This document shows positions 1-64,000 of a stretch of DNA of 64,000 nucleotides, one piece after another. Under the pieces are notes generated by a model that saw only the letters and a list, made by a program, of their open reading frames with translations, did not search any database and was not told the DNA's origin. Source of the DNA: Ensifer adhaerens (GTDB lineage Bacteria; Pseudomonadota; Alphaproteobacteria; Rhizobiales; Rhizobiaceae). The DNA is taken from NCBI RefSeq assembly GCF_001270265.1, contig NZ_LGAP01000003.1:1-64000 (forward strand), written 5' to 3'. The first letter of the stretch is position 1. Each line of letters starts with the position of its first letter. Both the position numbers and the translations under genes were made by a program.

Positions 1-105
1 GCCAGGCTCAAGGCCGCGGCCGAAAGCCACATGACCGGCCTGGCACAGTCGCCAGACGCCGTGCGAGCCTTCTTCCGCGACCCCCGATGCCGATACGCAG
101 CCTAA
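1..105 (+). CDS. C-terminal end of an unidentified protein (cut by window edge)
   Basis: Frame 1 is open from the first base to a TAA at 103-105 and gives the last 34 residues of a protein, ending in DPRCRYAA. The piece is Ala-rich and probably helical. I do not recognise the family and the start lies outside the window. The reading frame could also be chance, because random open frames are common at this GC content. Confidence 0.35.
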   Translation, partial: ARLKAAAESHMTGLAQSPDAVRAFFRDPRCRYAA

Positions 106-471
106 CTATCACCGTGCCGGATCAATAATTGCGTGGTCTTCCCAGTCCCCGCCTTTCAGACGGCTGCTCAAGATGAACCTCTTGGCAGGCGACCCTTTTA
201 ACCGGTCAAGCCGCGCGCGAACGGGCGCTGGCAGCTTCGCTGCCGTCGCCTGGGGCGCTCGTTGCTAGTGGCCGCCATACCTCGGCCTCCTTCGCCAATC
301 CCGGATGGAAACCCCTGGGCAAAACGACCTGCGCCGAACTATGGAAGCACCGCGTTAGCCTCGCAGATCGCTTCCGACGTTGGGGATCTGCCTGTCGACC
401 ACATCCTGAGCAGGGCTTTAGAAGCTTCCTGGGCACCTACTTCGGACAAGGAGAAGGCCGGCTTTGCTTTG
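106..471. other. Intergenic stretch, nothing recognised
   Basis: About 370 bases between the preceding partial frame and the end of thiE. Both strands have short open frames with Arg/Ser/Pro-rich translations typical of non-coding high-GC DNA. I see no clear gene, terminator or repeat. It would hold the 3' end of the thiamine transcript, but no stem followed by a T-run is visible. Confidence 0.4.
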
Positions 472-1092
472 CTAAGACCCTGTCGGTCGTCGCCATCTTG
501 AGGTTGCCGCGATCCATTGTCTTGTTCGACCCTCGGGATCCTGGCTACGTGTAATGTCGGTCACGACCGCGGCACAATCCGCGCCGTGTGAGAGAACGCC
601 ATCTATGCGCTCCACAGTCAGACCCCCAATTGCAATGAGAGGGGTCGGCCCGATTTTCTCCTTCCATGTGGCGAGGCGGGCAAGCCCCTGCGGCTCCCAC
701 TTCATCTCCTTGAGAACCGTCGGATAGACCGGTCCCAACGCGACATAGTCGGGCGCGACGGTGAGCGCCATGTCGAGTTCGGCCCCGTCATGCGTGCTGA
801 TGCCGAGCTTCAGTCCGGCCCCACGGATCGCGGCCACATCGGCTTGCGCCAAGTCTTCCTGACCGAGATGAACGAAATCGCAGCCCTCGTCGATCGCTAT
901 GCGCCAATGGTCGTTGACGACAAGTTGGCAACCGTGTCGGTCGCATATGGTCCTGGCGATGCGGATGTCGCTACGAACCTCGCTGTCAGGTCTTTCCTTG
1001 ATGCGAAGCTGGACAAGCCTGACCCCGATTGGAACGAGGCGTTCGATCCACCCGGCGCTGTCGACAATGAGGTAGAAGGGGTCGAGCCTCAT
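472..1092 (-). CDS. thiE: Thiamine-phosphate synthase ThiE
   Basis: Joins the pyrimidine (HMP-PP) and thiazole (THZ-P) moieties to form thiamine phosphate in the cytoplasm. The 206-residue protein is normal length for the family and has the TIM-barrel landmarks: VVND at 58-61, the HLGQED loop at 75-80, GIST at 97-100, ALGPVYPT at 118-125 and IAIGG at 153-157. It is the last gene of the operon; its ATG overlaps the thiG stop by 4 nt, so translation is probably coupled. Expression should follow the upstream TPP riboswitch. The C-terminus (residues 185-206) is Arg/Ser-rich and not conserved in appearance. Confidence 0.93.
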
Positions 1093-1862
1093 GAGAAGAC
1101 CGCCTTTCCGATCACCGGGGTGGAGGGGACCGCCATGTCGCGCGGTTCGAGCATGCCGGCTTCAAAAGCCTGGCGACCAGCCTCGATCGCCTTGGCAAAA
1201 CCCGATGCCATCATGGCAGGATTTCCCGCACCAGCCACCGCGGTATTCAGGAGCACCGCATCGAAACCGAGCTCCATCACGGTCGCTGCATGCGAAGGGC
1301 GGCCGATGCCGGCATCGACAATCAGCGGCACATCAGGGAAATGCGCGCGCATCGATCTCAAGGCGGACAGATTTTGCGGCCCCATGGCACTGCCGATCGG
1401 GGCACACCAGGGCATCAACACGCGGCAGCCAGCTTCCAGCAGGCGCTCGGCAACAACCAGATCATCGGTCGTATAGGGAAAGACCTCGAAGCCTTCGTTC
1501 GAAAGGACCCGTGCGGCTTCGACCAGCGCGAACACATCCGGCTGCAGCGTGTCGTGATTGCCGATCACCTCGAGCTTGATCCAGTTCGTCCCAAAAACCT
1601 CGCGCGCCATCTTGGCAGTCAGCACCGCCTCCTTGGTGGTGTGGCAGCCGGCGGTGTTCGGCAATATCTTCGTCCCGAGCTCTCGGATCAGTTCGAAAAA
1701 CGCACCTCCCGCTCTGCCGCCGGCCGTTTCCCGTCGCAAGGAGACCGTGACGATTTGCGTCTGTGAAGCCCGCACGGCGTCCGAAAGCACGGCTGGCGCT
1801 GGATAGCCTGCTGTGCCCAGGAGCAGTCGGGAGGAGATTTCCGTGTCGTAGACGTGCAGCAT
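1089..1862 (-). CDS. thiG: Thiazole synthase ThiG
   Basis: Forms the thiazole phosphate ring from deoxyxylulose 5-phosphate, dehydroglycine and ThiS thiocarboxylate. At 257 residues it has the usual length. The lysine in NWIKLEV (K96) is in the position of the family's Schiff-base lysine; PNTAGC (about 68-73), [11 protein letters not shown] and LLNTAVAGA are the phosphate-binding loops. It starts 2 nt after thiS and overlaps thiE by 4 nt. Substrate dehydroglycine in this organism would come from ThiO rather than ThiH, which fits the operon content. Confidence 0.95.
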
Positions 1863-1864
1863 GT

Positions 1865-2062
1865 TCAGCCGCCTTTCATCGGTGAGAGGATTTCGATGCG
1901 GTCATGGTCGCGCAGGCGCCAGCCATCACGGTCGGCCGCGTGAACGAGTTCGCCGTTAACGGCGGTCGCCAGCCAGCTCCCCTCATAGTCGAGCGCCGCC
2001 ATCAGTTCGGCGAGCGTCGAGCAGGCGATCTCGTGTTCGTCGCCATTGACGTTAAGGTTCAT
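1865..2062 (-). CDS. thiS: Sulfur carrier protein ThiS
   Basis: Small beta-grasp (ubiquitin-like) protein whose C-terminal Gly-Gly is adenylated and converted to a thiocarboxylate that gives sulfur to ThiG. The 65-residue product starts MNLNVNGDE and ends SPMKGG, with the required diglycine. I chose the ATG at 2062 because a CGGAG ribosome site lies 7-8 nt upstream; the ATG just before it (2065) is the alternative. The start lies inside the 3' end of thiO, so the two are translationally coupled. The adenylating partner ThiF is not in the window. Confidence 0.92.
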
Positions 2063-3047
2063 CATGGAACTCCGATTGGTGGTTCGGGTTGAGCAGCCGT
2101 TCGGCAACGTCATGCGCAAGCGCTGGCGAGAGCAGGAAACCGTGTCGATACAGACCGTTCACGCAAAAGGTCGAGCCGCTTCTGGTGATTCTCGGCAGGT
2201 TGTCGGGATAGGCAGGGCGAACACCAGTCCCGGTCTCGGTGATCTCCGCCTCGCCGAAGGCCGGGTGTAGGGCATAGGCGGCGTTCAAGAGCTCCATCAG
2301 CGAGCGTGCAGCAATAGGGCCGCACGTTTCGCTCTCGATCATTGTTGCCCCGACCATGAAGAGACCCTGGCGACGTGGGACGACGTAGATGGAGTGTCGT
2401 GGATGCAGGAAGCGCACTGGGCGTGACAGTTGAATGTCGCCGGTACGCAGGTAGAGCATCTCGCCGCGCACGCCCCGCAGAGCGGCGTCATCCGGGAGCC
2501 TGGCACGGCCGGTGCAATCTATACGCCAACCGAAACGGTGGCTGATGGTGGCATCGGTCGCCTGGCCGAAGTGGAAACGCACCCCCATGGCCATCAATGT
2601 GTCACGGAGTGACGACAGCGCTTCTCTCGGGTCGAGATGCGCTTCTCTGGGGAAGTAGAGTGCACGCGAGAAACGGCCGGCAAGATCCGGTTCCAGTTCG
2701 GCTATCTGATCGGCGTCAAGCCATCTGTAGCCTGTGGTTCGCGTCGCGAAGCGATCGAGCTCGCGTGTGTCGCGCGCGGCGGCGACGACGAGTGTGCCCT
2801 CTTGCGCGACTTTGCCGGGCAGCGCCGCCTTCCACCACTCAATGGCTGTCGCACCGACGCGTTCGACTTTCTCGTCGGCACTCTCGCGCTCACACCAGGG
2901 CGCCAGCATGCCGCCGGCAAACCAGGATGCCCCTGCGCCAATCCCTTCGGATCGCTCGACGACGTCGACATCAATGCCGCGTCGTGCCAGCTCGTAGGCA
3001 GTGACAAGGCCGACGACACCCGCCCCTTTGATCAGTACCGGCCTCAT
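2052..3047 (-). CDS. thiO: Glycine oxidase ThiO
   Basis: FAD-dependent oxidase of the DAAO family that turns glycine into dehydroglycine for the thiazole ring. The 331-residue protein opens with the dinucleotide-binding motif IKGAGVVGLVTAYEL (about residues 6-20), followed by the flavin loop GAGASWFAGGMLAPW (about 41-55) typical of ThiO. I start at the ATG at 3047 (MRPVLIKGAG), since upstream in-frame residues are not family-like. It is the first gene after the TPP riboswitch. In many rhizobia thiC sits in this position; here it is missing, so the pyrimidine branch must be encoded elsewhere or scavenged. Confidence 0.93.
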   Translation of the reverse strand: MRPVLIKGAGVVGLVTAYELARRGIDVDVVERSEGIGAGASWFAGGMLAPWCERESADEKVERVGATAIEWWKAALPGKVAQEGTLVVAAARDTRELDRFATRTTGYRWLDADQIAELEPDLAGRFSRALYFPREAHLDPREALSSLRDTLMAMGVRFHFGQATDATISHRFGWRIDCTGRARLPDDAALRGVRGEMLYLRTGDIQLSRPVRFLHPRHSIYVVPRRQGLFMVGATMIESETCGPIAARSLMELLNAAYALHPAFGEAEITETGTGVRPAYPDNLPRITRSGSTFCVNGLYRHGFLLSPALAHDVAERLLNPNHQSEFHDEP

Positions 3048-3244
3048 TTGGCTGCCATTTGTGCAGTTGCTTGGTTGGCGCTGTCGCACCATTCACCCAT
3101 GCGCCGGCGCGCTAACGTGCGTAAGTGTAGCCGCCTACCCACGGGGTTTCGATCGTGTACGGCATCTGCAAAATCCATTGGCTGGCTCCAACCTTCACGT
3201 TTGGAGACCCAGATCTTGGAGCTGGAAAGATAGAGACACGTCCA

Positions 3245-3267
3245 CGCGACAAAAAGGAGCTGTCGCG
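3245..3267 (-). promoter_or_regulatory. Stem-loop between the TPP riboswitch and thiO
   Basis: On the minus strand CGCGACA pairs with TGTCGCG (7 bp) around a loop GCTCCTTTT. The loop resembles an anti-Shine-Dalgarno sequence. It lies 17 nt after the riboswitch and about 200 nt before thiO, so it could be part of the expression platform, but this is inference. The rest of 3048-3283 has no recognised gene. Confidence 0.35.
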
Positions 3268-3283
3268 ACTGCCGTCGTTCCCA

Positions 3284-3392
3284 CCGTCCCTACGCCAGCA
3301 TGAACTGGATCAGGTTCAACGGGTCACTGCGCTGCGGTCGAAAGAGCCGATCCGCCCAGCAATATCTCAGCCCCTTGTCGGGACCCCCCTGG
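3284..3392 (-). promoter_or_regulatory. TPP (THI-box) riboswitch
   Basis: On the minus strand the leader contains the two invariant halves of the TPP aptamer: GGGGCTGAGATA (about 3378-3367) and ACCCGTTGAACCTGATCC (about 3333-3316), followed by a GCTGGCGTAGGGA closing strand. The outer stem GGGTCCC/GGGACGG brackets them. It should shut off the thiO-S-G-E operon when thiamine pyrophosphate is plentiful. A TTGACA hexamer on the minus strand at 3433-3428 could be the -35 element, but the -10 is poor. Confidence 0.93.
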
Positions 3393-3626
3393 TGAATGAA
3401 CCGAGTTGAACGACGATAGCCGCACTCTGTCAAGTGTTGGAGCAGAATGATGATTGAAAACGCCGCCGCAAGGGACAACGCTCAGGCCGCGTTCGGCCAC
3501 ATGAGATGCGCTGGTCGCGGAAACGTGCTCAAATCTTGCTCAATGTTCGGACCACAACCGATTACGCGCCAGTCGCATTGTCCACACACAGCCTTGCGCT
3601 CAGAGACGTTAGAGCATGGCGCATAG

Positions 3627-3881
3627 CTATGTCATTCGTCGAACGACCCAGAGCGACCGGCCCGCATGAGCGATTCCGGAGACGAGTCGCAGGCGAGGAT
3701 CATCCTTGAGCCGCTCAGCCTCAGCCGCATCAATAGTCAGGACCATCTGATCGGTTTCGTTTGCGTTCGGCGTAATCCACCAGCGCCGATCCTCGCAGCA
3801 AAGCCCGGCTTCCGGATGCTCCTGGAGGTACTCAATCGCATATTCGGCGTTCACTTTTCGCGGTCCGGCGTCCTCGGGCAT
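3627..3881 (-). CDS. Small hypothetical protein, 84 residues
   Basis: I do not recognise a named family. The protein starts MPEDAGPRKVNAEYAIEYL, is soluble and mixed in charge, and contains two tryptophan-rich patches (RRWWI and SLWVVRR). I chose the ATG at 3881 because a strong GGAGG site lies 7 nt upstream; two in-frame ATGs lie further upstream. It is divergent from bioR, and the BioR box at 3939-3948 lies in the shared promoter region, so biotin-dependent control is possible. No link to biotin chemistry is visible in the protein. Confidence 0.6.
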   Translation of the reverse strand: MPEDAGPRKVNAEYAIEYLQEHPEAGLCCEDRRWWITPNANETDQMVLTIDAAEAERLKDDPRLRLVSGIAHAGRSLWVVRRMT

Positions 3882-3938
3882 TTGTTTTTCCTCCATCTCA
3901 CATTCCTTGAGCTGGCTCGACAACAAGGCTGCCGCAAA

Positions 3939-3948
3939 TTATCTATAA
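3939..3948. promoter_or_regulatory. BioR operator in front of bioR
   Basis: TTATCTATAA is an exact match to the known BioR box consensus TTATMKATAA of alphaproteobacteria. It ends only 3 nt before the bioR ATG, so bound repressor would block transcription of bioR itself (autoregulation). Confidence 0.85.
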
Positions 3949-3951
3949 AAA

Positions 3952-4620
3952 ATGACCGCGATCAATGACGATACAGTTGCCAGCCGCATCAGCCGCATCC
4001 TTGCTGACCGGATCGTGACCGGCCAATTGGAGCCAGGCACGAAACTCCGGCAGGACCATATCGCCGAGGAATTTGGGGCGAGCCACGTGCCTGTGCGCGA
4101 GGCATTCCGCAGGCTGGAAGCGCAGGGTCTCGCCATTAGCGAACCGCGTCGTGGCGTGCGCGTCGCTTCATTCGATCTCAAGGAGCTTCGCGAGGTCGCG
4201 CAAATGCGCGCTGCGCTCGAAGTTCTGGCGCTGCGTCATGCGGCCCCGCACCTGACGCCGGCGATCCTCGATCTGGCTGAAGAGGCGACGGTCGCCGCGG
4301 ACAATTCCCGCGATGTGCGCTCCTGGGAGGGGGCGAACCGGCGCTTTCACCGGCTGCTAGTGACGCCGTGCGGCATGCCACGTCTGCTTGCTGTGATCGA
4401 CGATTTGCATGCTGTCAGCGCCCGCTTCCTGTTTGCGACCTGGCGGTCGGAATGGGAGGTGCGGACGGACCACGACCACCGAGCAATTCTCACCTTCCTT
4501 CGGCAAGGCGAGATCGAAAATGCAGCCGCGGCCCTGGAACGCCATGTCCAGTGGATCGGCCGGAAGCCGGTCAAAAACGCCTCCGGGTCCACTCGGGATG
4601 CCTTTGCTATCGTCGGCTGA
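3952..4620 (+). CDS. bioR: Biotin regulator BioR (GntR family)
   Basis: GntR-family repressor of biotin synthesis found in alphaproteobacteria that lack the BirA DNA-binding domain. The 222-residue protein has an N-terminal winged helix (about 8-72; DHIAEEFGASHVPVREA is the recognition region) and a helical FCD-type C-terminal domain (about 85-205). Three BioR boxes flank the gene: one just upstream and two before bioB. No ribosome site is visible between the box and the ATG, so the mRNA may be leaderless. The assignment to BioR rests on the boxes plus the adjacent bio operon and is strong. Confidence 0.93.
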   Translation: MTAINDDTVASRISRILADRIVTGQLEPGTKLRQDHIAEEFGASHVPVREAFRRLEAQGLAISEPRRGVRVASFDLKELREVAQMRAALEVLALRHAAPHLTPAILDLAEEATVAADNSRDVRSWEGANRRFHRLLVTPCGMPRLLAVIDDLHAVSARFLFATWRSEWEVRTDHDHRAILTFLRQGEIENAAAALERHVQWIGRKPVKNASGSTRDAFAIVG

Positions 4621-4771
4621 CGGTCGGCGCGCGGCACGCTGTTTTTTAAGGCTTTTTGGGGTCCCGGTTGGACGGCCGCGACTGCCAGTCAACCCCTTCT
4701 AATACCGCTGTGGTTGAATTCGCCTGCTGCCTCGCCCTTTAGTCGGTTGCGCCTCCGTCGACGGGAAAGAA

Positions 4772-4781
4772 TTATAGATAA
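4772..4781. promoter_or_regulatory. BioR operator 1 upstream of bioB
   Basis: TTATAGATAA matches the BioR consensus exactly. It lies 51 nt before the bioB start, in an AT-rich promoter patch that stands out from the GC-rich surroundings. Confidence 0.85.
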
Positions 4782-4790
4782 TATTAGATT

Positions 4791-4800
4791 CTATCTATAA
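4791..4800. promoter_or_regulatory. BioR operator 2 upstream of bioB
   Basis: CTATCTATAA matches 9 of 10 positions of the BioR consensus. Its centre is 19 nt from the centre of operator 1, about two helical turns, which would allow two dimers to bind on one face of the DNA. Confidence 0.75.
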
Positions 4801-4831
4801 TACCGACACAAGCAACGAGGGCGATCAACTT

Positions 4832-5836
4832 ATGCTGGATGCAAACGTGCCGAACGAGGGAATTTCGGCCAACTCCCCGACCGCCGAAGAGGGCTCGAAT
4901 CTCGCCGAGGCGAGAAAAATCTATAATCTTCCTTTCAACGACCTCCTCTTTCGCGCGCAAACCGTCCATCGCGCGCATTTCGATCCGAATGCCGTGCAGA
5001 TGAGCCGGCTGCTGTCGATCAAGACCGGCGGTTGCGCGGAGGATTGCGGCTATTGCAGCCAGTCGGCGCACTATCCGACCGGGCTCAAGGCCTCGAAATT
5101 GATGGAAGTCGAAAGGGTTGTCGCGGAGGCCCGTAAAGCCAAGGCGGACGGCGCCACCCGCTACTGCATGGGTGCTGCCTGGCGCAGCCCGAAAGGACGC
5201 GACATGGAGGCGATCGTCGCCATGGTGCGCGGCGTCAAGGCGCTCGGCATGGAGACCTGCATGACGCTCGGCATGCTGACACCGGCGCAGACGGCGTCGC
5301 TCGCGGATGCTGGCCTCGACTACTACAATCACAATGTCGATACGTCCGAACGCTTCTACGGGGAGATCATCACCACCCGAACCTTTGCCGATCGTCTCGA
5401 AACGCTCGCCACTGTGCGCGAGGCCGGCATCAAAGTCTGCGCCGGTGGTATCCTGGGGATGGGCGAAACCGTCGACGACCGTATCTCCATGCTTGTGACG
5501 CTCGCCAATCTTCCTGTGGCCCCCGAAAGCGTGCCGATCAACATGCTGATCCCGATCCCTGGATCGAAGCTCGCCGATGCGCCACCGGTCGATCCGATCG
5601 ATTTCGTCCGCACGATCGCGCTCGCCCGCATCCTGATGCCGCAGTCCCATGTCCGTCTTTCGGCCGGTCGCACGGACATGACCGACGAGATGCAAGCGCT
5701 CTGTTTCTTCGCCGGGGCTAATTCGATCTTCGTCGGCGAGACGCTTTTGACCGCCGTCAACCCCGGTGAGGATCACGATGCGGCGCTTTTCCGCCGCCTT
5801 GGACTGAAGCCGATGGAACTGGAGCCGGCCCAATGA
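4832..5836 (+). CDS. bioB: Biotin synthase BioB
   Basis: Radical SAM enzyme that inserts sulfur into dethiobiotin, the last step of biotin synthesis. The CxxxCxxC motif that holds the SAM-binding 4Fe-4S cluster is at C68, C72 and C75 ([12 protein letters not shown]), and the YYNHN segment and RLSAGR motif of BioB are present. At 334 residues it is typical. It is first in the operon behind two BioR boxes; its stop overlaps the bioF start (ATGA). Confidence 0.97.
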
Positions 5837-6978
5837 CCCCGGAGGCCCTCGGCCGCTACAAGAGGACGCTGGCGGGGCTTGACCGCAAGGGGCGTCGTCG
5901 GCAGCTCGTGGCCCAGGACGGCGTCGATTTCACCTCGAACGACTATCTCGCGCTTGCCAATTCACCGCGCCTGAAGGCGGCCGTCGCCGCCGCGATTGAC
6001 TGCGGCGTGCCAGTCGGCGCCGGCGGATCGCGGCTGCTGCGCGGCAACCATGCGGAGCACGAGGCGCTGGAGACCGAAGCGGCCGAATTCTTCGGCACGG
6101 AGCGGGTGCTCTATTTCGGCAGCGGCTATGCCGCTAATGCCGCGCTGTTCTCCACCCTGCCGCAGCGCGACGACATCATCATTCACGATGCACTGATCCA
6201 CGCGAGCGCCCACGAGGGCATTGCGGCGAGCAAGGCGCAGGCGCTGGCCGTCAGGCACAACGACGTCGACGCCTTCGCAAACGCACTCCGGCAGTGGCGC
6301 AGCGCCGGCGGAACGGGGCATCCGTGGATTGCGGTCGAAAGCCTCTATTCGATGGACGGTGACCGGGCGCCTCTGGCGGAACTCGCCGAACTCGCAGATC
6401 GCCATGACGGCTTTCTCGTGATCGATGAGGCGCACGCGACTGGTGTTTTCGGTCGCGGCGGCCGCGGCTTTTCGGCTGAACTAGAAAGTCGGGAGAATGT
6501 CGTCGTGCTGCATACCTGCGGCAAGGCTCTCGGGTCTTCCGGTGCCCTGCTCGGCGTGAACCGGGTGCTTTGCGACTATCTCGTCAACCGCGCGCGCGGC
6601 TTCATCTACTCGACTGCGCCATCGCCGCTTATGGCCGTCGCCGTCCGGGAGGCACTGAGAATGCTGGCGGACGAACCGCAGCGCCGGGCGGATTTCGAAG
6701 AGCTGCGCACCTTTGCCAATGAGGCGCTTGCCGCAACGCTCGGTGTTGCGGGGAGTGGATCGCAGATCTTGCCGGTGATGATCGGCGATAACAGCCGTGC
6801 TGTCAGGATCGCGGCGCGCATGCGCGCGGAAGGTTTCGATATCCGGGCGATCCGTCCACCGACCGTTCCCGAAGGCACCGCGCGCCTAAGGCTCGCGATC
6901 ACGCTCAACGTCGAGAGGCCGACGATTTCGTCCATGCTTGAGCGGCTCAAGATCGCGATCGCGGAGGAGCGGCCATGA
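5833..6978 (+). CDS. bioF: 8-amino-7-oxononanoate synthase BioF
   Basis: PLP enzyme that condenses pimeloyl-ACP (or pimeloyl-CoA) with L-alanine. The PLP lysine is K231 in [11 protein letters not shown]; the [10 protein letters not shown] loop (about 201-210) carries the aspartate that contacts the pyridine nitrogen. The 381-residue length is normal. It overlaps bioB and bioD by 4 nt on each side, implying translational coupling. Its acyl substrate would be made by BioZ at the end of the operon plus fatty-acid synthesis. Confidence 0.96.
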
Positions 6979-7613
6979 TGCCCCGCTTCGTGGTTACCGG
7001 CACGGATACGGGTGTCGGCAAGACTGTCTTCGCCGCAGCACTCACCGATGCGCTTGCGGGCTGCTACTGGAAGCCGGTGCAGTCCGGTCTCGACGGTGAA
7101 ACGGACAGCGAAACGGTGCGGCGGCTCGGCCGAATACCGCCCGGTCGCATCCTGCCGGAGGGCTACAGGCTAACGACGCCCGTCTCGCCGCATCTATCCG
7201 CCAGGATCGATGGCGTCTCCGTCCTGCCGGAGGTCCTTTCGCCGCCCCAGTTGAGCCTGCCGCTCGTCATCGAAGGGGCAGGCGGCCTGCTGGTGCCGCT
7301 GACGGAACGGACGGTGTTTGCCGATCTCTTCGCGCACTGGCAGCTTCCCGTCATTCTATGCGCGCGTACCGGGCTTGGGACGATCAATCACACGCTGCTG
7401 TCGATCGAAGCGCTTCGTCACCGCTCCATCCCGATCCTTGGCGTCGCCTTCATCGGCGACGCACAGGCCGACACCGAGAACATCATCGCCAAGCTCGGGC
7501 GTGTCCGCTCGCTGGGCCGGCTGCCGCCGCTCGATCCGCTGACGCCGGACGGTCTGAGACAAGCGTTTCGCGACCGTTTCGATATCGATTGTTTCAGTGA
7601 GGCGCTGGCATGA
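6975..7613 (+). CDS. bioD: Dethiobiotin synthetase BioD
   Basis: ATP-dependent carboxylase that closes the ureido ring of biotin. The P-loop GTDTGVGKT is at residues 9-17, and the [12 protein letters not shown] segment (about 97-108) is the family's second signature. Length 212 residues. Two adjacent ATG codons open the gene; the first overlaps the bioF stop by 4 nt. The stop overlaps bioA by 4 nt. Confidence 0.95.
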
Positions 7614-8878
7614 AACGCTCCCCGGTCTGGCATCCCTTCACCCAGCACGCACTGGAGCCGGCGATGAAGCGCATCGCAAGGACGGAAGGTGCCCATCTCA
7701 TCGGCGAGGACGGTTCGCGGATTGTCGACGCGATCTCGTCCTGGTGGGTCATCACCCACGGGCACCGGCACCCGGCGATCATGGAGGCGATCCGCGACGC
7801 CTCGGAAACCTATGACCAGGTCATCTTCGCCGAATATACCCATGAGCCGGCGGAGGAGCTTGCGAAGGGCCTGATCGAGATCGCGCCGTCCGGACTTGAA
7901 CATGTATTTTATTCCGACAGCGGCTCGACCGCAGTGGAGGTCGCGCTGAAAATGGCGCTTGGCTTTTTCCACAATGCCGGAGCGCCACGCGGCCGCATCT
8001 GCGTCATGGAAAACGGTTACCACGGCGACACGATCGGCACGATGTCGGCCGGAGAGCGCGGCGTCTTCAATGCCGCTTATCAGCCGCTTCTCTTTGCCGT
8101 CGACCGGCTGCCGTTTCCGGAAGCCGGCGGCGAACAGGAGACGCTCGACGCGTTCGAGGCGTGCTGCGTCTCCGGTCAGGTGGCTGCATTGCTGATCGAG
8201 CCGCTGGTTCTCGGCGCCGGCGGAATGAAAATGTACCCGGCTCGTGTTCTCGGCGAGTTGAAACGGATTGCCGAACGCCATGGCAGCCTGCTGATCGCCG
8301 ACGAGGTGATGACCGGATGGGGTCGGGCGGGCACTCTCTTTGCCTGCGAGCAGGCGGCAATAGTACCCGATATTCTCTGCACGTCGAAAGGATTGACGGG
8401 GGGCGCCCTGCCGCTGGCGGCGACCCTTTGCACGGCCGAAATCTTCGATGCCCATCTTTCTGAGGACCGCCGCAAGACGTTCTTCCATTCGAGCTCCTAT
8501 ACGGCTAACCCGATCGCCTGTGCGGCGGCGGTCGCCAACCTTGCGATCTGGAAGACGGAGCCGGTGCGCGAGCGTATTGGCGCGCTCGCCGAGAAACAGC
8601 AGGAACGATTGGCGCGCTTTGCCGCCGATCCCCGGTTCCGCAATGTCCGCCAGGCAGGCACCATCGCCGCGCTCGATCTCGATGTTCCGGCGCGCGGCTA
8701 TCTGTCGGATGCCGGCCCAAGGTTGAGGGCCTTCTTCCGCGAGCGCAAGCTGCTGATCCGCCCGCTCGGCAATGTCATTTATCTGATGCCGCCCTATTGC
8801 GTGACGGATGCCGATCTCGATCGGGCATACGACGCGATCGATGAAGCGGCATCGGTCATTACGGCGGGGCAACTATGA
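7610..8878 (+). CDS. bioA: Adenosylmethionine-8-amino-7-oxononanoate aminotransferase BioA
   Basis: Class III PLP aminotransferase that makes 7,8-diaminopelargonate, using SAM as amino donor in the classical enzymes. The PLP lysine is K260 in [20 protein letters not shown] is the cofactor-binding strand; the N-terminal motif HPFTQHA is specific to BioA. Length 422 residues. Overlaps bioD and bioZ by 4 nt each. Confidence 0.96.
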
Positions 8879-9864
8879 CCGTCGTCCGCTCCTCTCGCCT
8901 TGCCGGCTTCGGCCATGCCGTGCCGACGCGGCGCGTCGAAAATGCCGAGATTGAAATGAAACTCGGTCTGGAGCCGGGTTGGATCGAGCGCCGGACCGGT
9001 ATTCGGGCGCGACACTGGGTCGAGGCGGGGGATACGCTCACAGGTCTTGCAGCGCGAGCGGGCGAGGCTGCGCTTAAGGATGCGGCCGTAGCCCGGGGCG
9101 ACATAGCCCTGACCTTGCTCGCGACCTCGACGCCGGATCCCTTGCTGCCGCCTTCGGCGCCGCTGCTTGCGCATCGGCTCGGCCTCCCCAATTCCGGCGC
9201 GCTCGACCTCGCCGGTGCCTGCTCGGGCTTCCTTTACGCACTGACGCTCGCCGACGGCTTTGTTCGTGCGCAGGGAAAACCCGTGCTCGTTGTCGCCGCC
9301 AATATCCTCAGCCGTCGGATCAACCCGGCGGAGAGGGCGAGTGCCGTGCTCTTTGCCGATGCGGCCGGCGCGATCGTGCTCGCGCCCTCTGATGACCCCG
9401 AAAAAGGCCTGCTCGGGGTCGATCTCGCCTCCGACGGTAGCCGCTACGATCTGATCTCGATCGCCGCCGGCGGCAGCAACCGGCCCTTCGCGCCAAGCAT
9501 GGCGACGGAAGATTTCCTGATGACGATGCGCGATGGGCGCGAGATGTTTACGCAGGCAGTAGCGATGATGACATCTTGCGGCAGCCGGGCGCTCGCGCAG
9601 GCCGGGCTTGGGGCCATGGATGTTGACCGCTTTGTACCGCATCAAGCGAACGCGCGTATTTTCGATGCCGTCTCAGGCAATCTGGGCATCGGCCCGCAGA
9701 GAACCGTGCGAACGATCGAGGACTATGGCAATTCTTCCGCCGCGACCATCGCGCTTTCCCTGTCGATTGCGCATCAGGAAAAACCGTTCGTTTCGGGGGA
9801 AAGGCTGCTGTTGACCGCTGCCGGAGCAGGGCTGACGGGGGGAGCGGTCGTTCTTGGCCTTTGA
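8875..9864 (+). CDS. bioZ: BioZ, KAS III-like synthase for the pimeloyl precursor
   Basis: Member of the beta-ketoacyl-ACP synthase III (FabH) family. The catalytic triad is complete: C116 in GACSGF, H256 in PHQAN and N286 in YGNSS. Rhizobial BioZ is known to condense glutaryl-CoA with malonyl-ACP, giving a keto-pimeloyl-ACP and replacing BioC/BioH. The 329-residue protein overlaps the bioA stop by 4 nt and closes the operon. The assignment to BioZ rather than a housekeeping FabH rests on operon position. No bioC, bioH, bioW or bioI is present. Confidence 0.93.
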
Positions 9865-9953
9865 GGCGGGGCATGCCGCGCGAGATTGGAATAGCAGCAA
9901 CCGATGGGAAAGTATGTTGGCGCCGCAATTCAGTTTGCCGCATTCTCAGTGCG

Positions 9954-10054
9954 CGCTGCTCATTGGCAACCGACCCGTCGGCGATGATCCGCCGTTCGGA
10001 GTCGATTGCGATGACGGTGGCGTTCTTGACGAGGATATCGGCCTTGGACGTGCG
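9954..10054 (-). pseudogene. N-terminal fragment of an amidohydrolase
   Basis: The minus strand encodes KADILVKNATVIAIDSERR followed by IIADGSV (from about 10045 downward). This is the usual first beta-sandwich strand pair of TrzA/SsnA-type amidohydrolases and resembles the start of the intact enzyme at 15565. After about 30 residues the similarity stops, so the gene is truncated where the biotin operon begins. It lies directly downstream of the peptide-type ABC ATPase and was probably the last gene of that operon. The remaining bases of 9865-10077 hold nothing else that I recognise. Confidence 0.55.
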
Positions 10055-10077
10055 GTCTCCGTTCGATCATCAGGCGA

Positions 10078-11796
10078 TCATCCCAAGGCGCTCTGCCGCG
10101 AAAGGATGCGGTCGAGCGAGGGCGCAAGCCGCAGCAACTCCTTGGTGTAATCGTGCTTCGGCGCGGTGAACAGTGCTTCGGTATCGGCAAGCTCGACGAT
10201 CTCGCCTGCCTTCATCACCGCGATGCGGTCGCACATCTGGCGGATCACCGCGAGGTCGTGGCTAATGAACAGCATGGAGAGGCCGGCAAGGTCGCGCAGG
10301 TCTTTTAAGAGGTTGAGGAGCTGCGCCTGCACCGAGACATCGAGCGCCGAGGTCGGCTCGTCGCAGATGAGTAGCGACGGACGCGGCCCGAGCGCGCGTG
10401 CAATGGCGATGCGCTGGCGCTGGCCGCCGGAAAAGGCGTGCGAGAAGCGCGCACCGGCATCCGCCGGAAGGCCGACCGCTTCGAGTAGCGTCTTCGCATC
10501 CTGCCGGGCCTCTTCGGCATTGGAGGCGAGCTTGTAGAACAAGATCGGCTCGGCGATGGCGGCATTGATACGCAGGCGCGGGTTGAGAGCCGAATAGGGA
10601 TCCTGGAACACCATCTGCAAGGACTGGCGGATCGACTTTTCGCGCCGTGCGCCAAGCGTCGTGCCAAGAAAGTCGATCGTACCCGAACTCTGGGTGACGA
10701 GGCCGGCAATGGTGTTGGCGACAGTTGTCTTGCCGCAGCCGGATTCACCGACGAGACCGAAGATCTCGCCGCGCCGGACGTCGAAGGAGACGCCCTTGAC
10801 CGCCTTGAAGACGGAGGCTTTGCGACCGGGGAAGAGGGAATGGCCGCCATATTCCACCGCAAGATCGCGCACGGAGAGTACGGCGTCGTCGCGGCTGCCG
10901 GTTTCGCTCTTCGTGCTCTTCCGGCGCACGGCGGCGCGGGCCTCGAGCGTCCCCTGTGTTTCCTCGCTCGGCACCGGCAGGCGCTCGAGCCGGGTTTCGA
11001 TCGGCGGCACGGCGGCGATCAGCGTGCGGGCATAGGCGGCCTTCGGGGCCGTCAGCACCTCGCGCGCGGAGCCGCTTTCGACGACCGAGCCGTTCTGCAT
11101 GATGGTGACGCGATCGGCGATCTCGGCGACGACGCCCATATTGTGGGTGACGAGCAGCACGCCGACGCCCCGCTCGTCCGCCAGATCGCGGATGAGTTTG
11201 AGGATCTGTGCCTGCACCGAGACGTCGAGCGCCGTCGTCGGCTCGTCCGCGACGATGAGCTTCGGGCCGCAGGCAAGCGCGGTGGCGATGACGACGCGCT
11301 GACGCTGGCCGCCGGAAAGCTGGTGCGGATAGCTACCGAGGCGGCGTTCCGGCTCGGGAATGCCGACGGCCCTCATCAGGTCCAGCGCCCGCGCCTTCGC
11401 CTCCTTCGAAGAAAGTTTCAGATGCGCGAGCATGCCTTCGCAGAGCTGGCTTTCCACCGTGAACAGCGGGTTGAGGCTCGTCATCGGGTCCTGGAAAATC
11501 GCGCCGACATCGCGGCCGGGGACGATGCCCTCGGTGCGGCCGGTGCGCAGGTCGACCGGCTTGCCGGCAATGGTGATGGAGCCGGAGACGATCTTGCCGG
11601 GGGCCTGCAACAGGCCCATCAGCGCATTGCCGACCGTGGTCTTGCCAGCGCCGGATTCACCGACGAGGGCGTGGATCTCGCCGGGCCGGATCAGAAGATC
11701 GGTGTCTTTGACGGCTGTCAGCGTGTGGCCATTGGCCAGCGGATACTCGACGCGGAGGTTGCGGATGTCGAGGACGGGGGTCGTGGTGTCGGTCAT
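10078..11796 (-). CDS. ABC transporter ATPase, fused two-domain (peptide/nickel family)
   Basis: Cytoplasmic energy subunit that joins the two ATPases (DppD-like and DppF-like) of a family 5 uptake system in one 572-residue chain. Domain 1 has Walker A GESGAGKTT, signature LSGGQRQR and Walker B LIVADEPT; domain 2 has GESGCGKTT, FSGGQRQR and LLICDEPT. Each domain is followed by an oligopeptide-type C-terminal extension. It is downstream of the two permeases (1 nt gap) in the order SBP-permease-permease-ATPase. Substrate cannot be read from sequence; the divergent amidohydrolase genes suggest a small nitrogen-containing compound. Confidence 0.93.
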   Translation of the reverse strand: MTDTTTPVLDIRNLRVEYPLANGHTLTAVKDTDLLIRPGEIHALVGESGAGKTTVGNALMGLLQAPGKIVSGSITIAGKPVDLRTGRTEGIVPGRDVGAIFQDPMTSLNPLFTVESQLCEGMLAHLKLSSKEAKARALDLMRAVGIPEPERRLGSYPHQLSGGQRQRVVIATALACGPKLIVADEPTTALDVSVQAQILKLIRDLADERGVGVLLVTHNMGVVAEIADRVTIMQNGSVVESGSAREVLTAPKAAYARTLIAAVPPIETRLERLPVPSEETQGTLEARAAVRRKSTKSETGSRDDAVLSVRDLAVEYGGHSLFPGRKASVFKAVKGVSFDVRRGEIFGLVGESGCGKTTVANTIAGLVTQSSGTIDFLGTTLGARREKSIRQSLQMVFQDPYSALNPRLRINAAIAEPILFYKLASNAEEARQDAKTLLEAVGLPADAGARFSHAFSGGQRQRIAIARALGPRPSLLICDEPTSALDVSVQAQLLNLLKDLRDLAGLSMLFISHDLAVIRQMCDRIAVMKAGEIVELADTEALFTAPKHDYTKELLRLAPSLDRILSRQSALG

Positions 11797-11797
11797 C

Positions 11798-12694
11798 TCA
11801 ACGGGCCATCAGTTTGGGGTTGAAGCGGTCGCGCAGGTAGTCGCCGATCACGTTGACGGCGAGCACGAGGATGACCAGCACTGCCGCCGGCATCACGGCG
11901 ATCCACCAGAGGCCGGAGAACAGGAACTGGTTGCCGATGCGGATCAGCGTGCCAAGCGAAGGATAGGTCGGCGGCATGCCGGCGCCGAGAAAGGAGAGTG
12001 TCGCCTCCGTCAGGATCGCACCGGCAAGGTTGATGGTGGCGATGACCATGACCGAACTCATGACGTTCGGCAGGATGTGGCGGCCCATGATCCGGCCGGA
12101 CGGCAGGCCGATCACCTTGGCGGCACGCACATAGTCGCGCGCGACCTCCACCATGGTCGAGGCGCGTACTGTGCGGGCATATTGCACCCATTCGTTGATA
12201 GCGATGGAAAAGATCAGCACGAGCGGCGCCCAGGTGAGCATCGTATCGGCACTGAGCTGCGCCCGCGCGATGCCGCTGATGAGTAGCGCAACGAGGATCG
12301 TCGGGAAACTGACGAGCACATCGGCGATGCGCATCACGATGCCGTCGACCATGCCGCCGAAGAAGCCGGCTATGAGGCCCAGCACCACCCCCAGCGTGGC
12401 GGCGAAAAGCACCGCGCCAAGGCCGATGACGACGGAGATCCTGAGGCCGAACAGGATGACCGAGACGAGGTCGCGACCCTGGTTGTCGGTGCCGAGCAGG
12501 AAGCGCGGATCGCCGCCCTCCATGAAGGCCGGTGGGATTTCCATGTCGATCAGCGAATAGGAAGAGACGTCGCGCGGGTCCATCGGCGCGATCAGCGGGG
12601 CGAAGAGGACGAGGATCAGCATGATGAAGAGCACCAGGCCGGCGATCATCACGGAAACCGGCGGAAGCCGGTGCATCAGGGATTGCGTAGCCAT
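11798..12694 (-). CDS. ABC transporter permease, DppC/OppC type
   Basis: Second inner-membrane subunit of the family 5 transporter. The 298-residue protein (start MATQSLMHRL at 12694) has an N-terminal hydrophobic segment (about 14-36), the OppC_N-type region, and the BPD transport motif EVARDYVRAAKVIGLPSGRI (the EAA loop). Its ATG overlaps the stop of the DppB-type permease gene by 1 nt (TAATG). A longer open frame extends upstream to 13795, but the extra part has no permease character and overlaps dppB in another frame. Confidence 0.93.
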   Translation of the reverse strand: MATQSLMHRLPPVSVMIAGLVLFIMLILVLFAPLIAPMDPRDVSSYSLIDMEIPPAFMEGGDPRFLLGTDNQGRDLVSVILFGLRISVVIGLGAVLFAATLGVVLGLIAGFFGGMVDGIVMRIADVLVSFPTILVALLISGIARAQLSADTMLTWAPLVLIFSIAINEWVQYARTVRASTMVEVARDYVRAAKVIGLPSGRIMGRHILPNVMSSVMVIATINLAGAILTEATLSFLGAGMPPTYPSLGTLIRIGNQFLFSGLWWIAVMPAAVLVILVLAVNVIGDYLRDRFNPKLMAR

Positions 12695-13659
12695 TATCGT
12701 GTCCTCAGGCGCGGATCGATGAAGGTGTAGAGAATGTCGGCGATCATGTTGATCATGACGAAGAGGAAGCCGACGAAGAGCAGGTAGGCGGCAAGCACCG
12801 GCACGTCGGGATAACCGACGGCATTGGTGAAGAGCAGGCCCATGCCCGGCCACTGGAACACCGTCTCGGTGACGATGGCAAAGGCAATGAGCTGGCCGAT
12901 CTGGAGGCCCGTGACGGTGACGACCGGCATCAGCGCGTTGCGCAGCGCGAGCCGCCGGTAGATATAGGCTCGCGGAAGGCCACGGGCGAAGGCGAAGCGG
13001 ATATAGTCCGACGACAGCACGTCGATCATCTCCGAGCGCACCAGCCGCATGATCAGCGTGAGCTGGAAGAGCGCCAGCGTGATCGACGGCAGGATCAACG
13101 ATTTCAGGCCCGAAAGACTGAGGAAACCCGTCTGCCAGAGGCCGAGATCGACGAGGTCGCCGCGCCCGGAGGACGGCAGCCAGCGAAGATTCACAGCAAA
13201 GATGAGGATCAGAAGCAGGCCCGTGACGAAGGTGGGCATGGAAATGCCGACGAGCGTCGTGGCCTGCGTGAGCCGGGAGAGGAAGGAATTCGGCTTCAGC
13301 GCGCAGAGCACGCCGAGCGGAATACCAACGGCAAGCGCCAGCACGGTCGCGACGACCACAAGCTCCAGCGTGGCGGGAAGACGGCTGAGCAGCAGGCTGG
13401 TCACGGGTTGCTGGTAGCGAAAACTTGTACCGAGATCGCCGGTCAGCACCTGGCCGACGAAATTGCCGAACTGCACCAGGACTGGCCTGTCGAGGCCGAG
13501 CGCCACACGCAGCGCGTCTTTTTCCGCCTGGGTTGCACCCTCGCGCACCATGGAGGCGACGGGATCGCCGACGAAACGGAACATGACGAAGGCAATGGCC
13601 GCCACGGCAAGCATTACGAGGACGGCCTGGAGCAACCTGACCGAGAGAAGTCTGATCAT
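12694..13659 (-). CDS. ABC transporter permease, DppB/OppB type
   Basis: First inner-membrane subunit of the same transporter, 321 residues. The N-terminal helix (about 8-27), the periplasmic loop containing EKDALRVALGLDRP, and the EAA-type loop VLSSDYIRFAFARGLP are standard for DppB. It follows the binding-protein gene after a 166-nt gap that contains a perfect stem-loop. Confidence 0.93.
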   Translation of the reverse strand: MIRLLSVRLLQAVLVMLAVAAIAFVMFRFVGDPVASMVREGATQAEKDALRVALGLDRPVLVQFGNFVGQVLTGDLGTSFRYQQPVTSLLLSRLPATLELVVVATVLALAVGIPLGVLCALKPNSFLSRLTQATTLVGISMPTFVTGLLLILIFAVNLRWLPSSGRGDLVDLGLWQTGFLSLSGLKSLILPSITLALFQLTLIMRLVRSEMIDVLSSDYIRFAFARGLPRAYIYRRLALRNALMPVVTVTGLQIGQLIAFAIVTETVFQWPGMGLLFTNAVGYPDVPVLAAYLLFVGFLFVMINMIADILYTFIDPRLRTR

Positions 13660-13776
13660 CGGATAGTCCTTGCGCGGGAGCGATCGAGCCCGAATGGGGC
13701 GGAAAACCGGCCGCTTCGCTCCGCGTCCTCCGCGCCGTCATCGGCCTGCGGAGGGATAGAGCCGGTTTTGCGATGC

Positions 13777-13806
13777 GATCCCGGCCGGCTTTCACCGGCC
13801 GGGATC
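13777..13806 (-). promoter_or_regulatory. Intercistronic stem-loop between SBP and permease genes
   Basis: GATCCCGGCCGG and CCGGCCGGGATC form a perfect 12-bp stem around a 6-nt loop, 20 nt after the binding-protein stop. No T-run follows on the minus strand, so it is not a standard terminator. It is more likely to stabilise the 3' end of the SBP message or attenuate the permease genes. A second inverted repeat (AAAACCGGC near 13703, GCCGGTTTT near 13762) lies next to it. Confidence 0.7.
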
Positions 13807-13825
13807 GTTCCTCGGGAGAAAGCCG

Positions 13826-15400
13826 TTACTGCTGGATCTGCGCGAACCAGGGGCGAACGTATTCGTCGGGGAACTGCGGCATGTCGACCTTGTCGCTCAT
13901 CGCCCAGGCAACCGGCTGCTGGTGGAGCGGCAGGTAGAGCACCTGGTCATGGGTGATGCGGAAGGCCTGCTTCAGCAGGTCGACGCGCTTGGCCTCGTCG
14001 AGTTCCACGGCAGCGGCATGGGCCAGCTTGTCGATCTCGGGATTGGAAAGCCCGTCGGCATTGCTACCGCCGAAAACGCCGTCATTGGTCGCCAGCAGCG
14101 CCTGCAGTGGGCTGAAGCCATCCATCGGTGGCAGGGAGGCCCAGCCGAGAAGATAGCTGTCGAACTCGCCCTTGTCGGTCCGCGGGAAATAGGTCGTCTT
14201 GCTCTCGACGCTGAGCTCCGCCTGGACGCCGACCTTCGCCCACATGGAGGCAACCGCAAGGCATATCTGTTCGTCGGCGATGTAGCGGTCGTTCGGGCAA
14301 CCTAGCCCCGTCTTAAAGCCATCTGGATAGCCGGCTTCGGCCAGCAGTGCCTTGGCCTTGTCGAGGTCATAGGGCAGCGGCACGTCGATGGATTCGCCGT
14401 GGCCGGTCACCGCCGGTGCGACGAGCATGGCGGCCGTGCGTGACTTGCCGCGCATCAGCCGCTTCTGGATCGTGTCGGCGTCGATGGCGTGCCACAGGGC
14501 CTGACGCACCCGCACGTCGAGCAGCGGGTTGGGCTTGCCGGGGGCCGCATGAAGCTCCGGCCGGTAACTGAAGACGAGGAAGATCGTGCGCAACGACGGG
14601 TTCTCGACGACCTTCAGCCCCTCGGTGGCGGCGATGCGATCGACATCCTGCAGCGGTACGGGGGCGATCATGTCGACTTCACCGGAAAGCAGCGACGCGA
14701 CGCGAGTGGCGTCCGAGGCAATCGGCCGGAATTCGACTTCGTCCAGATTGTGCTGCGGCTTGTCCCACCAGTCCTTGTTCACCTCGAAGACCGAGCGGGA
14801 ATCCGGCTCGTAGCTCTTCAGCTTGAAGGCACCGGTGCCATTGGCATGGTTGCTCGCGTAAGTGACAACGCCGGTCGAGGCATTGCCCGGCTTCAGCGCG
14901 TCGTGCTCCTCCATCCAGGGCTTGCTCATCATGTAGATGGCGGCGAGGTCGTTGAGGAGCAGCGGATAGGGGCCGCGCAGTATGAGGTCGACGGTGTATT
15001 CGTCCACCTTCTCGGCACCGGTGACGGTGGCGAGGTTTTCGCGGTTGCGCGCGCCGGGGTCGATCTGGCGTTGGATGGTGGCGACCACGTCGTCAGCATT
15101 GAACGGCTGGCCCTCATGGAACTTGACGCCCTGGCGCAGCTTGAAGCGCCAGCGGGTCGGCTCGATCACTTCCCAGGATGTGGCGAGCGCCGGCTCGAGC
15201 ACGAGGTCCTTGTTACGGCGCACCAGCGGGTCGAACACCATGTGATGGACGCTCTGGGTGAAGCTGTCCACTTGCGCGTTGGGGTCGTACGAAATGACGT
15301 CGCCGGCCGAGGACCAGCGCAGCGTGTTCGCAAGCGAAGGCGTTGCCAGCGGCACCATGACGGCAAGCCCCGCCAAAAGGGTCTTCATGTAGGTCTTCAC
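13826..15400 (-). CDS. Periplasmic substrate-binding protein, family 5 (peptide/nickel)
   Basis: Captures the substrate in the periplasm for the downstream permeases. The 524-residue precursor has a Sec signal peptide (MKTYMKTLLAGLAVMVPLA, cleavage near TPSLA-NT). The SBP_bac_5 body includes the family signature-like stretch DVVATIQRQIDPG and the region VRQALWHAIDADTI. A GTG start at 15400 is preceded by GGGAG at a good distance; an in-frame ATG at 15388 is the alternative. It is divergent from the amidohydrolase at 15565, sharing a 164-bp control region. Confidence 0.92.
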   Translation of the reverse strand: MKTYMKTLLAGLAVMVPLATPSLANTLRWSSAGDVISYDPNAQVDSFTQSVHHMVFDPLVRRNKDLVLEPALATSWEVIEPTRWRFKLRQGVKFHEGQPFNADDVVATIQRQIDPGARNRENLATVTGAEKVDEYTVDLILRGPYPLLLNDLAAIYMMSKPWMEEHDALKPGNASTGVVTYASNHANGTGAFKLKSYEPDSRSVFEVNKDWWDKPQHNLDEVEFRPIASDATRVASLLSGEVDMIAPVPLQDVDRIAATEGLKVVENPSLRTIFLVFSYRPELHAAPGKPNPLLDVRVRQALWHAIDADTIQKRLMRGKSRTAAMLVAPAVTGHGESIDVPLPYDLDKAKALLAEAGYPDGFKTGLGCPNDRYIADEQICLAVASMWAKVGVQAELSVESKTTYFPRTDKGEFDSYLLGWASLPPMDGFSPLQALLATNDGVFGGSNADGLSNPEIDKLAHAAAVELDEAKRVDLLKQAFRITHDQVLYLPLHQQPVAWAMSDKVDMPQFPDEYVRPWFAQIQQ

Positions 15401-15564
15401 AGGGTTCTCCCACGGTTGGTATACATATTATCGTATTTTTTGCATACCGTTTGTTCCAAGAATTACTGTACATGTGTGGTACACAAGATCAAGATAGCTG
15501 GGTCGCTTTTTGCGTCGGTATGCGTAAAAAGAGCCGCTTGGGTATACCGGAGGGGGAGATTTCG
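15401..15564. promoter_or_regulatory. Divergent control region with repeated GTATAC/GCATAC motifs
   Basis: This AT-rich patch holds TTGGTATACAT (15416-15426), TTGCATACC (15440-15448), TACATGTGTGGTAC (about 15470-15483), GGTATGCGTA (15517-15526) and the palindrome GGTATACC (15541-15548). The core is shared with motifs around the GntR gene at 22606. FCD-GntR proteins bind short palindromes of this kind, so the region is a likely operator cluster for the transporter and the amidohydrolase genes. Confidence 0.5.
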
Positions 15565-16932
15565 ATGGCCAAGAACCTACTGATTGAAAACGCTGTGATC
15601 GTCACGATGGGCGAGAACCGGCGCATTCACGACAAAGGGCATGTGCTGGTCGAAGACGGCCGGATCGTTGCTGTCGGCGACGGTGCGCTTGCGGCACGCC
15701 CGGACGTGGAGCGTATCGACGCTTCGGGCATGGTCGTCATGCCCGGCCTCATCGATACGCATGCTCACGCCGGACACATGCTGACGAAGGGGCTGGGCGA
15801 CAATTCCGAGGAGTGGATGACCGTGACGGGCCGCATCTATGCTGAGGCGACCGATCCCGAATTCTGGGCGGCGGAAGCGGCCTTGTCCGCCTGCGAACGC
15901 ATAAAATGCGGCACGACCACCGCTGCTCTCCTGTTTGGCGGCGGGCCCGACATCATGCGGACCGAAGTGCCGGAAGCCGCCGAGGCGCATCTGGCTGCCA
16001 TCGCCGACATGGGCGTGCGCGAGGTGCTTGCCGTCGGTCCCAACCGGCCCACTGCCAATCATGTATACCGCAATTACACCCAAAGTTCGCATACCGAAGT
16101 CGCAGTTTCGCCGGAATCGCAACTCGCCGTCTGCGCCGAACTGATCGACACTTGGGCGGGACGGCACGATCGCCTGCGGCTTGCCATTTCCCTTCCAGTG
16201 TTCGACGCGCGCGAACTGGAGAACGAAAGCGTATACGATCTGTCGTGCAAAACGCGCGATCTGGCGTGGGAGAAGGGCGTGCCCTTGGTTCAGGACGGGC
16301 ATCGCGACGGCTCCCTCGCCGCCAATGACGCGCGGCTCGGCCTCTTCGACCAAAGCTCGCTTCTCGCCCATTGCATCGATCTGACCGATGAAGATGTGGC
16401 GGTACTGAAGCGCACCGGCGCAAAGGTCGCCCACAATCCGAGCGCCTTGATGTCGGTTTCAGGCCGTTGCCCCGCGACCGAGTTGATGGAAGCCGGCGTG
16501 ACCGTATCGCTCGGAACGGATGCCGCCGCGCCCGATCGATCCTTCGACATGTTCCGCAACATGTTTCAGGCGCACCGCTATCATGCGCGGCATTTCCGCG
16601 ACGACAGCGTCTTGCCGCCGATGCAGCTTCTGGAAATGGCGACCATCGAGGGCGCACGCGCATTGTCGATGGAAAACGAAATCGGCTCGCTGGAGGCGGG
16701 TAAGCGCGCCGACATCATTCTCGTCAACATGCGCCAGCCGCACCTCTGGCCGCCGGTGCATCCGCTGCAGAGGCTGGCGCGCCTCGCCAATGGCGCCGAC
16801 GTGGACACAACCATCGTCGGCGGCCGTGTCCTCATGCGCTCGCGCACGCTTGTCGGTCACGACGAGGGGGCGATTCTGGATCGCGCCGAGCGCGCCTTCC
16901 GCATGATGATGAAGCGGACGCAGCTAGCATAG
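15565..16932 (+). CDS. Amidohydrolase, TrzA/SsnA/chlorohydrolase-like
   Basis: Metal-dependent hydrolase of the amidohydrolase superfamily, probably a deaminase or dechlorinase of a nitrogen heterocycle; the substrate is unknown. In the 455-residue protein the metal motif HxH is HAH in GLIDTHAHAGHM (about 61-72). Later landmarks are QDGHRDG, LAHCIDL, HNPSALMSV and LGTDAAAP with its metal aspartate. The start at 15565 has a strong GGAGGGGGAG site. A longer frame runs from 15451 but its first 38 residues are not family-like. It is first in a run of three amidohydrolase genes and divergent from the ABC transporter. Confidence 0.88.
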   Translation: MAKNLLIENAVIVTMGENRRIHDKGHVLVEDGRIVAVGDGALAARPDVERIDASGMVVMPGLIDTHAHAGHMLTKGLGDNSEEWMTVTGRIYAEATDPEFWAAEAALSACERIKCGTTTAALLFGGGPDIMRTEVPEAAEAHLAAIADMGVREVLAVGPNRPTANHVYRNYTQSSHTEVAVSPESQLAVCAELIDTWAGRHDRLRLAISLPVFDARELENESVYDLSCKTRDLAWEKGVPLVQDGHRDGSLAANDARLGLFDQSSLLAHCIDLTDEDVAVLKRTGAKVAHNPSALMSVSGRCPATELMEAGVTVSLGTDAAAPDRSFDMFRNMFQAHRYHARHFRDDSVLPPMQLLEMATIEGARALSMENEIGSLEAGKRADIILVNMRQPHLWPPVHPLQRLARLANGADVDTTIVGGRVLMRSRTLVGHDEGAILDRAERAFRMMMKRTQLA

Positions 16933-16972
16933 TGCCGCACCGACGATGACAAGAAGCAGCGAGAGGTAGAAA

Positions 16973-18166
16973 ATGGCCGCAGATATTCTCATTCGTGACG
17001 TCAGGCCGTTCGGCGGTGAGCTGGCCGACCTTTACATCCGCGATGGTCGTTTTGCGCGACTCCAGAGCGACGCGGCGCTGGAGATCGACGGCAAAGGTCG
17101 GATCGCCCTGCCGGGTCTCGTCGAGGCGCACACGCATCTGGACAAGACACTGGTCGGCATGGGCTGGTTCGAGAACCGCGTCGGGCCGACGCGCAACGAC
17201 CGGATTCTGGCTGACCGGCAAGCCAAGCGGGAACTCGGCATCGATGCACGTAGGCAATCGTTCCGCCAGATCATGCAGACGCTGGCCTTCGGCGTCCTGC
17301 ATATCCGCAGCCACGTCGACGTGGATACCGAAATCGGCATTGCCAATATCGAGGGTGTCGTTGAAACCCGCAACGCCCTGCGAGATCTGGTCGACGTGCA
17401 GATCGTCGCCTTTCCGCAAAGCGGCATGTTGGTACGCGACGGCACGCTGGCGCTGATGGAGGAGGCGCTGAAGGCGGGCGCGGATATCGTCGGCGGTATC
17501 GACCCCGCCAGCATCGAGCGCGACCCGGTGCGCCATCTCGATGCGATTTTCGCGCTGGCGGATCGCTATGGCAAACCAATCGACATTCACCTGCATGAAG
17601 GGGGAGAGCTGGGCGCTTTCTGCCTCGAACTGATCCTGGAGCGGACCCGCGCCTTGTCCTTGCAAGGGCGCGTCATGGTCAGCCATGCCTATTGCCTCGG
17701 AATGCTGGAGCCATCCCGCCAGCGGTCGTTGATCGAGGCGCTCGCGGCCGAAAGGATCGCGGTGATGACGGTTGGCAGTCCTTCTGCGCCCGCCTTGCCG
17801 CTGCGGCTGATGCGCCAGTGCGGACTCATTGTCGCCTCCGGTTCCGATGGAATTCAGGGAACATGGGAGCCATGGGGCAATGGCGACATGCTGGAACGGG
17901 CGAAATATCTGGCGCAGCGTAATGGCATGGCCAACGATGCCGATCTGGAAGAGACCGCGCGCGTCTGTACCTTTGGCGGCGCGGAAGGCATCGGGCTTGC
18001 GGATTACGGCCTTTCCGAAGGCTCTTGCGGCGATCTCGTGCTGGTTCCCGCGCGCACACTTGCGGAAGCTGTCGCGCTGACCCCGCAGAAGCGGACCGTC
18101 ATTCGCCGCGGGCGCATCCTCGTCCACGACGGTGTACCAGCCGGAGGCCTGCCACATGTCGACTAG
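16973..18166 (+). CDS. Amidohydrolase, cytosine deaminase/AtzC-like
   Basis: The 397-residue protein resembles CodA and N-isopropylammelide amidohydrolase (AtzC), which deaminate or deaminate-alkylate pyrimidines and s-triazines. Metal ligands: HTHLDK (about 53-58), HLHEGG, SHAYCLG and SGSDGIQGTW. A clear AGAGG ribosome site precedes the ATG. Its end overlaps the start of the third amidohydrolase by 11 nt. The EIVAFPQ-type strand (here QIVAFPQSG) is characteristic of the CodA branch. Exact substrate cannot be predicted. Confidence 0.88.
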   Translation: MAADILIRDVRPFGGELADLYIRDGRFARLQSDAALEIDGKGRIALPGLVEAHTHLDKTLVGMGWFENRVGPTRNDRILADRQAKRELGIDARRQSFRQIMQTLAFGVLHIRSHVDVDTEIGIANIEGVVETRNALRDLVDVQIVAFPQSGMLVRDGTLALMEEALKAGADIVGGIDPASIERDPVRHLDAIFALADRYGKPIDIHLHEGGELGAFCLELILERTRALSLQGRVMVSHAYCLGMLEPSRQRSLIEALAAERIAVMTVGSPSAPALPLRLMRQCGLIVASGSDGIQGTWEPWGNGDMLERAKYLAQRNGMANDADLEETARVCTFGGAEGIGLADYGLSEGSCGDLVLVPARTLAEAVALTPQKRTVIRRGRILVHDGVPAGGLPHVD

Positions 18167-19627
18167 CGCCAGCACAGAGCAGGGCGTGGGACCGACGCTG
18201 CTAACCGCGCGTTGGGTCGTCGGTCATCGCGACGGCCGTCATGTCCTCTACGAAAACGGCGAGGTCGTCTTCGAGAACGATCGCATTCTGTTTGTCGGCC
18301 ATCGCTATGACGGCCCAGTCACGCGCCGGGTCGACTACGGTGTGGCTCTCATCGGCCCGGGCTTCGTCGATCTCGACGCGTTGTCCGATCTCGACACGGG
18401 CGTCCTCGGCCTCGACCACCAGCCGGGCTGGAAGAAGGGGCGGGTATGGCCGCGCGACTACGTCGAAGCCGGCCCAGTCGAAATGCTGAGCCGCGAGGAG
18501 TTGGCGTTTCAGAAGCGATATGCGTTCGCGCAACTGATCCGCAACGGCATCACCACGGCGCTTCCCATCGCCTCCCTGTTTTATCGCGCCTGGCACGAAA
18601 CGCCGGACGAATTCGCATCGGCGGCCGAGAGCGCCGCCGATCTTGGGCTGCGCGTCTATCTCGGGCCGGCCTTCCGCGCCGGTCATCGGTCGTGGAGGCA
18701 AATGGCACGCTCGTCCCCGAGATCGATGGGCAACGCGGCGCGCGAGGGTTGGAAGAGGCGGTCGCCTTTTGCGCGGCCCATGAACATTCCTATGGCGGTC
18801 TGGTGCGAACGATGCTCTGCCCGGATCGCGTCGAGTTCTGGACCGCCGACTTGCTGAAAAGGACCGCCGACGCGGCGCGGGATCTGGACGTTCCGGTGCG
18901 GTTGCACTGCTGCCAGTCGGAATTCGAGGTCGATACCATTCGACGCCGCTTCGGCACGTCATCCGCGCGCTGGCTTGACGATATCGGCTTTCTCTTCGAG
19001 AGAGCCTTGCTGCCGCATGGAACGCATGCCGATCGTCAGGATCTTGAGATTATCGCCGATTCCGGCGCGACGGTGGTGCATTGTCCGTTGGTGATGGCCA
19101 GACACGGGGCGGCGCTCAATCATTTCTCCGGGCTTCGCCGGCGGGGTCTGCGCATCGGCATGGGCACAGACACCTGGCCGCCGGATATGATCCTCAACAT
19201 GCAGATAGGGCTGATGCTCGGCCGCGTGATGGCGGCCGACATGGAAGCGCTGAAATCGGCCGATCTCTACGATGCGGCGACGCTCGGTGGCGCTGATGCG
19301 CTAGGCCGTGCCGATCTCGGGCGTCTGCAGCCTGGCGCGACTGCGGATATCGTCATATTCGACCTTTCGCACGATCGCCTTGGACAGGTGATCGATCCCA
19401 TCGCCTGTCTGATGACCTCGGCGAGCGGCCGGGATGTCCACTCGGTGATCATCGCCGGGCGAACCGTCATGGCCAACCGCACCATTCCCGGTTTCGACTT
19501 CGAGGCGGCCCATCTGCGTGCGCAGGCCCAGCTCGAGCGGCTTATCGGACGCTACCCGGAGAGAACGTGGCGGCATCCTACGGTCAAGGACATCTTCCCG
19601 CCGAGCTATGAGGCGTTCAAGCCGTGA
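18156..19627 (+). pseudogene. Third amidohydrolase, interrupted by a frameshift
   Basis: Reading begins at ATG 18156 (MSTSASTEQGVG) and continues in one frame to GPAFRAGH. It then resumes at about 18689 in another frame with VVEANGTLVPEIDG and runs to the stop at 19627, for about 489 residues in all. A one-base loss (or two-base gain) near 18688 would explain it. The usual HxH metal motif is DLDAL (GFVDLDALSDLD), so one metal pair is missing even apart from the shift. The C-terminal part retains HGTHADRQDL, VHCPLVMARHG and GTDTWPPDM. It may be a recent pseudogene or a sequencing error. Confidence 0.8.
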
Positions 19628-19767
19628 AGACGTCGCGAGAGTTGTCCGCGGAGATTGAGATGAAGCGGCCCGACTTTACCGGCTTGCCGATGCGGTGATA
19701 GTTGTTTGCGGTTCGTGGCTCGGCAGCCGCTTTTCGACCGTATGCTTGGATTTGGTTCAGGACGATC

Positions 19768-20478
19768 ATGACACCCAAAGACAAAAATCAGAAATCCGCG
19801 ATATCCAAGTCAGACGCTGTCTATCGCACCTTGAAGCGCGCCATCCTCGACCAGGCGCTGGCCGCGGGAACGAAGCTCCCGGAAGATTCGATCGGAGAAC
19901 GGCTCGGCGTCAGCCGCACCATCGTCCGGCAGGCTCTGGCCCGACTGAATGGCGAAGGCTTGATCGAACTGCGCCCGCGCAAGGGCGCCTGTGTCGCACA
20001 GCCCAGCTTGGAAGATGGGCGCAATATTTTCGCCGTGAGACGGGCATTGGAATCACTGGTGGTCGACAGCCTGATCGGCAAACTGACGCCACAGCAGATC
20101 CGGCAGTTGAAGACGCATGTCGAAGCGGAAGACAACGCGAGAGTCAATAATAAGGCAACTTCGATCCAGCTTGCGGGAGAGTTTCATGTCCTTCTCGCAA
20201 CGCTGACTGAAAACGACGTGCTGTCGCGCTATGTGACAGAGCTCGTTTCGCGTTCATCCCTCATCCTGTCACTTTATGGCCGGCCACATTCACCGGATTG
20301 TGCCGTGTCGGAGCACCGTGAACTGATCGCCGCTCTCGCTGAAAACGACCGGGAAAAAGCCTGCGCCCTGATGGAGCATCACATCGACGCCATCACAACG
20401 CGCGCATTGCTGACGAAGGATTCGGAGAAGGACTTTCCGGATCTTCTTGCCGCTTACGCCAAGGAGGAGGGGCTGTGA
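19768..20478 (+). CDS. GntR-family regulator, FCD type (copy 1)
   Basis: DNA-binding regulator of 236 residues. The winged helix spans about 18-82 (SIGERLGVSRTIVRQALARL is the recognition region) and the helical FCD ligand domain about 95-220, including EFHVLLATLTENDVLSRY and SEHRELIAAL. The FCD histidines that hold a metal or ligand are present (EFH, SEHREL, EHH). I chose the ATG at 19768 with CAGGA upstream; an in-frame ATG at 19702 adds unrelated sequence. It follows the amidohydrolase genes and is closely similar to the product of 22606-23310. Confidence 0.9.
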   Translation: MTPKDKNQKSAISKSDAVYRTLKRAILDQALAAGTKLPEDSIGERLGVSRTIVRQALARLNGEGLIELRPRKGACVAQPSLEDGRNIFAVRRALESLVVDSLIGKLTPQQIRQLKTHVEAEDNARVNNKATSIQLAGEFHVLLATLTENDVLSRYVTELVSRSSLILSLYGRPHSPDCAVSEHRELIAALAENDREKACALMEHHIDAITTRALLTKDSEKDFPDLLAAYAKEEGL

Positions 20479-20592
20479 CGGTTTCGCCTGATCTTCGGCT
20501 ACAAGGAGGCGCCGGCTGATTGCCGAACCGGCCGTCCCGGGCCGCGCGGAGAGCGGGCCCAGGACGGGTAGGGCATGTTGGGCGTGTCCCGC

Positions 20593-20709
20593 TTAGTCCT
20601 TCGGCGAGATGTCTCGCTTGAACCACTTTGTCGCGAGACGCGATAGCGTCCCGTCGGTGATCGCCGCGTTGATCGCGTCGTCGAATCGGCGCAGCTTGCA
20701 CGGTTTCAG
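20593..20709 (-). pseudogene. C-terminal remnant of a polar amino acid ABC binding protein
   Basis: The minus strand ends in KLRRFDDAINAAITDGTL then SRLATKWFKRDISPKD and a TAA at 20595-20593. This is the classic C-terminus of SBP_bac_3 proteins (FDxAIxxLxxDGTLxxLxxKWFG). Upstream of about 20709 the frame loses all similarity, so only some 38 residues survive. Confidence 0.7.
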
Positions 20710-21091
20710 GGGGGGCGGGCAACGGTATTCGAAGTCGGCTTATCTGCGGCGCGGAGACTTCTCGCCTGGCATAGAGGTCAGGGGCGCGCCGAATTCACCA
20801 AGTCATACGCTATTTTGCGCCCCAAGTGTGTCCGCAGAGTGCATTCCATTTTGCGCTATATTTGCATACAATATAGTCTCAATGGTGCAGTTGAGCTGGC
20901 CACGGCAACCGTCGAGACGTCCTCACGTGAGCCATCGTGCGTTCCGTGCCGGCCGCAACGGCGAGCCGGGCCGGACTATGGCGTGTGCGGCTCGCCCGTC
21001 GCTCAAATAGAAGTCCAAGCTTGACGAAGGCGGGAGCCGAGACCACGGGGCTGGCATTTGGGCGTCACTTCTTTGACCGTTCAGTTCCGGC
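20710..21091. other. Gene-poor stretch with a putative operator
   Basis: I see no intact gene here. At 20862-20872 the motif TTGCATACAAT occurs inside an AT-rich promoter-like patch, but no gene starts immediately downstream on either strand; it may be the orphaned promoter of a deleted gene. Confidence 0.4.
20862..20872. promoter_or_regulatory. TTGCATACAAT motif, copy 1
   Basis: Identical to the copy at 23511-23521 and one base different from that at 23348-23358. The repeated occurrence in AT-rich promoter patches near two paralogous FCD-GntR genes suggests a regulator binding site. Confidence 0.5.
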
Positions 21092-21187
21092 ACACGGCTA
21101 CTGATCTATGGGATCGGCCGCGTGCCGCCGCCGCAGGACGTCATCGCCGTCGCGACCTTGGTCGTGGTGTTCTTCTCGAGGCAGTAT
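21092..21187 (+). pseudogene. Possible C-terminal remnant of a polyamine-type ABC permease
   Basis: The plus strand reads LLIYGIGRVPPPQDVIAVAT followed by LVVVFFSR. This resembles the last transmembrane helix of PotC/PotB-like permeases, whose consensus is roughly IYxxxRxGxxPxVNAxAT. Only about 30 residues match and no upstream part is visible. The similarity is judged by eye and weak. Confidence 0.25.
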
Positions 21188-21191
21188 GACG

Positions 21192-22400
21192 TCAAGCCGG
21201 CTTTAATTCGCCGTCTGGAAACGACATGGCGCGCGTGTAGCCTTTTGGCGACAGCTGCGTCGTCAGCACCATGACGATTGCGATGCTCACCAGATGCCAC
21301 CCCCACCCAGCCACGTAGGCTCCTGTCACGTCGTGCAGCACCGCAACGAGCCATGGCGGTATTGCCGCAATCAGAAAGCCACCGCCCTGCATCAGCGCCG
21401 ACAAGGTGCCCGCTTGCTCGGGAGCGGGTAGATGATCGAGAGCCACAACCATCGACAGCGCGAAGCAGCCACCCAATCCTGCGCCAAGGAGCACGGCCCA
21501 AACCGTCGGGACTGCATCCGGGGCGAACGCCAGGCCGGCAAACCCCGCTGTCTGCATCACCAGGGTTGCCCAGAGCCAGGGTCGCCGGTCTTCGCCCTTG
21601 CTCGCGAGTATTGGCAGCACGAGCGCGGCCATGGCCTGGCATAGCGCCAGCACGGCCAGCAAGCCGCCGCTTTCAGGCCCGCTCCAACCTCGCTCCTGGT
21701 AAGAGGGCGCCAGCCAAGCAACGATCGAGGAATAGCCGCTATTGACGAGACCGAAGCAGGTCATCAGCAACCATGTCCGCGGCCGCTTCAGGAAGATCCG
21801 TGCTGGGGGCCTGCGCGATTGCGAGCGAATGTCGGCAGGCAAGAAGCAAAGCGCCAACACGGCGGCGATCAAGGCGGGCGCAGCCAGCCAGGCAAGCCCG
21901 ACATGCCAGTTTCCCGCTTTGGCGGCGATGATCGGAGATAGTTGCGCCCCGAGAGCGCCGCCCCCCATCAACATCGAGGAGTAGAGGCCCATCATAGCGC
22001 CAACATGTTTGGGAAACTGCCGCTTGATGGTGCCCGGAAGAACGGCCTGCACAATCGCAACGCCGAAGCCGATAGTTGCCGCCGTAGCGATCATCGCCCA
22101 GCCGGTCGAGGCAAACAGGCGCAGGAAACAGCCGCCGCACAGGAGAGCAAGCGCCCCGATCACCGATCTGCGCGCGCCAAATGCGCCTTGCAGGGACGGC
22201 CCGATGAAACCGACAAGTCCCATCAAGAGCATCGGCACAAGCGTCAAGAGAGCCATGCCCTGCAAGCTGAGGCCGGTTTCCGCGCGCACTGATGTCGCCA
22301 GCGTTCCCACACTCGTGATGAATGGTCGCAAGTTTAGGCCAACGAATGCCACGCCAGCGATAAGCGGGAAACACGCTGCTGATGACCGGTTTCGTAGCAT
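21192..22400 (-). CDS. MFS transporter, CynX/NimT family
   Basis: Inner-membrane permease of 402 residues with 12 predicted helices. The N-terminal GLNLRPFITSVGTL motif with the RP pair is typical of the cyanate permease (CynX) and 2-nitroimidazole exporter branch. Position between two FCD-GntR genes and close to amidohydrolase genes suggests transport of a small nitrogenous substrate or product such as a cyanate-like compound, but this is inference. It is in the same direction as the GntR gene at 22606, 205 nt downstream of it. Confidence 0.85.
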   Translation of the reverse strand: MLRNRSSAACFPLIAGVAFVGLNLRPFITSVGTLATSVRAETGLSLQGMALLTLVPMLLMGLVGFIGPSLQGAFGARRSVIGALALLCGGCFLRLFASTGWAMIATAATIGFGVAIVQAVLPGTIKRQFPKHVGAMMGLYSSMLMGGGALGAQLSPIIAAKAGNWHVGLAWLAAPALIAAVLALCFLPADIRSQSRRPPARIFLKRPRTWLLMTCFGLVNSGYSSIVAWLAPSYQERGWSGPESGGLLAVLALCQAMAALVLPILASKGEDRRPWLWATLVMQTAGFAGLAFAPDAVPTVWAVLLGAGLGGCFALSMVVALDHLPAPEQAGTLSALMQGGGFLIAAIPPWLVAVLHDVTGAYVAGWGWHLVSIAIVMVLTTQLSPKGYTRAMSFPDGELKPA

Positions 22401-22605
22401 ATGCTTACACCTTAAACTCGCTCTTGTGTTTTCAGTCGCAGTTGAGGATCCGTCCGCGATCCTCGCCGAACCGGCACTTGCTCGATCGTTATGGGTTAGT
22501 CGGGAAAGTGCTTCGCGCGATCCGCATAGAGTGCAGCCGTCATTCGGCGTAGGACAGCTCGCCTATTGCGCAGTCGACGATGGTGCCGACCTTAGCATCC
22601 GTGTC

Positions 22606-23310
22606 CTATGCAAGGCCTTCGGCAGCGGCATAGCTGGCAAGCACGTCCTTGATGTTCATGCTGTCTTCCTTGGGAAGCAGCGCCCGTGTCGTTATCGAAT
22701 CGAGGTGATGTGCCATGAGGGCAGCTGCCTCTTCGGTTTTCCCGGCGATCAGCTTGTCGAGTAGGTCTCGATGTTCCGATACGGCGCATTCCGAAGAATG
22801 CGGTCTGCCGTAGAGGGCAAGGATCAGCGAGCTCCGCGCGACCAACTCATCCACATAGCGAATAAGACTGGTGTTGTCTGTCATCTGCGCGAGCATCGTA
22901 TGGAACTCGCCAGCCAGGCGGATTGATGTCGCATGAGCCGTTCTAGCGGCCTCCTCGGCTGCAATATGAGCAGAAAGCGCCTCAATCTGTTCTGGCTTCA
23001 ATTTGCCAGAAAGCGTTTCCACGACGAGGCGCTCCAGCGCCATGCGCGTCAGAAAGAGATTCCTGCCCTCTTCGAGGGTTGGCCGGGCGACGGTCGCGCC
23101 CCTGTTCGGGCGCAGGTCGACCAATCCCTCTTCGCTCAAGCGAACCAGCGCCTGGTGGACAAGGGTTCTACTAACGCCCAGGCGCTCGCCGATCGAGTCT
23201 TCCGGTAATTTTGACCCGGGCGACAGCGCCTGGTCGAGGATTGCTCGCTTCAGGGCGCGATGAACGGCCTGAGCGCGGCCACCGCCCGCATCGCTCGCTT
23301 TCTTTGCCAT
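22606..23310 (-). CDS. GntR-family regulator, FCD type (copy 2)
   Basis: A 234-residue paralogue of the regulator at 19768. The blocks LKRAILDQAL, KLPEDSIGERLGVSRT, YGRPHSxxCAVSEHR and HHxDxITTRALL are shared. The winged helix is at about 13-77 and the FCD domain at about 90-215. The TTGCATACAAA motif lies 38 nt upstream of its start (23348-23358) and TTGCATACAAT 200 nt upstream (23511-23521), so autoregulation is likely. Duplication of one regulator gene followed by divergence is the simplest origin. Confidence 0.9.
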   Translation of the reverse strand: MAKKASDAGGGRAQAVHRALKRAILDQALSPGSKLPEDSIGERLGVSRTLVHQALVRLSEEGLVDLRPNRGATVARPTLEEGRNLFLTRMALERLVVETLSGKLKPEQIEALSAHIAAEEAARTAHATSIRLAGEFHTMLAQMTDNTSLIRYVDELVARSSLILALYGRPHSSECAVSEHRDLLDKLIAGKTEEAAALMAHHLDSITTRALLPKEDSMNIKDVLASYAAAEGLA

Positions 23311-23347
23311 TTCGACCTCTCCAATGTTCCACGATTTTTACTTCGAA

Positions 23348-23358
23348 TTGCATACAAA
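23348..23358. promoter_or_regulatory. TTGCATACAAA motif, copy 2
   Basis: Located 38 nt upstream of the FCD-GntR start at 23310, a typical position for an autoregulatory operator. Confidence 0.55.
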
Positions 23359-23510
23359 GTGGCCGCATGTCCAGCCATTTGGTGCGTCAGAGCAATCTCG
23401 CAATCAGTAATCTGGGGCCCGTCGAGCCGGTCCTTGCGATCAGGAACATTTGCGTTTGGTGAAGGAAGGCGCTTTACGAAGCAATAAATGCATGCGAAAA
23501 GTCAGAAAAA

Positions 23511-23521
23511 TTGCATACAAT
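23511..23521. promoter_or_regulatory. TTGCATACAAT motif, copy 3
   Basis: Identical to the copy at 20862. It lies in the AT-rich part of the 450-bp region between the GntR gene (minus) and the flavin-reductase-like gene (plus), so it could control the latter. The rest of 23311-23763 has no gene that I can support. Confidence 0.5.
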
Positions 23522-23763
23522 GATAGAACCAAAAACTGGGACGGTTGCATGCTTGCATTCATCGCAAAGAGAACGCTCAGCATGTTTCCCGCGATCGTCG
23601 TCGTCTGCGCCGGCCTTCGCGCATGTCACCTGGTGCGGCGCCTGGTGTCACCCCGTACCTCTACGAGGATGGGGTCGGTGCTGACGTCGAGGGGGTTCGA
23701 ATCGTTGAGCGGAGACGAAGCCGTGTTTGGCATCAAGTGAGTGGACGCAGGGGGATGAAACGC

Positions 23764-24388
23764 ATGCACGACAGTATCACGGACAACAGAACGGCGTTCG
23801 ACTTCACGCGACTTACGGCGCGCGAACGCTACAAGCTGATGATCGGCACGATTATCCCGCGACCGATCGCGCTCGTCACGACGGTCGACGAGCACGGACG
23901 TTTCAATGCCGCGCCGTTCAGCTTCTTCAACTGCCTCTCCGCCGATCCTAGCGATCGGCGTCGAGAACCAGCCCGATATGTCCTTCAAGGACACTGGCCA
24001 CAATATCCGCATGACGGAGGTCTTCACGGTCAACATTGTTTCCCGCGCGATTGCCGAGGCCATGCATGTCTGCGGCGCGAAATACCCGAGGGGAACAGAT
24101 GAGCTCAAGGAAGCGGGCCTGACGGCCATGCCCGGCGAAAAGATCGCATCGCCCTGGATCAAGGAAGCGCCTGCGGCGTTCGAGTGCCGCAGGCACGTCA
24201 CTCTGGAACTCGGCAAGTCACGCCAGATCATCATGGGCGAGATTGTCTTCGCGCATTATCACGATGGAGCCGTGGATGATGGGCTGCATGTCGATCCGAA
24301 CGTCATCGATTCAGTCGCACGGCTCGGCGGTGACACCTGCTCCACCATCCGGGACCGATTTGAGATGCTTACGCCAAAACTGGCGTGA
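23764..24388 (+). pseudogene. Flavin reductase-like (FMN split-barrel) protein, frameshifted
   Basis: The N-terminal part (TIIPRPIALVTTVDEHGRFN, then APFSFFNCLSADP) is a clear FMN-binding split-barrel start. After GCCGATCC near 23946 the family reading continues in another frame with PILAIGVENQP and runs to KLA at 24388. A normal gene would read SADPPILAIG; the observed sequence fits an 8-bp deletion between two GATCC repeats. The full product would be about 210 residues. I place the start at ATG 23764, with AGGGGG about 9 nt upstream; ATG 23755 is possible. The gene overlaps the next by 4 nt, so downstream translation may suffer from the shift. Confidence 0.75.
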
Positions 24389-25824
24389 CGTTGATGGATG
24401 CAACTCCAACCCACGATGAGGCAACGATCTTGAAACAGACACTACCGCAAAGCCGCAGGACATTTCTCAGCCATGCGGGAAAACTGACCACCGCCTGCAC
24501 AGTCGCCGGACTGTCCGGCGGACTGGTTCGCGAGGCAGCAGCTAGCACGGGGGACTGCATCATCGAGACAACCACAAACGTTCTGGCGGATCGCCACTAC
24601 CTACTGACCGGCGTGCGGCTGGAGGAGGGGTTTGAGTATGACGGAGAAACCGTCATCGCCACCCGCACCGCGCTGTATTCGCTGGAGATCAAGGATGGCA
24701 AGATTGCCGCCCTGCATCCGGAGAATTCGACACTGCCTGGCGGTGTGCCACGTTATCAGGCGCATGGGCAACTGCTGTTGCCAGCGATGCGCGATATGCA
24801 CATCCACCTGGACAAGACGTTCTATGGCGGCCCCTGGCAAGCTCCGCGACCGCGCCAGGGAAAAACCATCATGGATATGATCGCGCTGGAGGAAAAGTTG
24901 CTTCCCCAATTGCTGCCGACCTCACAGCAGCGCGCCGAGGGTCTGATTGCTCTGCTGCAATCCAAGGGAAGCACCGTTGCACGCAGCCATTGCAACATCG
25001 ATCCAGTCAGCAGCCTGAAAAGCCTCGAGCATCTCCAACGCGCGTTGGAAAACCATCGTGACGAATTCGTCTGCGAAATCGTCGCTTTCCCGCAGCATGG
25101 TTTGCTGCACTCCAAGGTTGACCGCCTGATGCGTGAAGCGATGCAGATGGGCGTACAGTATGTGGGCGGGTTGGACCCGACGAACGTTGACGGTGCCATG
25201 GAAAAGTCGCTTGACGCCATGTTCCAGATTGCCCTCGACACCGGCAAAGGCGTGGACATCCATCTGCATGAAACAAGTCCGGCCGGGGTCGCGGCGGTGA
25301 ATTACATGATCGATACCGTGGAGAAGAATCCCGCCCTACTAGGCAAGGTAACGATCAGTCACGCCTTCGCCCTGACCACACTCGCTCCGGAGGTCCTTGA
25401 GGAGACGGCCTCGCGCCTGGCGGAACACCAGATAACGATCGCTTCGACGGTGCCGATTGGCAGTCTGATGATGCCCTTGCCGCAGTTGAGCAAGAAGGGT
25501 GTGTTCGTAATGACCGGAACCGACAGCGTCATCGATCACTGGTCGCCATTTGGCAGCGGAGATATGCTGGAAAAGGCCTACCTCTACGCCCAGCTTTATC
25601 GAGGCTCGGATGAATTCCAGCTGTCGCGGGCCATGTCCATCGCCACCGGCGGCATTCTACCTCTCGACAATGAGGGCAAACGGTCTTGGCCCAACGTCGG
25701 GGACGATGCCGCATTCACGCTTGTCGGAGCAAGCTGCTCGGCAGAGGCGGTGGCCCGTGTGCCAGCGCGTAGCGCCACCTTCCACAAGGGACGTCTGGTG
25801 TCCGGCAGCATCGGTAAAGCCTGA
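24385..25824 (+). CDS. Tat-exported amidohydrolase, cytosine deaminase-like
   Basis: Hydrolase of the CodA branch with 479 residues. The N-terminus carries a twin-arginine signal (SRRTFLSHAGKLTTA, about 23-37, followed by a hydrophobic, Gly-rich stretch and an AAA-S site), so the enzyme should act folded in the periplasm. Metal motifs: DMHIHLDKT, SHCNID, DIHLHET, SHAFALT and GTDSVIDHW. The start is GTG 24385, overlapping the preceding stop by 4 nt; ATG 24394 is the alternative. Related proteins are usually cytoplasmic, so export is unusual. Substrate unknown. Confidence 0.85.
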   Translation: MTLMDATPTHDEATILKQTLPQSRRTFLSHAGKLTTACTVAGLSGGLVREAAASTGDCIIETTTNVLADRHYLLTGVRLEEGFEYDGETVIATRTALYSLEIKDGKIAALHPENSTLPGGVPRYQAHGQLLLPAMRDMHIHLDKTFYGGPWQAPRPRQGKTIMDMIALEEKLLPQLLPTSQQRAEGLIALLQSKGSTVARSHCNIDPVSSLKSLEHLQRALENHRDEFVCEIVAFPQHGLLHSKVDRLMREAMQMGVQYVGGLDPTNVDGAMEKSLDAMFQIALDTGKGVDIHLHETSPAGVAAVNYMIDTVEKNPALLGKVTISHAFALTTLAPEVLEETASRLAEHQITIASTVPIGSLMMPLPQLSKKGVFVMTGTDSVIDHWSPFGSGDMLEKAYLYAQLYRGSDEFQLSRAMSIATGGILPLDNEGKRSWPNVGDDAAFTLVGASCSAEAVARVPARSATFHKGRLVSGSIGKA

Positions 25825-25956
25825 TGATGGCACACCGTTGCCGGGACGATATTGGTTTACGCCAACATTCTTGCCCCGACTGAATGCCCATGACCACACC
25901 GATGGCGGCGGCATTGCCGGCCGCCGTTGTCGTAAGTTCCCGTTAACCCAGGACAC

Positions 25957-26062
25957 TAAGAGCATTTCCAGGAAAAGTGCGAAGCGGTTTTCCGTCAGGA
26001 AATGCGCAAAAACAAAGAGGTAGAGCGTTTCTGCGACTCTGTTTCAACCGGAAACGCTCTAA
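25957..26062. repeat. RIME-type rhizobial intergenic repeat
   Basis: The stretch from AGAGCATTTCCAGGAAAA to GGAAACGCTCTAAG has the layout of the Rhizobium intergenic mosaic element: outer arms GAGCATTTCC and GAAACGCTCT, an inner GAAGCGGTTTTCCG block, a GCAAAAACAAAGAGGTAGAG segment and a second palindrome. Such elements are frequent non-coding repeats in Rhizobiaceae. It lies in the 517-bp gap before the sugar-binding-protein gene; the rest of the gap shows no gene. Confidence 0.7.
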
Positions 26063-26341
26063 GATCTGCACGGGAAGAAGCGCCTTTTCCGCCAACCTGG
26101 GTCGCCTCTTCCTGCGCGGTCGAATGCGCGCCGAGTCCGCTTCTTTGCACCTTCGCATTCCAGGTTCATCTTCGGTGGATAACAACTTAATGACGCCGCC
26201 AAACAAATTCGCGAGCACCACGCGTTCACCATTTACTTACGATGGAAATACGCGGAAAATTAGCGCCGTGGGAGGAAGGCATTCGGCCCTCACGACTAGC
26301 GCGCCCGAACGGCTTCTGCCCCTTTCAAGGGAGGACCAGTT

Positions 26342-27427
26342 ATGAGGCGTATTTTGTTGCACGCGGCAGCATCGGTCGCGGCGCTCTCGCTTGGCGTCTC
26401 GTATGCAGCCGCGCAATCAGGCAGTGTCGAGAAGGCGGTCGGCGGCTACAGTTTCGAGGACGCCGCAAAAGAGGCGCCCGGTACCAAGGACTTCCATTCG
26501 GCCGACGGCCACCTCACCTTTGGCATCGTGACGCACACGGCCGGGAACGGCTTTTTCGATCCCGTCTATGTCGGCGCCACGGTGGCCGGCAACATGATCG
26601 GCGCCAAGATCCTGCTGCTTGGCTCGGAGTCGCCGGTGGACGATCCGGCCCGCGAGATCGAAATCCTTAATCAGATCGTTCAGGATCCGACGATCGACGG
26701 CATCATCATGACGACGCCGCAGGTCGGCGCATACAACGACATCGTAAAGGCCGCCGAGGCAAAGGGCATTCCGGTCGCCACGACGAACTCGTTTGACGGG
26801 ACGCTGCTCAACCGCAGCGGCATCAGTCATACCGGTCAGGACGCATCCGCGGCCGCGATCGGCGGCGAAGCACTTGCCAAATGCGTGCTCGACAGCGGCA
26901 AGACCAGCGGCTCGATCCTGCTGCCGTCCTCGACCGCGATGGGCAATATCGAAGTGAACAATCGGGTGACCTCGGCCTTTAACGCCATCGTCAAGACACT
27001 GAAAGACGCCGGAAAGCTTGAAAGCTTCAAGGTGGACGCCGGGCCGGAGAATGTCGGCATCGACACGAACCCGAATGATCCCGTGAACGCGCTCGTGTCG
27101 CTCTTCGAGTCGCGTGGTGACGTCGTCGGGGCCTTCACCGCAAACAACGTCTTCACGCCGCCGCTCGTCAAGGCAGTCGCGCAAATGGGATGGACCGGCA
27201 AGTTCTGCGCCTTCGGCTTCGACCTGGGGCCGGCGCAGCAAGAGGGCATCGCCGCGGGGAACCTTACGGGCTCGCTGGGACAACAGCCATTCCTGCAAGG
27301 CTTTTGGCCGGTCATGCAGCTCTACCTGCAGATCGACCGCGGCATCGCGGCCGCCAATCTCGACACGCGGGCCCAACTGGTGACGAAGGCGACCGTCGCC
27401 AATGTCGGCAAGCGCTTCGAGAACTGA
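26342..27427 (+). CDS. Periplasmic sugar-binding protein, CUT2 type
   Basis: Periplasmic_binding_protein-4-like receptor of 361 residues for a monosaccharide or similar ligand. It has a signal peptide (MRRILLHAAASVAALSLGVS, cleaved near YAAAQ). The lacI-fold core shows GFFDPVYVGA, ILNQIVQDPTIDGIIMTT and NTNPNDP-type loops. A GGGAGGA ribosome site precedes the ATG. It is followed by a stem-loop and the permease gene, as first gene of a three-gene importer. Confidence 0.88.
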   Translation: MRRILLHAAASVAALSLGVSYAAAQSGSVEKAVGGYSFEDAAKEAPGTKDFHSADGHLTFGIVTHTAGNGFFDPVYVGATVAGNMIGAKILLLGSESPVDDPAREIEILNQIVQDPTIDGIIMTTPQVGAYNDIVKAAEAKGIPVATTNSFDGTLLNRSGISHTGQDASAAAIGGEALAKCVLDSGKTSGSILLPSSTAMGNIEVNNRVTSAFNAIVKTLKDAGKLESFKVDAGPENVGIDTNPNDPVNALVSLFESRGDVVGAFTANNVFTPPLVKAVAQMGWTGKFCAFGFDLGPAQQEGIAAGNLTGSLGQQPFLQGFWPVMQLYLQIDRGIAAANLDTRAQLVTKATVANVGKRFEN

Positions 27428-27450
27428 TTTCGCTCGAGCCGCCTGACATA

Positions 27451-27482
27451 CGGGCGGGAGGGCTGAACGGTCCTGCCGCCCG
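27451..27482 (+). promoter_or_regulatory. Intercistronic stem-loop after the CUT2 binding-protein gene
   Basis: CGGGCGGGAGG pairs with CCTGCCGCCCG (11 positions, one mismatch) around a 10-nt loop, 24 nt after the stop. No T-run follows. Placement matches that of the stem-loops at 13777 and 34148. Confidence 0.6.
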
Positions 27483-27512
27483 CACCAGTGCAAAGATCGA
27501 CCGGACAAACCC

Positions 27513-29771
27513 ATGGCGCCTGTGGAGACGACATCGCTCGGCCGTGCGCCTCCGCAGCTCGCCGGGGGCTGGGAGGCCGGTCTCCTACTGTTCCTTGTCC
27601 TGCTCTATGTCGGCGGCGTGTTCGCCAATCCGACCTTCTTCGCCTCGACGGACGCGCTTCACGCCCTGCTTCGCGACACCTCCCGCGTGGGGATCATCGC
27701 CGTGGGGATGACCTTCGTCATCGTCAACAAGGACCTCGATCTGTCGGTAGGTTCCACCTACGGTCTCGTCGCGGTGGTGTTCGCCCGGCTTTTTTCACCG
27801 AGCTTTCTCGATCTCGACATCACGGCCTCGGTCATTCTTTGCCTGCTGCTGGGGACCGCGATCGGGCTGCTCAACGGCGTGCTCGTGACCATCCTGAAGG
27901 CGCCGGCATTCATCGCGACGCTGACGATCCTCTTCATCGGCCGCGGTTTCGTGCTGGCGCTGACGCACGGCCAGGCGATCTATTATTCCGGCAAGGCGGG
28001 TGAATTTCCGCTCTTCTTCCACCTGGGCGAAACCAATGTCCTCGGCTTCAACAACCAGATCCTCGTCTTCGCCTCCGTTGTCGCGCTCGGAGCCTTTGTG
28101 CTTGCCAAGACCCGCTGGGGCTACGAGACACTCGCCACCGGTGGCAACGAACAGGCGGCAGTCTATGCCGGTATTCCCGCGCGCTGGGTGCGCATCCGCG
28201 CCTACCTGATCTCGTCGCTCTGCGCGACCCTTGCGGCGCTCCTGTCGGCGGCACAGGATAAGGGCGTAACTCCCCTTTACGGCGTCAGCTGGGAACTCAC
28301 CGTCATCGCATCCGTGGTCATCGGCGGCGCGTCGATCCTCGGCGGTCGCGGTCGCGTGTTAGGCTCTTGCCTCGGGGCCGCGGTCGTCGTGCTGATCGAC
28401 AAGGTCTTGCGCGAAGGATGGCCAATCACGCGCATCGTCGTCATCGACGGCGAGAGTATTGCGGTCAACGCCAGGTTCACCCTGCCCGCGGGCGCGGTGC
28501 TGGTTTTCCTCGGCCTCCTTCTCGTCACTGCCGTGCTGATAGAGCCCTACCTCATCCGACGCCAGGTCGCGGGCCGCTTCTGGGCGTGGCTGCGCGGCCG
28601 CCCGCCGCCACCCGCCTATGAGATGGGCGGCGTGGCCCTCGAGGGCGTCCAGACCAAGGGAGCGATGGCGAGCGACCTGGCGCTGACGGCTACCGGGTTC
28701 GGCCAGTTTCTCGCCCGCCGCGACGCGCTTGCCATCATCCTGACCGTCCTGTTGTGGCTGACCGGGCTAGCCCTCAGGCCCGACTACTGGTGGAACCTCT
28801 CCAATACGTTCGCGATCCTGCTCAACTACACAGAACTTGCCCTCATCGCGGTCGGGCTCACCTATGTCATCGCTGCCGGCGATATCGATCTCTCCGTCGG
28901 GGCGGTGCTTGCGCTTTCCGGCAGCACCGCGGCCTATTTCCTGAAGGTGCTGGGCGCCGACCCAATGACCGCCGTGGCGATGGGTCTGCTTGTCGGAATG
29001 GCAGCCGGCCTCGTCAACGCCACCGTCACGGTCGGTTTCAAGCTGCCGGCCTTCATCGCTACGCTGGGCATGTTCTACATCGCCCGCGGCCTTGCCGCCT
29101 GGTTCGTCGCCGGCCAGCAACTGACGGGCTGGCCCGAAAGCTACAACCTGCTCGGCCGCAAGGCGAACGACGTCCTCCTGTATTTCGGCTTTTCGCTGCC
29201 GCCTGGCTTTCTTCGGACCGTCGCAGAAGTCGTCAGCGTGCAGACGATCTGGATGTTCTTTGTCGCCCTGGCGGCTGGCCTCGTGCTCGCTTACTTGCCG
29301 TTCGGACTGAAGGTCCTGTCCACCGGCGGCAACCTCCGCGCCGCGGCTTACGCGGGAATCAACACGAACCGGGTGCGTTTCCTCGCGCTCCTGTTGTCGG
29401 CGCTCTGCGCCTCCATGGCCGGGATCATCAACGTCGCCTACTTCCGCAGTTTCAACCCCGTCGCCGGCCAGTTCCGCGAACTGGACGCCATCGCCTCGGT
29501 CATCATCGGCGGCGGATCGATCTTCGGCGGTTACGGCACCATCATCGGCTCGCTTGCCGGCGCTGCGGCGATCACGCTCGTGCGGGCGCTGCTGCAATTG
29601 AACGTCCAGGGGTTCACCATGCCGCAGCACTGGATCAATGTCTTCATCGGCGTCATCCTTATCGTGGCCGTGCTCGTCGACATTTGGGTGCGCCAGGCCA
29701 ATATCTTCGGGCGCATGCGCTCCTATTTGGCGCGACGCGGACAAGCATCGGAGACCACTCATGCCCGCTGA
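27513..29771 (+). CDS. CUT2 sugar ABC permease, two permease domains fused
   Basis: Inner-membrane channel of 752 residues, about twice the usual 320-350 of RbsC/FrcC-type permeases. Both halves have the BPD_transp_2 pattern: GMTFVIVNKDLDLSVGSTYG then KAPAFIATLTILFIGRG in the N half, and GLTYVIAAGDIDLSVGAVLA then KLPAFIATLGMFYIARG in the C half. The conserved TGGNxxAAxYAGI and ASVxIGGxSIxGG loops also occur twice. The halves are joined by a hydrophilic linker near residues 350-390. The gene therefore encodes a covalent pseudo-dimer where others use a homodimer. It overlaps the ATPase gene by 11 nt. Confidence 0.9.
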   Translation: MAPVETTSLGRAPPQLAGGWEAGLLLFLVLLYVGGVFANPTFFASTDALHALLRDTSRVGIIAVGMTFVIVNKDLDLSVGSTYGLVAVVFARLFSPSFLDLDITASVILCLLLGTAIGLLNGVLVTILKAPAFIATLTILFIGRGFVLALTHGQAIYYSGKAGEFPLFFHLGETNVLGFNNQILVFASVVALGAFVLAKTRWGYETLATGGNEQAAVYAGIPARWVRIRAYLISSLCATLAALLSAAQDKGVTPLYGVSWELTVIASVVIGGASILGGRGRVLGSCLGAAVVVLIDKVLREGWPITRIVVIDGESIAVNARFTLPAGAVLVFLGLLLVTAVLIEPYLIRRQVAGRFWAWLRGRPPPPAYEMGGVALEGVQTKGAMASDLALTATGFGQFLARRDALAIILTVLLWLTGLALRPDYWWNLSNTFAILLNYTELALIAVGLTYVIAAGDIDLSVGAVLALSGSTAAYFLKVLGADPMTAVAMGLLVGMAAGLVNATVTVGFKLPAFIATLGMFYIARGLAAWFVAGQQLTGWPESYNLLGRKANDVLLYFGFSLPPGFLRTVAEVVSVQTIWMFFVALAAGLVLAYLPFGLKVLSTGGNLRAAAYAGINTNRVRFLALLLSALCASMAGIINVAYFRSFNPVAGQFRELDAIASVIIGGGSIFGGYGTIIGSLAGAAAITLVRALLQLNVQGFTMPQHWINVFIGVILIVAVLVDIWVRQANIFGRMRSYLARRGQASETTHAR

Positions 29772-30540
29772 TACCCAAGGCACACTGATCGTGGAAATGC
29801 GGGGCATCGAAAAGGCTTTCGGTGCCGTCCAGGCGCTACGCTCGGTCGACCTGGTGCTCCATCCCGGCGAGATCCTCGGTCTCGTCGGCGACAATTCCGC
29901 CGGCAAATCGACGCTAATGAAAATCCTGACCGGTGCCTACCAGCGCGATGCTGGCGAGATTTTCGTCGCCGGACAGCCGGTGCATTTCAGGAGTCCGCAT
30001 GAGAGCCGCGACGTCGGTATCGAGATGATCTACCAGGATTTCGCGCTGTGCGGGAACATGGACGTCGGGCAGAACATTTTTCTGGGCCGCTGGCCGCTCA
30101 CAGGCCCGTTCGTCAATCGGCGGAAGATGTATGCGGAAGCCGACAAGGTGCTGAAACGGCTCAAGGTCGACGTCAACTCCGTCTTTCAGAAGGTCGAAAG
30201 CCTGTCGGGCGGCCGCCAGCAATCCGTGGCGATCGCCCGCGCCATCTCGTTCGAGCCGCAGGTCGTAATCCTCGATGAGCCGACCGCCAATCTTTCGGTG
30301 ATGGCGACCGAACGCCTGCTTGAAACGATGCTGGAGTTGAAGAGACAGGGTGTAGCCCAGATTATCATCTCTCATCGGCTGGTCGATATCTTTGCCGTCG
30401 GCGATCGCGTGATGGTGCTGAAGCGCGGCGAGTATGTCGGCGACCGCTATATCAAGCACACTGACGAACACGAGATTCTGGAGATCATTGTTTCCGGCAC
30501 CCGCGAACGGGCACTCACGGCCGAGCAGGCAGCGCGTTGA
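29761..30540 (+). CDS. CUT2 sugar ABC ATPase, single-domain (FrcA-like)
   Basis: Energy subunit of 259 residues. Walker A is GDNSAGKST, signature LSGGRQQSVAIARA, Walker B VVILDEPTAN and H-loop ISHRL. Most CUT2 importers (RbsA, XylG) use a 500-residue protein with two ABC domains; this one is half-length like FrcA of the fructose system. I chose the ATG at 29761, which overlaps the permease stop; an upstream frame from 29638 is only the permease tail in another frame. Fructose, ribose or similar are possible substrates. Confidence 0.9.
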   Translation: MPADTQGTLIVEMRGIEKAFGAVQALRSVDLVLHPGEILGLVGDNSAGKSTLMKILTGAYQRDAGEIFVAGQPVHFRSPHESRDVGIEMIYQDFALCGNMDVGQNIFLGRWPLTGPFVNRRKMYAEADKVLKRLKVDVNSVFQKVESLSGGRQQSVAIARAISFEPQVVILDEPTANLSVMATERLLETMLELKRQGVAQIIISHRLVDIFAVGDRVMVLKRGEYVGDRYIKHTDEHEILEIIVSGTRERALTAEQAAR

Positions 30541-30931
30541 CCGGGCTGTCGAGTGGCCCATCGCTCAGCGGGGCTACGGTTCGAATCCGTTTATATGGCG
30601 GGGTCCCGCCCAATAGATGCGTCGCCAATTGTGAGGTCGACGGTTCAGATCCGCTCAAGGCGGCTGTTCTGTAGGCGGCCGTATTAGGCGGCTGGTTCAT
30701 CGGCGATGAAACGCCAGCCCTCGACCGCGCCGAGCGAAGACGACATGGTGCGGCAGCTTCAGGCGACAGGGCGATATTGTATCCTGAAGAAACTAGAAGC
30801 TCGTCCGGTTGCCTCCAGCCCGTCGGGCGTTGAGGGACGATGGCCCATCCAGAGTCCGAGCTTCGAGCGCGACTACCCGATGTCCACACATGGCGCGGAG
30901 AGGTTGCTCATCGGGCCGGGAAGTAGACGCT
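30541..30931. other. Gene-poor junction with a possible exonuclease remnant
   Basis: Between two convergent sugar-transport operons. The plus strand at about 30736-30840 reads DDMVRQLQATGRYCILKKLE followed by ARPV, which resembles the N-terminal region of rhizobial DnaQ-like 3'-5' exonucleases (xTGRYRVLRRLxPRPV), but then loses similarity. Two short patches (GGTTCGAATCC near 30580, GGTTCAGATCC near 30645) look like tRNA T-loops without a full cloverleaf. No terminator is obvious. Confidence 0.35.
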
Positions 30932-31981
30932 CTATCGCACCCGCACACCGCGTTCGGCTTCAAAGAGGTAGAGGTTGTCCTTCGACAATCTTACCCCCAC
31001 GGCGTTGCCGACCTTCGCAGAGAAATCCTTCGCCGCCTTCACCGTGAGCATGTCCGACTCGGTCTTGACCGTCACTAAGGTGTGATCACCGATGAGTTCG
31101 ATCGCGTAGATATTCCCGTTCACGTCGGCGTCCTCGGGCGCCGTCAAGGCGCAGTCCTCGGGACGCACGCCAAGCACGGCCTCTGCAACCTTGCCCATCA
31201 CCGGAACCATGATTTTCGTCCCGCCCGCCATGAAAAGATTGCCGTCAAGCGTACCGCGCACAACGTTCATCGATGGCGAACCGATGAACTGCGCGACGAA
31301 GAGATTGGCAGGATCGTTGTAGATATTCGCCGGTGTATCCAGCTGCTGCAGCTTGCCTCCTTCAAGCAGGGCGACGCGGTGAGCCAATGTCATCGCCTCG
31401 ATCTGGTCATGGGTCACATAGATGGTAGTGATCCCGAGGGCATGCTGCATGTGACCGAGTTCTGCCCGCATGTGACCTCGCAATTTGGCGTCAAGGTTTG
31501 ACAGGGGCTCATCCATCAGGAACACCTTGGGCCGCCTGACCATAGCCCGCGCCAGCGCCACGCGCTGTCTCTGCCCGCCCGAAAGCTGGCGGGGATAGCG
31601 CGCGAGGTAGGGCGTCAACTGGACCTGGTCTGCCACATCCTTGATGCGTGCTTCCATCTCGGGCCTTGGAAGTCTTCGGATCTTTAGCGGATAGCCGATA
31701 TTTTCGGCGACTGTCTTGTGCGGATAAAGCGCATAGGACTGAAACACCATCGCCACGTCGCGGTTCTTGGGCAGCACATTGGTGACATCCCGCCCCGCGA
31801 TGGTGATGATGCCGGAACTCACGGTCTCGAGCCCGGCGATCATCCGCAGCGCCGTAGTTTTCCCCGAGCCCGAAGCACCGAGCAACACGAGGAACTCGCC
31901 TTCCTTCACGTCGAGATCGAGTTCGTGCAGCACCCGCACCGAACCGAAGAACTTGGCTACCTTCTCGAGCCTGACGGTCAT
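30932..31981 (-). CDS. CUT1 sugar ABC ATPase (MalK/UgpC-like)
   Basis: Energy subunit of 349 residues: ABC domain with Walker [10 protein letters not shown], signature [14 protein letters not shown], Walker [13 protein letters not shown] and H-loop YVTHD, then a C-terminal TOBE-type regulatory domain (from about 235; GVRPEDC). The start [13 protein letters not shown] at 31981 is 4 nt from the end of the permease gene. It is the last gene of the operon SBP-permease-permease-ATPase. Substrate is probably a sugar or polyol. Confidence 0.93.
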
Positions 31982-31985
31982 GTGT

Positions 31986-33011
31986 TCAACCTTTGACGGC
32001 GCCAACGAGCAGTCCCTTGGCGATGAAGCGTTGCAGGACAAGGGCGAGCAGAATGACCGGCACGATCATGATGATGATAAGCACGCTCATGTACCACCAT
32101 TGCGGTCCGCGCGTCGCGTTCTGTGCGGCGACCAGCAGGGGCATGGTCTGGGCGTTGGCTGTCGAGAGGAACAGAGCCAGCAGGTACTCGTTCCAAGAGA
32201 AGATAAGCACCAGAAGGCTCGTGGCGACAAGGCCCGGCTTGGATAGTGGCAGGATGATCTCGAAAAAGATGCGGATTCTCGAGGCGCCGTCGAGTTCGGC
32301 CGATTCCTCAAGATCCTTGGGGATCGAGACGAAGAAATCGTACATCAGCCAGACCACGATCGGCAGGTTCACCGCCGTATAGGTGAGGATCAGCGCCACG
32401 TGGGTATCGAGCAGGCGGACCTGTTGGAACATCACGTAGATCGGGATCGCGGCCACGACCGGCGGAAAGATGCGTTGCGAGATCATCCAGAACAGGATGT
32501 CGGGATTACCCAGCGTGGGCGAAGGGGTCCTGCGGAACATTCCTGCCCCGATGACGGCCAGCGCCACCCCGACGGTGACCGCGATCAGCCAGTTCACGCC
32601 CAGTGCCGCGACCAGCACGATGACGAGGGCGACGGCGAGTATGAAGATGAGGATGGTCAGCAGCCGCGGCCGGAACGTGAACCGCGACAGCGCGTAGGCG
32701 GCCAGCGACCCGGTGATCATCACAAGAAGCGTCGAGAAGACGGCCACGACCACCGAGTTGAAATAGGGCCGGAACGTATCGTTGCCCAGATCGAAGAAGA
32801 TGTAGCTCCAGGCGTGCAGCGACGGCAAGAAGTCGACGAAGGGCAGGTAGAAGGGGCCGCCGGATACGGCGATGGGCAACTTGAACGAGGTGATCAACAC
32901 CCAATAGAGCGGGAACAGGACAATGAAGGTCCAGATGCCAAGCACCCCGTAGACCACGATCTTGGTCCCGACGGCCATTTCGCCGAGCTTCTTGGATTCG
33001 AAAATGCTCAC
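31986..33011 (-). CDS. CUT1 sugar ABC permease, MalG-like with extra hydrophobic hairpin
   Basis: Inner-membrane subunit of 341 residues, longer than the usual 270-290. It starts with GTG at 33011, overlapping the previous stop (GTGA). The MalG core is complete, with the EAA loop EESAELDGASRIRIFFEIILP. Between YALSRFTFR and DILFWMISQR there is an extra segment of about 60 residues with two hydrophobic stretches (LTILIFILAVALVIVLVAAL and WLIAVTVGVALAVIGAG). The partner permease carries a similar insertion, which may adapt the complex. Confidence 0.9.
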   Translation of the reverse strand: MSIFESKKLGEMAVGTKIVVYGVLGIWTFIVLFPLYWVLITSFKLPIAVSGGPFYLPFVDFLPSLHAWSYIFFDLGNDTFRPYFNSVVVAVFSTLLVMITGSLAAYALSRFTFRPRLLTILIFILAVALVIVLVAALGVNWLIAVTVGVALAVIGAGMFRRTPSPTLGNPDILFWMISQRIFPPVVAAIPIYVMFQQVRLLDTHVALILTYTAVNLPIVVWLMYDFFVSIPKDLEESAELDGASRIRIFFEIILPLSKPGLVATSLLVLIFSWNEYLLALFLSTANAQTMPLLVAAQNATRGPQWWYMSVLIIIMIVPVILLALVLQRFIAKGLLVGAVKG

Positions 33012-34135
33012 TGGCGCGCCCTCCTCGCAGGATTGACGACGAAGTTGAAGAACGACACGCAGATGATCGTCGAGGTGAAGAGCAGGACATAGGAGATCGC
33101 GGCCGAAGCGCCCAGATCGAGGGCGCGCCACTGCATGAAGGCGTGCAGCGTGAGGGATTCGGATGCGATTCCGGGACCGCCATTGGTCAGGACGTTAGGA
33201 AGGTCGACGATCTTGAAGGCCTCGATCATGCGGATCAGCACGATGGTTGCCGCGACCGGGGCGACGGAGGGCCAGGTGATGTCGACGAAGATCTGGAAGC
33301 CGGAGGCGCCGTCTAGTTCGGCCGCCTCGAGTTCATCCTTGGGCTGGCTCTCGAAGGCAGCCAGCATGACCAGGAACATGAACGGGATCCATTGCCAAGA
33401 GTCGCCCAGAACGACCACGAGCCGCGCCGACCAGGCATTGGTCGCCCATGAGAAACCGCCCAACCCCAGCCAGTGCCAGAGGGGCGAGATGGGCCCCACC
33501 GTCATGTCGGCCATCATGCGGAAAGTGTAGGCGATGCCCACCGGCGTGACCATGAGCGGGACGAAGAACACCACGCGAAAAAAACTTCGCCCGCGGATTC
33601 TGAGCGAGCAGAGAAAGGCCAGCCCGGCGCCTATGACGAACTGGATGGCGACCCCCAGGAAGACGTAGAAGATCGTCGTCGACAGCGAGCCGATCTGGCC
33701 CTTGTCGCCGATCGTGGCGGCGAAGAGCCAGGCGAGCGCCGCGAAAAGACCAAAGGCTATGAGACGACCGATCGTGCCCATGACGGTCACGTGGCCGGAA
33801 GTGACGAAGCTGCGAATGCCCCAGCCGATCAGGACAATCGCGGCCGCGACAATGAGCCAGCCGAGCCACGATGTGGGCATGAATGTGCCAAGCAGATGAT
33901 ACTGCTCGGAGCCGAACAGCAGCTTCCTGAAATTGTTCCAGCCGACGAAGATCAGCTCGTATCCTTCGCTGCCCAGCTTGAAGCGGGACAGCGCAAGCCA
34001 TGCCGAAATGATCAGCGGGAAGATCGAGAAGGCCAAAATGAGCAGGCTGGCCGGAAGCACGAAAAGCCGCCCAGAATGCCGATCGAACCAATCGACAGCG
34101 CGTGTCTGCCAAGTTTCCAAGGGCGTGTGCTCCAT
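33008..34135 (-). CDS. CUT1 sugar ABC permease, MalF-like with extra hydrophobic hairpin
   Basis: Inner-membrane subunit of 375 residues (usual length about 290-310). The start MEHTPLETWQ at 34135 excludes an unrelated upstream extension. After helix 1 and the NNFRKLLFG loop comes an insertion of about 70 residues with two hydrophobic stretches (WLGWLIVAAAIVLIGWGI and LIAFGLFAALAWLFAATI). The normal core then resumes at FYVFLGVAIQF. The EAA loop is ELEAAELDGASGFQIFVDIT. Confidence 0.9.
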   Translation of the reverse strand: MEHTPLETWQTRAVDWFDRHSGRLFVLPASLLILAFSIFPLIISAWLALSRFKLGSEGYELIFVGWNNFRKLLFGSEQYHLLGTFMPTSWLGWLIVAAAIVLIGWGIRSFVTSGHVTVMGTIGRLIAFGLFAALAWLFAATIGDKGQIGSLSTTIFYVFLGVAIQFVIGAGLAFLCSLRIRGRSFFRVVFFVPLMVTPVGIAYTFRMMADMTVGPISPLWHWLGLGGFSWATNAWSARLVVVLGDSWQWIPFMFLVMLAAFESQPKDELEAAELDGASGFQIFVDITWPSVAPVAATIVLIRMIEAFKIVDLPNVLTNGGPGIASESLTLHAFMQWRALDLGASAAISYVLLFTSTIICVSFFNFVVNPARRARQ

Positions 34136-34147
34136 CTGGATTTGACG

Positions 34148-34175
34148 CTTCTCCCGTCCCTGAGGACGGGAGAAG
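34148..34175 (-). promoter_or_regulatory. Intercistronic stem-loop after the CUT1 binding-protein gene
   Basis: CTTCTCCCGTCC and GGACGGGAGAAG form a perfect 12-bp stem with a 4-nt loop, 16 nt after the binding-protein stop and 12 nt before the permease start. There is no T-run on the minus strand. It sits at the same place as the stem-loops in the other two ABC operons. Confidence 0.7.
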
Positions 34176-34191
34176 CCGGGTCGATGTGACG

Positions 34192-35670
34192 CTAGTTTGC
34201 GCCGATGGTCGACTTGTAGGCGGTGAGCTGGTTGTCGCGGCCAACTTCGTCGGTGATCTCGTTCCAACCGTCTTCGATGGTCTTCATCGTGGTAGGAATG
34301 TCTATTTCTCCGGCGAGCATGCGGGCAATCGCCGTATCCAGCACGATCTGCTGATACTTCTGATTGTTCGGAATGCGCAGGTCGAGCACCATGTTGGGCG
34401 AATTCAGACTCGCCTCAATTGCGCCCAGATAGTCCTTGGCCGCAGCTTCGCTCATGCCTGCCTTGCTCCAGTTATCCAGGCCCTGGAACTGCGATAGGCG
34501 GTAGGGGTTGAAGCCGGTGATGCCGATAGTGACGTCGACATTGGACTGCTCGGGGGCACTCATGTAGCTGAAGAAGGCGTAGGCCGCATCCTTCACCTTC
34601 GGGTCCGCCTTGGCGTTGATGCCGCCCGACCAGCCGCCGAAGGCCGCGAAGGGCGCGTGGTTCACCCCGTCGATGGCGTGGGGGCAGATATTGGCTGTGC
34701 AGTCGACGAGCTTGCCGGTATCACGGTCGAGCACCTTGGCGGACCCCGGCAGGATGACGGCGCCTACCTTGTCGATCACCTTGGACTTCTCCGGGTCGAT
34801 GGCGAGCGTGCCGATGTCGCCCCAGTCGATGGTCAGCGCACACTGACCGGAGGTGAACAGGTTGCGCGTGTCGCCCACGTCGAGGTTGATCTCGTCAGGC
34901 GGGGCATATTTGGTGGTCTCACTGTAGACAGCGAGCGCCGCCGCGAAGGCCTCGTTGTTGACCAGGGGTTTCATGTCCCGGACGTCGAAGAAGGCGCCCT
35001 GCGACGTGCCCATGGATTGCAGGTAGGCGCCAGCGACCGAGGTCACCATCCAGTAGGACTGCGCATTGCGCTTCTTGGCGATGCAGGAGCCGAAATCCGG
35101 CTTGCCGTCGCCGTTCATGTCCTTGCCGTTGGCCGCCTTGGCGAAAGCGATGTAGTCGTCCCAGGTCTGGGGCGCGCCGAGGCCAAGCTCCTTGGCCACA
35201 TCGGTCCGGTAGTAGACCATCTGGAAATCACCATCGAGGGTAATGGTGTAGGTCTTGCCCGCGAACTTCATCGAGAAATCGCGGAAAAACGCGCCGATGT
35301 CGTCGAGCTTGAGAGCGGCGTCCGCCTCGACGCGCGGGCTAAGGTCTTCCATCAATCCCGGTGTCACATAGTCCACCATCCACTGCGGCGCGAACACGCC
35401 GGCGTCGAGCGAGTTGGTACCCGTCGACCAGTCGGTGAGGATCTTCTGGTAGAGATCGGAGAAGGGAACCGTGATCACATTGATGTGGGCGCCCGTGAGC
35501 TTCTCAAAATCAGGAGCGCGGCGTTGCATCGGCTCGGCAATCTGCGGGCCGGTGAAGGTGATGACATTGACGGTCACGCCGTCAAACTCGCCAGCCCATG
35601 CGGAACCCGCAAAGCCCATAGCTGCCACGCCCGCCATCAGAGCGCCGGGAAACAATAAACGAATAGCCAT
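34192..35670 (-). CDS. Periplasmic sugar-binding protein, CUT1 type
   Basis: Extracellular solute-binding protein family 1, 492 residues, with a signal peptide (MAIRLLFPGALMAGVAAMGF, cleaved near GSAWA-GE). It contains an EF-hand-like loop (DMNGDGKPDFG, about 185-195), as found in a subset of large sugar receptors, and two cysteines in CTANIC. First gene of the CUT1 operon. The AT-rich 100 bp upstream of 35670 presumably holds the promoter. Confidence 0.88.
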   Translation of the reverse strand: MAIRLLFPGALMAGVAAMGFAGSAWAGEFDGVTVNVITFTGPQIAEPMQRRAPDFEKLTGAHINVITVPFSDLYQKILTDWSTGTNSLDAGVFAPQWMVDYVTPGLMEDLSPRVEADAALKLDDIGAFFRDFSMKFAGKTYTITLDGDFQMVYYRTDVAKELGLGAPQTWDDYIAFAKAANGKDMNGDGKPDFGSCIAKKRNAQSYWMVTSVAGAYLQSMGTSQGAFFDVRDMKPLVNNEAFAAALAVYSETTKYAPPDEINLDVGDTRNLFTSGQCALTIDWGDIGTLAIDPEKSKVIDKVGAVILPGSAKVLDRDTGKLVDCTANICPHAIDGVNHAPFAAFGGWSGGINAKADPKVKDAAYAFFSYMSAPEQSNVDVTIGITGFNPYRLSQFQGLDNWSKAGMSEAAAKDYLGAIEASLNSPNMVLDLRIPNNQKYQQIVLDTAIARMLAGEIDIPTTMKTIEDGWNEITDEVGRDNQLTAYKSTIGAN

Positions 35671-35771
35671 TACTTCCTCCCTTTATTAGGCATCCCATTT
35701 GCGAGGCCGCCTGTTAGTTGTTGATTTTCTAGCTACATTGCCATTTTCCTGAAACTAGGTCGGGGTCATGT

Positions 35772-35847
35772 TGGTGGAGTCGAAGGGAGTCGAACCCTCG
35801 ACCTCCGCAGTGCGATTGCGGCGCTCTCCCAACTGAGCTACGACCCC
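35772..35847 (-). tRNA. tRNA-Ala (anticodon CGC)
   Basis: On the minus strand a full cloverleaf of 76 nt begins GGGGTCG and ends CGACTCCACCA with CCA encoded. The acceptor stem has the G3:U70 wobble that identifies alanine tRNA. The anticodon stem is CCGCA/TGCGG around ATCGCAC, giving anticodon CGC (codon GCG). D-loop AGTTGGGA and T-loop TTCGACT are normal. Confidence 0.95.
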
Positions 35848-35987
35848 ATTCCGCCCCGTAAATTCGACACTCGGCCGAGCGTGCCAGTAACCGTATGCAC
35901 GCATCAAGGTAGAGCATCTCGCGAATCATGAACGGTTCCCTATTCTTTGCAAGGGGGTAGCTGTTGGGCCCGCCCCGATGCCGTAAC

Positions 35988-36038
35988 TGGTGGCGAAGGG
36001 GGCGAACCCTTGGCCTTCGCGACGCCATCGCGACGCTC
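35988..36038 (-). pseudogene. tRNA-Ala-like 3' fragment
   Basis: About 140 nt upstream of the tRNA, the minus strand reads GAGCGTCGCGATGGCGTCGC and continues to GGGTTCG...CTTCGCCACCA. It has an anticodon-like stem (TCGCG/CGCGA, loop ATGGCGT, anticodon GGC), a T-arm and a CCA end, but no 5' half. It resembles the 3' half of a tRNA-Ala(GGC), as left when an element integrates at or excises from a tRNA gene. The bases between this and 36163 show nothing else. Confidence 0.45.
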
Positions 36039-36162
36039 ACTCCGTATCCTCGACAAAGGGTACAGGTTTGCTGGAATCTCCCCCATCCGCCGTCATTCAC
36101 TGTCGTTTCAGGTTGGGGCAGGGGGAAACCGTTGGGAACGTCAACGGCCCCAGATCGCTTCC

Positions 36163-36888
36163 TTAAGGGGCGATCTCGACCGGGCTGCCGACCGCGAGGC
36201 CAAGCTCGCGATCCGCGCGTCCCCGGTTGACCGCGATCTCGGCAAGCCCGTTCGAATTCTCGTACCAGAACGCGTTGCCCGGCAACCGGTCACTGAACGT
36301 TTTGGCCCGCTCCAGCATGCGGCCGGCTACCGCAAGTTTCGCGTCGAGGGGCAGCATGGCTGCCCTCAGCCCGGTCATGGCATTGCCGTAATGGTCGAGA
36401 TAGACGATCTCGGCGAGGTCGTCCGGCCAATCTGGCCGCCGATCGAGATCGTCGCTCGGCTGGCCGGGAGGCGGCTCGCCGCGCGCCAGCATCGCCGCGA
36501 CCGGCGCGAACAGGTCGCGCCCGTGGAAGCTGGCCGACAGTTGTTCAGGCCTCCAGTCGATCTCCCACGATTTTGGCTTTCCGGCGCGCCGCTGGACCAG
36601 TTCGAACAGGCCGTTGCCGGGGCCGACATACCACCGCCCATTTGCCTCCACGATCACGGCCGGCCGCTTGCCGCCCACGCCGGGATCGACGACGCAGAGA
36701 AAGACCGTGTCGGCCGGAAACCACACGGCATAGGCCGCCAGCAGATAGGCCGATGCTGCCGGATTGGCGGCCGGTGCATCGGCGAAGAGGTCGACGACCG
36801 GAATGCCTGGCGCTTCCCGGTGCAGCACGGCCTTCATTTGCCCCGTATAGGGCCCGTTGAGGCCGAAATCCGTAAACAGCACGATCAT
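36163..36888 (-). CDS. SAM hydrolase/hydroxide adenosyltransferase family (DUF62)
   Basis: Family that splits S-adenosylmethionine into adenosine and methionine (SAM hydrolase, adenosine-forming). The 241-residue protein has the markers TDFGLNGPYTGQ (about 5-16), VDPGVGGKR, WYVGPGNGLF and GRDLFAPVAA. Start at ATG 36888 (MIVLFTDFG). A longer frame adds 49 Arg-rich residues with no family character. Isolated gene; the next upstream gene on the same strand is the HxlR regulator. Confidence 0.88.
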   Translation of the reverse strand: MIVLFTDFGLNGPYTGQMKAVLHREAPGIPVVDLFADAPAANPAASAYLLAAYAVWFPADTVFLCVVDPGVGGKRPAVIVEANGRWYVGPGNGLFELVQRRAGKPKSWEIDWRPEQLSASFHGRDLFAPVAAMLARGEPPPGQPSDDLDRRPDWPDDLAEIVYLDHYGNAMTGLRAAMLPLDAKLAVAGRMLERAKTFSDRLPGNAFWYENSNGLAEIAVNRGRADRELGLAVGSPVEIAP

Positions 36889-37039
36889 GTGGCCAGCTTG
36901 CGCTTGAGGAGCGGGGGGATGCAAGCGGGATTGGGGCGAAGGTCTCTGCCGGGTGGCAAGCCGAAGTTCGTGCAAGCACCGTATACGTCGGCATTGCGCC
37001 ATTCCGTGACTCGCCACCGCGATAAGCCCCACCAAACCG

Positions 37040-37741
37040 CTACGCGGAAACCGGCTTCTTTTCCGTCGCGAAGGGGCTCAGGCCAAGCCAGGCATGCATC
37101 TGGTTGGCGACCTGACGATCGCCGGTGAGCACAAGCTTTCCATCGCTCATCGCCTGACGGACGGTCGCCTGCCCCATCCAGATCGCAGTCATGGTACGCA
37201 GGTCGGTGGTGACGTAAAGGTCGATATCGAAGCCGGGATCGACCGAGCAGAGATCCACCTCGGCGCCGGGCTCGATGAGAAGCCACCACTTCCGGCGAGC
37301 GGCAGGCAGCTCGGGGTATAGGAACTGAATCACGCAGCGTCGCGGCGGCAACGTTGTGGGCTCGAGATTGCGGTGCATGTCCCACATCAGCAGCGACGGA
37401 TCGAGATGTTGCAGCGAGACATCGGCTTCGAACCAGCGCTGGCCCCATATGCCGATAGCCTCGACCACCGGCTTTAAGTCCCGTCCGGCAGGCGTTAGGT
37501 GATATTCAAGAATTCCCGGCTCGGTCCGCGAAGCAACACGACGGACGATGCCGGCCCCCTCGAGATCGCGCAGCCGCTTGACTAGGAGCGCCGGCGACAT
37601 GCGCGGCACGCCGCGGCGCAGATCGTTGAAGCGGGTCGAGCCGGCCACCAATTCACGCAGGAGCACGACTGTCCAGCGCGTGCACAGCACCTCGGCAGCC
37701 AACGCTACCGGACAGAACTGTCCATAGCTGGCTTGTGCCAT
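37040..37741 (-). CDS. HxlR-family regulator with C-terminal SCP2-like domain
   Basis: Transcription factor of 233 residues. The N-terminal winged helix (about 10-100; CPVALAAEVLCTRWTVVLLR, RFNDLRRGVPRMSPALLVKRL) is HxlR-type. The C-terminal 120 residues resemble a sterol-carrier-protein-2 fold (WLLIEPGAEVDLC, LTGDRQVANQMHAWLGLS), which may bind a lipophilic ligand. GAGGAGG lies 7 nt before the ATG at 37741, which decides the start. It is divergent from the DUF1326 gene (172 bp apart), a likely target. Confidence 0.85.
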   Translation of the reverse strand: MAQASYGQFCPVALAAEVLCTRWTVVLLRELVAGSTRFNDLRRGVPRMSPALLVKRLRDLEGAGIVRRVASRTEPGILEYHLTPAGRDLKPVVEAIGIWGQRWFEADVSLQHLDPSLLMWDMHRNLEPTTLPPRRCVIQFLYPELPAARRKWWLLIEPGAEVDLCSVDPGFDIDLYVTTDLRTMTAIWMGQATVRQAMSDGKLVLTGDRQVANQMHAWLGLSPFATEKKPVSA

Positions 37742-37913
37742 GATGAACCTCCTCACCAAGTTCATCTGACGTTACGGCAGATGGCGAATCTTGGCTAGTT
37801 CAGATTCTATACCGGGGCACTTCAATTCCTGAACTAGAGCTCGCTTCCTCCCTTGTGCGATATCCGTGATGGTTGCGCCAACATCAGCGCTCAAGGATGG
37901 GAGGATCACGGGA

Positions 37914-38579
37914 ATGGCGGACCAATGGCTTTTCAAGAGCGAAACCTACGATAACTGCAGCTGCGCGATGAATTGCGGTTGCCAGTTCAACTTGCCGAGC
38001 ACCCATGGCTATTGTCAGTCGGCCTTTATCGGCAATATCGTTGAAGGCCACTTCAAAGACACGCCCCTCGTGGGCCTGAATTGGGCGGCGCTGTACAAGT
38101 GGCCCGGCGAAATTAAGGACGGAAACGGCCGGCGTCAGATCATCATCGACGAGCGTGCGGATGAGGCTCAACGGTCCGCGCTAGAAACCATCATTTCGGG
38201 CGCGGCGTGCAGACCATTGAGCAATCTCTTTGCAGTCTTTGATTCAACATGCTCGGATTTTTGCGAGACGTTGTTCCTGCCGATCGATCTCAAGGCGGAC
38301 TTGGATGCACGAACCGCGAAGGTCGCGATCCCTGGCGTCTTAACGAGCAGCGCCAGCCCGAAAATCAACGAGTTCACGGGCGAGCCATTCCACATCGCTC
38401 TGGCACGACCGAGCGGCAGCTTCGAGTTTACCTACGCGGAACTCGGGCTCGGTACGACCTCGGTCACCGGTGATATGGAAATGGCGTTCGAAGATTCATG
38501 GGCGCATTTTTGTGTTCACCACTTTAATCAGGATGGCTTGGTTCGAGAAAGATCAAGGCTCACGGCATGGCTTGGGTAG
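37914..38579 (+). CDS. DUF1326 family protein
   Basis: Protein of 221 residues with the family's Cys-rich start NCSCAMNCGCQF (about residues 14-25), suggesting metal or thiol chemistry; the biochemical role is not known to me. The ATG at 37914 follows GGGAGGATCACGGGA, a good ribosome site. DUF1326 genes commonly sit next to a DUF2182 membrane-protein gene; here only a possible stump follows. Divergent from the HxlR-SCP2 regulator. Confidence 0.85.
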   Translation: MADQWLFKSETYDNCSCAMNCGCQFNLPSTHGYCQSAFIGNIVEGHFKDTPLVGLNWAALYKWPGEIKDGNGRRQIIIDERADEAQRSALETIISGAACRPLSNLFAVFDSTCSDFCETLFLPIDLKADLDARTAKVAIPGVLTSSASPKINEFTGEPFHIALARPSGSFEFTYAELGLGTTSVTGDMEMAFEDSWAHFCVHHFNQDGLVRERSRLTAWLG

Positions 38580-38609
38580 TATCGCCAGCTGAGTCCAAGG
38601 GGATGAGAC

Positions 38610-38690
38610 ATGTCGATTGATGCTGCCATCGAGAGCGCCCTCAGGCGCGAAACGGACGGTTCGCTTGATCGTTTCGCCGGGCCTATGGAA
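38610..38690 (+). pseudogene. Possible stump of a DUF2182 gene
   Basis: An ATG with an upstream AGGGGATGAG site opens MSIDAAIESALRRE, similar in style to the start of DUF2182 proteins (AIExxLRRDR). The frame then degenerates, and a second frame reads RTVRLIVSPGLW. The DUF6494 gene on the other strand begins to overlap here. The partner relation to DUF1326 makes the idea reasonable, but the match is short. Confidence 0.25.
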
Positions 38691-38874
38691 GTTCGATTTC
38701 GCCGTCCACCACGTGTTGGAGGCCGGTGCCTTCCGACGTCAGCGTCATGCGGACCTTCAGCTTCTTGCCGCCGATCTGCCCTTCGCGCACTGTCTCCTCG
38801 ATCTTGCGCTGCGAGGTGATGCCGACTTCCTTCAGGAACTTGCGGATCGACATGTTGAAGGCGTCTTCGCTCAT
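38683..38874 (-). CDS. DUF6494 family small protein
   Basis: Soluble protein of 63 residues, MSEDAFNMSIRKFLKEVGIT to HVVDGEIELP. The family is short and of unknown function, and is recognised by FNMSIRKFLKxVGxTSQRxIE. The start at 38874 has AGAGGAG upstream. A longer frame to 38961 is not family-like. Confidence 0.75.
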   Translation of the reverse strand: MSEDAFNMSIRKFLKEVGITSQRKIEETVREGQIGGKKLKVRMTLTSEGTGLQHVVDGEIELP

Positions 38875-39083
38875 GGCAGAACTCCTCTGTGTCCGGAAAT
38901 CATTCCCATCATCGAATAGTGCCCTCGGTAACATCACAGCCTTGCGCAGAGCGCGGGGCACATGTCTCCAGCGGGCGGATGGCTGGCGCTGCTCCGCGTC
39001 GCACGATGATGAAGGAGATCGCCCGGGTCCTTGGTTCGATTCCGTTCACATCAGGATTTTGAGGTCAAGGGCTATCTAGGTGT

Positions 39084-40157
39084 TTAGTACCCAGTCATCT
39101 CCAGATACCCCCTCCCGCCGACGTTGCCGCCGAAGCTGATCGGGCCTTCCCAATACGGTGTGGACGTAGACATCCATGCTTGGTCGTTCAACGGTGTGGT
39201 TGTGACGTCAAAGCCGCGACTGGGAATTCGTACGTTCCAGGCCACTGGAATCCGACGCCCTGCGACCTTGGCAGTCCGGACGGGAACGATCTGGAGAGCT
39301 CCCGCGGGTAAGGGCTCCGGTCGCCCCTCGGCAGTGATCCAGGTCGCCGAGGTAAATCCCTCTCCAGCGTCTCGAAGACGGAAGCCCATGAGCTTCTCCC
39401 CTGTATCGAGATGCAGCGAGAACCAGTCCCAACCCGTCTGATCTTCCGCGAGCGGCTGTGACGACCACTCGCGGTCAAGCCAAGCCTTCCCCGTCACCGC
39501 GACATTCCCGGTGGGCAGCGCAAGCGAGCCGGTCACCGCGTAGAACGGTTGCGAATAATAGTAGCTGGCCTGTCCCTTCGCTGATTTCACCGAATAGCCG
39601 TTATCGCCATGCGGCACGAGCGGGCCGGTGGCCGACAGGCGGAGTTCGTAGCCGAAGTCCTTTGCGGCTGCAGTCACGTTGAGATCGGCCAGCTGATCCG
39701 ATCCCGGGGCTGCAAGTCCCTTCATCTGCCAGTCATCGATCCAGGCCGAGAAAGGCTCCGCGACGACGCCAGCCTGCCCCACTCCCCCGCGTGAAATACG
39801 TTCTGCCACAAAGTGGTCTCCGGAAGTCGTGACGGCTGCGTGACCCATCCAAAGCTGTGGGCTCGACCACCCGCTCGCCTCCCGTGGAGCAAGCGCTGAC
39901 CGGAAAAGGGTCCACTGCGCTCCGTATCGCGTCCCGTCGGGAGCTTCAAGATTGGCCGTTAGATACCACCACTCTATCCGGAAGTCCGGATGTGGGCCGT
40001 GGTCAGCGGGGAAACGGAACAGCAGGCCGGGCTGCGGAACCGAAAACCCTTCGGCCGCCGAGCCGAGGCCAGCAAACCCCTCGGAGGCGGCTTGGCTTCC
40101 GGACAAGCTCGCCATGGTCATTACCGCCAAGGCGAACGCAATCGATCTAACGCTCAT
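39084..40157 (-). CDS. AttH-like lipocalin-domain protein (CrtC/AttH family)
   Basis: Exported protein of 357 residues with a signal peptide (MSVRSIAFALAVMTMASLSG, cleaved near SQA-AS). The body has the two-lipocalin-like layout of the AttH/CrtC family: FRIEWWYLTANLE (about 58-70), WMGHAAVT and WLDREWSSQPL. In agrobacteria attH lies with an ABC exporter (attE-G), as here. The start overlaps the end of the permease gene by 11 nt, so they form one operon. It may process or carry the exported molecule. Confidence 0.83.
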   Translation of the reverse strand: MSVRSIAFALAVMTMASLSGSQAASEGFAGLGSAAEGFSVPQPGLLFRFPADHGPHPDFRIEWWYLTANLEAPDGTRYGAQWTLFRSALAPREASGWSSPQLWMGHAAVTTSGDHFVAERISRGGVGQAGVVAEPFSAWIDDWQMKGLAAPGSDQLADLNVTAAAKDFGYELRLSATGPLVPHGDNGYSVKSAKGQASYYYSQPFYAVTGSLALPTGNVAVTGKAWLDREWSSQPLAEDQTGWDWFSLHLDTGEKLMGFRLRDAGEGFTSATWITAEGRPEPLPAGALQIVPVRTAKVAGRRIPVAWNVRIPSRGFDVTTTPLNDQAWMSTSTPYWEGPISFGGNVGGRGYLEMTGY

Positions 40158-42558
40158 TGGCGAATACCTTCAGAAGGTCCGACGGCGCGAGTCCCGCCAG
40201 CCGGCGAAGCGGGATGAATACGGAAACGACCGCAGCGGCGAGCACGACGAGACCGAGCCTGACCCACTCATAAGGAAAGATATGCATCGGCAGACGCCAG
40301 CCGAAGGCTTCGACGTTCACCACCGCGAGAAGCACCCACGCCAGCGCCAGACCGAGTGGCAAAGCGGCAATAAATGTCACCAACCAGAGCACCAGGGTCC
40401 TCAGAAGCTCAAGAAGGGCGAGATCGCGTCTTGTGATCCCCATGGCCCACACGGGCGCAAGCTGCGGGAGGCGCATTTCCGAAAGCGTGAGGAGGCTCGA
40501 GAACATAGCTAATGCCGCAACCCCAAGTGTGAATATGTTCAACGCGCCTGTGACCAAAAATGTGCGATCGAAGATCCGCCGTGACTGTTCCTTCAGTGCC
40601 GCCTGATCGACGACGTTATCCGGTGGTAGTCCGAATTCGTCCGAGAGCCTCGATCGTAGGTCCGCAACCTGATCAGGCTGGATCCGCAGACCGTAGCGTA
40701 GGCGCGAGACCTGCGGGTAGCGAGAGGTCAGGGCGTTTATTCCGGCGATGACCTGGCCCTTTGGGTTTCCGTAATCCGAATAGACGCCGACAACCGTCGA
40801 CTTCCAGTCGCTGGCCAGATCCAGCTGATCGCCGATGCGGAGCCGGTCCCGCCTCCAGAACTGTTCGTTGACCAGCACGCCTTGACCGGACGCCACCCGA
40901 TCCCAGACGTCCGGCAAGCCAACGATCAGGGGCCAGTGCTTCCTGTAGGTCGGATCGTCAACGACACCGAAGATCTGCATCGGCTGCCCCCGGATCTCGG
41001 CATCTACGCTGGAGATCGGCAGCACCGATTCCACCTTCGTTGCGAGCCATGTCCTGAGCCTGTCTGCCTCGCCCTCGTTCCGGGCAGCGACGTAAAGCTC
41101 GGCGGCGAGACGTTGGTCGAGCCAGCCGACGAACGTGAGACGGAAGCTCGACACCATGGTTCCGACGCCGACGTTTGCCGCCAGAGCAAGAAGCAATGCC
41201 ATGAGCGCAAGGGAAAGTCCGGGGAGCTGCTGCCGCGCATCGGCCCAGAACCACGTGACGAGCGCGCGCGAAGACGTCCGCTGCATCACGGTGAGGAATC
41301 CGGAGAGCACGGTGGGGAGAAGTAGCGACGCCCCGAGCAGAAGACAGCCAAGAACGCCAAAGCCCGCCTCAAGTCCTTCAGCCCACAGAAGAAGAGCTCC
41401 CGAGAGGGCTAGCAAAGCCGCTGCGGCCAGCACCTGAAACCGCCGCCCCGCTTGCCACGATCGCCCCCAGGTCTGGGGCTGGGCCGCCGCGAGCAAAGGC
41501 ACCCTCGTCAAGCGCAACAGGCTCTGTGCCGACGAAACCAATGTTCCGGCCACCGCGATGGCAAAACCAGAAACCCACCACTCCGGACGCAGGGAAAGCG
41601 TGCCGGGCACGCTGGCTCCGTAGAGTCCTTCGAGGGTTGCGGCCACTCCGGGCAGCAGCAGCGACGCGACCAGATATCCGATAGCGACTCCGACCGCCCC
41701 GGCGGCGAGGGCGAAAAGGACTAGCTCGGCGAGCAGCAGAACCGCAAGCACCCTCAACGAAACGCCAAGACAGCGAAGGGTTCTGAAGGTCGGCCGCCGT
41801 TGCTCGAAGGCGAGGCCGATCGTCGAGTACACGATGAACAGCCCGACGGCGAAGGCGAGTAAACCGAAAGCCGTCAAATTGAGATGGAAGCTCTCGGTAA
41901 GATGCTCGACGTCGGTTTCTGCATTCGGCTCGCGAACTGAGAGCGTTGGAACAAGCTTTTCAAGCGGCTCCAGACCGGAACGTTGGTTTTCGGCGACCAC
42001 AATCCGACTGAGTTCGCCGTCTCTTCTTAGTAGCCTCTGGGCCAAACCAATATCGACGAAGGCGGCCCCGTCCAGCATCCGATCCGAAACACGCAGTGCG
42101 AGGTCGGTCTGCCCTCGTATTTTCTCCGCTGTTCCAGCAGAGACAACCAGCGTGCCCGGAGGCGAGATGAAGGAAAGCAAGTCCCCGGCATTCCCCAGAT
42201 CGATGGTCTGCGCCTCCGCTGGCATCGTCAGGGGCTCGATGCCGATCACCCTTAACCGGGTGGTTCCGAACCGATAGTCCCCCTCCACAACTGGCGACAC
42301 GTTCCAGCCCGCCCGTCTGAGCCGCACGAAGGCGGACTGAGGAACCGAGCTGCCGTTTGAAGAAACCAGGTTCGCCAAACCATTCTGGTCGAGTACAACC
42401 GCGGCGCGGGTGTAGCTCGCGCGGGCTTCTGCGTTGATCGCCTGCACTCCGGACCACAGGGCCGTCGCCAGCGCCAGGCCCGACAAGAGAGCGCCGAACT
42501 GCAGCGGCCGTCGTCGCCAGTGCGACAGGAGTGCCGTGGCTACGGTCCAAGTCGTCAT
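40147..42558 (-). CDS. ABC exporter permease, FtsX/LolE-like, two repeats
   Basis: Membrane protein of 803 residues with one N-terminal helix (about 20-38), a large periplasmic domain, then two FtsX-type three-helix blocks (about 240-390 and 690-800) and an intermediate helix cluster at about 400-480. This is the duplicated layout of YbbP/AttF-AttG-like permeases for lipophilic or lipoprotein export. The start MTTWTVATALL at 42558 overlaps the ATPase stop (ATGA). Partner of the genes on either side. Confidence 0.87.
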   Translation of the reverse strand: MTTWTVATALLSHWRRRPLQFGALLSGLALATALWSGVQAINAEARASYTRAAVVLDQNGLANLVSSNGSSVPQSAFVRLRRAGWNVSPVVEGDYRFGTTRLRVIGIEPLTMPAEAQTIDLGNAGDLLSFISPPGTLVVSAGTAEKIRGQTDLALRVSDRMLDGAAFVDIGLAQRLLRRDGELSRIVVAENQRSGLEPLEKLVPTLSVREPNAETDVEHLTESFHLNLTAFGLLAFAVGLFIVYSTIGLAFEQRRPTFRTLRCLGVSLRVLAVLLLAELVLFALAAGAVGVAIGYLVASLLLPGVAATLEGLYGASVPGTLSLRPEWWVSGFAIAVAGTLVSSAQSLLRLTRVPLLAAAQPQTWGRSWQAGRRFQVLAAAALLALSGALLLWAEGLEAGFGVLGCLLLGASLLLPTVLSGFLTVMQRTSSRALVTWFWADARQQLPGLSLALMALLLALAANVGVGTMVSSFRLTFVGWLDQRLAAELYVAARNEGEADRLRTWLATKVESVLPISSVDAEIRGQPMQIFGVVDDPTYRKHWPLIVGLPDVWDRVASGQGVLVNEQFWRRDRLRIGDQLDLASDWKSTVVGVYSDYGNPKGQVIAGINALTSRYPQVSRLRYGLRIQPDQVADLRSRLSDEFGLPPDNVVDQAALKEQSRRIFDRTFLVTGALNIFTLGVAALAMFSSLLTLSEMRLPQLAPVWAMGITRRDLALLELLRTLVLWLVTFIAALPLGLALAWVLLAVVNVEAFGWRLPMHIFPYEWVRLGLVVLAAAVVSVFIPLRRLAGLAPSDLLKVFANER

Positions 42559-43211
42559 GTGATTTTCCCGGACCGCAAATGGACCTGCCGATCGAGCCAA
42601 TCCGCCAGTCTACGCGAATGCGTCGCCATGAGCAGCGTCGATCCGGTTCCCTTCGAAAGCGAGAGCATCAGCTCCAGGACAGCGTCTCCGTTGGCCTCGT
42701 CCAGATTTCCTGTGGGTTCGTCTGCCAGAACCAAGCCGGGACGCGCGGCGAGCGTCCGTCCGATCGCCACTCGCTGCTGTTGTCCGCTGGAAAGCTGCTC
42801 GGGATATCTGGTCAGCAATGTCCCGATTCCGAGGCGCTCCACCAGTTCATTTTCCCAAGCGGGATCGTGGCGTCCCGCAAGCTTGGCGTGGAAGGCTATG
42901 TTCGCCGCCACGTCCAGTGAGGGGACAAGGTTGAACTGCTGAAATACGAGGCCGACTTCTGTCCGCCTGTAGCCGGCGCGTCCCCGGTCATCCAGCTTGG
43001 AGATGTCGCGGCCCCCGATCACGATCTCGCCTGAGTCCGGGCGGTCGAGGCCGGCTACGAGATGCAGCAGGGTGCTCTTGCCGCTGCCAGACTCCCCTGT
43101 CAGGGCAACGCTGTCTCCCGCGCCGAGATCGAGATCGATCCCTCTCAACACTTCAAGCCGCCCTTCGGCAGTCTCATAGGACTTACTAAGATTGCGGAGT
43201 GCGATCACCAT
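42555..43211 (-). CDS. ABC exporter ATPase, LolD/MacB-like
   Basis: ATPase of 218 residues for the FtsX-type permease. Walker A GESGSGKST, signature LSSGQQQRVAIGRT (a serine replaces one of the glycines of LSGGQ), Walker B LVLADEPTGNLD, H-loop MATHS. Start MVIALRNLSKSYE at 43211; an in-frame upstream ATG at 43253 would add a short hydrophobic leader and cannot be ruled out. First gene of the three-gene operon with the permease and AttH-like gene. Confidence 0.9.
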   Translation of the reverse strand: MVIALRNLSKSYETAEGRLEVLRGIDLDLGAGDSVALTGESGSGKSTLLHLVAGLDRPDSGEIVIGGRDISKLDDRGRAGYRRTEVGLVFQQFNLVPSLDVAANIAFHAKLAGRHDPAWENELVERLGIGTLLTRYPEQLSSGQQQRVAIGRTLAARPGLVLADEPTGNLDEANGDAVLELMLSLSKGTGSTLLMATHSRRLADWLDRQVHLRSGKIT

Positions 43212-43421
43212 GGCGGCCAAGATCAGGACGATTGCACATATGTAACGCTCCATGGCCGCTTGGAAAGGCCCACGGCGAGGAGATGCGAATGCCGACCCCT
43301 TCGAAGGTCGGGTTCTTCGCAGATCGGCTCGTCGCAAAGAAGCCGAGCGTCTGCATGGGCGAGGCAAACGGTCGTTCAGAGTAGTCTGTGATGGGTCTAT
43401 TGCGCCAAATGTCCACGCGCA

Positions 43422-44093
43422 TCAGACCGTCTCGAGCCGGCTGAACCGAACCGGGATGAGTTGCCGCGCCGCGAGTTGTCCCGCCGAATCCTTATCGATG
43501 ACAGTCAGAAACTGGTGTTCAGAGCCCACAGGAAGAACCAGACGGCCCATTGGCTTGAGCTGCTCAAGCAAAGCCGGCGGCGCCTCCTCGGCCGCCGCCG
43601 TGACAAGGATCTTGTCGAATGGCGCGCGCTCAGGCCAACCGCGAGACCCGTCGCCGATACGAATGCCGACATTTGACATGCCGAGGCCCCGGAGGAGAGC
43701 CTCGGCATGGTTTGCAAATTCCTCGATGATTTCGACGCTCCAAACTTGCCCGGCGAGTTCCGCGAGGATTGCGGTTTGGTAGCCCAAGCCGGTGCCGATC
43801 TCGAGCACTGCCTCATGCGGTTGGGGAGCAAGGAGATCGGTCATGAGAGCGACCATGAAGGGCTGCGACACGGTTTTATCGAAGCCGATCGGCAGCGGCA
43901 TGTCCTGGTAAGCAAAGGGCGCAGCCGGTGCGGGCACGAAGAGATGCCGGGGCACCCGCAGCATCGCTGCCATCACCCTTTCATCGAACGCCGCCTTGCC
44001 CAGTTCTTCGCTTTCAAGGTCGGCATAGATTGCAATCACCTCGACCATGTGCCTGCGCAGAACCGCGAGGTGCTTTTCGTTCATTGGCTTCAT
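43422..44093 (-). CDS. pcm: Protein-L-isoaspartate O-methyltransferase (Pcm-like)
   Basis: SAM-dependent repair enzyme that methylates isoaspartyl residues in damaged proteins. The 223-residue protein has FAYQDMPLPIGFDKTVSQPF (about 60-79), motif I VLEIGTGLGYQTAIL and KILVTAAAEEAP. Length is normal. A GAGGAG site lies upstream of the ATG at 44093. Rhizobia often carry extra copies on plasmids, so this may be a secondary paralogue. Confidence 0.9.
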   Translation of the reverse strand: MKPMNEKHLAVLRRHMVEVIAIYADLESEELGKAAFDERVMAAMLRVPRHLFVPAPAAPFAYQDMPLPIGFDKTVSQPFMVALMTDLLAPQPHEAVLEIGTGLGYQTAILAELAGQVWSVEIIEEFANHAEALLRGLGMSNVGIRIGDGSRGWPERAPFDKILVTAAAEEAPPALLEQLKPMGRLVLPVGSEHQFLTVIDKDSAGQLAARQLIPVRFSRLETV

Positions 44094-44236
44094 GAGCGCG
44101 GGTCTCCTCAGCCAGTTGGCTGCCAGCTAGGCTTCTCACATTAAAGGGCCATGGGTATACGATCGCAAGATCAAAAGGCGAACAATGGCCCCAGCGATCC
44201 TTGGCGCGTCGTAAGAACATGGCGAAAACGCGACCC

Positions 44237-44502
44237 TCACGATCGCTGGAGCAGGTGGAAGACATAGCCGTAGCTGCCGCCAGCCGAGTTGAAGATCTCG
44301 ATTTCCTTCAACGTCTCCTGCGCGAACGATCGCACTGCGAGATCCTTGTGCCCGATGAGTGCCGCGGCGCGCGGCTCGAGCACCTCGTAATAGCCTTCGA
44401 TCCATGCTTCTGGCGGCAGGGTGTGCGTGCCCAGAACGCGGTAGCCGATCGCGTCAGCGAGCTTGATGTCTTGTCGAAGGTCCGCTTAGGGTCGATCTTC
44501 AT
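44237..44502 (-). pseudogene. C-terminal remnant of a class I SAM methyltransferase
   Basis: The minus strand from about 44480 to a TGA at 44239-44237 encodes LADAIGYRVLGTHTLPPEAW, then WIEGYYEVLEPRAAALIG and a terminal SYGYVFHLLQR. This is the C-terminal part of a known class of SAM-dependent methyltransferases. A short segment MKIDPKRTFDK (from 44502) lies just upstream in another frame, so the remnant carries a frameshift as well as loss of the SAM-binding domain. Confidence 0.6.
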
Positions 44503-44775
44503 CTTCCTCAGAGCGCGTGCACGCGTCCGAGCCGGCCCTTAGACGCGCGCACCAGCGGGATGTTTCCGTTCTGTGCTCAAAAGATCGCATGATGTGTCAA
44601 CGGGAGCGCGATCCTGAGAATGCCTCTTTCAGCTGGCCAGTGGCCCGCCGATGCTTGTCGTCATCGTTGCGAGGAGGCGGACCCAGCCAACCTGCGCATC
44701 GTGCCGCGTATCATCCCCAGTAATGGCGAAACGTTGTTGCTTGAAGGCGAGACTACCGCAGCGTAACCTCGTCCT
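44503..44775. other. Intergenic, no gene recognised
   Basis: Upstream of the adenylate cyclase gene. Short open frames here are Arg/Ser-rich and unconvincing. No clear promoter or repeat is visible. Confidence 0.35.
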
Positions 44776-46572
44776 ATGTCGGACGATGGCGAACCGATCT
44801 TCATTTCTGCCGGACCCGAAAGGAAGCTGGCAGTGATTCTTGCGGCTGATGTCGCAGGCTACAGTCGCTTAATGGAGCGCGACGAGGAGGGCACTCATGA
44901 GCGACTGCAGGTGTTGTTGCGCGATGTCGTTCGGCCGGCCGTGGAAATACACAGGGGGCGTATTGTCAAAACGGCAGGGGACGGGCTCCTCGTGGAATTC
45001 GCGAGCGCCATTGAAGCGGTGCGCTGCGCCGTAGATCTCCAGCGAGCGATTGCCGAGCGGAACAGAGGTGTTGCCGAAGACCGCCGACTGACATTCCGCA
45101 TTGGCATCAATCTTGGTGACATCCTGACTGACCACGATGACTTGTTCGGGGATGGGGTCAATATCGCTGCGCGACTGGAGGCGATGGCTGAACCAGGGGG
45201 TGTACTTATAAGCCACACTGTCCATGAGCACGTCGAGCGCAAGTTGCCGGTCCACTTTGACGATCAGGGTGAGTGCGCGCTGAAGAACATCAGCCGACCC
45301 ATCCGGGTGTACCGAGTTGGCTGGGAGGCCATGCTGGCACACCCCGCACCCCTAGCGCTGGAGGTTTGGAACTCAGGCGTCTCGGTGGAACTCCCGCAGG
45401 TGGCTTCGATCGCCGTCTTACCGTTCACCACGATGAACAGCGACGTGGAGCAGGCATATTTTGCCGATGGTCTCGCCGAAGACCTAATTACCGATCTTTC
45501 CAAGGTTCAAGGCCTATTGGTGATCGCCCGTCATTCGAGCTTTGCCTACCGGGACCGATCGAGCGATCTGCGCGTGATCGGCAGAGAGCTTGGCGTTCGC
45601 TATCTCATCGAGGGCAGTGTGCGGAGGGCATCAACGCGCGTGCGGATCAATGCGCAGCTGATCGATGCGTCCAACACGAGCTGTCTGTGGGCTGAGCGGA
45701 TCGATCGCGATTTGGCGGACATCTTCACACTGCAGGACGAAGTCACCGCTAAGATCATCAACGCTCTTGCCGACGTTCTGCCTGCGGCGAGACCCTTTCC
45801 TAAGCGTAGGGTAACCGATCTCGAGGCCTATGACCTGTTCGTGCGCGGGCGGGCGCTGGCGACGCAATCACTTCGGGAAACCAGAGCGGCGCGCCCACTG
45901 CTGTCCAAGGCCATCGAAATTGATCCGGACTTTGCAGCGGCACACGCTTGGCTCGCGATGAGTCACCATTTCGGTGCGTTGTACTGTGGTGAGCCTGTCG
46001 AGGAACATCGCAAGTTAGCTCGATCTGCTGCCCGAAAAGCCGTGGAAATCGATCCGGAAAATGCGGACGCCCACATCGTTCTGGGATTCCTGCGGGCTTA
46101 CGAGGGTGAACTCGAAGCAGGTGTGGCCGAATTCGAACAAGGGCTTCGGCTGAACGCCAATCATGCCGAGGGCTGGGCCATGCTTGCCGATCTCAGGGTG
46201 TTCGAGGGGCGGGCTACGGAAGCGATTGAATGCGCACAGAACAGCTTTCGTTTGAACCCATATCCTCCCGGAGACTATTTCTCGTTTCTCGGCTGGGCCC
46301 AATATGCCGCCGGTCGATATAAGGATGCCGTCGAAACGCTTCGCAACCCATTGGCAGGTGGACCTGGCGCAAAACGCAATCTCGCGGCGGCGTTGGCGCA
46401 ACTTGGGCGGACAACGGACGCGTGCAAAGTGGCGAGAAAATTCCTTGCGGAGTTTCCGCATTTTGACGCCGGAGAGTGGGGGAAGACGCAACCGTTCCGC
46501 CACGATGCGGATCGCCAGCATTTTATCGAAGGTTATCTCAAGGCGGGCCTGCCAATTCGAGGACTCGGGTAA
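44776..46572 (+). CDS. Class III adenylate cyclase with TPR repeats
   Basis: Signal enzyme of 598 residues, probably cytoplasmic. The N-terminal cyclase domain (about 15-185) has LAADVAGYSRLMERDEEGT with the first metal aspartate, KTAGDGLLVEF with the second, and the FGDGVNIAARLE segment. A middle part (about 210-330) resembles the TolB-like region seen in this rhizobial cyclase family (SIAVLPFTTMNSDVEQAYFA, DGLAEDLITDLSKV). The C-terminus (about 370-560) has TPR-like repeats. Rhizobia encode many such paralogues; the signal sensed is unknown. Confidence 0.9.
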   Translation: MSDDGEPIFISAGPERKLAVILAADVAGYSRLMERDEEGTHERLQVLLRDVVRPAVEIHRGRIVKTAGDGLLVEFASAIEAVRCAVDLQRAIAERNRGVAEDRRLTFRIGINLGDILTDHDDLFGDGVNIAARLEAMAEPGGVLISHTVHEHVERKLPVHFDDQGECALKNISRPIRVYRVGWEAMLAHPAPLALEVWNSGVSVELPQVASIAVLPFTTMNSDVEQAYFADGLAEDLITDLSKVQGLLVIARHSSFAYRDRSSDLRVIGRELGVRYLIEGSVRRASTRVRINAQLIDASNTSCLWAERIDRDLADIFTLQDEVTAKIINALADVLPAARPFPKRRVTDLEAYDLFVRGRALATQSLRETRAARPLLSKAIEIDPDFAAAHAWLAMSHHFGALYCGEPVEEHRKLARSAARKAVEIDPENADAHIVLGFLRAYEGELEAGVAEFEQGLRLNANHAEGWAMLADLRVFEGRATEAIECAQNSFRLNPYPPGDYFSFLGWAQYAAGRYKDAVETLRNPLAGGPGAKRNLAAALAQLGRTTDACKVARKFLAEFPHFDAGEWGKTQPFRHDADRQHFIEGYLKAGLPIRGLG

Positions 46573-46753
46573 GCAGGCGATGAATCTGCGATTGTCAGAT
46601 CGCTGCGGCATCCGAACCTGCGGTCAACGGGCGCATCAATTTCTCATCAAGCGGCAAGGCCATGCCCAATACGGATCTCCGGGGACGGCCGGGCCACACT
46701 CTAAAATCCGCTAACCTGCGCATGACGAATTTCACTCGGTCGGCGATTTTCAC

Positions 46754-46784
46754 TTGCACCTCTAGTAGCTAGAGGTCGTACACA
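46754..46784 (+). promoter_or_regulatory. MerR-type promoter of the metal ATPase gene
   Basis: A -35 TTGCAC (46754-46759) and a -10 TACACA (46779-46784) are 19 bp apart, the long spacing used by MerR-family activators. A perfect dyad ACCTCTAGTAGCTAGAGGT (46758-46776) fills the spacer. This is the layout of ZntR/CadR/PbrR-regulated promoters. The ATPase starts 28 nt downstream of the -10. No MerR-family gene is in the window. Confidence 0.82.
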
Positions 46785-46812
46785 GGCTCACGAACAGCAT
46801 GAGGATTGATCG

Positions 46813-49335
46813 ATGAGCGGACCGCTGCAGACGAGATTCAGAGTTGAGGGTATGGACTGTGCTTCATGTGCGAGCAAGATCGACGCCGCTGTCAGGCGCA
46901 TGCCTGGAGTCTCTGATGTCTCGGTATCTGTTACGGCTGGCACGATGACAGTAAGCCATGATGGCAGCAGCGATCTTGATGCAATCGGCCCAAAGCTGTC
47001 CCGGCTCGGCTACAAGGCGAAAGCCATCGAAGCAAGGCCCAGCGTGATCGGCGAGCCGAAACCGGGCCACGCGCACGGACCCGGCTGCTCGCATTCACAC
47101 GACGACCACGATCACACGCATGCGGCCGTCTCCCAACCAAGCAGCAGTCAAACCCGTTTTCGTGTCGGCGGAATGGATTGCGCCTCCTGCGCCAGCAAGA
47201 TCGATACCGCCGTCCGCCGCCTTCCGGATATCGAAGAGGTGAGTGTGTCGGTGACCTCAGGCACGATGACTATCACCCACGCGCCCACGGCAGACCTCGA
47301 TGCTCTGCAGAAGAAGGTATCGGGCCTCGGCTACTCGATCGCGCCGATTGTCAGGACCGCAAGGGTCTCGGCTGCCCCAACCCCGGCAGCCGGTGAACAC
47401 GCGGGCCACGAGCATGAGGCATCTTCCGGAGCGGAAATCGAAGGCCTGCACGGACACGACCATGGGCCAAGCGAAGGCCTTTGGTGGCGAAGCAAAAAAG
47501 GTCGGCTGACGATCCTGGCCGGAGGCTCGCTTGTCGTGGCCTATGGCATCGGCCATCTTTTCCCGGCGATCGAGACCTACGCGTTCATGGTCGCTATGTT
47601 GGTTGGGCTCGTTCCGATCGCCCGACGCGCCATCATGGCCGCATTCGCCGGGACGCCGTTCTCGATCGAAATGCTCATGACCATCGCGGCGGTCGGGGCG
47701 CTGGTCATCAACGCCACCGAGGAGGCCGCCGCGGTTGTCTTCCTGTTCCTCGTCGGCGAACTGCTCGAAGGTGTCGCCGCCGGCAAGGCGCGCGACAGCA
47801 TCAAGTCGCTGACCGCGCTGGTGCCGAAGACAGCACTGTTGGAGGTGGGTGGAAAGACCCGCGAGGTTCCGGCTGAAACACTCGCCGTCGGATCGATCAT
47901 CCTCGTCCGACCCGGAGATAGGATCTCCGCCGACGGCGTGATCGTCGCTGGTGAAAGTTCGGTAGACGAGGCTCCCGTGACGGGCGAGAGCGTTCCGGTC
48001 CGCAAGGGTGTCGATGACCTAGTCTTCGCGGGCACCGTGAACGGCGACGCGGCGCTGCGCGTACGCGTGACGGCCGCGGCCCAGGACAACACGATCGCCC
48101 GCGTCGTGCGCCTCGTCGAGGAAGCGCAAGAATCGAAGGCTCCGATGGAGCGCTTCATCGACCGCTTCTCACGCTACTACACGCCAGGCGTCGTCGTAGT
48201 TGCCGCACTCGTCGCCATCATACCGCCGCTCTTCGCCGGCGGCGTCTGGAGCGAATGGGTGTACAAGGGCCTTGCGGTGCTCCTGATCGGCTGCCCATGC
48301 GCGCTTGTCATCTCGACCCCGGCGGCCATTGCGGCGTCGCTGTCTTCGGGTGCCCGCCGCGGCCTGCTCATGAAGGGTGGAGCGGTCCTCGAGGGACTTG
48401 GAAAGCTGACCGCCATCGCCTTCGACAAGACGGGCACGCTTACGGAGGGCAAGCCCAAGGTGACGGATGTCGTGCCGTTCGGCCGCAACGTGGAAGATGT
48501 GCTGCGCTACGCTGCCGCGCTCGAGACCGGATCCAGCCATCCACTCGCACTCGCCATCCTCGACAAGGCAAACGAGGACGGGATCGATGCTCCGGCCGTC
48601 ACCGAGGCGAAGGCGCTTGGCGGCAAGGGCGTCACAGCGGTCGTGGACGGCGTGGAAGTGTTCTTTGGCTCTCCGAAGGCTGCCGCCGAACGCGTGACGG
48701 TGCCGATGGCGCACTCCAGGAAGATCACATCGCTCAACGACGAGGGAAAGACGGTGTCGGTGCTGATCGTCGGCGACGTCCTCGCAGGGGCCATCGCGAT
48801 GCGCGACGAGCCGCGGCTCGATGCCGTTGCGGGGCTGAAGGCCCTGACCGATGCGGGCATCAAGACGGTGATGCTGACGGGCGACAACAAGCGGACTGCC
48901 ACGGCCATCGGCGCGCAGCTCGGTATCGAGGTCCGTGCCGAGCTCATGCCCGAAGACAAGCAGCGGATCGTCGGCGAACTGAAGAAGGACGGCTACGTCG
49001 TCGGCAAGATCGGCGACGGCATCAACGACGCTCCGGCGCTTGCGGCTGCCGATGTCGGGATCGCGATGGGTGGGGGCACCGACGTTGCCCTCGAGACGGC
49101 TGACGCGGCTGTGCTGCACGGTCGGGTAGGGGATGTCGGCCTTATGGTCGATCTCTCGAAGCGGACGATGCAGAACATTTTCCAGAACATCACGATAGCG
49201 CTTGGGCTGAAGGCCGTGTTCCTAGTGACCACCATCATCGGCATCACTGGGCTATGGCCTGCGATCCTCGCCGACACAGGAGCAACCGTTCTGGTCACGA
49301 TGAACGCGCTGCGGCTGCTGCGCCCGATCAGGTGA
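46813..49335 (+). CDS. zntA: P1B-type heavy-metal ATPase (Zn/Cd/Pb exporter)
   Basis: Inner-membrane pump of 840 residues that exports divalent soft metals. Two N-terminal HMA domains each carry GMDCASC (cysteines C16/C19 and C123/C126). His-rich linkers follow (HAHGPGCSHSHDDHDHTH at about 77-95; GHEHEASS later), which may buffer zinc. The membrane metal site is C494-P-C496, the phosphorylation site D538 in DKTGT, and the hinge GDGINDAPALA. Two HMA domains are more than the single one of E. coli ZntA. Regulated by the MerR-type promoter upstream. Confidence 0.95.
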   Translation: MSGPLQTRFRVEGMDCASCASKIDAAVRRMPGVSDVSVSVTAGTMTVSHDGSSDLDAIGPKLSRLGYKAKAIEARPSVIGEPKPGHAHGPGCSHSHDDHDHTHAAVSQPSSSQTRFRVGGMDCASCASKIDTAVRRLPDIEEVSVSVTSGTMTITHAPTADLDALQKKVSGLGYSIAPIVRTARVSAAPTPAAGEHAGHEHEASSGAEIEGLHGHDHGPSEGLWWRSKKGRLTILAGGSLVVAYGIGHLFPAIETYAFMVAMLVGLVPIARRAIMAAFAGTPFSIEMLMTIAAVGALVINATEEAAAVVFLFLVGELLEGVAAGKARDSIKSLTALVPKTALLEVGGKTREVPAETLAVGSIILVRPGDRISADGVIVAGESSVDEAPVTGESVPVRKGVDDLVFAGTVNGDAALRVRVTAAAQDNTIARVVRLVEEAQESKAPMERFIDRFSRYYTPGVVVVAALVAIIPPLFAGGVWSEWVYKGLAVLLIGCPCALVISTPAAIAASLSSGARRGLLMKGGAVLEGLGKLTAIAFDKTGTLTEGKPKVTDVVPFGRNVEDVLRYAAALETGSSHPLALAILDKANEDGIDAPAVTEAKALGGKGVTAVVDGVEVFFGSPKAAAERVTVPMAHSRKITSLNDEGKTVSVLIVGDVLAGAIAMRDEPRLDAVAGLKALTDAGIKTVMLTGDNKRTATAIGAQLGIEVRAELMPEDKQRIVGELKKDGYVVGKIGDGINDAPALAAADVGIAMGGGTDVALETADAAVLHGRVGDVGLMVDLSKRTMQNIFQNITIALGLKAVFLVTTIIGITGLWPAILADTGATVLVTMNALRLLRPIR

Positions 49336-49400
49336 GGCGTCCGTGATGTCCAGCGTAGTCGGCGTCGTTTCGGTGTGGAATCCGATGCAGTTGTTCGGCT

Positions 49401-49961
49401 ATGGAGACCTCTGATGGGATTCGACTGGTCCGCGTGTGGAGAATACTGAATGAAGTCCAGGATCGTAGAAACAGGCGGGTCGCGGCTCTCATGCTTGCGC
49501 TCGCGGTTCCCGGCATTTCCGCCGCGCACGATTTCAAGGCCGGAAGCCTGGAGCTGAAGCATCCATGGTCGGCCAAGGCACCTCCGGTGGCTCCGGTACT
49601 TGGCGGATATCTGACCATCGTGAACACAGGCGCGGAGTCTGATCGCCTGCTGGGCGGGAGCACACCGGTGGCCGCGCGCCTGGAGATCCACGAGTCCTCG
49701 ATCGTCGACGGGGTCGCGAGGATGCGGCCTGCGAAGGACGGGATCGAGATAGCCCCGGGCGCGACCGTCAGCCTCCAGCCGGGCGGTGCGCATATCATGC
49801 CCTTCAACCCCAAGGGGCGGCCCGCCGAGGGGGAGAAGTTCAAGGCTACGCTGCAGTTCGAGAAGGCGGGCTCGGTCGAGGTCGAATTCGTGGTCCAGGG
49901 CAAAGGTAAAGTCACTGCGACGCCGCCCGCCGAGGATCACAGTGCCCATGGCAAACCATGA
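49401..49961 (+). CDS. PCuAC-family periplasmic copper chaperone
   Basis: Copper carrier of the DUF461/PCuAC family, about 186 residues, that delivers Cu(I) in the periplasm, classically to cytochrome oxidase. The copper motif is present: H in EIHESS, M in ARMRP about 11 residues later, and HIM in GGAHIMPF. The signal peptide is RNRRVAALMLALAVPGISA-AHD. The exact start is uncertain (ATG 49401 gives a long N-region; GTG 49434 is an alternative). A His-containing tail (EDHSAHGKP) may bind metal. Confidence 0.85.
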   Translation: METSDGIRLVRVWRILNEVQDRRNRRVAALMLALAVPGISAAHDFKAGSLELKHPWSAKAPPVAPVLGGYLTIVNTGAESDRLLGGSTPVAARLEIHESSIVDGVARMRPAKDGIEIAPGATVSLQPGGAHIMPFNPKGRPAEGEKFKATLQFEKAGSVEVEFVVQGKGKVTATPPAEDHSAHGKP

Positions 49962-50031
49962 CGCCGCATCGGCGTAACGGATAAGCTGCTGCTGCGCGGC
50001 GCTCTCGCAGGTCCATCTGTTGGCGATGGCG

Positions 50032-51237
50032 TCAGATCTTGACGAGCATGGCGGTCGCGTACATGAACGCTAGCCCGGCCGCGATACCGCTCAAAGCTGC
50101 AGGTGTCAGAACCTGAGTGTAGCTGGCCCGGTCGCTGTCGCTCCTGGCAAGCAGGCCCGTGACTTCCAGTATGACCTGCGCGATAGCACCAGCGCCGATC
50201 GCCAGAGCAATTGCGGTCCACTGCGGCGCGACGGCGAGGCTTCCGAGCCAGATCCCGAAGACCGCGGGGCCGCCGGCGAGCAATGTCAGGCCGAGAAAAT
50301 GAACGAGCTTCGGGCGGACTTTCAGGAGGGGGGCGGCGATGCCGATCCCTTCGGTGATGTTGTGAAGCGTGAAGCCGAGCACCAGGAACGTCCCGAGCCC
50401 CGCCGCGCCCGCCGCAAACGCAGCACCGATGGCCAGACCTTCGCCGAAATTGTGCAGTCCGATGCCGAGGGCGATATAGGCCGCAAGCGCAAGACCGGTC
50501 GGTGAACCCTGGCGGCGGCCGATCGCGACGAGCATGAGGAAGCTGGCCACCGCTGTCAGGATCACCATCACGCTGCCCTGGAAAATCGCCGCCGACGCGG
50601 TCGCGAATTCCAATGCTTCTTGGATAGTGTCGACAAACAGGAAGGCAAGGAGACCGACGGTCATCGCCAGCAGGAACGTCATGGTGTTGCGGCCCGCGCC
50701 GCGCAGCGCCGGATAGCACAACAGTCCGATTGCCACTGGCAGGATTCCGACGAAGGCTCCGAGCAGTGCTTGGGAAACAAGTGCGTTTCCGCTGACCTTC
50801 GGCGTAGGGACGGCCACCGGAATTTCGTGATCGAAGGTCGCACCAGTGTTGGTGACGAATGTGACCTTGTGCGCCTCACCGAGAACCCACGGGAAGGGGA
50901 TCGCCACCCAGGCAGTGTCGCCGCGCGGTATCGTTCCGGCGGGTTCCTGAGTGAACTGCCAGTAGGCGGCGTCGACCTGCACCTGCGCGATCGTCATCGG
51001 TTCCGATCCGCCGCCGCGCACCTTGAGCCGCAGACCGTTTTCATCGAGCACGGTTCGTTCGATCGTCAGGTTCTCGACAGGCGGGGCACCGTTGTTGAAA
51101 CCTCGCAGGGGGTCGCTCTGCAGCAGCCACAGCACTGCGGCGATCAGCACGATCAGCGGTAAGACGAGCCACAGAAGATGCCGTGGGGTCGGCGCGACGG
51201 TGGAGACCGGGCGGAAGTTGCGCGGGTTCTCGTTCAT
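50032..51237 (-). CDS. ZIP-family metal permease with N-terminal periplasmic domain
   Basis: Membrane protein of 401 residues. The C-terminal 240 residues are ZIP, with the metal-site helices LHNFGEGLAIG (about 260) and LHNITEGIGIA (about 290). Unlike standard ZIP proteins it begins with one helix (LLWLVLPLIVLIAAVLWLL, about 22-40), followed by about 110 residues of beta-rich periplasmic sequence before the first ZIP helix. The ATG overlaps the multicopper oxidase stop (ATGA), so the two are co-translated. Probable metal importer; the MntR-like boxes upstream of the operon suggest manganese or iron. Confidence 0.88.
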   Translation of the reverse strand: MNENPRNFRPVSTVAPTPRHLLWLVLPLIVLIAAVLWLLQSDPLRGFNNGAPPVENLTIERTVLDENGLRLKVRGGGSEPMTIAQVQVDAAYWQFTQEPAGTIPRGDTAWVAIPFPWVLGEAHKVTFVTNTGATFDHEIPVAVPTPKVSGNALVSQALLGAFVGILPVAIGLLCYPALRGAGRNTMTFLLAMTVGLLAFLFVDTIQEALEFATASAAIFQGSVMVILTAVASFLMLVAIGRRQGSPTGLALAAYIALGIGLHNFGEGLAIGAAFAAGAAGLGTFLVLGFTLHNITEGIGIAAPLLKVRPKLVHFLGLTLLAGGPAVFGIWLGSLAVAPQWTAIALAIGAGAIAQVILEVTGLLARSDSDRASYTQVLTPAALSGIAAGLAFMYATAMLVKI

Positions 51238-52361
51238 GACAGCGTCTCCACGACATCGAACATGCCCATCCAGCCGAGTTCGGCGAATTCGGACTGGTGG
51301 GCGTGGAACATGTAAAGCCCGACTTCGTGCTCCCTGTAGGTGAACTCCAGGATGCCGCGTTGTGCCTGGCATTGCATGATAAGATCGACCGTCCGCAGCG
51401 TCGGGGTCAGCGTCGTTCCCTGGTCGAAGTAGTCAAAAAAGTTCCCATGGAGGTGGAACGAGTTGATTGGGTCGAACTCGGTGATGTTGACCAGATAGAT
51501 CCGTACCGGCCTCCCTTTTTCGACCTTGATCGGTTCCTTCGTATAGCAATGGGCGATGGTGTTGCAGGCATAGAACTCGTTCTCACCATCGAAAGTGGTG
51601 TCGAAGGCGTTCATGACCATCGCCATCTCCTGCCACTCGACATTTTCCGGCGAACCGAGGAGGCGGGATTTTGCCATTTCGGCATTCTCTGGGTGACGCG
51701 CCGGGTCCGGGTCGATGACGAAGATACCGTACATACCCTTGTGAATGTGCCTCGCCAGAGGAAGGGCATGGCAGTGATAGAGATGGCAGCCGAAAGGTCT
51801 GGCATCGAATTCATAGACGAATTCGTCTCCGGGCGCGATCACGCCCGCGCCGGGCACTCCATCCATGCGAGCCGAGTGGATGCCATGGAAGTGCATTGAG
51901 TGGGGATGGGATCCGTTGTTCCTGAAGACGATCTTGAGCCGCTCCCCCTCGGTGGCGCGGAGCGCCGGACCCGGCACGCGGCCATTGTAGGTCCAGGCGG
52001 GAAACATCACGCCGGGCGCGATCTCGATCTCCTTATCCTCGGCGGTGATTTCGAAGGTCCGGAGCTTTCTTCCGTCCGGCAGATCGGTGACCGTGCCGGT
52101 GTACCAGTCCGTCAGCATTTTCGTCGGATGGAAGCCATTGCGTTCATTGTCCACCGTCCCGACGGTGATCATCGCCCCGTGCCCGGACTGATGGGAGGGC
52201 ACGGCGGCGGAACTCTGCGCCCCGGCTGCCGTTGCATGGTTGCCGTGGTTTTCCTGAGCCACCGTGTTGGTGGAGCAGATCGCTGTCGCGCCGATCGTCG
52301 CGGCACCGCCGCCCAACAGCAGGCTCCGTCTGCTCAATGCCGCCTGCGCCCATCTCAACAT
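51234..52361 (-). CDS. Two-domain multicopper oxidase, Tat-exported
   Basis: Periplasmic copper oxidase of 375 residues with a Tat signal (SRRSLLLGGGAATIGATA, about 10-27). Cupredoxin domain 1 holds HSMHFHGIH and the type 1 site HCHALPLARHIHKGM (Cys, His, Met; spacing like nitrite reductases). Domain 2 has FHLHGNFFDYF and FHAHQSEFAELGWMGMF without a type 1 cysteine. The size and layout fit a two-domain laccase/NirK-like enzyme. A Met/His-containing stretch precedes domain 1. It forms an operon with the ZIP permease downstream and is divergent from mntR, so it may oxidise the metal that is transported. Confidence 0.9.
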   Translation of the reverse strand: MLRWAQAALSRRSLLLGGGAATIGATAICSTNTVAQENHGNHATAAGAQSSAAVPSHQSGHGAMITVGTVDNERNGFHPTKMLTDWYTGTVTDLPDGRKLRTFEITAEDKEIEIAPGVMFPAWTYNGRVPGPALRATEGERLKIVFRNNGSHPHSMHFHGIHSARMDGVPGAGVIAPGDEFVYEFDARPFGCHLYHCHALPLARHIHKGMYGIFVIDPDPARHPENAEMAKSRLLGSPENVEWQEMAMVMNAFDTTFDGENEFYACNTIAHCYTKEPIKVEKGRPVRIYLVNITEFDPINSFHLHGNFFDYFDQGTTLTPTLRTVDLIMQCQAQRGILEFTYREHEVGLYMFHAHQSEFAELGWMGMFDVVETLS

Positions 52362-52414
52362 GTTGGCTCCGCCCTCAATTAGCAATTTACAAGAAATAGA
52401 GCATAGGAGGTTGA

Positions 52415-52432
52415 TTATAGCAAGTGCTATAA
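52415..52432. promoter_or_regulatory. mntR box: MntR-type operator 1
   Basis: TTATAGCAAGTGCTATAA is a perfect 8-bp inverted repeat with a 2-bp centre. It lies 54 nt upstream of the multicopper oxidase start, where a repressor would block that promoter. The size and AT-rich ends fit DtxR/MntR-family operators. Confidence 0.7.
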
Positions 52433-52498
52433 TTTGATGGAGATGCTTAGTGCCGCTGCCGCTCTCGCACGCAATGAATATTCGGTGCTGGATTGAAA

Positions 52499-52514
52499 AA
52501 TAGCCTTGGCTATA
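52499..52514. promoter_or_regulatory. mntR box: MntR-type operator 2
   Basis: AATAGCCTTGGCTATA shares the half-site pattern (ATAGC...GCTAT) with operator 1 and forms a perfect 6-bp dyad ATAGCC/GGCTAT. It lies 42 nt upstream of the mntR start, so autoregulation is likely. Confidence 0.6.
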
Positions 52515-52555
52515 CTATCTCATGGTCATAGCACTTCCATACAAGGAACATTGGA

Positions 52556-53041
52556 TTGTCGAAGCATGAGAAAATCGGGCCCGAGGTGGAATCGAGCCTG
52601 ATCAATGCAGACGCGCAGGTCGAGAGCTTCCGCCAGACGCGGAACAATCGCCGGACCGAACTCGTCGAAGACTATGTCGAACTCATCGCCGACCTGATCG
52701 AGGATGGTGGGGAAGCCCGCCAGGTTGATATCGCCCAGCGTCTGGGGGTGGCCCAGCCGACCGTCGCCAAGATGCTGAAGAGGCTTATTTCCGAGGGCTA
52801 CATCCAGCAGCGCCGCTACCGCGGCATCTTTCTCACGGAGGCCGGCCAGAAGCTCGCGGAACTCTGCCGCGAACGGCACCATATCGTCGAATCCTTCCTG
52901 TGCTCGATTGGCGTCTCGCCGGAAACGGCACGCATTGACGCGGAAGGAATGGAGCATCATGCCAGCGCGGAGACGCTCGAGGCGTTCAAGGCCTTTCTAG
53001 CCCGCGCCACGCCACCGCGCCGCGTCGCAGGTCAGGCGTGA
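52556..53041 (+). CDS. mntR: MntR-like DtxR-family metalloregulator
   Basis: Repressor of 161 residues that would sense Mn(II) (or Fe(II)). N-terminal winged helix at about 35-98: DYVELIADLIEDGGEARQVD, VAQPTVAKMLKRLISEGYI. The dimerisation domain follows, with metal-ligand candidates in CRERHHIVESFLCSIGVSP and AEGMEHHAS (E and H residues). The start is TTG (52556) after an AAGGAA site. Divergent from the oxidase-ZIP operon across a 194-bp region with two palindromes. The unrelated manganese importer mntH is not present. Confidence 0.9.
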   Translation: MSKHEKIGPEVESSLINADAQVESFRQTRNNRRTELVEDYVELIADLIEDGGEARQVDIAQRLGVAQPTVAKMLKRLISEGYIQQRRYRGIFLTEAGQKLAELCRERHHIVESFLCSIGVSPETARIDAEGMEHHASAETLEAFKAFLARATPPRRVAGQA

Positions 53042-53199
53042 TCGGTCTCGCAGAGGTCGTGGTTCGCAAGCGCCTGTGGGTGAAGAAGGGTGGCGAGGAT
53101 GTGAGGCCCTTCGAATAACCATTTCCCAAACCCGCCACGAGCCGATCGTCGAGCCTCTCGTGGGGTCCCGGACGCTGGGAAATCAGGCGGCTATAAGAA

Positions 53200-53235
53200 G
53201 GCCCAGCCGGTTTGCACCGGCTGGGCCCGATTTTT
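53200..53235 (+). terminator. Rho-independent terminator
   Basis: GGCCCAGCCGG and CCGGCTGGGCC form a perfect 11-bp stem with a TTTGCA loop, followed by CGATTTTT. It ends the plus-strand mntR transcript and may also serve the converging oxidoreductase gene. Confidence 0.8.
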
Positions 53236-53254
53236 CTCGTTTCCGGCTGCTGCA

Positions 53255-54328
53255 TTATGCCGCCTGGGTGGCCTCAAGCTCCGGATAGTCGATGTAACCT
53301 TTCGCGTCGCCGCCGTAGAACGTAGCCTTGTCAGGCGAATTGAGAGGCGCATCCTTCGCAAAACGGACGGGCAGGTCGGGATTGACGAGAAAGGCAGCGC
53401 CGAATACGGTCGCATCGGCTCGGCCCGCATCGAGGGCAACCTCGGCGGAAGTCTGGTCGAGCCCGCCTCCCATCAGGTACGTGCCTTTGAAGCGAGGCTT
53501 GAGAAGCGCGTGGTAGTCGATCGGCGCGCCGAAGAGTGCGACATGAAGATGGGCAAGGCCAAAGACATTCAGCTTGTCCACCAGTTCCCAGTACGTCGCC
53601 TGCGGGCTCTCGTCGACGATGCCGTTGAAGTTCATCTCCGGAGAGATCTTCAGGCCCACGCGATCGCCGCCGGCTTCCTCAACAATGGCTGCCAGCACTT
53701 CGAGGATGAACTGTGCGCGGTTGGCCGTCGATCCGCCGTATTCGTCCTTGCGTTTGTTGCTTCCGGACGCCAGGAACTGTTCCGGGAGGTAGCCGGAAGC
53801 GCCGTGAAGTTCGACGCCGTCGAATCCGGCCTCGATAGCGCGTCGCGTGGCGGTGCGATATCTGGAAATGACCTCGTGGATTTCGGCGACCGTCAGTTCG
53901 TGCGGGGTCACAAAGTCCTGCTGACCGGTTGCCGTCCAGGTCTGACCCGGAGGCTGGATCGCCGACGGCGCGACAGGCAGCGCGTTTCCGGGCTGCATCG
54001 AAGGATGCGAAATCCGTCCGCAATGCATGATCTGCATGAAGATGCGGGAACCGCGGGCATGGACAGCATCCGTCACACGCTTCCAGGCCTCGACCTGGGC
54101 GTCGGTCTCGATGCCAGGCGTGCTGACGTAGCCCTTGCCGTTTGCCGACGGGTAGACACCCTCGCTGATGATCAACCCGGCGCCGGCGCGCTGGCTGTAA
54201 TAGGTCGGCACGATATCGTTGATCACGCCGTCACTGTCGTTCGCGCGGGATCGCGTCATCGGAGCCATGATGACGCGGTTGGAGAGTTCGTAGCGACCGA
54301 GGCGAACAGGGGTGAAGAGTTTGCTCAT
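53255..54328 (-). CDS. Old Yellow Enzyme-family alkene reductase
   Basis: FMN-dependent NAD(P)H reductase of activated C=C bonds and nitro compounds, 357 residues. The start MSKLFTPVRLGRYELSNRV, APMTRSRAN, QIMHCGRISHP and DEYGGSTANRAQF are standard OYE motifs. The substrate-orienting pair is usually HxxN or HxxH; here it is HGAS (FDGVELHGASGYLPEQF), so the second residue is Ser. Divergent from a LysR regulator (104 bp apart), the usual arrangement for inducible OYE genes. Confidence 0.92.
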   Translation of the reverse strand: MSKLFTPVRLGRYELSNRVIMAPMTRSRANDSDGVINDIVPTYYSQRAGAGLIISEGVYPSANGKGYVSTPGIETDAQVEAWKRVTDAVHARGSRIFMQIMHCGRISHPSMQPGNALPVAPSAIQPPGQTWTATGQQDFVTPHELTVAEIHEVISRYRTATRRAIEAGFDGVELHGASGYLPEQFLASGSNKRKDEYGGSTANRAQFILEVLAAIVEEAGGDRVGLKISPEMNFNGIVDESPQATYWELVDKLNVFGLAHLHVALFGAPIDYHALLKPRFKGTYLMGGGLDQTSAEVALDAGRADATVFGAAFLVNPDLPVRFAKDAPLNSPDKATFYGGDAKGYIDYPELEATQAA

Positions 54329-54432
54329 GTGTGGCAGTCCTTGCTGATTGCGTCCTCATACAGATGGCTGCTTCACGAAGAGCGATAAAGTGGCTAAAAT
54401 GGAAATGATTGATCCATTGGTGAGGCAATTCA

Positions 54433-55302
54433 TTGGAGCTGCTGAACGACATGGCTCTGTTCGTCGAGGTTGTGAAGGCGAAGAGCTTCCGCGGAGCCGC
54501 AGAGGTCATCGACGTCCCGAATTCGACCCTATCGCGCCGTATCAGCGCCTTAGAGAAAGCAATCGGGCTCAGGCTCCTGCACCGGACGACACGCCGGATC
54601 GAACTGACGGAAGCCGGGCAGATCTATTTCGAACGATGCAAGCGCATCGTCGATGAGGCTAGGCTCGCCCACGAACAGCTCGGGGAGATGCTGGAACAGC
54701 CCAGCGGGCTTCTCAGGGTTTCCTTGCCCGTGGACTTCGCCAACACCTATCTCGCGCCGCTTATCGCCGACTTTGCAGGTCTTTACCCCGGCATCACGTT
54801 CGAGTTCGACCTGACGCCGAGACGCGTCGATCTAGTCGCAGAACCTTTCGACGTCGCCATCCGGATGGGCGAGCCGGAACCCTCTCACATGATCGCGCGC
54901 CCGCTCGCCCGCCTGTCTCCCCATCTCTTCGCGTCACCTCGGTATCTGGAACGCAACGGGGAACCGACGAAACCCTCAGACTTGGCCGAACATCAATGTC
55001 TCTACATGCTGAAGACGAAGGTGTGGACGCTTCACAATGGCAAGGAGACGGTGGAGGCCGAGATCGACGGGCGGTTCCGCCTCAACAGCGTGGGGATGAT
55101 CAGACGTCTCGCTTCGCTCGACATGGGGATCGCCATGCTCCCAGACGAGATCGTCTCCGAGGAGCTGGCCGACAACCGGTTGAAGCGGATCCTGCCAGGC
55201 TGGTGCGGGGCGCAGACGCCCGTCTACGCAATCACGGAGACGAGACTGCTGCCAGCGAAAACCCAGCGCTTCATCGAGTTCCTTAAAGCGCGGCTGAAAT
55301 AG
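54433..55302 (+). CDS. LysR-family transcriptional regulator
   Basis: Regulator of 289 residues, of the PgdR/YafC-like branch common next to oxidoreductases. Winged helix at about 8-65 (SFRGAAEVIDVPNSTLSRRISALE, RLLHRTTRRIELTEAG). The effector domain is at about 90-289. It begins with TTG at 54433 (MELLNDMALF), since no in-frame ATG upstream gives family-like sequence; ATG 54451 is possible. Divergent from the OYE gene, which is its likely target. Confidence 0.88.
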   Translation: MELLNDMALFVEVVKAKSFRGAAEVIDVPNSTLSRRISALEKAIGLRLLHRTTRRIELTEAGQIYFERCKRIVDEARLAHEQLGEMLEQPSGLLRVSLPVDFANTYLAPLIADFAGLYPGITFEFDLTPRRVDLVAEPFDVAIRMGEPEPSHMIARPLARLSPHLFASPRYLERNGEPTKPSDLAEHQCLYMLKTKVWTLHNGKETVEAEIDGRFRLNSVGMIRRLASLDMGIAMLPDEIVSEELADNRLKRILPGWCGAQTPVYAITETRLLPAKTQRFIEFLKARLK

Positions 55303-55307
55303 AAAGA

Positions 55308-55334
55308 CCCCGCTCGCCGTTGCGGGCAGCGGGG
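55308..55334 (+). terminator. Stem-loop after the LysR gene
   Basis: CCCCGCT pairs with AGCGGGG around a 13-nt loop, 6 nt after the LysR stop. It lacks a T-run, so termination is uncertain. Confidence 0.35.
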
Positions 55335-55358
55335 GAATGTCATCGCAGTATTGACCCT

Positions 55359-55539
55359 TCAGTTCCGGACGTTGCCGCCGTCTGCCGCAATGGTCTGGCC
55401 TGTCACGAAAGACGAGTCCTTCGAGCACAGGAACAAGATCACGCCGACGATGTTGGAAAGTCTGACCGATGCCGGCGGCGGCTCCGGTGACGACGGCAGT
55501 TCCTTTGGACGCGATGATATTCTCCACTTGCATCTGCAT
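55359..55539 (-). pseudogene. Short-chain dehydrogenase with a large internal deletion
   Basis: The minus strand begins VENIIASKGTAVVTGAAAGI (the Rossmann start of an SDR, from 55539). It then switches frame near 55460 to LSNIVGVILFLCSKDSSFVT and GQTIAADGGNVRN, the C-terminal signature. Some 190 internal residues, including the YxxxK active site, are missing. The two ends abut directly, so one deletion joined them. Confidence 0.75.
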
Positions 55540-55547
55540 TCGAGCAA

Positions 55548-56309
55548 TCAGCCGCTCATCGTACCTTCACGGGAGTAATTCGAACTCCGGTCCACGAGGA
55601 AGACGACAAGGTCCGAGCCCACGGCTGCCGTCACCATCGCGGTCTGATCCGCCGCAATCATGAGTGCCGCATGCTTTCCGATCCGCTGCTCACCGACCGA
55701 TGCCTCGCCGTTGAAGACGTAGAGCCATCGGTCGAAGCCGACCTTTGATGGCACGTCGATGCTTTGGCCAGCCGACAGGCGAATGTCGTAGAGGTACATT
55801 GCCTGGCGGACGAAAGTTGGAGCGGTCGCACCGACCGGACCCGTCAGGAGCCGCCATTGACCATCACGCTGCGCCTCGTTGAGTTCGACGAACTGGACTT
55901 CCGGCTTCATCTCAGCCGCCTGGGGTCGGACGAAGATCTGGAGCATCTCGATCTGATCGTTGCCGACCACTTCCTCCTCGTGGGACAAGCCGTGGCCGGC
56001 ATTCATGACCATGAGGCGATCGGAGGATATGACCTCGCTACGTCCGGCGGAGTCGGTATGCTTCATCCGGCCAGCACGCATGTAGCTTATGATCTCATCA
56101 TTGCGATGCTCATGCATCCTAACGACGAGGCCGGGCTGCAGCTTGGCGTGGTCGATGGTTCCCAGCCCGCCGAATCCCGCGTCGCTGGGTTGTCCCAGTG
56201 TGATGCCGGGACGGATACGGCGAAGCTGGAACGGCCCATGCGCCCGCTGCTGATGGGTTTCGGGCGGTACGATCGCGGCCCCTCGGATCGGAGTTGCTTT
56301 TGCAGTCAT
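55548..56309 (-). CDS. Pirin-family protein
   Basis: Cupin protein of 253 residues. Pirin metal-ligand candidates are in HEHRNDEIISYM and HTDSAGRSE in the N-terminal barrel, with GHGLSHEEEV following. The C-terminal barrel contains WLYVFNGEASVGEQRI. Some pirins oxidise quercetin; others act in stress responses. It lies between the SDR remnant and the isochorismatase-like gene in the same direction, typical of electrophile or quinone-response clusters with OYE. Confidence 0.88.
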   Translation of the reverse strand: MTAKATPIRGAAIVPPETHQQRAHGPFQLRRIRPGITLGQPSDAGFGGLGTIDHAKLQPGLVVRMHEHRNDEIISYMRAGRMKHTDSAGRSEVISSDRLMVMNAGHGLSHEEEVVGNDQIEMLQIFVRPQAAEMKPEVQFVELNEAQRDGQWRLLTGPVGATAPTFVRQAMYLYDIRLSAGQSIDVPSKVGFDRWLYVFNGEASVGEQRIGKHAALMIAADQTAMVTAAVGSDLVVFLVDRSSNYSREGTMSG

Positions 56310-56345
56310 ATCTTTTCTCCTTTCGAAAGCGCGGGCGCGTGTCGG

Positions 56346-56937
56346 TTACGAATTGATGGGCGGAAGAACGTCGGTGAACAGCAACTGGATCAGCTTCTGT
56401 CCGTTTTCAGTGCCCCAGTTCTGGGCTAGTTCGGCGATCATGGTGTTGGTCGCGGTCAGGATTACACCAGCGTCCTGCATGCGGCGGCGCGACATGTCTT
56501 CGGACAGCTCGTAAGGCGAGCCGGGCGTCCATCACGGCCTGTACGCTGTAGCCTTCACTGACGGCGTCGATCGCTGGGAATACCAGGCAGACGTCCGTCG
56601 TGACGCCGGCCATTATGAGGTTCTTGCGTCCGGTCGCTTCGACGGCGGCCCTAAAGTTGGCGTCGGTCCAGGCGTTGACGATGCCCTCGCGCTTCACGCG
56701 CTTTTCGAAGGCGACCGGAAGGATTTGCTGCAGTTCAGGCAGCAGAGGACCCTGGACACCGTCTTCCTGGCTGGACGTCAGCACGGTCGGGATGCCGAGG
56801 ATGTTGGCGGCCTTGGCCAGCGCCAGCGACATGCGCTTGGCCTGCTCGACGTCGATGTTCTTGATAAGTTGCATCGTGCCGACCTGATGATCGATCAGAA
56901 GCAATGCGGAATTCTCGGGTGTGAACAACTTGGACAT
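56346..56937 (-). pseudogene. Isochorismatase-like hydrolase, frameshifted near the C-terminus
   Basis: The first 137 residues are intact: LLIDHQVGTM (D17), EKRVKREGIVNAW and the nucleophile Cys in AGVTTDVCLVFPAIDA. After VMDA at 56524 the frame slips (one extra base or two missing near 56523). The other frame gives the expected end, GSPYELSEDMSRRRMQDAG through LFTDVLPPINS, to a TAA at 56346-56348. The reading in the original frame instead ends at 56407 with unrelated residues. The family includes YcaC-like hydrolases. The loss of the last 55 residues probably impairs folding. Confidence 0.78.
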
Positions 56938-57030
56938 GATGTGATCTCCTTGTTTCGAAGAGCGTCATCGCTCGCCAGTGAAGTTAATGCTGAAACGATG
57001 ATGCGAGGAGACTTGAAAACGGCGCACCTT

Positions 57031-57050
57031 ATGTTCCATTTATGGAACAT
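57031..57050. promoter_or_regulatory. LysR-type palindrome at the start of the second LysR gene
   Basis: ATGTTCCATTTATGGAACAT is a perfect 9-bp inverted repeat with a 2-bp centre. It overlaps the ATG of the LysR gene and lies about 95 nt from the isochorismatase-like start. It contains the T-N11-A pattern of LysR operators, so it probably serves for autorepression and divergent control. Confidence 0.6.
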
Positions 57051-57999
57051 GAAGACGTTCGGAGACTTCGACGGCCTCGCCCTGTTCATCCGTATCGTCC
57101 AGGCTGGCGGTCTGGCCGCGGCCGAGCGGGCCACCGGCATTTCCAAGGCCACCCTCTCGCGGCGACTGTCGGCGCTGGAGGCCACCCTGAACGTTCGTCT
57201 CGTCCGGAGGACAAAGAAGGGCGTCGTCCTGACAGAGCACGGACAGCAGCTCTATGACCGGAGCCGTGAGGCTTTCATGGTGGCCGAAGAGGCGGTAGCG
57301 GGAGTGCAGGACGAAAAAGTGGCGCTCTCCGGCACAGTCCGCCTGTCCCTTCCGCCGGACATCGCGACAGAAGTCCTCGCCCCGGCGTTGGTCCGCTTCA
57401 AGTCCCGCTATCCGGACGTGATCATCGAAATGACACTTGCGGACAGAAGGGTCTCCTTGGTCGAGGAAGGATACGACCTCGTCGTAAGAATGGGGCCAGT
57501 TGCCGACTCAGGGCTGGTGTTCAAGAAGATCGCCAACCTGCCGCGGACTCTCGTCGCCAGCCCGAACTATCTGGCAACCCATCCCAACCTGAAGGAGCCG
57601 AAGGACTTGGACGATGTCCCGGCTCTCGCAATCCGTCGTGACCTGGTGGAGTGGGATCTGGGCAACGACGAGGGTGTCACAACGAAGGTTCATCCGAGGA
57701 TCGGTTTTGCGGCGAACCGACAAACTATTTTGATCGATGCTGCCGTCGCCGGACTTGGCGTCGCCAACCTACCCAACTTCATGATCGAGGCCGCTCTCAG
57801 TTCGGGCGAACTCGTGCGCGTCTTGCCTGAATGGACGCCGTCGCCGGTCGAGATGACCGCGCTCTGGCAGAAGGACAGGATTACCGGACGATTGATAAAG
57901 GCGATCGTTGCCGAGTTCATCGAAGCGTTCACGACGAGGCAAGGCGTTGGACAACCTGTTGACCCACCGACTGCGTCTGTCCGTCGCAACTTTCCGTGA
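57049..57999 (+). CDS. LysR-family transcriptional regulator
   Basis: Regulator of 316 residues. Winged helix at about 5-63 (GGLAAAERATGISKATLSRRL, LVRRTKKGVVLTEHG). The effector domain runs from about 90 to 300. The start MKTFGDFDGLAL (57049) is within a palindrome; MFHLWN at 57031 is the alternative. Divergent from the isochorismatase-like gene, its likely target together with pirin. The C-terminus extends into a short Pro-rich tail. Confidence 0.9.
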   Translation: MKTFGDFDGLALFIRIVQAGGLAAAERATGISKATLSRRLSALEATLNVRLVRRTKKGVVLTEHGQQLYDRSREAFMVAEEAVAGVQDEKVALSGTVRLSLPPDIATEVLAPALVRFKSRYPDVIIEMTLADRRVSLVEEGYDLVVRMGPVADSGLVFKKIANLPRTLVASPNYLATHPNLKEPKDLDDVPALAIRRDLVEWDLGNDEGVTTKVHPRIGFAANRQTILIDAAVAGLGVANLPNFMIEAALSSGELVRVLPEWTPSPVEMTALWQKDRITGRLIKAIVAEFIEAFTTRQGVGQPVDPPTASVRRNFP

Positions 58000-58039
58000 C
58001 CGACTTCCAATCGGACTTTGCCTATGCAAGCATATACGC

Positions 58040-58411
58040 ATGTTGTTCGTTGCCCTCCGGCGTTTTCTGCTTTCGCTCGTATTGCTCGGGATCGTGTTCG
58101 GTCCGGTGAGCGTCGGCGCGGCCGCCAGTGCAATGGCACTTCCCGGCGAAATGCAGATGGCGGCCATGCCCGGCATGGACAATCCCGACGACATGTCGTG
58201 CTGTCCGGAAAAGAAACCCGTTCAGAAGAGCGACTGCGGGAGCGCATGCCCATTAGCGTTGATCTGCTCCTCAAGCATTCTGGTGCATGAGCCGAGAACC
58301 GACGGCTGGCGGGTCAATCTTGCATGGCATGGCCTGTCGCATGACCTCCTTCAGGAAAGCCATCTGCCTTCGGCCCTTGTCGAACCGCCGGCGCGACCTC
58401 CCAAAGCCTGA
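58040..58411 (+). CDS. Small Cys/Met-rich exported protein of the Cus region
   Basis: Protein of 123 residues with a hydrophobic N-terminal helix (RRFLLSLVLLGIVFGPVSVG), then MQMAAMPGMDNPDD and a Cys-rich stretch DMSCCPEKKP, KSDCGSACPLALIC. Met and Cys clusters suggest copper or silver binding in the periplasm. I do not recognise a named domain (it resembles small proteins found with cus genes). It precedes the YtkA-like, CusB and CusA genes in one direction. The final partial gene at 63767 has the same style. Confidence 0.7.
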   Translation: MLFVALRRFLLSLVLLGIVFGPVSVGAAASAMALPGEMQMAAMPGMDNPDDMSCCPEKKPVQKSDCGSACPLALICSSSILVHEPRTDGWRVNLAWHGLSHDLLQESHLPSALVEPPARPPKA

Positions 58412-58528
58412 TTTCACCCTCCGAGTAACCGGATAGAGGCGCTACGCTGTGCAGCGATGCGTCCGCCCGATCATCGTTGTTTTTTTGAAGGACGCGGTCC
58501 GACGTGCCCGTCCTGGGTGAGATTTTCC

Positions 58529-58933
58529 ATGACCACAAATTATCTTTCGCCGAGCGCGATCCTCGGCTCCGTGGCCATTGTGTTGGCCGCAACGACCACA
58601 TCCTTCGCAGCCGCAACGGACTACGAGTTCCAGCTCGTGGAGACGCACGTCTCCCAAGGCCCCGAAGCGACTGTCGCCGCCCGCCTCATCGACAAGAGGA
58701 CGGAAAAACCCGTGCCCGACGCCGTCATCTTCACGACGCGGATGGACATGGCACCCGAAGGCATGGAGGCCATGACCACGCCCGTCGAGCCGCTGCCGTC
58801 GCCCGAACCTGGCGTCTACACGTTCAAGACGAACCTGAGCATGGAAGGTGGCTGGCGCTTCAAGCTGGCGGCCAAGGTCCAGGGCGAGACCGACACCGTC
58901 CAGGGCGAACTCGTTTTGCAGGCGACGCCGTGA
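58529..58933 (+). CDS. YtkA/FixH-like exported protein
   Basis: Exported protein of 134 residues: signal peptide MTTNYLSPSAILGSVAIVLA (cleavage near TSFA-AA), then a beta-sandwich YtkA-type domain (YEFQLVETHVSQGPEATVAA, MDMAPEGMEAMTTPVEP, LSMEGGWRFKLAAKV). The Met-rich loop is suited to copper binding. Its stop overlaps the GTG of the CusB-like gene by 4 nt, so it is part of the efflux operon. Confidence 0.82.
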   Translation: MTTNYLSPSAILGSVAIVLAATTTSFAAATDYEFQLVETHVSQGPEATVAARLIDKRTEKPVPDAVIFTTRMDMAPEGMEAMTTPVEPLPSPEPGVYTFKTNLSMEGGWRFKLAAKVQGETDTVQGELVLQATP

Positions 58934-60357
58934 ATACGTCCAAATTCCTGCTCTTCGTCAGCTCCCTCGCCATCGCCGGCGGGGGAGGGTACGTGGCTGG
59001 CACGCGTGGCCTTGCCCCGGAACTCAGCGCATTTCTCTCCGGGTCCGCGCTCGGGGAGACCATCAGTCAAAGACCCGCACCGACGGGCGAAGTCATCTAC
59101 TACCAGCACCCGGACGGAACGCCGGAATATTCAGCCACTGCGAAATCGACAGCGGACGGTCGGGCCTTTCGGGCCGTGCGGCAAAGCGAAGACGTGAGCT
59201 TCGAGCCGACAAAGGCGGTCGCGACCCACGCGGATGCCGGCTCGTCCGGTGACACCAGGAAGATACTGTACTACCGGAACCCGATGGGACTGCCGGACAC
59301 CTCCAAGGTGCCGAAGAAGGATTCCATGGGCATGGACTACATTCCCGTCTTCGACGGTGACGAGGAAGACAGTTCGATCGTCAAGGTGTCCCTGGGCAAG
59401 CTGCAGCGCACGGGCGTGAAGACCGCCACCGCGGAGCGCAGCGTGATCGCCCGCGAGGTGCGCGTACCGGGAACAATCGCCTTCGACGAGCGCCTGATCC
59501 GGATCGTCTCGATGCGGGCGGACGCCTTCATCGACGACGTCGCCAATGTCACGACCGGCGACCGCGTGCGCAAGGGTGACGATCTCTTCCATTTCTACTC
59601 GAAGGATATAGCGAGGGCCGGGGCCGAGTACGCCACCGAACTCCTGAGCGGCGGCAAGGCGAACGCCAACGTTGGAGCGGCGCTGCAACTGCGCAACCTC
59701 GGCGTCGCGGATGAAACGATCGCCGCCATTGCCAGGACCAGGGCGGTGCCACGGAGCATTCCTTATCTGTCGCCGAGCGACGGAGTCGTGCTGGAGCGCA
59801 GCGCGACGATCGGAATGATGGCCGAGGCAGGCAATGTCCTGTTCCGCATCGCCGACACGTCGCGGATGTGGGTGATCGCGGATGTCCCCGAATACGATGC
59901 CGCGTCCATCCGGCAGGGCGCTGCGGCGACGGTGACGCTCCGAAACGTGCCAGGCAGGACCTTCAACGGCATCGTCGACCTGATCTATCCGGAAGTGCAG
60001 ACGCAAACCCGGACCGCCAAGGTTCGCATCGAGCTTGCGAACGCCGAAGGCCTGCTGCTCGCCAACACCTATGCCGAGGTCGACATCGACACTGGTGGGA
60101 CCGAGGCGGTCGTTGCCATTCCCAACAGCGCCATAATCGACACGGGCGATCGCCAGTTGGTGTTCGTCGACAAGGGCGAGGGGCGGTTCGAGCCGAGGAA
60201 CGTGTCTCTGGGCATCCGGGGCGAAGACAAGACCGAGATTCGTAGCGGGATCGATGCAGGTGACAGGATCGTGGTTTCGGCAAACTTCCTGCTCGACGCC
60301 GAAAGCAACCTCAATGCGGCGCTGAATGCGCTCGGCACCAGCGAGGACCAGCCATGA
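58930..60357 (+). CDS. cusB: CusB-like periplasmic adaptor of a heavy-metal RND pump
   Basis: Membrane-fusion protein of 475 residues that links the inner-membrane pump to an outer-membrane channel. The N-terminus has a membrane anchor (FLLFVSSLAIAGGGGYVAGT). A degenerate heavy-metal-binding motif IYYQHPDGTPEYSATAKSTA (about 58-77) is followed by a canonical one, YYRNPMGLPDTSKVPKKDSM (about 115-134, ending GMDYIPV). Lipoyl/beta-barrel domains follow. GTG start at 58930 overlaps the previous stop; the frame continues upstream without family sequence. Confidence 0.88.
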   Translation: MNTSKFLLFVSSLAIAGGGGYVAGTRGLAPELSAFLSGSALGETISQRPAPTGEVIYYQHPDGTPEYSATAKSTADGRAFRAVRQSEDVSFEPTKAVATHADAGSSGDTRKILYYRNPMGLPDTSKVPKKDSMGMDYIPVFDGDEEDSSIVKVSLGKLQRTGVKTATAERSVIAREVRVPGTIAFDERLIRIVSMRADAFIDDVANVTTGDRVRKGDDLFHFYSKDIARAGAEYATELLSGGKANANVGAALQLRNLGVADETIAAIARTRAVPRSIPYLSPSDGVVLERSATIGMMAEAGNVLFRIADTSRMWVIADVPEYDAASIRQGAAATVTLRNVPGRTFNGIVDLIYPEVQTQTRTAKVRIELANAEGLLLANTYAEVDIDTGGTEAVVAIPNSAIIDTGDRQLVFVDKGEGRFEPRNVSLGIRGEDKTEIRSGIDAGDRIVVSANFLLDAESNLNAALNALGTSEDQP

Positions 60358-63300
60358 TCGCGAACGTCATCGCCTGGTCGGCCCGTAACCTCGTGCTGAT
60401 CGTCGTCGGCGCGGTGCTCGCCATCGCGGCGGGCATCTACTCACTACGCACGCTACCCCTCGATGCGATCCCCGACCTTTCGGACGTGCAAGTGATCGTC
60501 TTCACCGACTATCCCGGTCAGGCACCGCAGGTCGTCGAAGACCAGGTCACCTATCCATTGACGACATCGATGCTGACGGTGCCGCGCTCCCGGGTCGTTC
60601 GTGGTTTTTCGTTCTTCGGTGTCTCTTTCGTCTATGTGATCTTCGAGGACGGAACCGATCCCTACTGGGCGCGCAGCCGTGTGCTCGAGTACCTGAACGC
60701 CGCTTCAAGCCGTCTTCCAGACGGCGTGTCGCCTAGCCTCGGACCCGACGCGACGGGCGTTGGCTGGGTCTACCAGTATGCGCTCGTCGCAAAGGAGCTT
60801 TCGCTCGCGGAACTCAGATCGCTTCAGGACTGGGTTGTGCGTTTCGCGGCTTCCAAATCCGAAGGCGTTGCCGAGGTCGCGAGTGTCGGCGGCTTCGTGA
60901 AGCAGTATTCCATCGTCGTCGATCCGGCGCGACTTAAGGCCCAGAACGTCACGCTCAGGCAGATCGCCGACGCGGTGCGTGCCAGCAACCGCGATGTGGG
61001 CGGACGGACCGTCGAAATCTCCGAGTTCGAGTTCATGGTCCGCGGCAGAGGATACCTCCGGGGCATCAAGGACATCGAGAACATCGTGTTGATAATCGAG
61101 GGAGGCACGCCGCTCCGCCTCGGCGATGTCGCCCGCGTGGAGATCGTTCCGGACGAGCGGCGTGGCATCACCGAACTGAACGGCGAGGGTGAGGTCGCGA
61201 GCGGCATCGTGCTGCAGCGCTTCGGTGCGAACGCCCTGACCGTCATCGACAACGCCAAGAAAAGCCTGGATGCGATCAAGGACAGCTTGCCTGCCGGAAC
61301 GGAAATCGTGCCCGTTTATGACCGCTCCGAGCTGATCAATGCCGCGATCGAGACGCTGAAGGGCACGCTGGTCGAGGAGTCGATCGTCGTCGCACTGGTG
61401 ACCATCGCCTTCCTTCTCCATGTCCGCAGTGCTCTTGTCGCGATCATCATGTTGCCGATCGGCATCCTGATGTCGTTCATCGCGATGCACGCATTGGGAA
61501 TCGGGGCGAACATCATGAGTCTCGGCGGCATCGCCATCGCGATCGGCGCGATGATTGACGCCGCGATCGTCATGATCGAGAACGCCCACAAGCACCTCGA
61601 ACGCGCGCCGCCCGACAAGTCCCGCACCGAGGTCCTGATCAAGGCCGCGAGCGAGGTCGGGCCTGCGCTGTTCTTCAGCCTGTTGATCATCACCGTTTCG
61701 TTCCTGCCGATCTTCACACTGGAATCGCAGGAGGGCCGCTTGTTCGGGCCGCTCGCCTTCACGAAGACCTTCGCCATGGCGGCGGCCGCGCTGCTGTCGA
61801 TCACGCTGGTCCCCGCCCTTATGGTTGTCTTCGTTCGCGGTCACATCGTCCCGGAGCACCGCAATCCCCTCAACCGGTTCCTGATCTGGATTTACCGCCC
61901 GGTCATATCTGGCGTGCTTCGGGCGAAGACGGTCACGATCCTGCTGGCCGTGATCGCCCTGGCCGTGACGGTATGGCCCGCGCGGCAGATCGGCAGCGAG
62001 TTCATGCCGAACCTGAACGAAGGCACGCTGATGTATATGCCGACGACGTTGCCGGGGTTGTCCGTGACGAAGGCGGCCGAGCTGATGCAGACGCAGGACA
62101 GGATCATCAAATCCTTCCCGGAAGTTGAGACAGTATTCGGCAAGGCGGGCAGGGCGCTGACCGCGACCGATCCGGCACCGACGGAGATGTTCGAGACCAT
62201 CATCACCCTGAAGCCGAAGTCCGAATGGCGGCCGGGTGTGACGATCGACAGCCTCAAGCAGGAAATGGACAAGGCGCTGCAGTTTCCGGGAGTATCCAAC
62301 GCATGGACGATGCCGATCCGCGCGCGCATCGACATGCTGTCGACCGGAATCAGGACGCCGGTCGGCGTCAAGGTATACGGTACCGACCTCAAGGAGATGG
62401 AGCGGATCGCCCGCGATGTCGAAACCGTCCTGAAGACGATCCCCGGCACATCGAGCGCCTATGCCGAGCGGGTGATCGGCGGATACTATCTCGACATCGT
62501 TCCGGACCGCATCGCGCTCGGGCGTTACGGCCTGAGCATCGACGACGTCCAGGAGGTCATCGGCACGGCGCTCGGCTCCGAGGTGGTCACGTCGACCGTG
62601 GAAGGCCGCGAACGCTACGGGGTGGCGGTGCGTTATCCGCGCGCCTTGCGAAGCGATCCGCAGTCGATCGCCCGCGATGTCCAAGTGGCGCTGCCGGGCG
62701 GTGGAACGGTCCCTCTCGGCGAGGTCGCCGAGGTGAAGCTGACGCGGGGTGCGACGACGATCCGGACCGAGAATGGACAACTGGCGGCCTACGTCTTCGT
62801 CGATATCGCCGGACGCGATCTGGGCGGCTATGTCGGGCAAGCACAGCAGACCGTTGCCGATAGCGTCAAGCTACCGTCCGGATACTCGGTCGCCTGGAGC
62901 GGCCAGTATGAATATCTCGAACGGGCTAAAGCGCGGCTGGCGATCGTCGTTCCGCTGACGCTCGCGTTGATCTTCCTGCTGCTCTACCTGAACTTCAAGG
63001 CGCTCGCCGAGACACTGATCGTCATGCTGTCGCTGCCGTTCGCGCTCGTCGGCGGCATCTGGCTGATGTGGTGGCTCGGCTTCAACGCCTCCGTTGCGGT
63101 CGTCGTCGGTTTCATCGCGCTCGCCGGAGTCGCGGCCGAGACCGGGGTGATCATGCTCATCTACCTCGACCAGGCCTGGAAGGAGCGGCGGTCTGGCTGC
63201 CAAGCCGAAAATCGGGACCTGACGAGAACCGATCTTCACCAGGCGATCATGGTCGGGGCGGTCGAACGCGTACGGCCGAAGATGATGACCGTCGTCGCGA

Positions 63301-63530
63301 TCATGGCGGGCCTTGTGCCGATCCTGTGGAGCACGGGTGCCGGCTCGGAAATCATGCAGCGCATCGCCGTGCCGATGATCGGCGGCATGATCTCGTCGAC
63401 GATCCTGACGCTGGCGGTGATCCCGGCGATCTACGGGCTGGTCAAGGGATGGCGGCTACCGGCGGACGCAACCGCCCGGTCGGTCGCAACCGAGGTCGCG
63501 CAGGCGGCCCTGAAGGAGGCTGCCGAGTGA
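60354..63530 (+). CDS. cusA: CusA-like heavy-metal RND efflux pump
   Basis: Inner-membrane proton-driven transporter of 1058 residues. Twelve-helix RND layout, with ALAVIALA-type helices and the key charged helix GAMIDAAIVMIENAHKHLE (about 396-414). Heavy-metal RND motifs DVQVIVFTDYPGQAPQVVED and GVGWVYQYAL, and several methionines in the funnel region (LMYMPTTLPG, FMPNLNEGT), fit Cu(I)/Ag(I) export. ATG overlaps the CusB stop by 4 nt. No outer-membrane CusC gene lies downstream in the window. Confidence 0.95.
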   Translation: MIANVIAWSARNLVLIVVGAVLAIAAGIYSLRTLPLDAIPDLSDVQVIVFTDYPGQAPQVVEDQVTYPLTTSMLTVPRSRVVRGFSFFGVSFVYVIFEDGTDPYWARSRVLEYLNAASSRLPDGVSPSLGPDATGVGWVYQYALVAKELSLAELRSLQDWVVRFAASKSEGVAEVASVGGFVKQYSIVVDPARLKAQNVTLRQIADAVRASNRDVGGRTVEISEFEFMVRGRGYLRGIKDIENIVLIIEGGTPLRLGDVARVEIVPDERRGITELNGEGEVASGIVLQRFGANALTVIDNAKKSLDAIKDSLPAGTEIVPVYDRSELINAAIETLKGTLVEESIVVALVTIAFLLHVRSALVAIIMLPIGILMSFIAMHALGIGANIMSLGGIAIAIGAMIDAAIVMIENAHKHLERAPPDKSRTEVLIKAASEVGPALFFSLLIITVSFLPIFTLESQEGRLFGPLAFTKTFAMAAAALLSITLVPALMVVFVRGHIVPEHRNPLNRFLIWIYRPVISGVLRAKTVTILLAVIALAVTVWPARQIGSEFMPNLNEGTLMYMPTTLPGLSVTKAAELMQTQDRIIKSFPEVETVFGKAGRALTATDPAPTEMFETIITLKPKSEWRPGVTIDSLKQEMDKALQFPGVSNAWTMPIRARIDMLSTGIRTPVGVKVYGTDLKEMERIARDVETVLKTIPGTSSAYAERVIGGYYLDIVPDRIALGRYGLSIDDVQEVIGTALGSEVVTSTVEGRERYGVAVRYPRALRSDPQSIARDVQVALPGGGTVPLGEVAEVKLTRGATTIRTENGQLAAYVFVDIAGRDLGGYVGQAQQTVADSVKLPSGYSVAWSGQYEYLERAKARLAIVVPLTLALIFLLLYLNFKALAETLIVMLSLPFALVGGIWLMWWLGFNASVAVVVGFIALAGVAAETGVIMLIYLDQAWKERRSGCQAENRDLTRTDLHQAIMVGAVERVRPKMMTVVAIMAGLVPILWSTGAGSEIMQRIAVPMIGGMISSTILTLAVIPAIYGLVKGWRLPADATARSVATEVAQAALKEAAE

Positions 63531-63542
63531 AAGGAAGATGCC

Positions 63543-63662
63543 ATGATGAACGATATGATGGGCGGCGGCATGATGTGGGGCATGGGCCTCGCGGGTCTCA
63601 TCGGACTCGTACTGATCGCGCTCGTGATCGCGGCGCTCGTCAAGTACCTCTTCTTTCGCTGA
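63543..63662 (+). CDS. Met-rich single-helix micropeptide downstream of cusA
   Basis: A 39-residue frame with AAGGAAG 6-7 nt upstream of the ATG (63543). It reads MMNDMMGGGMMWGMGLAGLI and continues as one hydrophobic helix ending KYLFFR. Eight methionines in the first 14 residues suggest a soft-metal-binding head outside the helix. It starts 13 nt after cusA, so it is likely co-transcribed and could be a small accessory subunit of the pump. No family recognised by eye. Confidence 0.65.
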   Translation: MMNDMMGGGMMWGMGLAGLIGLVLIALVIAALVKYLFFR

Positions 63663-63766
63663 GGCGTCCGCCCGCGTCGCATAACGCAATGTTGACGCCC
63701 CGGCCCGGCGGGGTGACGCATCATGGCTTGAATTTGCGGGAATTCGGCGCGATCCTCTCTGGTGCC

Positions 63767-64000
63767 ATGAAGCACGTGTCGTTCCGACAGCTTGGCATCG
63801 TGTTCCTCGCGGTCCTGGTGGCTGCGGGGATGGGGCTGGCAATCGGCCAGGCGAGCGGCATGGCTGCCAAGATGGCGGTGATGTCCGAAATGGCAGCGTC
63901 GGATCACGGTGACTGCCAGGATTGCCCCGAGCAGCCCGCCGATAGCGCTATCAAGGCGATGGCTTGCGGCAATGTTTGCGCCGCTCCCGTGGTCGCGCCG
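63767..64000 (+). CDS. Exported Met/Cys-rich small protein (cut by window edge)
   Basis: The first 78 residues of a protein starting MKHVSFRQLGIVFLAVLVAA, a signal or anchor helix, then GMAAKMAVMSEMAASDHGDC and CPEQPADSAIKAMACGNVCA. The layout (N-terminal helix, Met cluster, CxxC-type pairs) matches the protein at 58040 and suggests metal binding. ATG at 63767; no strong ribosome site is visible. The end lies outside the window. Confidence 0.6.
   Translation, partial: MKHVSFRQLGIVFLAVLVAAGMGLAIGQASGMAAKMAVMSEMAASDHGDCQDCPEQPADSAIKAMACGNVCAAPVVAP

Follow-up and report, generated by a model that had tools for sequence, protein, structure and literature searches.

Oxidation-linked metal import is known in bacteria from the EfeUOB and FtrABCD systems, in which cupredoxin or electron-carrier parts are combined with an Ftr1-type permease. 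In fungal iron uptake, Fet3–Ftr1 brings together a copper oxidase and a permease outside the cytoplasm, and the same kind of combination is found at the locus described here. The manganese importers MntH and SitABCD have no oxidase and belong to other protein families, and how manganese is taken up selectively when similar divalent ions are around is a long-standing question in metal biology. In Nitrososphaera viennensis, a two-domain multicopper oxidase (MCO), MCO1 (NVIE_000600), adjoins a zinc/iron permease (NVIE_000590), and a role in copper uptake has been proposed (PMC7785015). Below, we consider a gene pair encoding an MCO and a ZIP-type permease that, with a probability of roughly 0.6, forms a two-gene manganese import module made under manganese starvation.

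The window analysed is a 64,000-nucleotide stretch of Ensifer adhaerens DNA. On its minus strand, open reading frames and Pfam matches define a gene for a two-domain MCO with a Tat signal (51234..52361; 375 aa from ATG, i.e., P0002 minus its first residue) and, downstream, a gene for a ZIP-like permease with an extra N-terminal domain (50032..51237; 401 aa, P0001), also supported by a structure model. The two share an ATGA in which the MCO stop overlaps the ZIP start (51234..51237). Divergent from them on the plus strand lies mntR, encoding an E. coli-type manganese-binding repressor of 161 aa with a TTG start (52556..53041). The arrangement proposed from the letters alone, a Tat-exported oxidase gene overlapping a ZIP gene and divergent from an MntR-type regulator, is borne out by the coordinates and Pfam. 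The same holds for the matching palindromes claimed between the divergent genes, where two exact copies of ATAGCNNNNGCTAT are found against 0.02 expected in the window, with none of 100 shuffles reaching two. A pattern scan places MntR-box-like sites at 52417..52430 (ATAGCAAGTGCTAT, about 55 nt ahead of the MCO start) and at 52500..52513 (ATAGCCTTGGCTAT, about 42 nt ahead of the mntR start); a consensus scan for promoter-like sites between the two genes found none. Next to the pair, also on the plus strand, are genes for a copper chaperone PCu(A)C (49401..49961), which may supply copper, and for a heavy-metal P-type ATPase (46813..49335), whose best match is the Zn/Cd/Hg/Pb type, below that model's cut-off. 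On pSinB, a PCu(A)C gene adjoins the MCO–ZIP pair as well, and the order of the ATPase relative to the pair is identical.

The window MCO consists of Pfam domains Cu-oxidase_3 and Cu-oxidase_2 and is a two-domain enzyme: both cupredoxin domains are present, and so are the ligands of the T1 and trinuclear sites. Its twin-arginine pair is invariant (36 rows, A4), as are eleven His/Cys positions in 94/94 pairs, which indicates complete copper sites; the T1 site in domain 1 comprises H155, C198, and H206, with M211 as the axial residue. The latter is Met in 61/94 and Leu in 33/94 MCOs, so the T1 potential may vary among them. The closest solved oxidase, the dodecameric multicopper oxidase of M. 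hydrothermalis (PDB 7rab), is 71% identical in the fold alignment.

The permease matches ZIP as its sole Pfam family, although the score against PF02535 (22.3 bits) is below the gathering score of 35.1 bits; ZIP is likewise the only family matched by all permeases scanned, 42/42 members at E 0.01 or better (A3). In the structure model (mean pLDDT 86.5), all on the minus strand, an extra N-terminal helix, probably membrane-spanning (residues 18–41; 51115..51186), is followed by a beta-rich domain (residues 55–139; 50821..51075), predicted to lie on the periplasmic side, and by a ZIP core of eight helices (residues 150–400; 50038..50790). Thus, the additional helix and beta-rich domain noticed in the sequence-only reading reappear in the predicted structure. 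By fold, the model matches BbZIP (PDB 5tsa, E 3.4e-6), and alignment assigns to the core the paired HNxxE-type metal motifs H262-N263-E266 and H292-N293-E296, invariant in 94/94 permeases. Among the members of A3 scanned, no Pfam family matched the N-terminal beta domain, and the hits of a fold search were Ig-like but weak, at E 0.005 and above (FlaF/FlaG, DsbD-N, CopC), so no function is given to it here.

The sequence-only reading named a lack of conserved adjacency in other genomes as one finding that would refute it, and the adjacency of this ZIP architecture and a two-domain oxidase proved to be conserved: in 95/95 loci compared, in hosts from Proteobacteria through to haloarchaea, the MCO gene lies directly upstream of a ZIP gene with the extra domain. 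A 4-nt ATGA-type overlap is present in 75/95 loci, and in the remaining ones the spacing stays within about 30 nt, except in L070, where the MCO frame is broken into pieces. Among 289 genomes in the class to which the window belongs, the same 7 carry the MCO gene and the ZIP gene. MCO and ZIP distances correlate at 0.939 (maximum of 500 permutations, 0.205), and in the tree a single branch with support of 100/100 separates the pair MCOs from the nearest unlinked ones. As judged from sequence, the MCO and the ZIP are a near-obligate pair whose members diverged in step, and this two-way linkage rules out a chance neighbourhood. A natural MCO–ZIP fusion was also sought among the 95 loci; the lone long frame (L024) proved to be a ZIP frame open upstream, annotated as two genes.

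The regulators point to manganese. The window MntR passes the NCBIfam equivalog NF008273 (239.2 bits against a cut-off of 153), and it keeps the residues aligned to the MntR metal ligands. A DtxR/MntR gene lies within 500 bp in 42/95 loci, a Fur-family gene in 7/95, and neither in 46/95. Five other DtxR regulators scanned match the manganese-dependent MntR model best, below its cut-off, while the lone Fur-family protein scanned fits ferric-uptake Fur models best, also below their cut-offs. MntR-type or Mur-like boxes are located upstream in 49/92 regions, with neither motif in 43/92: the MntR core occurs in 25/41 DtxR-linked promoters, which have the Mur-like motif in 0/41, and the Mur-like motif occurs in 19/51 of the other promoters, against a background of 7 and 4 of 2544 windows, respectively, the motifs having been picked after inspection of the very regions in which they were counted. 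The same motifs also precede 10/24 Nramp genes of pair-bearing genomes, whose upstream regions took no part in defining them. In Deinococcus, an Nramp gene adjoins the pair. Elsewhere in the window's genome, MntR-box cores are found at four other places, beside frames without an apparent manganese link, and genome-wide a reversed control pattern is commoner than the core (16 vs 6 sites). A look ahead of this genome's sitA turned up no exact copy of the Mur-like pattern; imperfect forms can be seen there by eye. Taken together, the sequence evidence supports manganese control of the pair and, with it, a role in metal import.

By analogy with the families concerned, the operator would be freed of MntR (in other hosts, of Mur) when Mn(II) is low, and the oxidase would be exported folded via Tat and loaded with four coppers. 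Its place of work would be the outer opening of the permease, where the helix and beta domain at the ZIP N-terminus would hold it close; it may dock on this N-terminal region, and oxidation may be coupled to transport. In the least certain step, the oxidase would act on the incoming metal in the manner of Fet3 with Ftr1, oxidising Mn(II) (or Fe(II)) and passing electrons to O2 or, where encoded, exchanging them with a lipid-anchored Rieske protein or plastocyanin; the oxidation would confer selectivity on the permease. The tight linkage of the two genes, together with manganese-type regulators and operator-like sites shared with Nramp genes, argues for manganese import, while assistance by the oxidase is consistent with third genes for one-electron carriers bearing export signals. 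However, such genes are rare (exported Rieske in 3/95 loci, plastocyanin in 2/95), and hand-over of Mn(III) or Fe(III) would be unusual because the ions that ZIP proteins are known to carry are divalent. Against manganese also stand the loci and upstream regions that have neither regulator gene nor motif. A TatA gene is added in a few of the operons.

A bolder version, which we consider rather doubtful, is a redox-gated importer, where the oxidase would screen the metals on offer, letting only oxidisable ones (Mn, perhaps Fe) through to the permease and barring Zn, Cd, Co, and Ni. If true, it would explain why a manganese-starvation module resides on heavy-metal-resistance plasmids, where MntH-like importers would also admit toxic divalent ions, and why some operons have their own exported electron carrier. 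Since a SitA-type binding protein is also present in the window's genome, manganese probably enters there by more than this one route; no Nramp match was found in that genome. Replacement of mntH by the pair was considered, but pair and Nramp gene do not generally exclude each other, since Nramp matches over the cut-off occur in 20/38 pair-bearing genomes.

An alternative, unlikely in our estimation, is that the oxidase leaves the imported metal alone and clears reduced ions that compete or do harm (Fe(II), Cu(I)) from the permease mouth, so that Mn(II) passes through the ZIP unchanged. The metal positions of the ZIP core are indeed the ordinary His/Asn/Glu set, the Met/Leu choice at the T1 axial position allows for varying potentials, and copper genes often adjoin the pairs. 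Clearing alone nevertheless leaves unexplained why the extra-domain ZIP was not met intact without its partner MCO, and why neither the extra domain nor the MCO accompanies any of the four ordinary ZIPs encountered.

Copper, thiol, and heavy-metal genes are frequent neighbours of the pairs and fit copper as well as manganese; they include genes for PCu(A)C and SCO proteins. In the copper scheme proposed for N. viennensis, the oxidase would turn Cu(I) into Cu(II) for import by the ZIP. The transcript data cited there, in which MCO1 and the adjacent permease go up under copper limitation, favour it, but MCO1 of N. maritimus behaves in a conflicting way according to the same source (PMC7785015). 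With manganese-type regulators and operator-like sites common to Nramp genes, we regard copper uptake as improbable. Iron uptake by a ferroxidase–permease with a ZIP in place of Ftr1 has the best-known precedent, Fet3–Ftr1 (PMC2631029), and both DtxR and Fur families sense iron too, as the Fur-family protein scanned might suggest; the manganese type of the window regulator and of the best matches of the other five DtxR proteins makes it quite improbable. That the two proteins are mere heavy-metal tolerance cargo acting separately, as several plasmid-borne pairs close to efflux ATPases and the description of pSinB as a metal-resistance plasmid (PMC6115938) might imply, is hardly credible given the two-way linkage, divergence in step, and a repressor of the metal-starvation kind.

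Manganese import thus remains the preferred reading, and the MCO–ZIP unit suggests an uncharacterised manganese importer using an oxidase. Of the oxidase-assisted metal import module envisaged in the sequence-only reading, it is metal import under manganese control that the regulators and operator-like sites support. The claim of a new design goes too far: a two-domain MCO beside a zinc/iron permease had already been noted in N. viennensis, an ammonia-oxidising archaeon (PMC7785015). A literature search found no manganese-regulated MCO–ZIP module, though the pair may have been named earlier. The pair is conserved as a unit across bacteria and archaea, with different manganese-type regulators by host; oxidase-assisted import outside fungi can be tested on it directly, and it gives two-domain oxidases of unassigned function a possible role.

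Among known proteins, BbZIP has the ZIP core fold in common with the window permease, the match being limited to that core, and some metal-binding positions differ by eye; we know of no oxidase partner for BbZIP. The oxidase resembles that of M. hydrothermalis (PDB 7rab), and some Nramp genes of pair-bearing genomes share upstream motifs with the pairs. The N. viennensis genes, described from genome and transcript data, likewise place a two-domain MCO beside a ZIP-type permease, a likeness by gene description. Fet3–Ftr1 has an Ftr1-type permease, whereas the window pair has a ZIP; the copper-complete MCO partner is common to both, but here it is built of two cupredoxin domains and bears a Tat signal, and the regulators are of the manganese type. 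The pair may, by analogy, work like Fet3–Ftr1 without being a member of that system.

In the window, the gene for a multicopper oxidase (MCO) with two cupredoxin-type domains and a Tat signal (51234-52361, minus strand) overlaps by an ATGA the gene for a ZIP-like permease of 401 residues (50032-51237, minus strand), and mntR (52556-53041, plus strand) is divergent from the pair. Between mntR and the MCO gene, the palindrome ATAGCNNNNGCTAT, presumably corresponding to the core of the MntR box in E. coli, occurs twice in its exact form, with 0.02 occurrences expected in the window. Thus, the gene order, overlap, MntR-type regulator, and matching palindromes described in the sequence-only reading are all present. 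The regulator passes the NCBIfam equivalog NF008273 (239 bits, cut-off 153), and its best PDB match is an MntR chain, 2h09, which we take to be the E. coli protein. The residues aligned with D39, E42, H108, E130, E133, and H134 of Bacillus MntR, its metal ligands, are conserved in the alignment. The genome carries the pair in one copy; no Nramp (MntH-type manganese importer) match was found in it, and of its two ZnuA-family binding proteins one is taken for SitA and the other, His-rich, for ZnuA. Elsewhere in the window, a TPP riboswitch lies at 3269-3400 on the minus strand (68.9 bits).

The permease falls under the Pfam ZIP cut-off (22.3 versus 35.1 bits), but in the predicted model (mean pLDDT 86.5) its core matches the fold of BbZIP (PDB 5tsa; E 3.4e-6). 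The extra N-terminal helix and beta-rich domain noted earlier from the sequence reappear in this model: a helix spans residues 18-41, an eight-stranded beta domain spans 55-139, and residues 150-400 contain eight long helices; no Pfam family for the beta domain was found among the 42 members scanned. The predicted MCO model (mean pLDDT 78.5) matches, at 71% identity, 7rab, a PDB entry titled as a dodecameric multicopper oxidase from M. hydrothermalis. Across 94 aligned pairs (the window and 93 of the 95 loci compared, L054 and L070 being left out for their short MCO), eleven checked His/Cys positions and W365 of the MCO are invariant, the T1 axial position being either Met (61) or Leu (33), and so are H262, N263, E266, H292, N293, and E296 of the ZIP. 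At the position of the BbZIP glutamate E240, according to a by-eye alignment, the pair ZIPs have Ala in 92 of 94 cases and otherwise Val.

The association of the two genes is close to obligate. The co-occurrence of this ZIP architecture with a two-domain MCO, which the earlier reading proposed to search for across genomes, holds in all 17 plasmids examined of 146 ZIP-matching records, where the MCO lies directly upstream of the ZIP, and in all of the best 80 of at least 576 ZIP relatives from a scan of 84,980 species (one genome per species), where the MCO, or what the contig or frame leaves of it, is in the same place. An ATGA-type overlap is seen in 75 of 95 loci (15 plasmid and 80 genome), and at the others the spacing stays within about 30 nt, save L070, whose MCO frame is in pieces. 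The hosts, going by record titles or taxonomy lines, include Alpha- and Gammaproteobacteria, Cyanobacteria, Chloroflexi, Fraserbacteria, Deinococcus, Actinobacteria, Bacilli, and haloarchaea; one locus, L082, is titled Verrucomicrobiaceae, but its similarity to the alphaproteobacterial contig L085 suggests that it may come from a misplaced contig of that class. Distances among the ZIPs track those among the MCOs (correlation 0.939, the top of 500 permutations being 0.205). Such pairing argues that both proteins act on one process.

Since the best 80 are the closest relatives, evenly drawn samples weigh more; scoring in these was limited to the top 6 to 10 first-look candidates per genome. Among 289 genomes of Alphaproteobacteria, the class of the window, the ZIP was found at 1e-6 in 10, seven of them strong (4e-88 or better); the MCO was present in all seven strong-ZIP genomes and none of the three weak ones, and at 1e-40 it occurred in the same seven and no others. 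In a phylum sample of 299 genomes, both proteins were found together in the same two, and one further genome (G542) had a weak ordinary ZIP without the MCO. The pair was confined to G593, titled as a Halomonas, among 185 genomes of its class. In the phylum of G784, titled as a cyanobacterium (283 genomes), four genomes had the ZIP, always next to an MCO, and two of these pairs are broken; the MCO matched at 1e-40 in 47. Of these 47, 43 have only MCO matches of 1e-65 to 1e-103 and lack a pair-type ZIP; such MCOs are a sister group of the pair MCOs and common in this sample (about 45 of 283 genomes, by score). In a tree of 39 pair and 15 sister sequences, one branch separates the two sets (100/100). 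At the cyanobacterial sister loci L172 and L175-L201, the next gene downstream in 19 of 28 is lipoprotein-like, its sole family match being a weak one to helix-hairpin-helix. Four ordinary ZIPs (L009-L011, L116; open frames of 268-290 aa) had no MCO within the 3.3-3.7 kb examined.

Judging by broken copies, gain and loss of the module may be frequent. In G444, from the sample of 299, a deletion left a C-terminal ZIP remnant beside an mntR fragment (L119:4956-5620), and the MCO was not found there; in G938 (C1:3518890-3522142), the MCO is split into two parts separated by about 1.2 kb, and the reading frame of the ZIP shifts; in G916 (C185:4810-5888), an internal deletion spans both genes and leaves the first MCO half fused to the second ZIP half. 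An MCO copy in G105 (C7:41416-42537; L156, L003) has a TAA inside the profile match and an open frame without a Tat signal, and it may be inactive or wrongly started.

Regulation of the pair points to manganese. Using profiles built from the pair neighbours themselves, a DtxR/MntR-family gene was found within 500 bp of the pair at 42 of 95 loci, a Fur-family gene at seven, and neither at 46; L110 has a second DtxR/MntR-family gene 3.3 kb away, and a Deinococcus plasmid has both a DtxR-type regulator and an Nramp gene divergent from the pair. Five non-proteobacterial DtxR regulators had the manganese-dependent MntR as their best model, all below its cut-off, and the single Fur-family protein scanned best matched ferric-uptake Fur models, also below cut-off. 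At the 92 loci whose upstream DNA was long enough, the MntR core TAGCNNNNGCTA precedes 25 of 41 DtxR-linked pairs versus 6 of 51 others, and a pattern called Mur-like for its putative likeness to the Mur box precedes none of the 41 versus 19 of the 51; at least one is present at 49 and neither at 43. Both patterns were drawn from these upstream palindromes, so the counts on the same loci are after the fact; of 2544 background windows of 330 nt, seven contained the core and four the Mur-like pattern. A separate test used Nramp genes from 38 pair-bearing genomes, out of 40 chosen by hand from 81: before the 24 strong ones of 30 loci (two of the six omitted also pass the family cut-off), 530-nt windows held the Mur-like pattern in seven cases and the MntR core in three. 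Mur is described in Rhizobium as a manganese-responsive Fur-like repressor of sitABCD and mntH (passage in PMC5575495). A TGCAAAT..ATTTGCA-type palindrome, resembling a site before some Nramp genes, lies upstream of the MCO at pairs without an adjoining mntR (L041, L042, L047, L048, L051, L053, L063, L068, L079, L084, and others).

Some operons contain a third gene after the ZIP: Rieske in 3 of 95 (small-profile counts), in Chroococcidiopsis and two Rhodococcus; plastocyanin in 2 of 95, both haloarchaea; and tatA-type in 2 of 95, on two Bacilli plasmids (L026:5081-5299, L027:5114-5290), as if the MCO brought its own export part. Two Rieske genes (L021:5080-5514, L025:5053-5472) overlap the ZIP gene end by 1 and 4 nt. 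The two proteins that they encode and one plastocyanin, read by eye, have a signal-like start with a lipobox-like Cys at its end, so these carriers would share the outer side of the membrane with the MCO; small as the numbers are, this agrees with a function that includes a redox step. Neighbours at other loci include P-type ATPases, SCO, DsbA/DsbB, DUF411, signal peptidase II, and L,D-transpeptidase proteins; for the last six types, a single representative each was scanned.

Assembled from these parts, the most likely working of the module would begin with manganese starvation, when MntR or Mur would leave the operator and the MCO and ZIP would be co-produced; the MCO, exported by Tat, would work at the permease. 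By analogy with the fungal Fet3-Ftr1 system, the MCO may further act on the metal about to enter, as in oxidase-assisted import; alternatively, it might only clear competing Fe(II) or Cu(I).

No manganese-regulated MCO-ZIP module appeared in titles or abstract openings among the matches listed, which cover open-licence papers, so this absence proves little. In the relevant passage on Haloferax mediterranei, a ZIP and an MCO are both among copper genes, unlinked in that text (PMC9240420). Plasmid pSinB of Sinorhizobium sp. M14 has the window's gene order of P-type ATPase, PCu(A)C, ZIP, MCO, mntR, its ZIP being 94% and its MCO 90% identical to those of the window; this replicon is described as bearing metal-resistance modules, with iron one of the metals named (PMC6115938). 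In N. viennensis, according to a passage in PMC7785015 (citing Kerou 2016), MCO1 adjoins a zinc/iron permease, and it has been proposed that Cu(I) is oxidised and then taken up.
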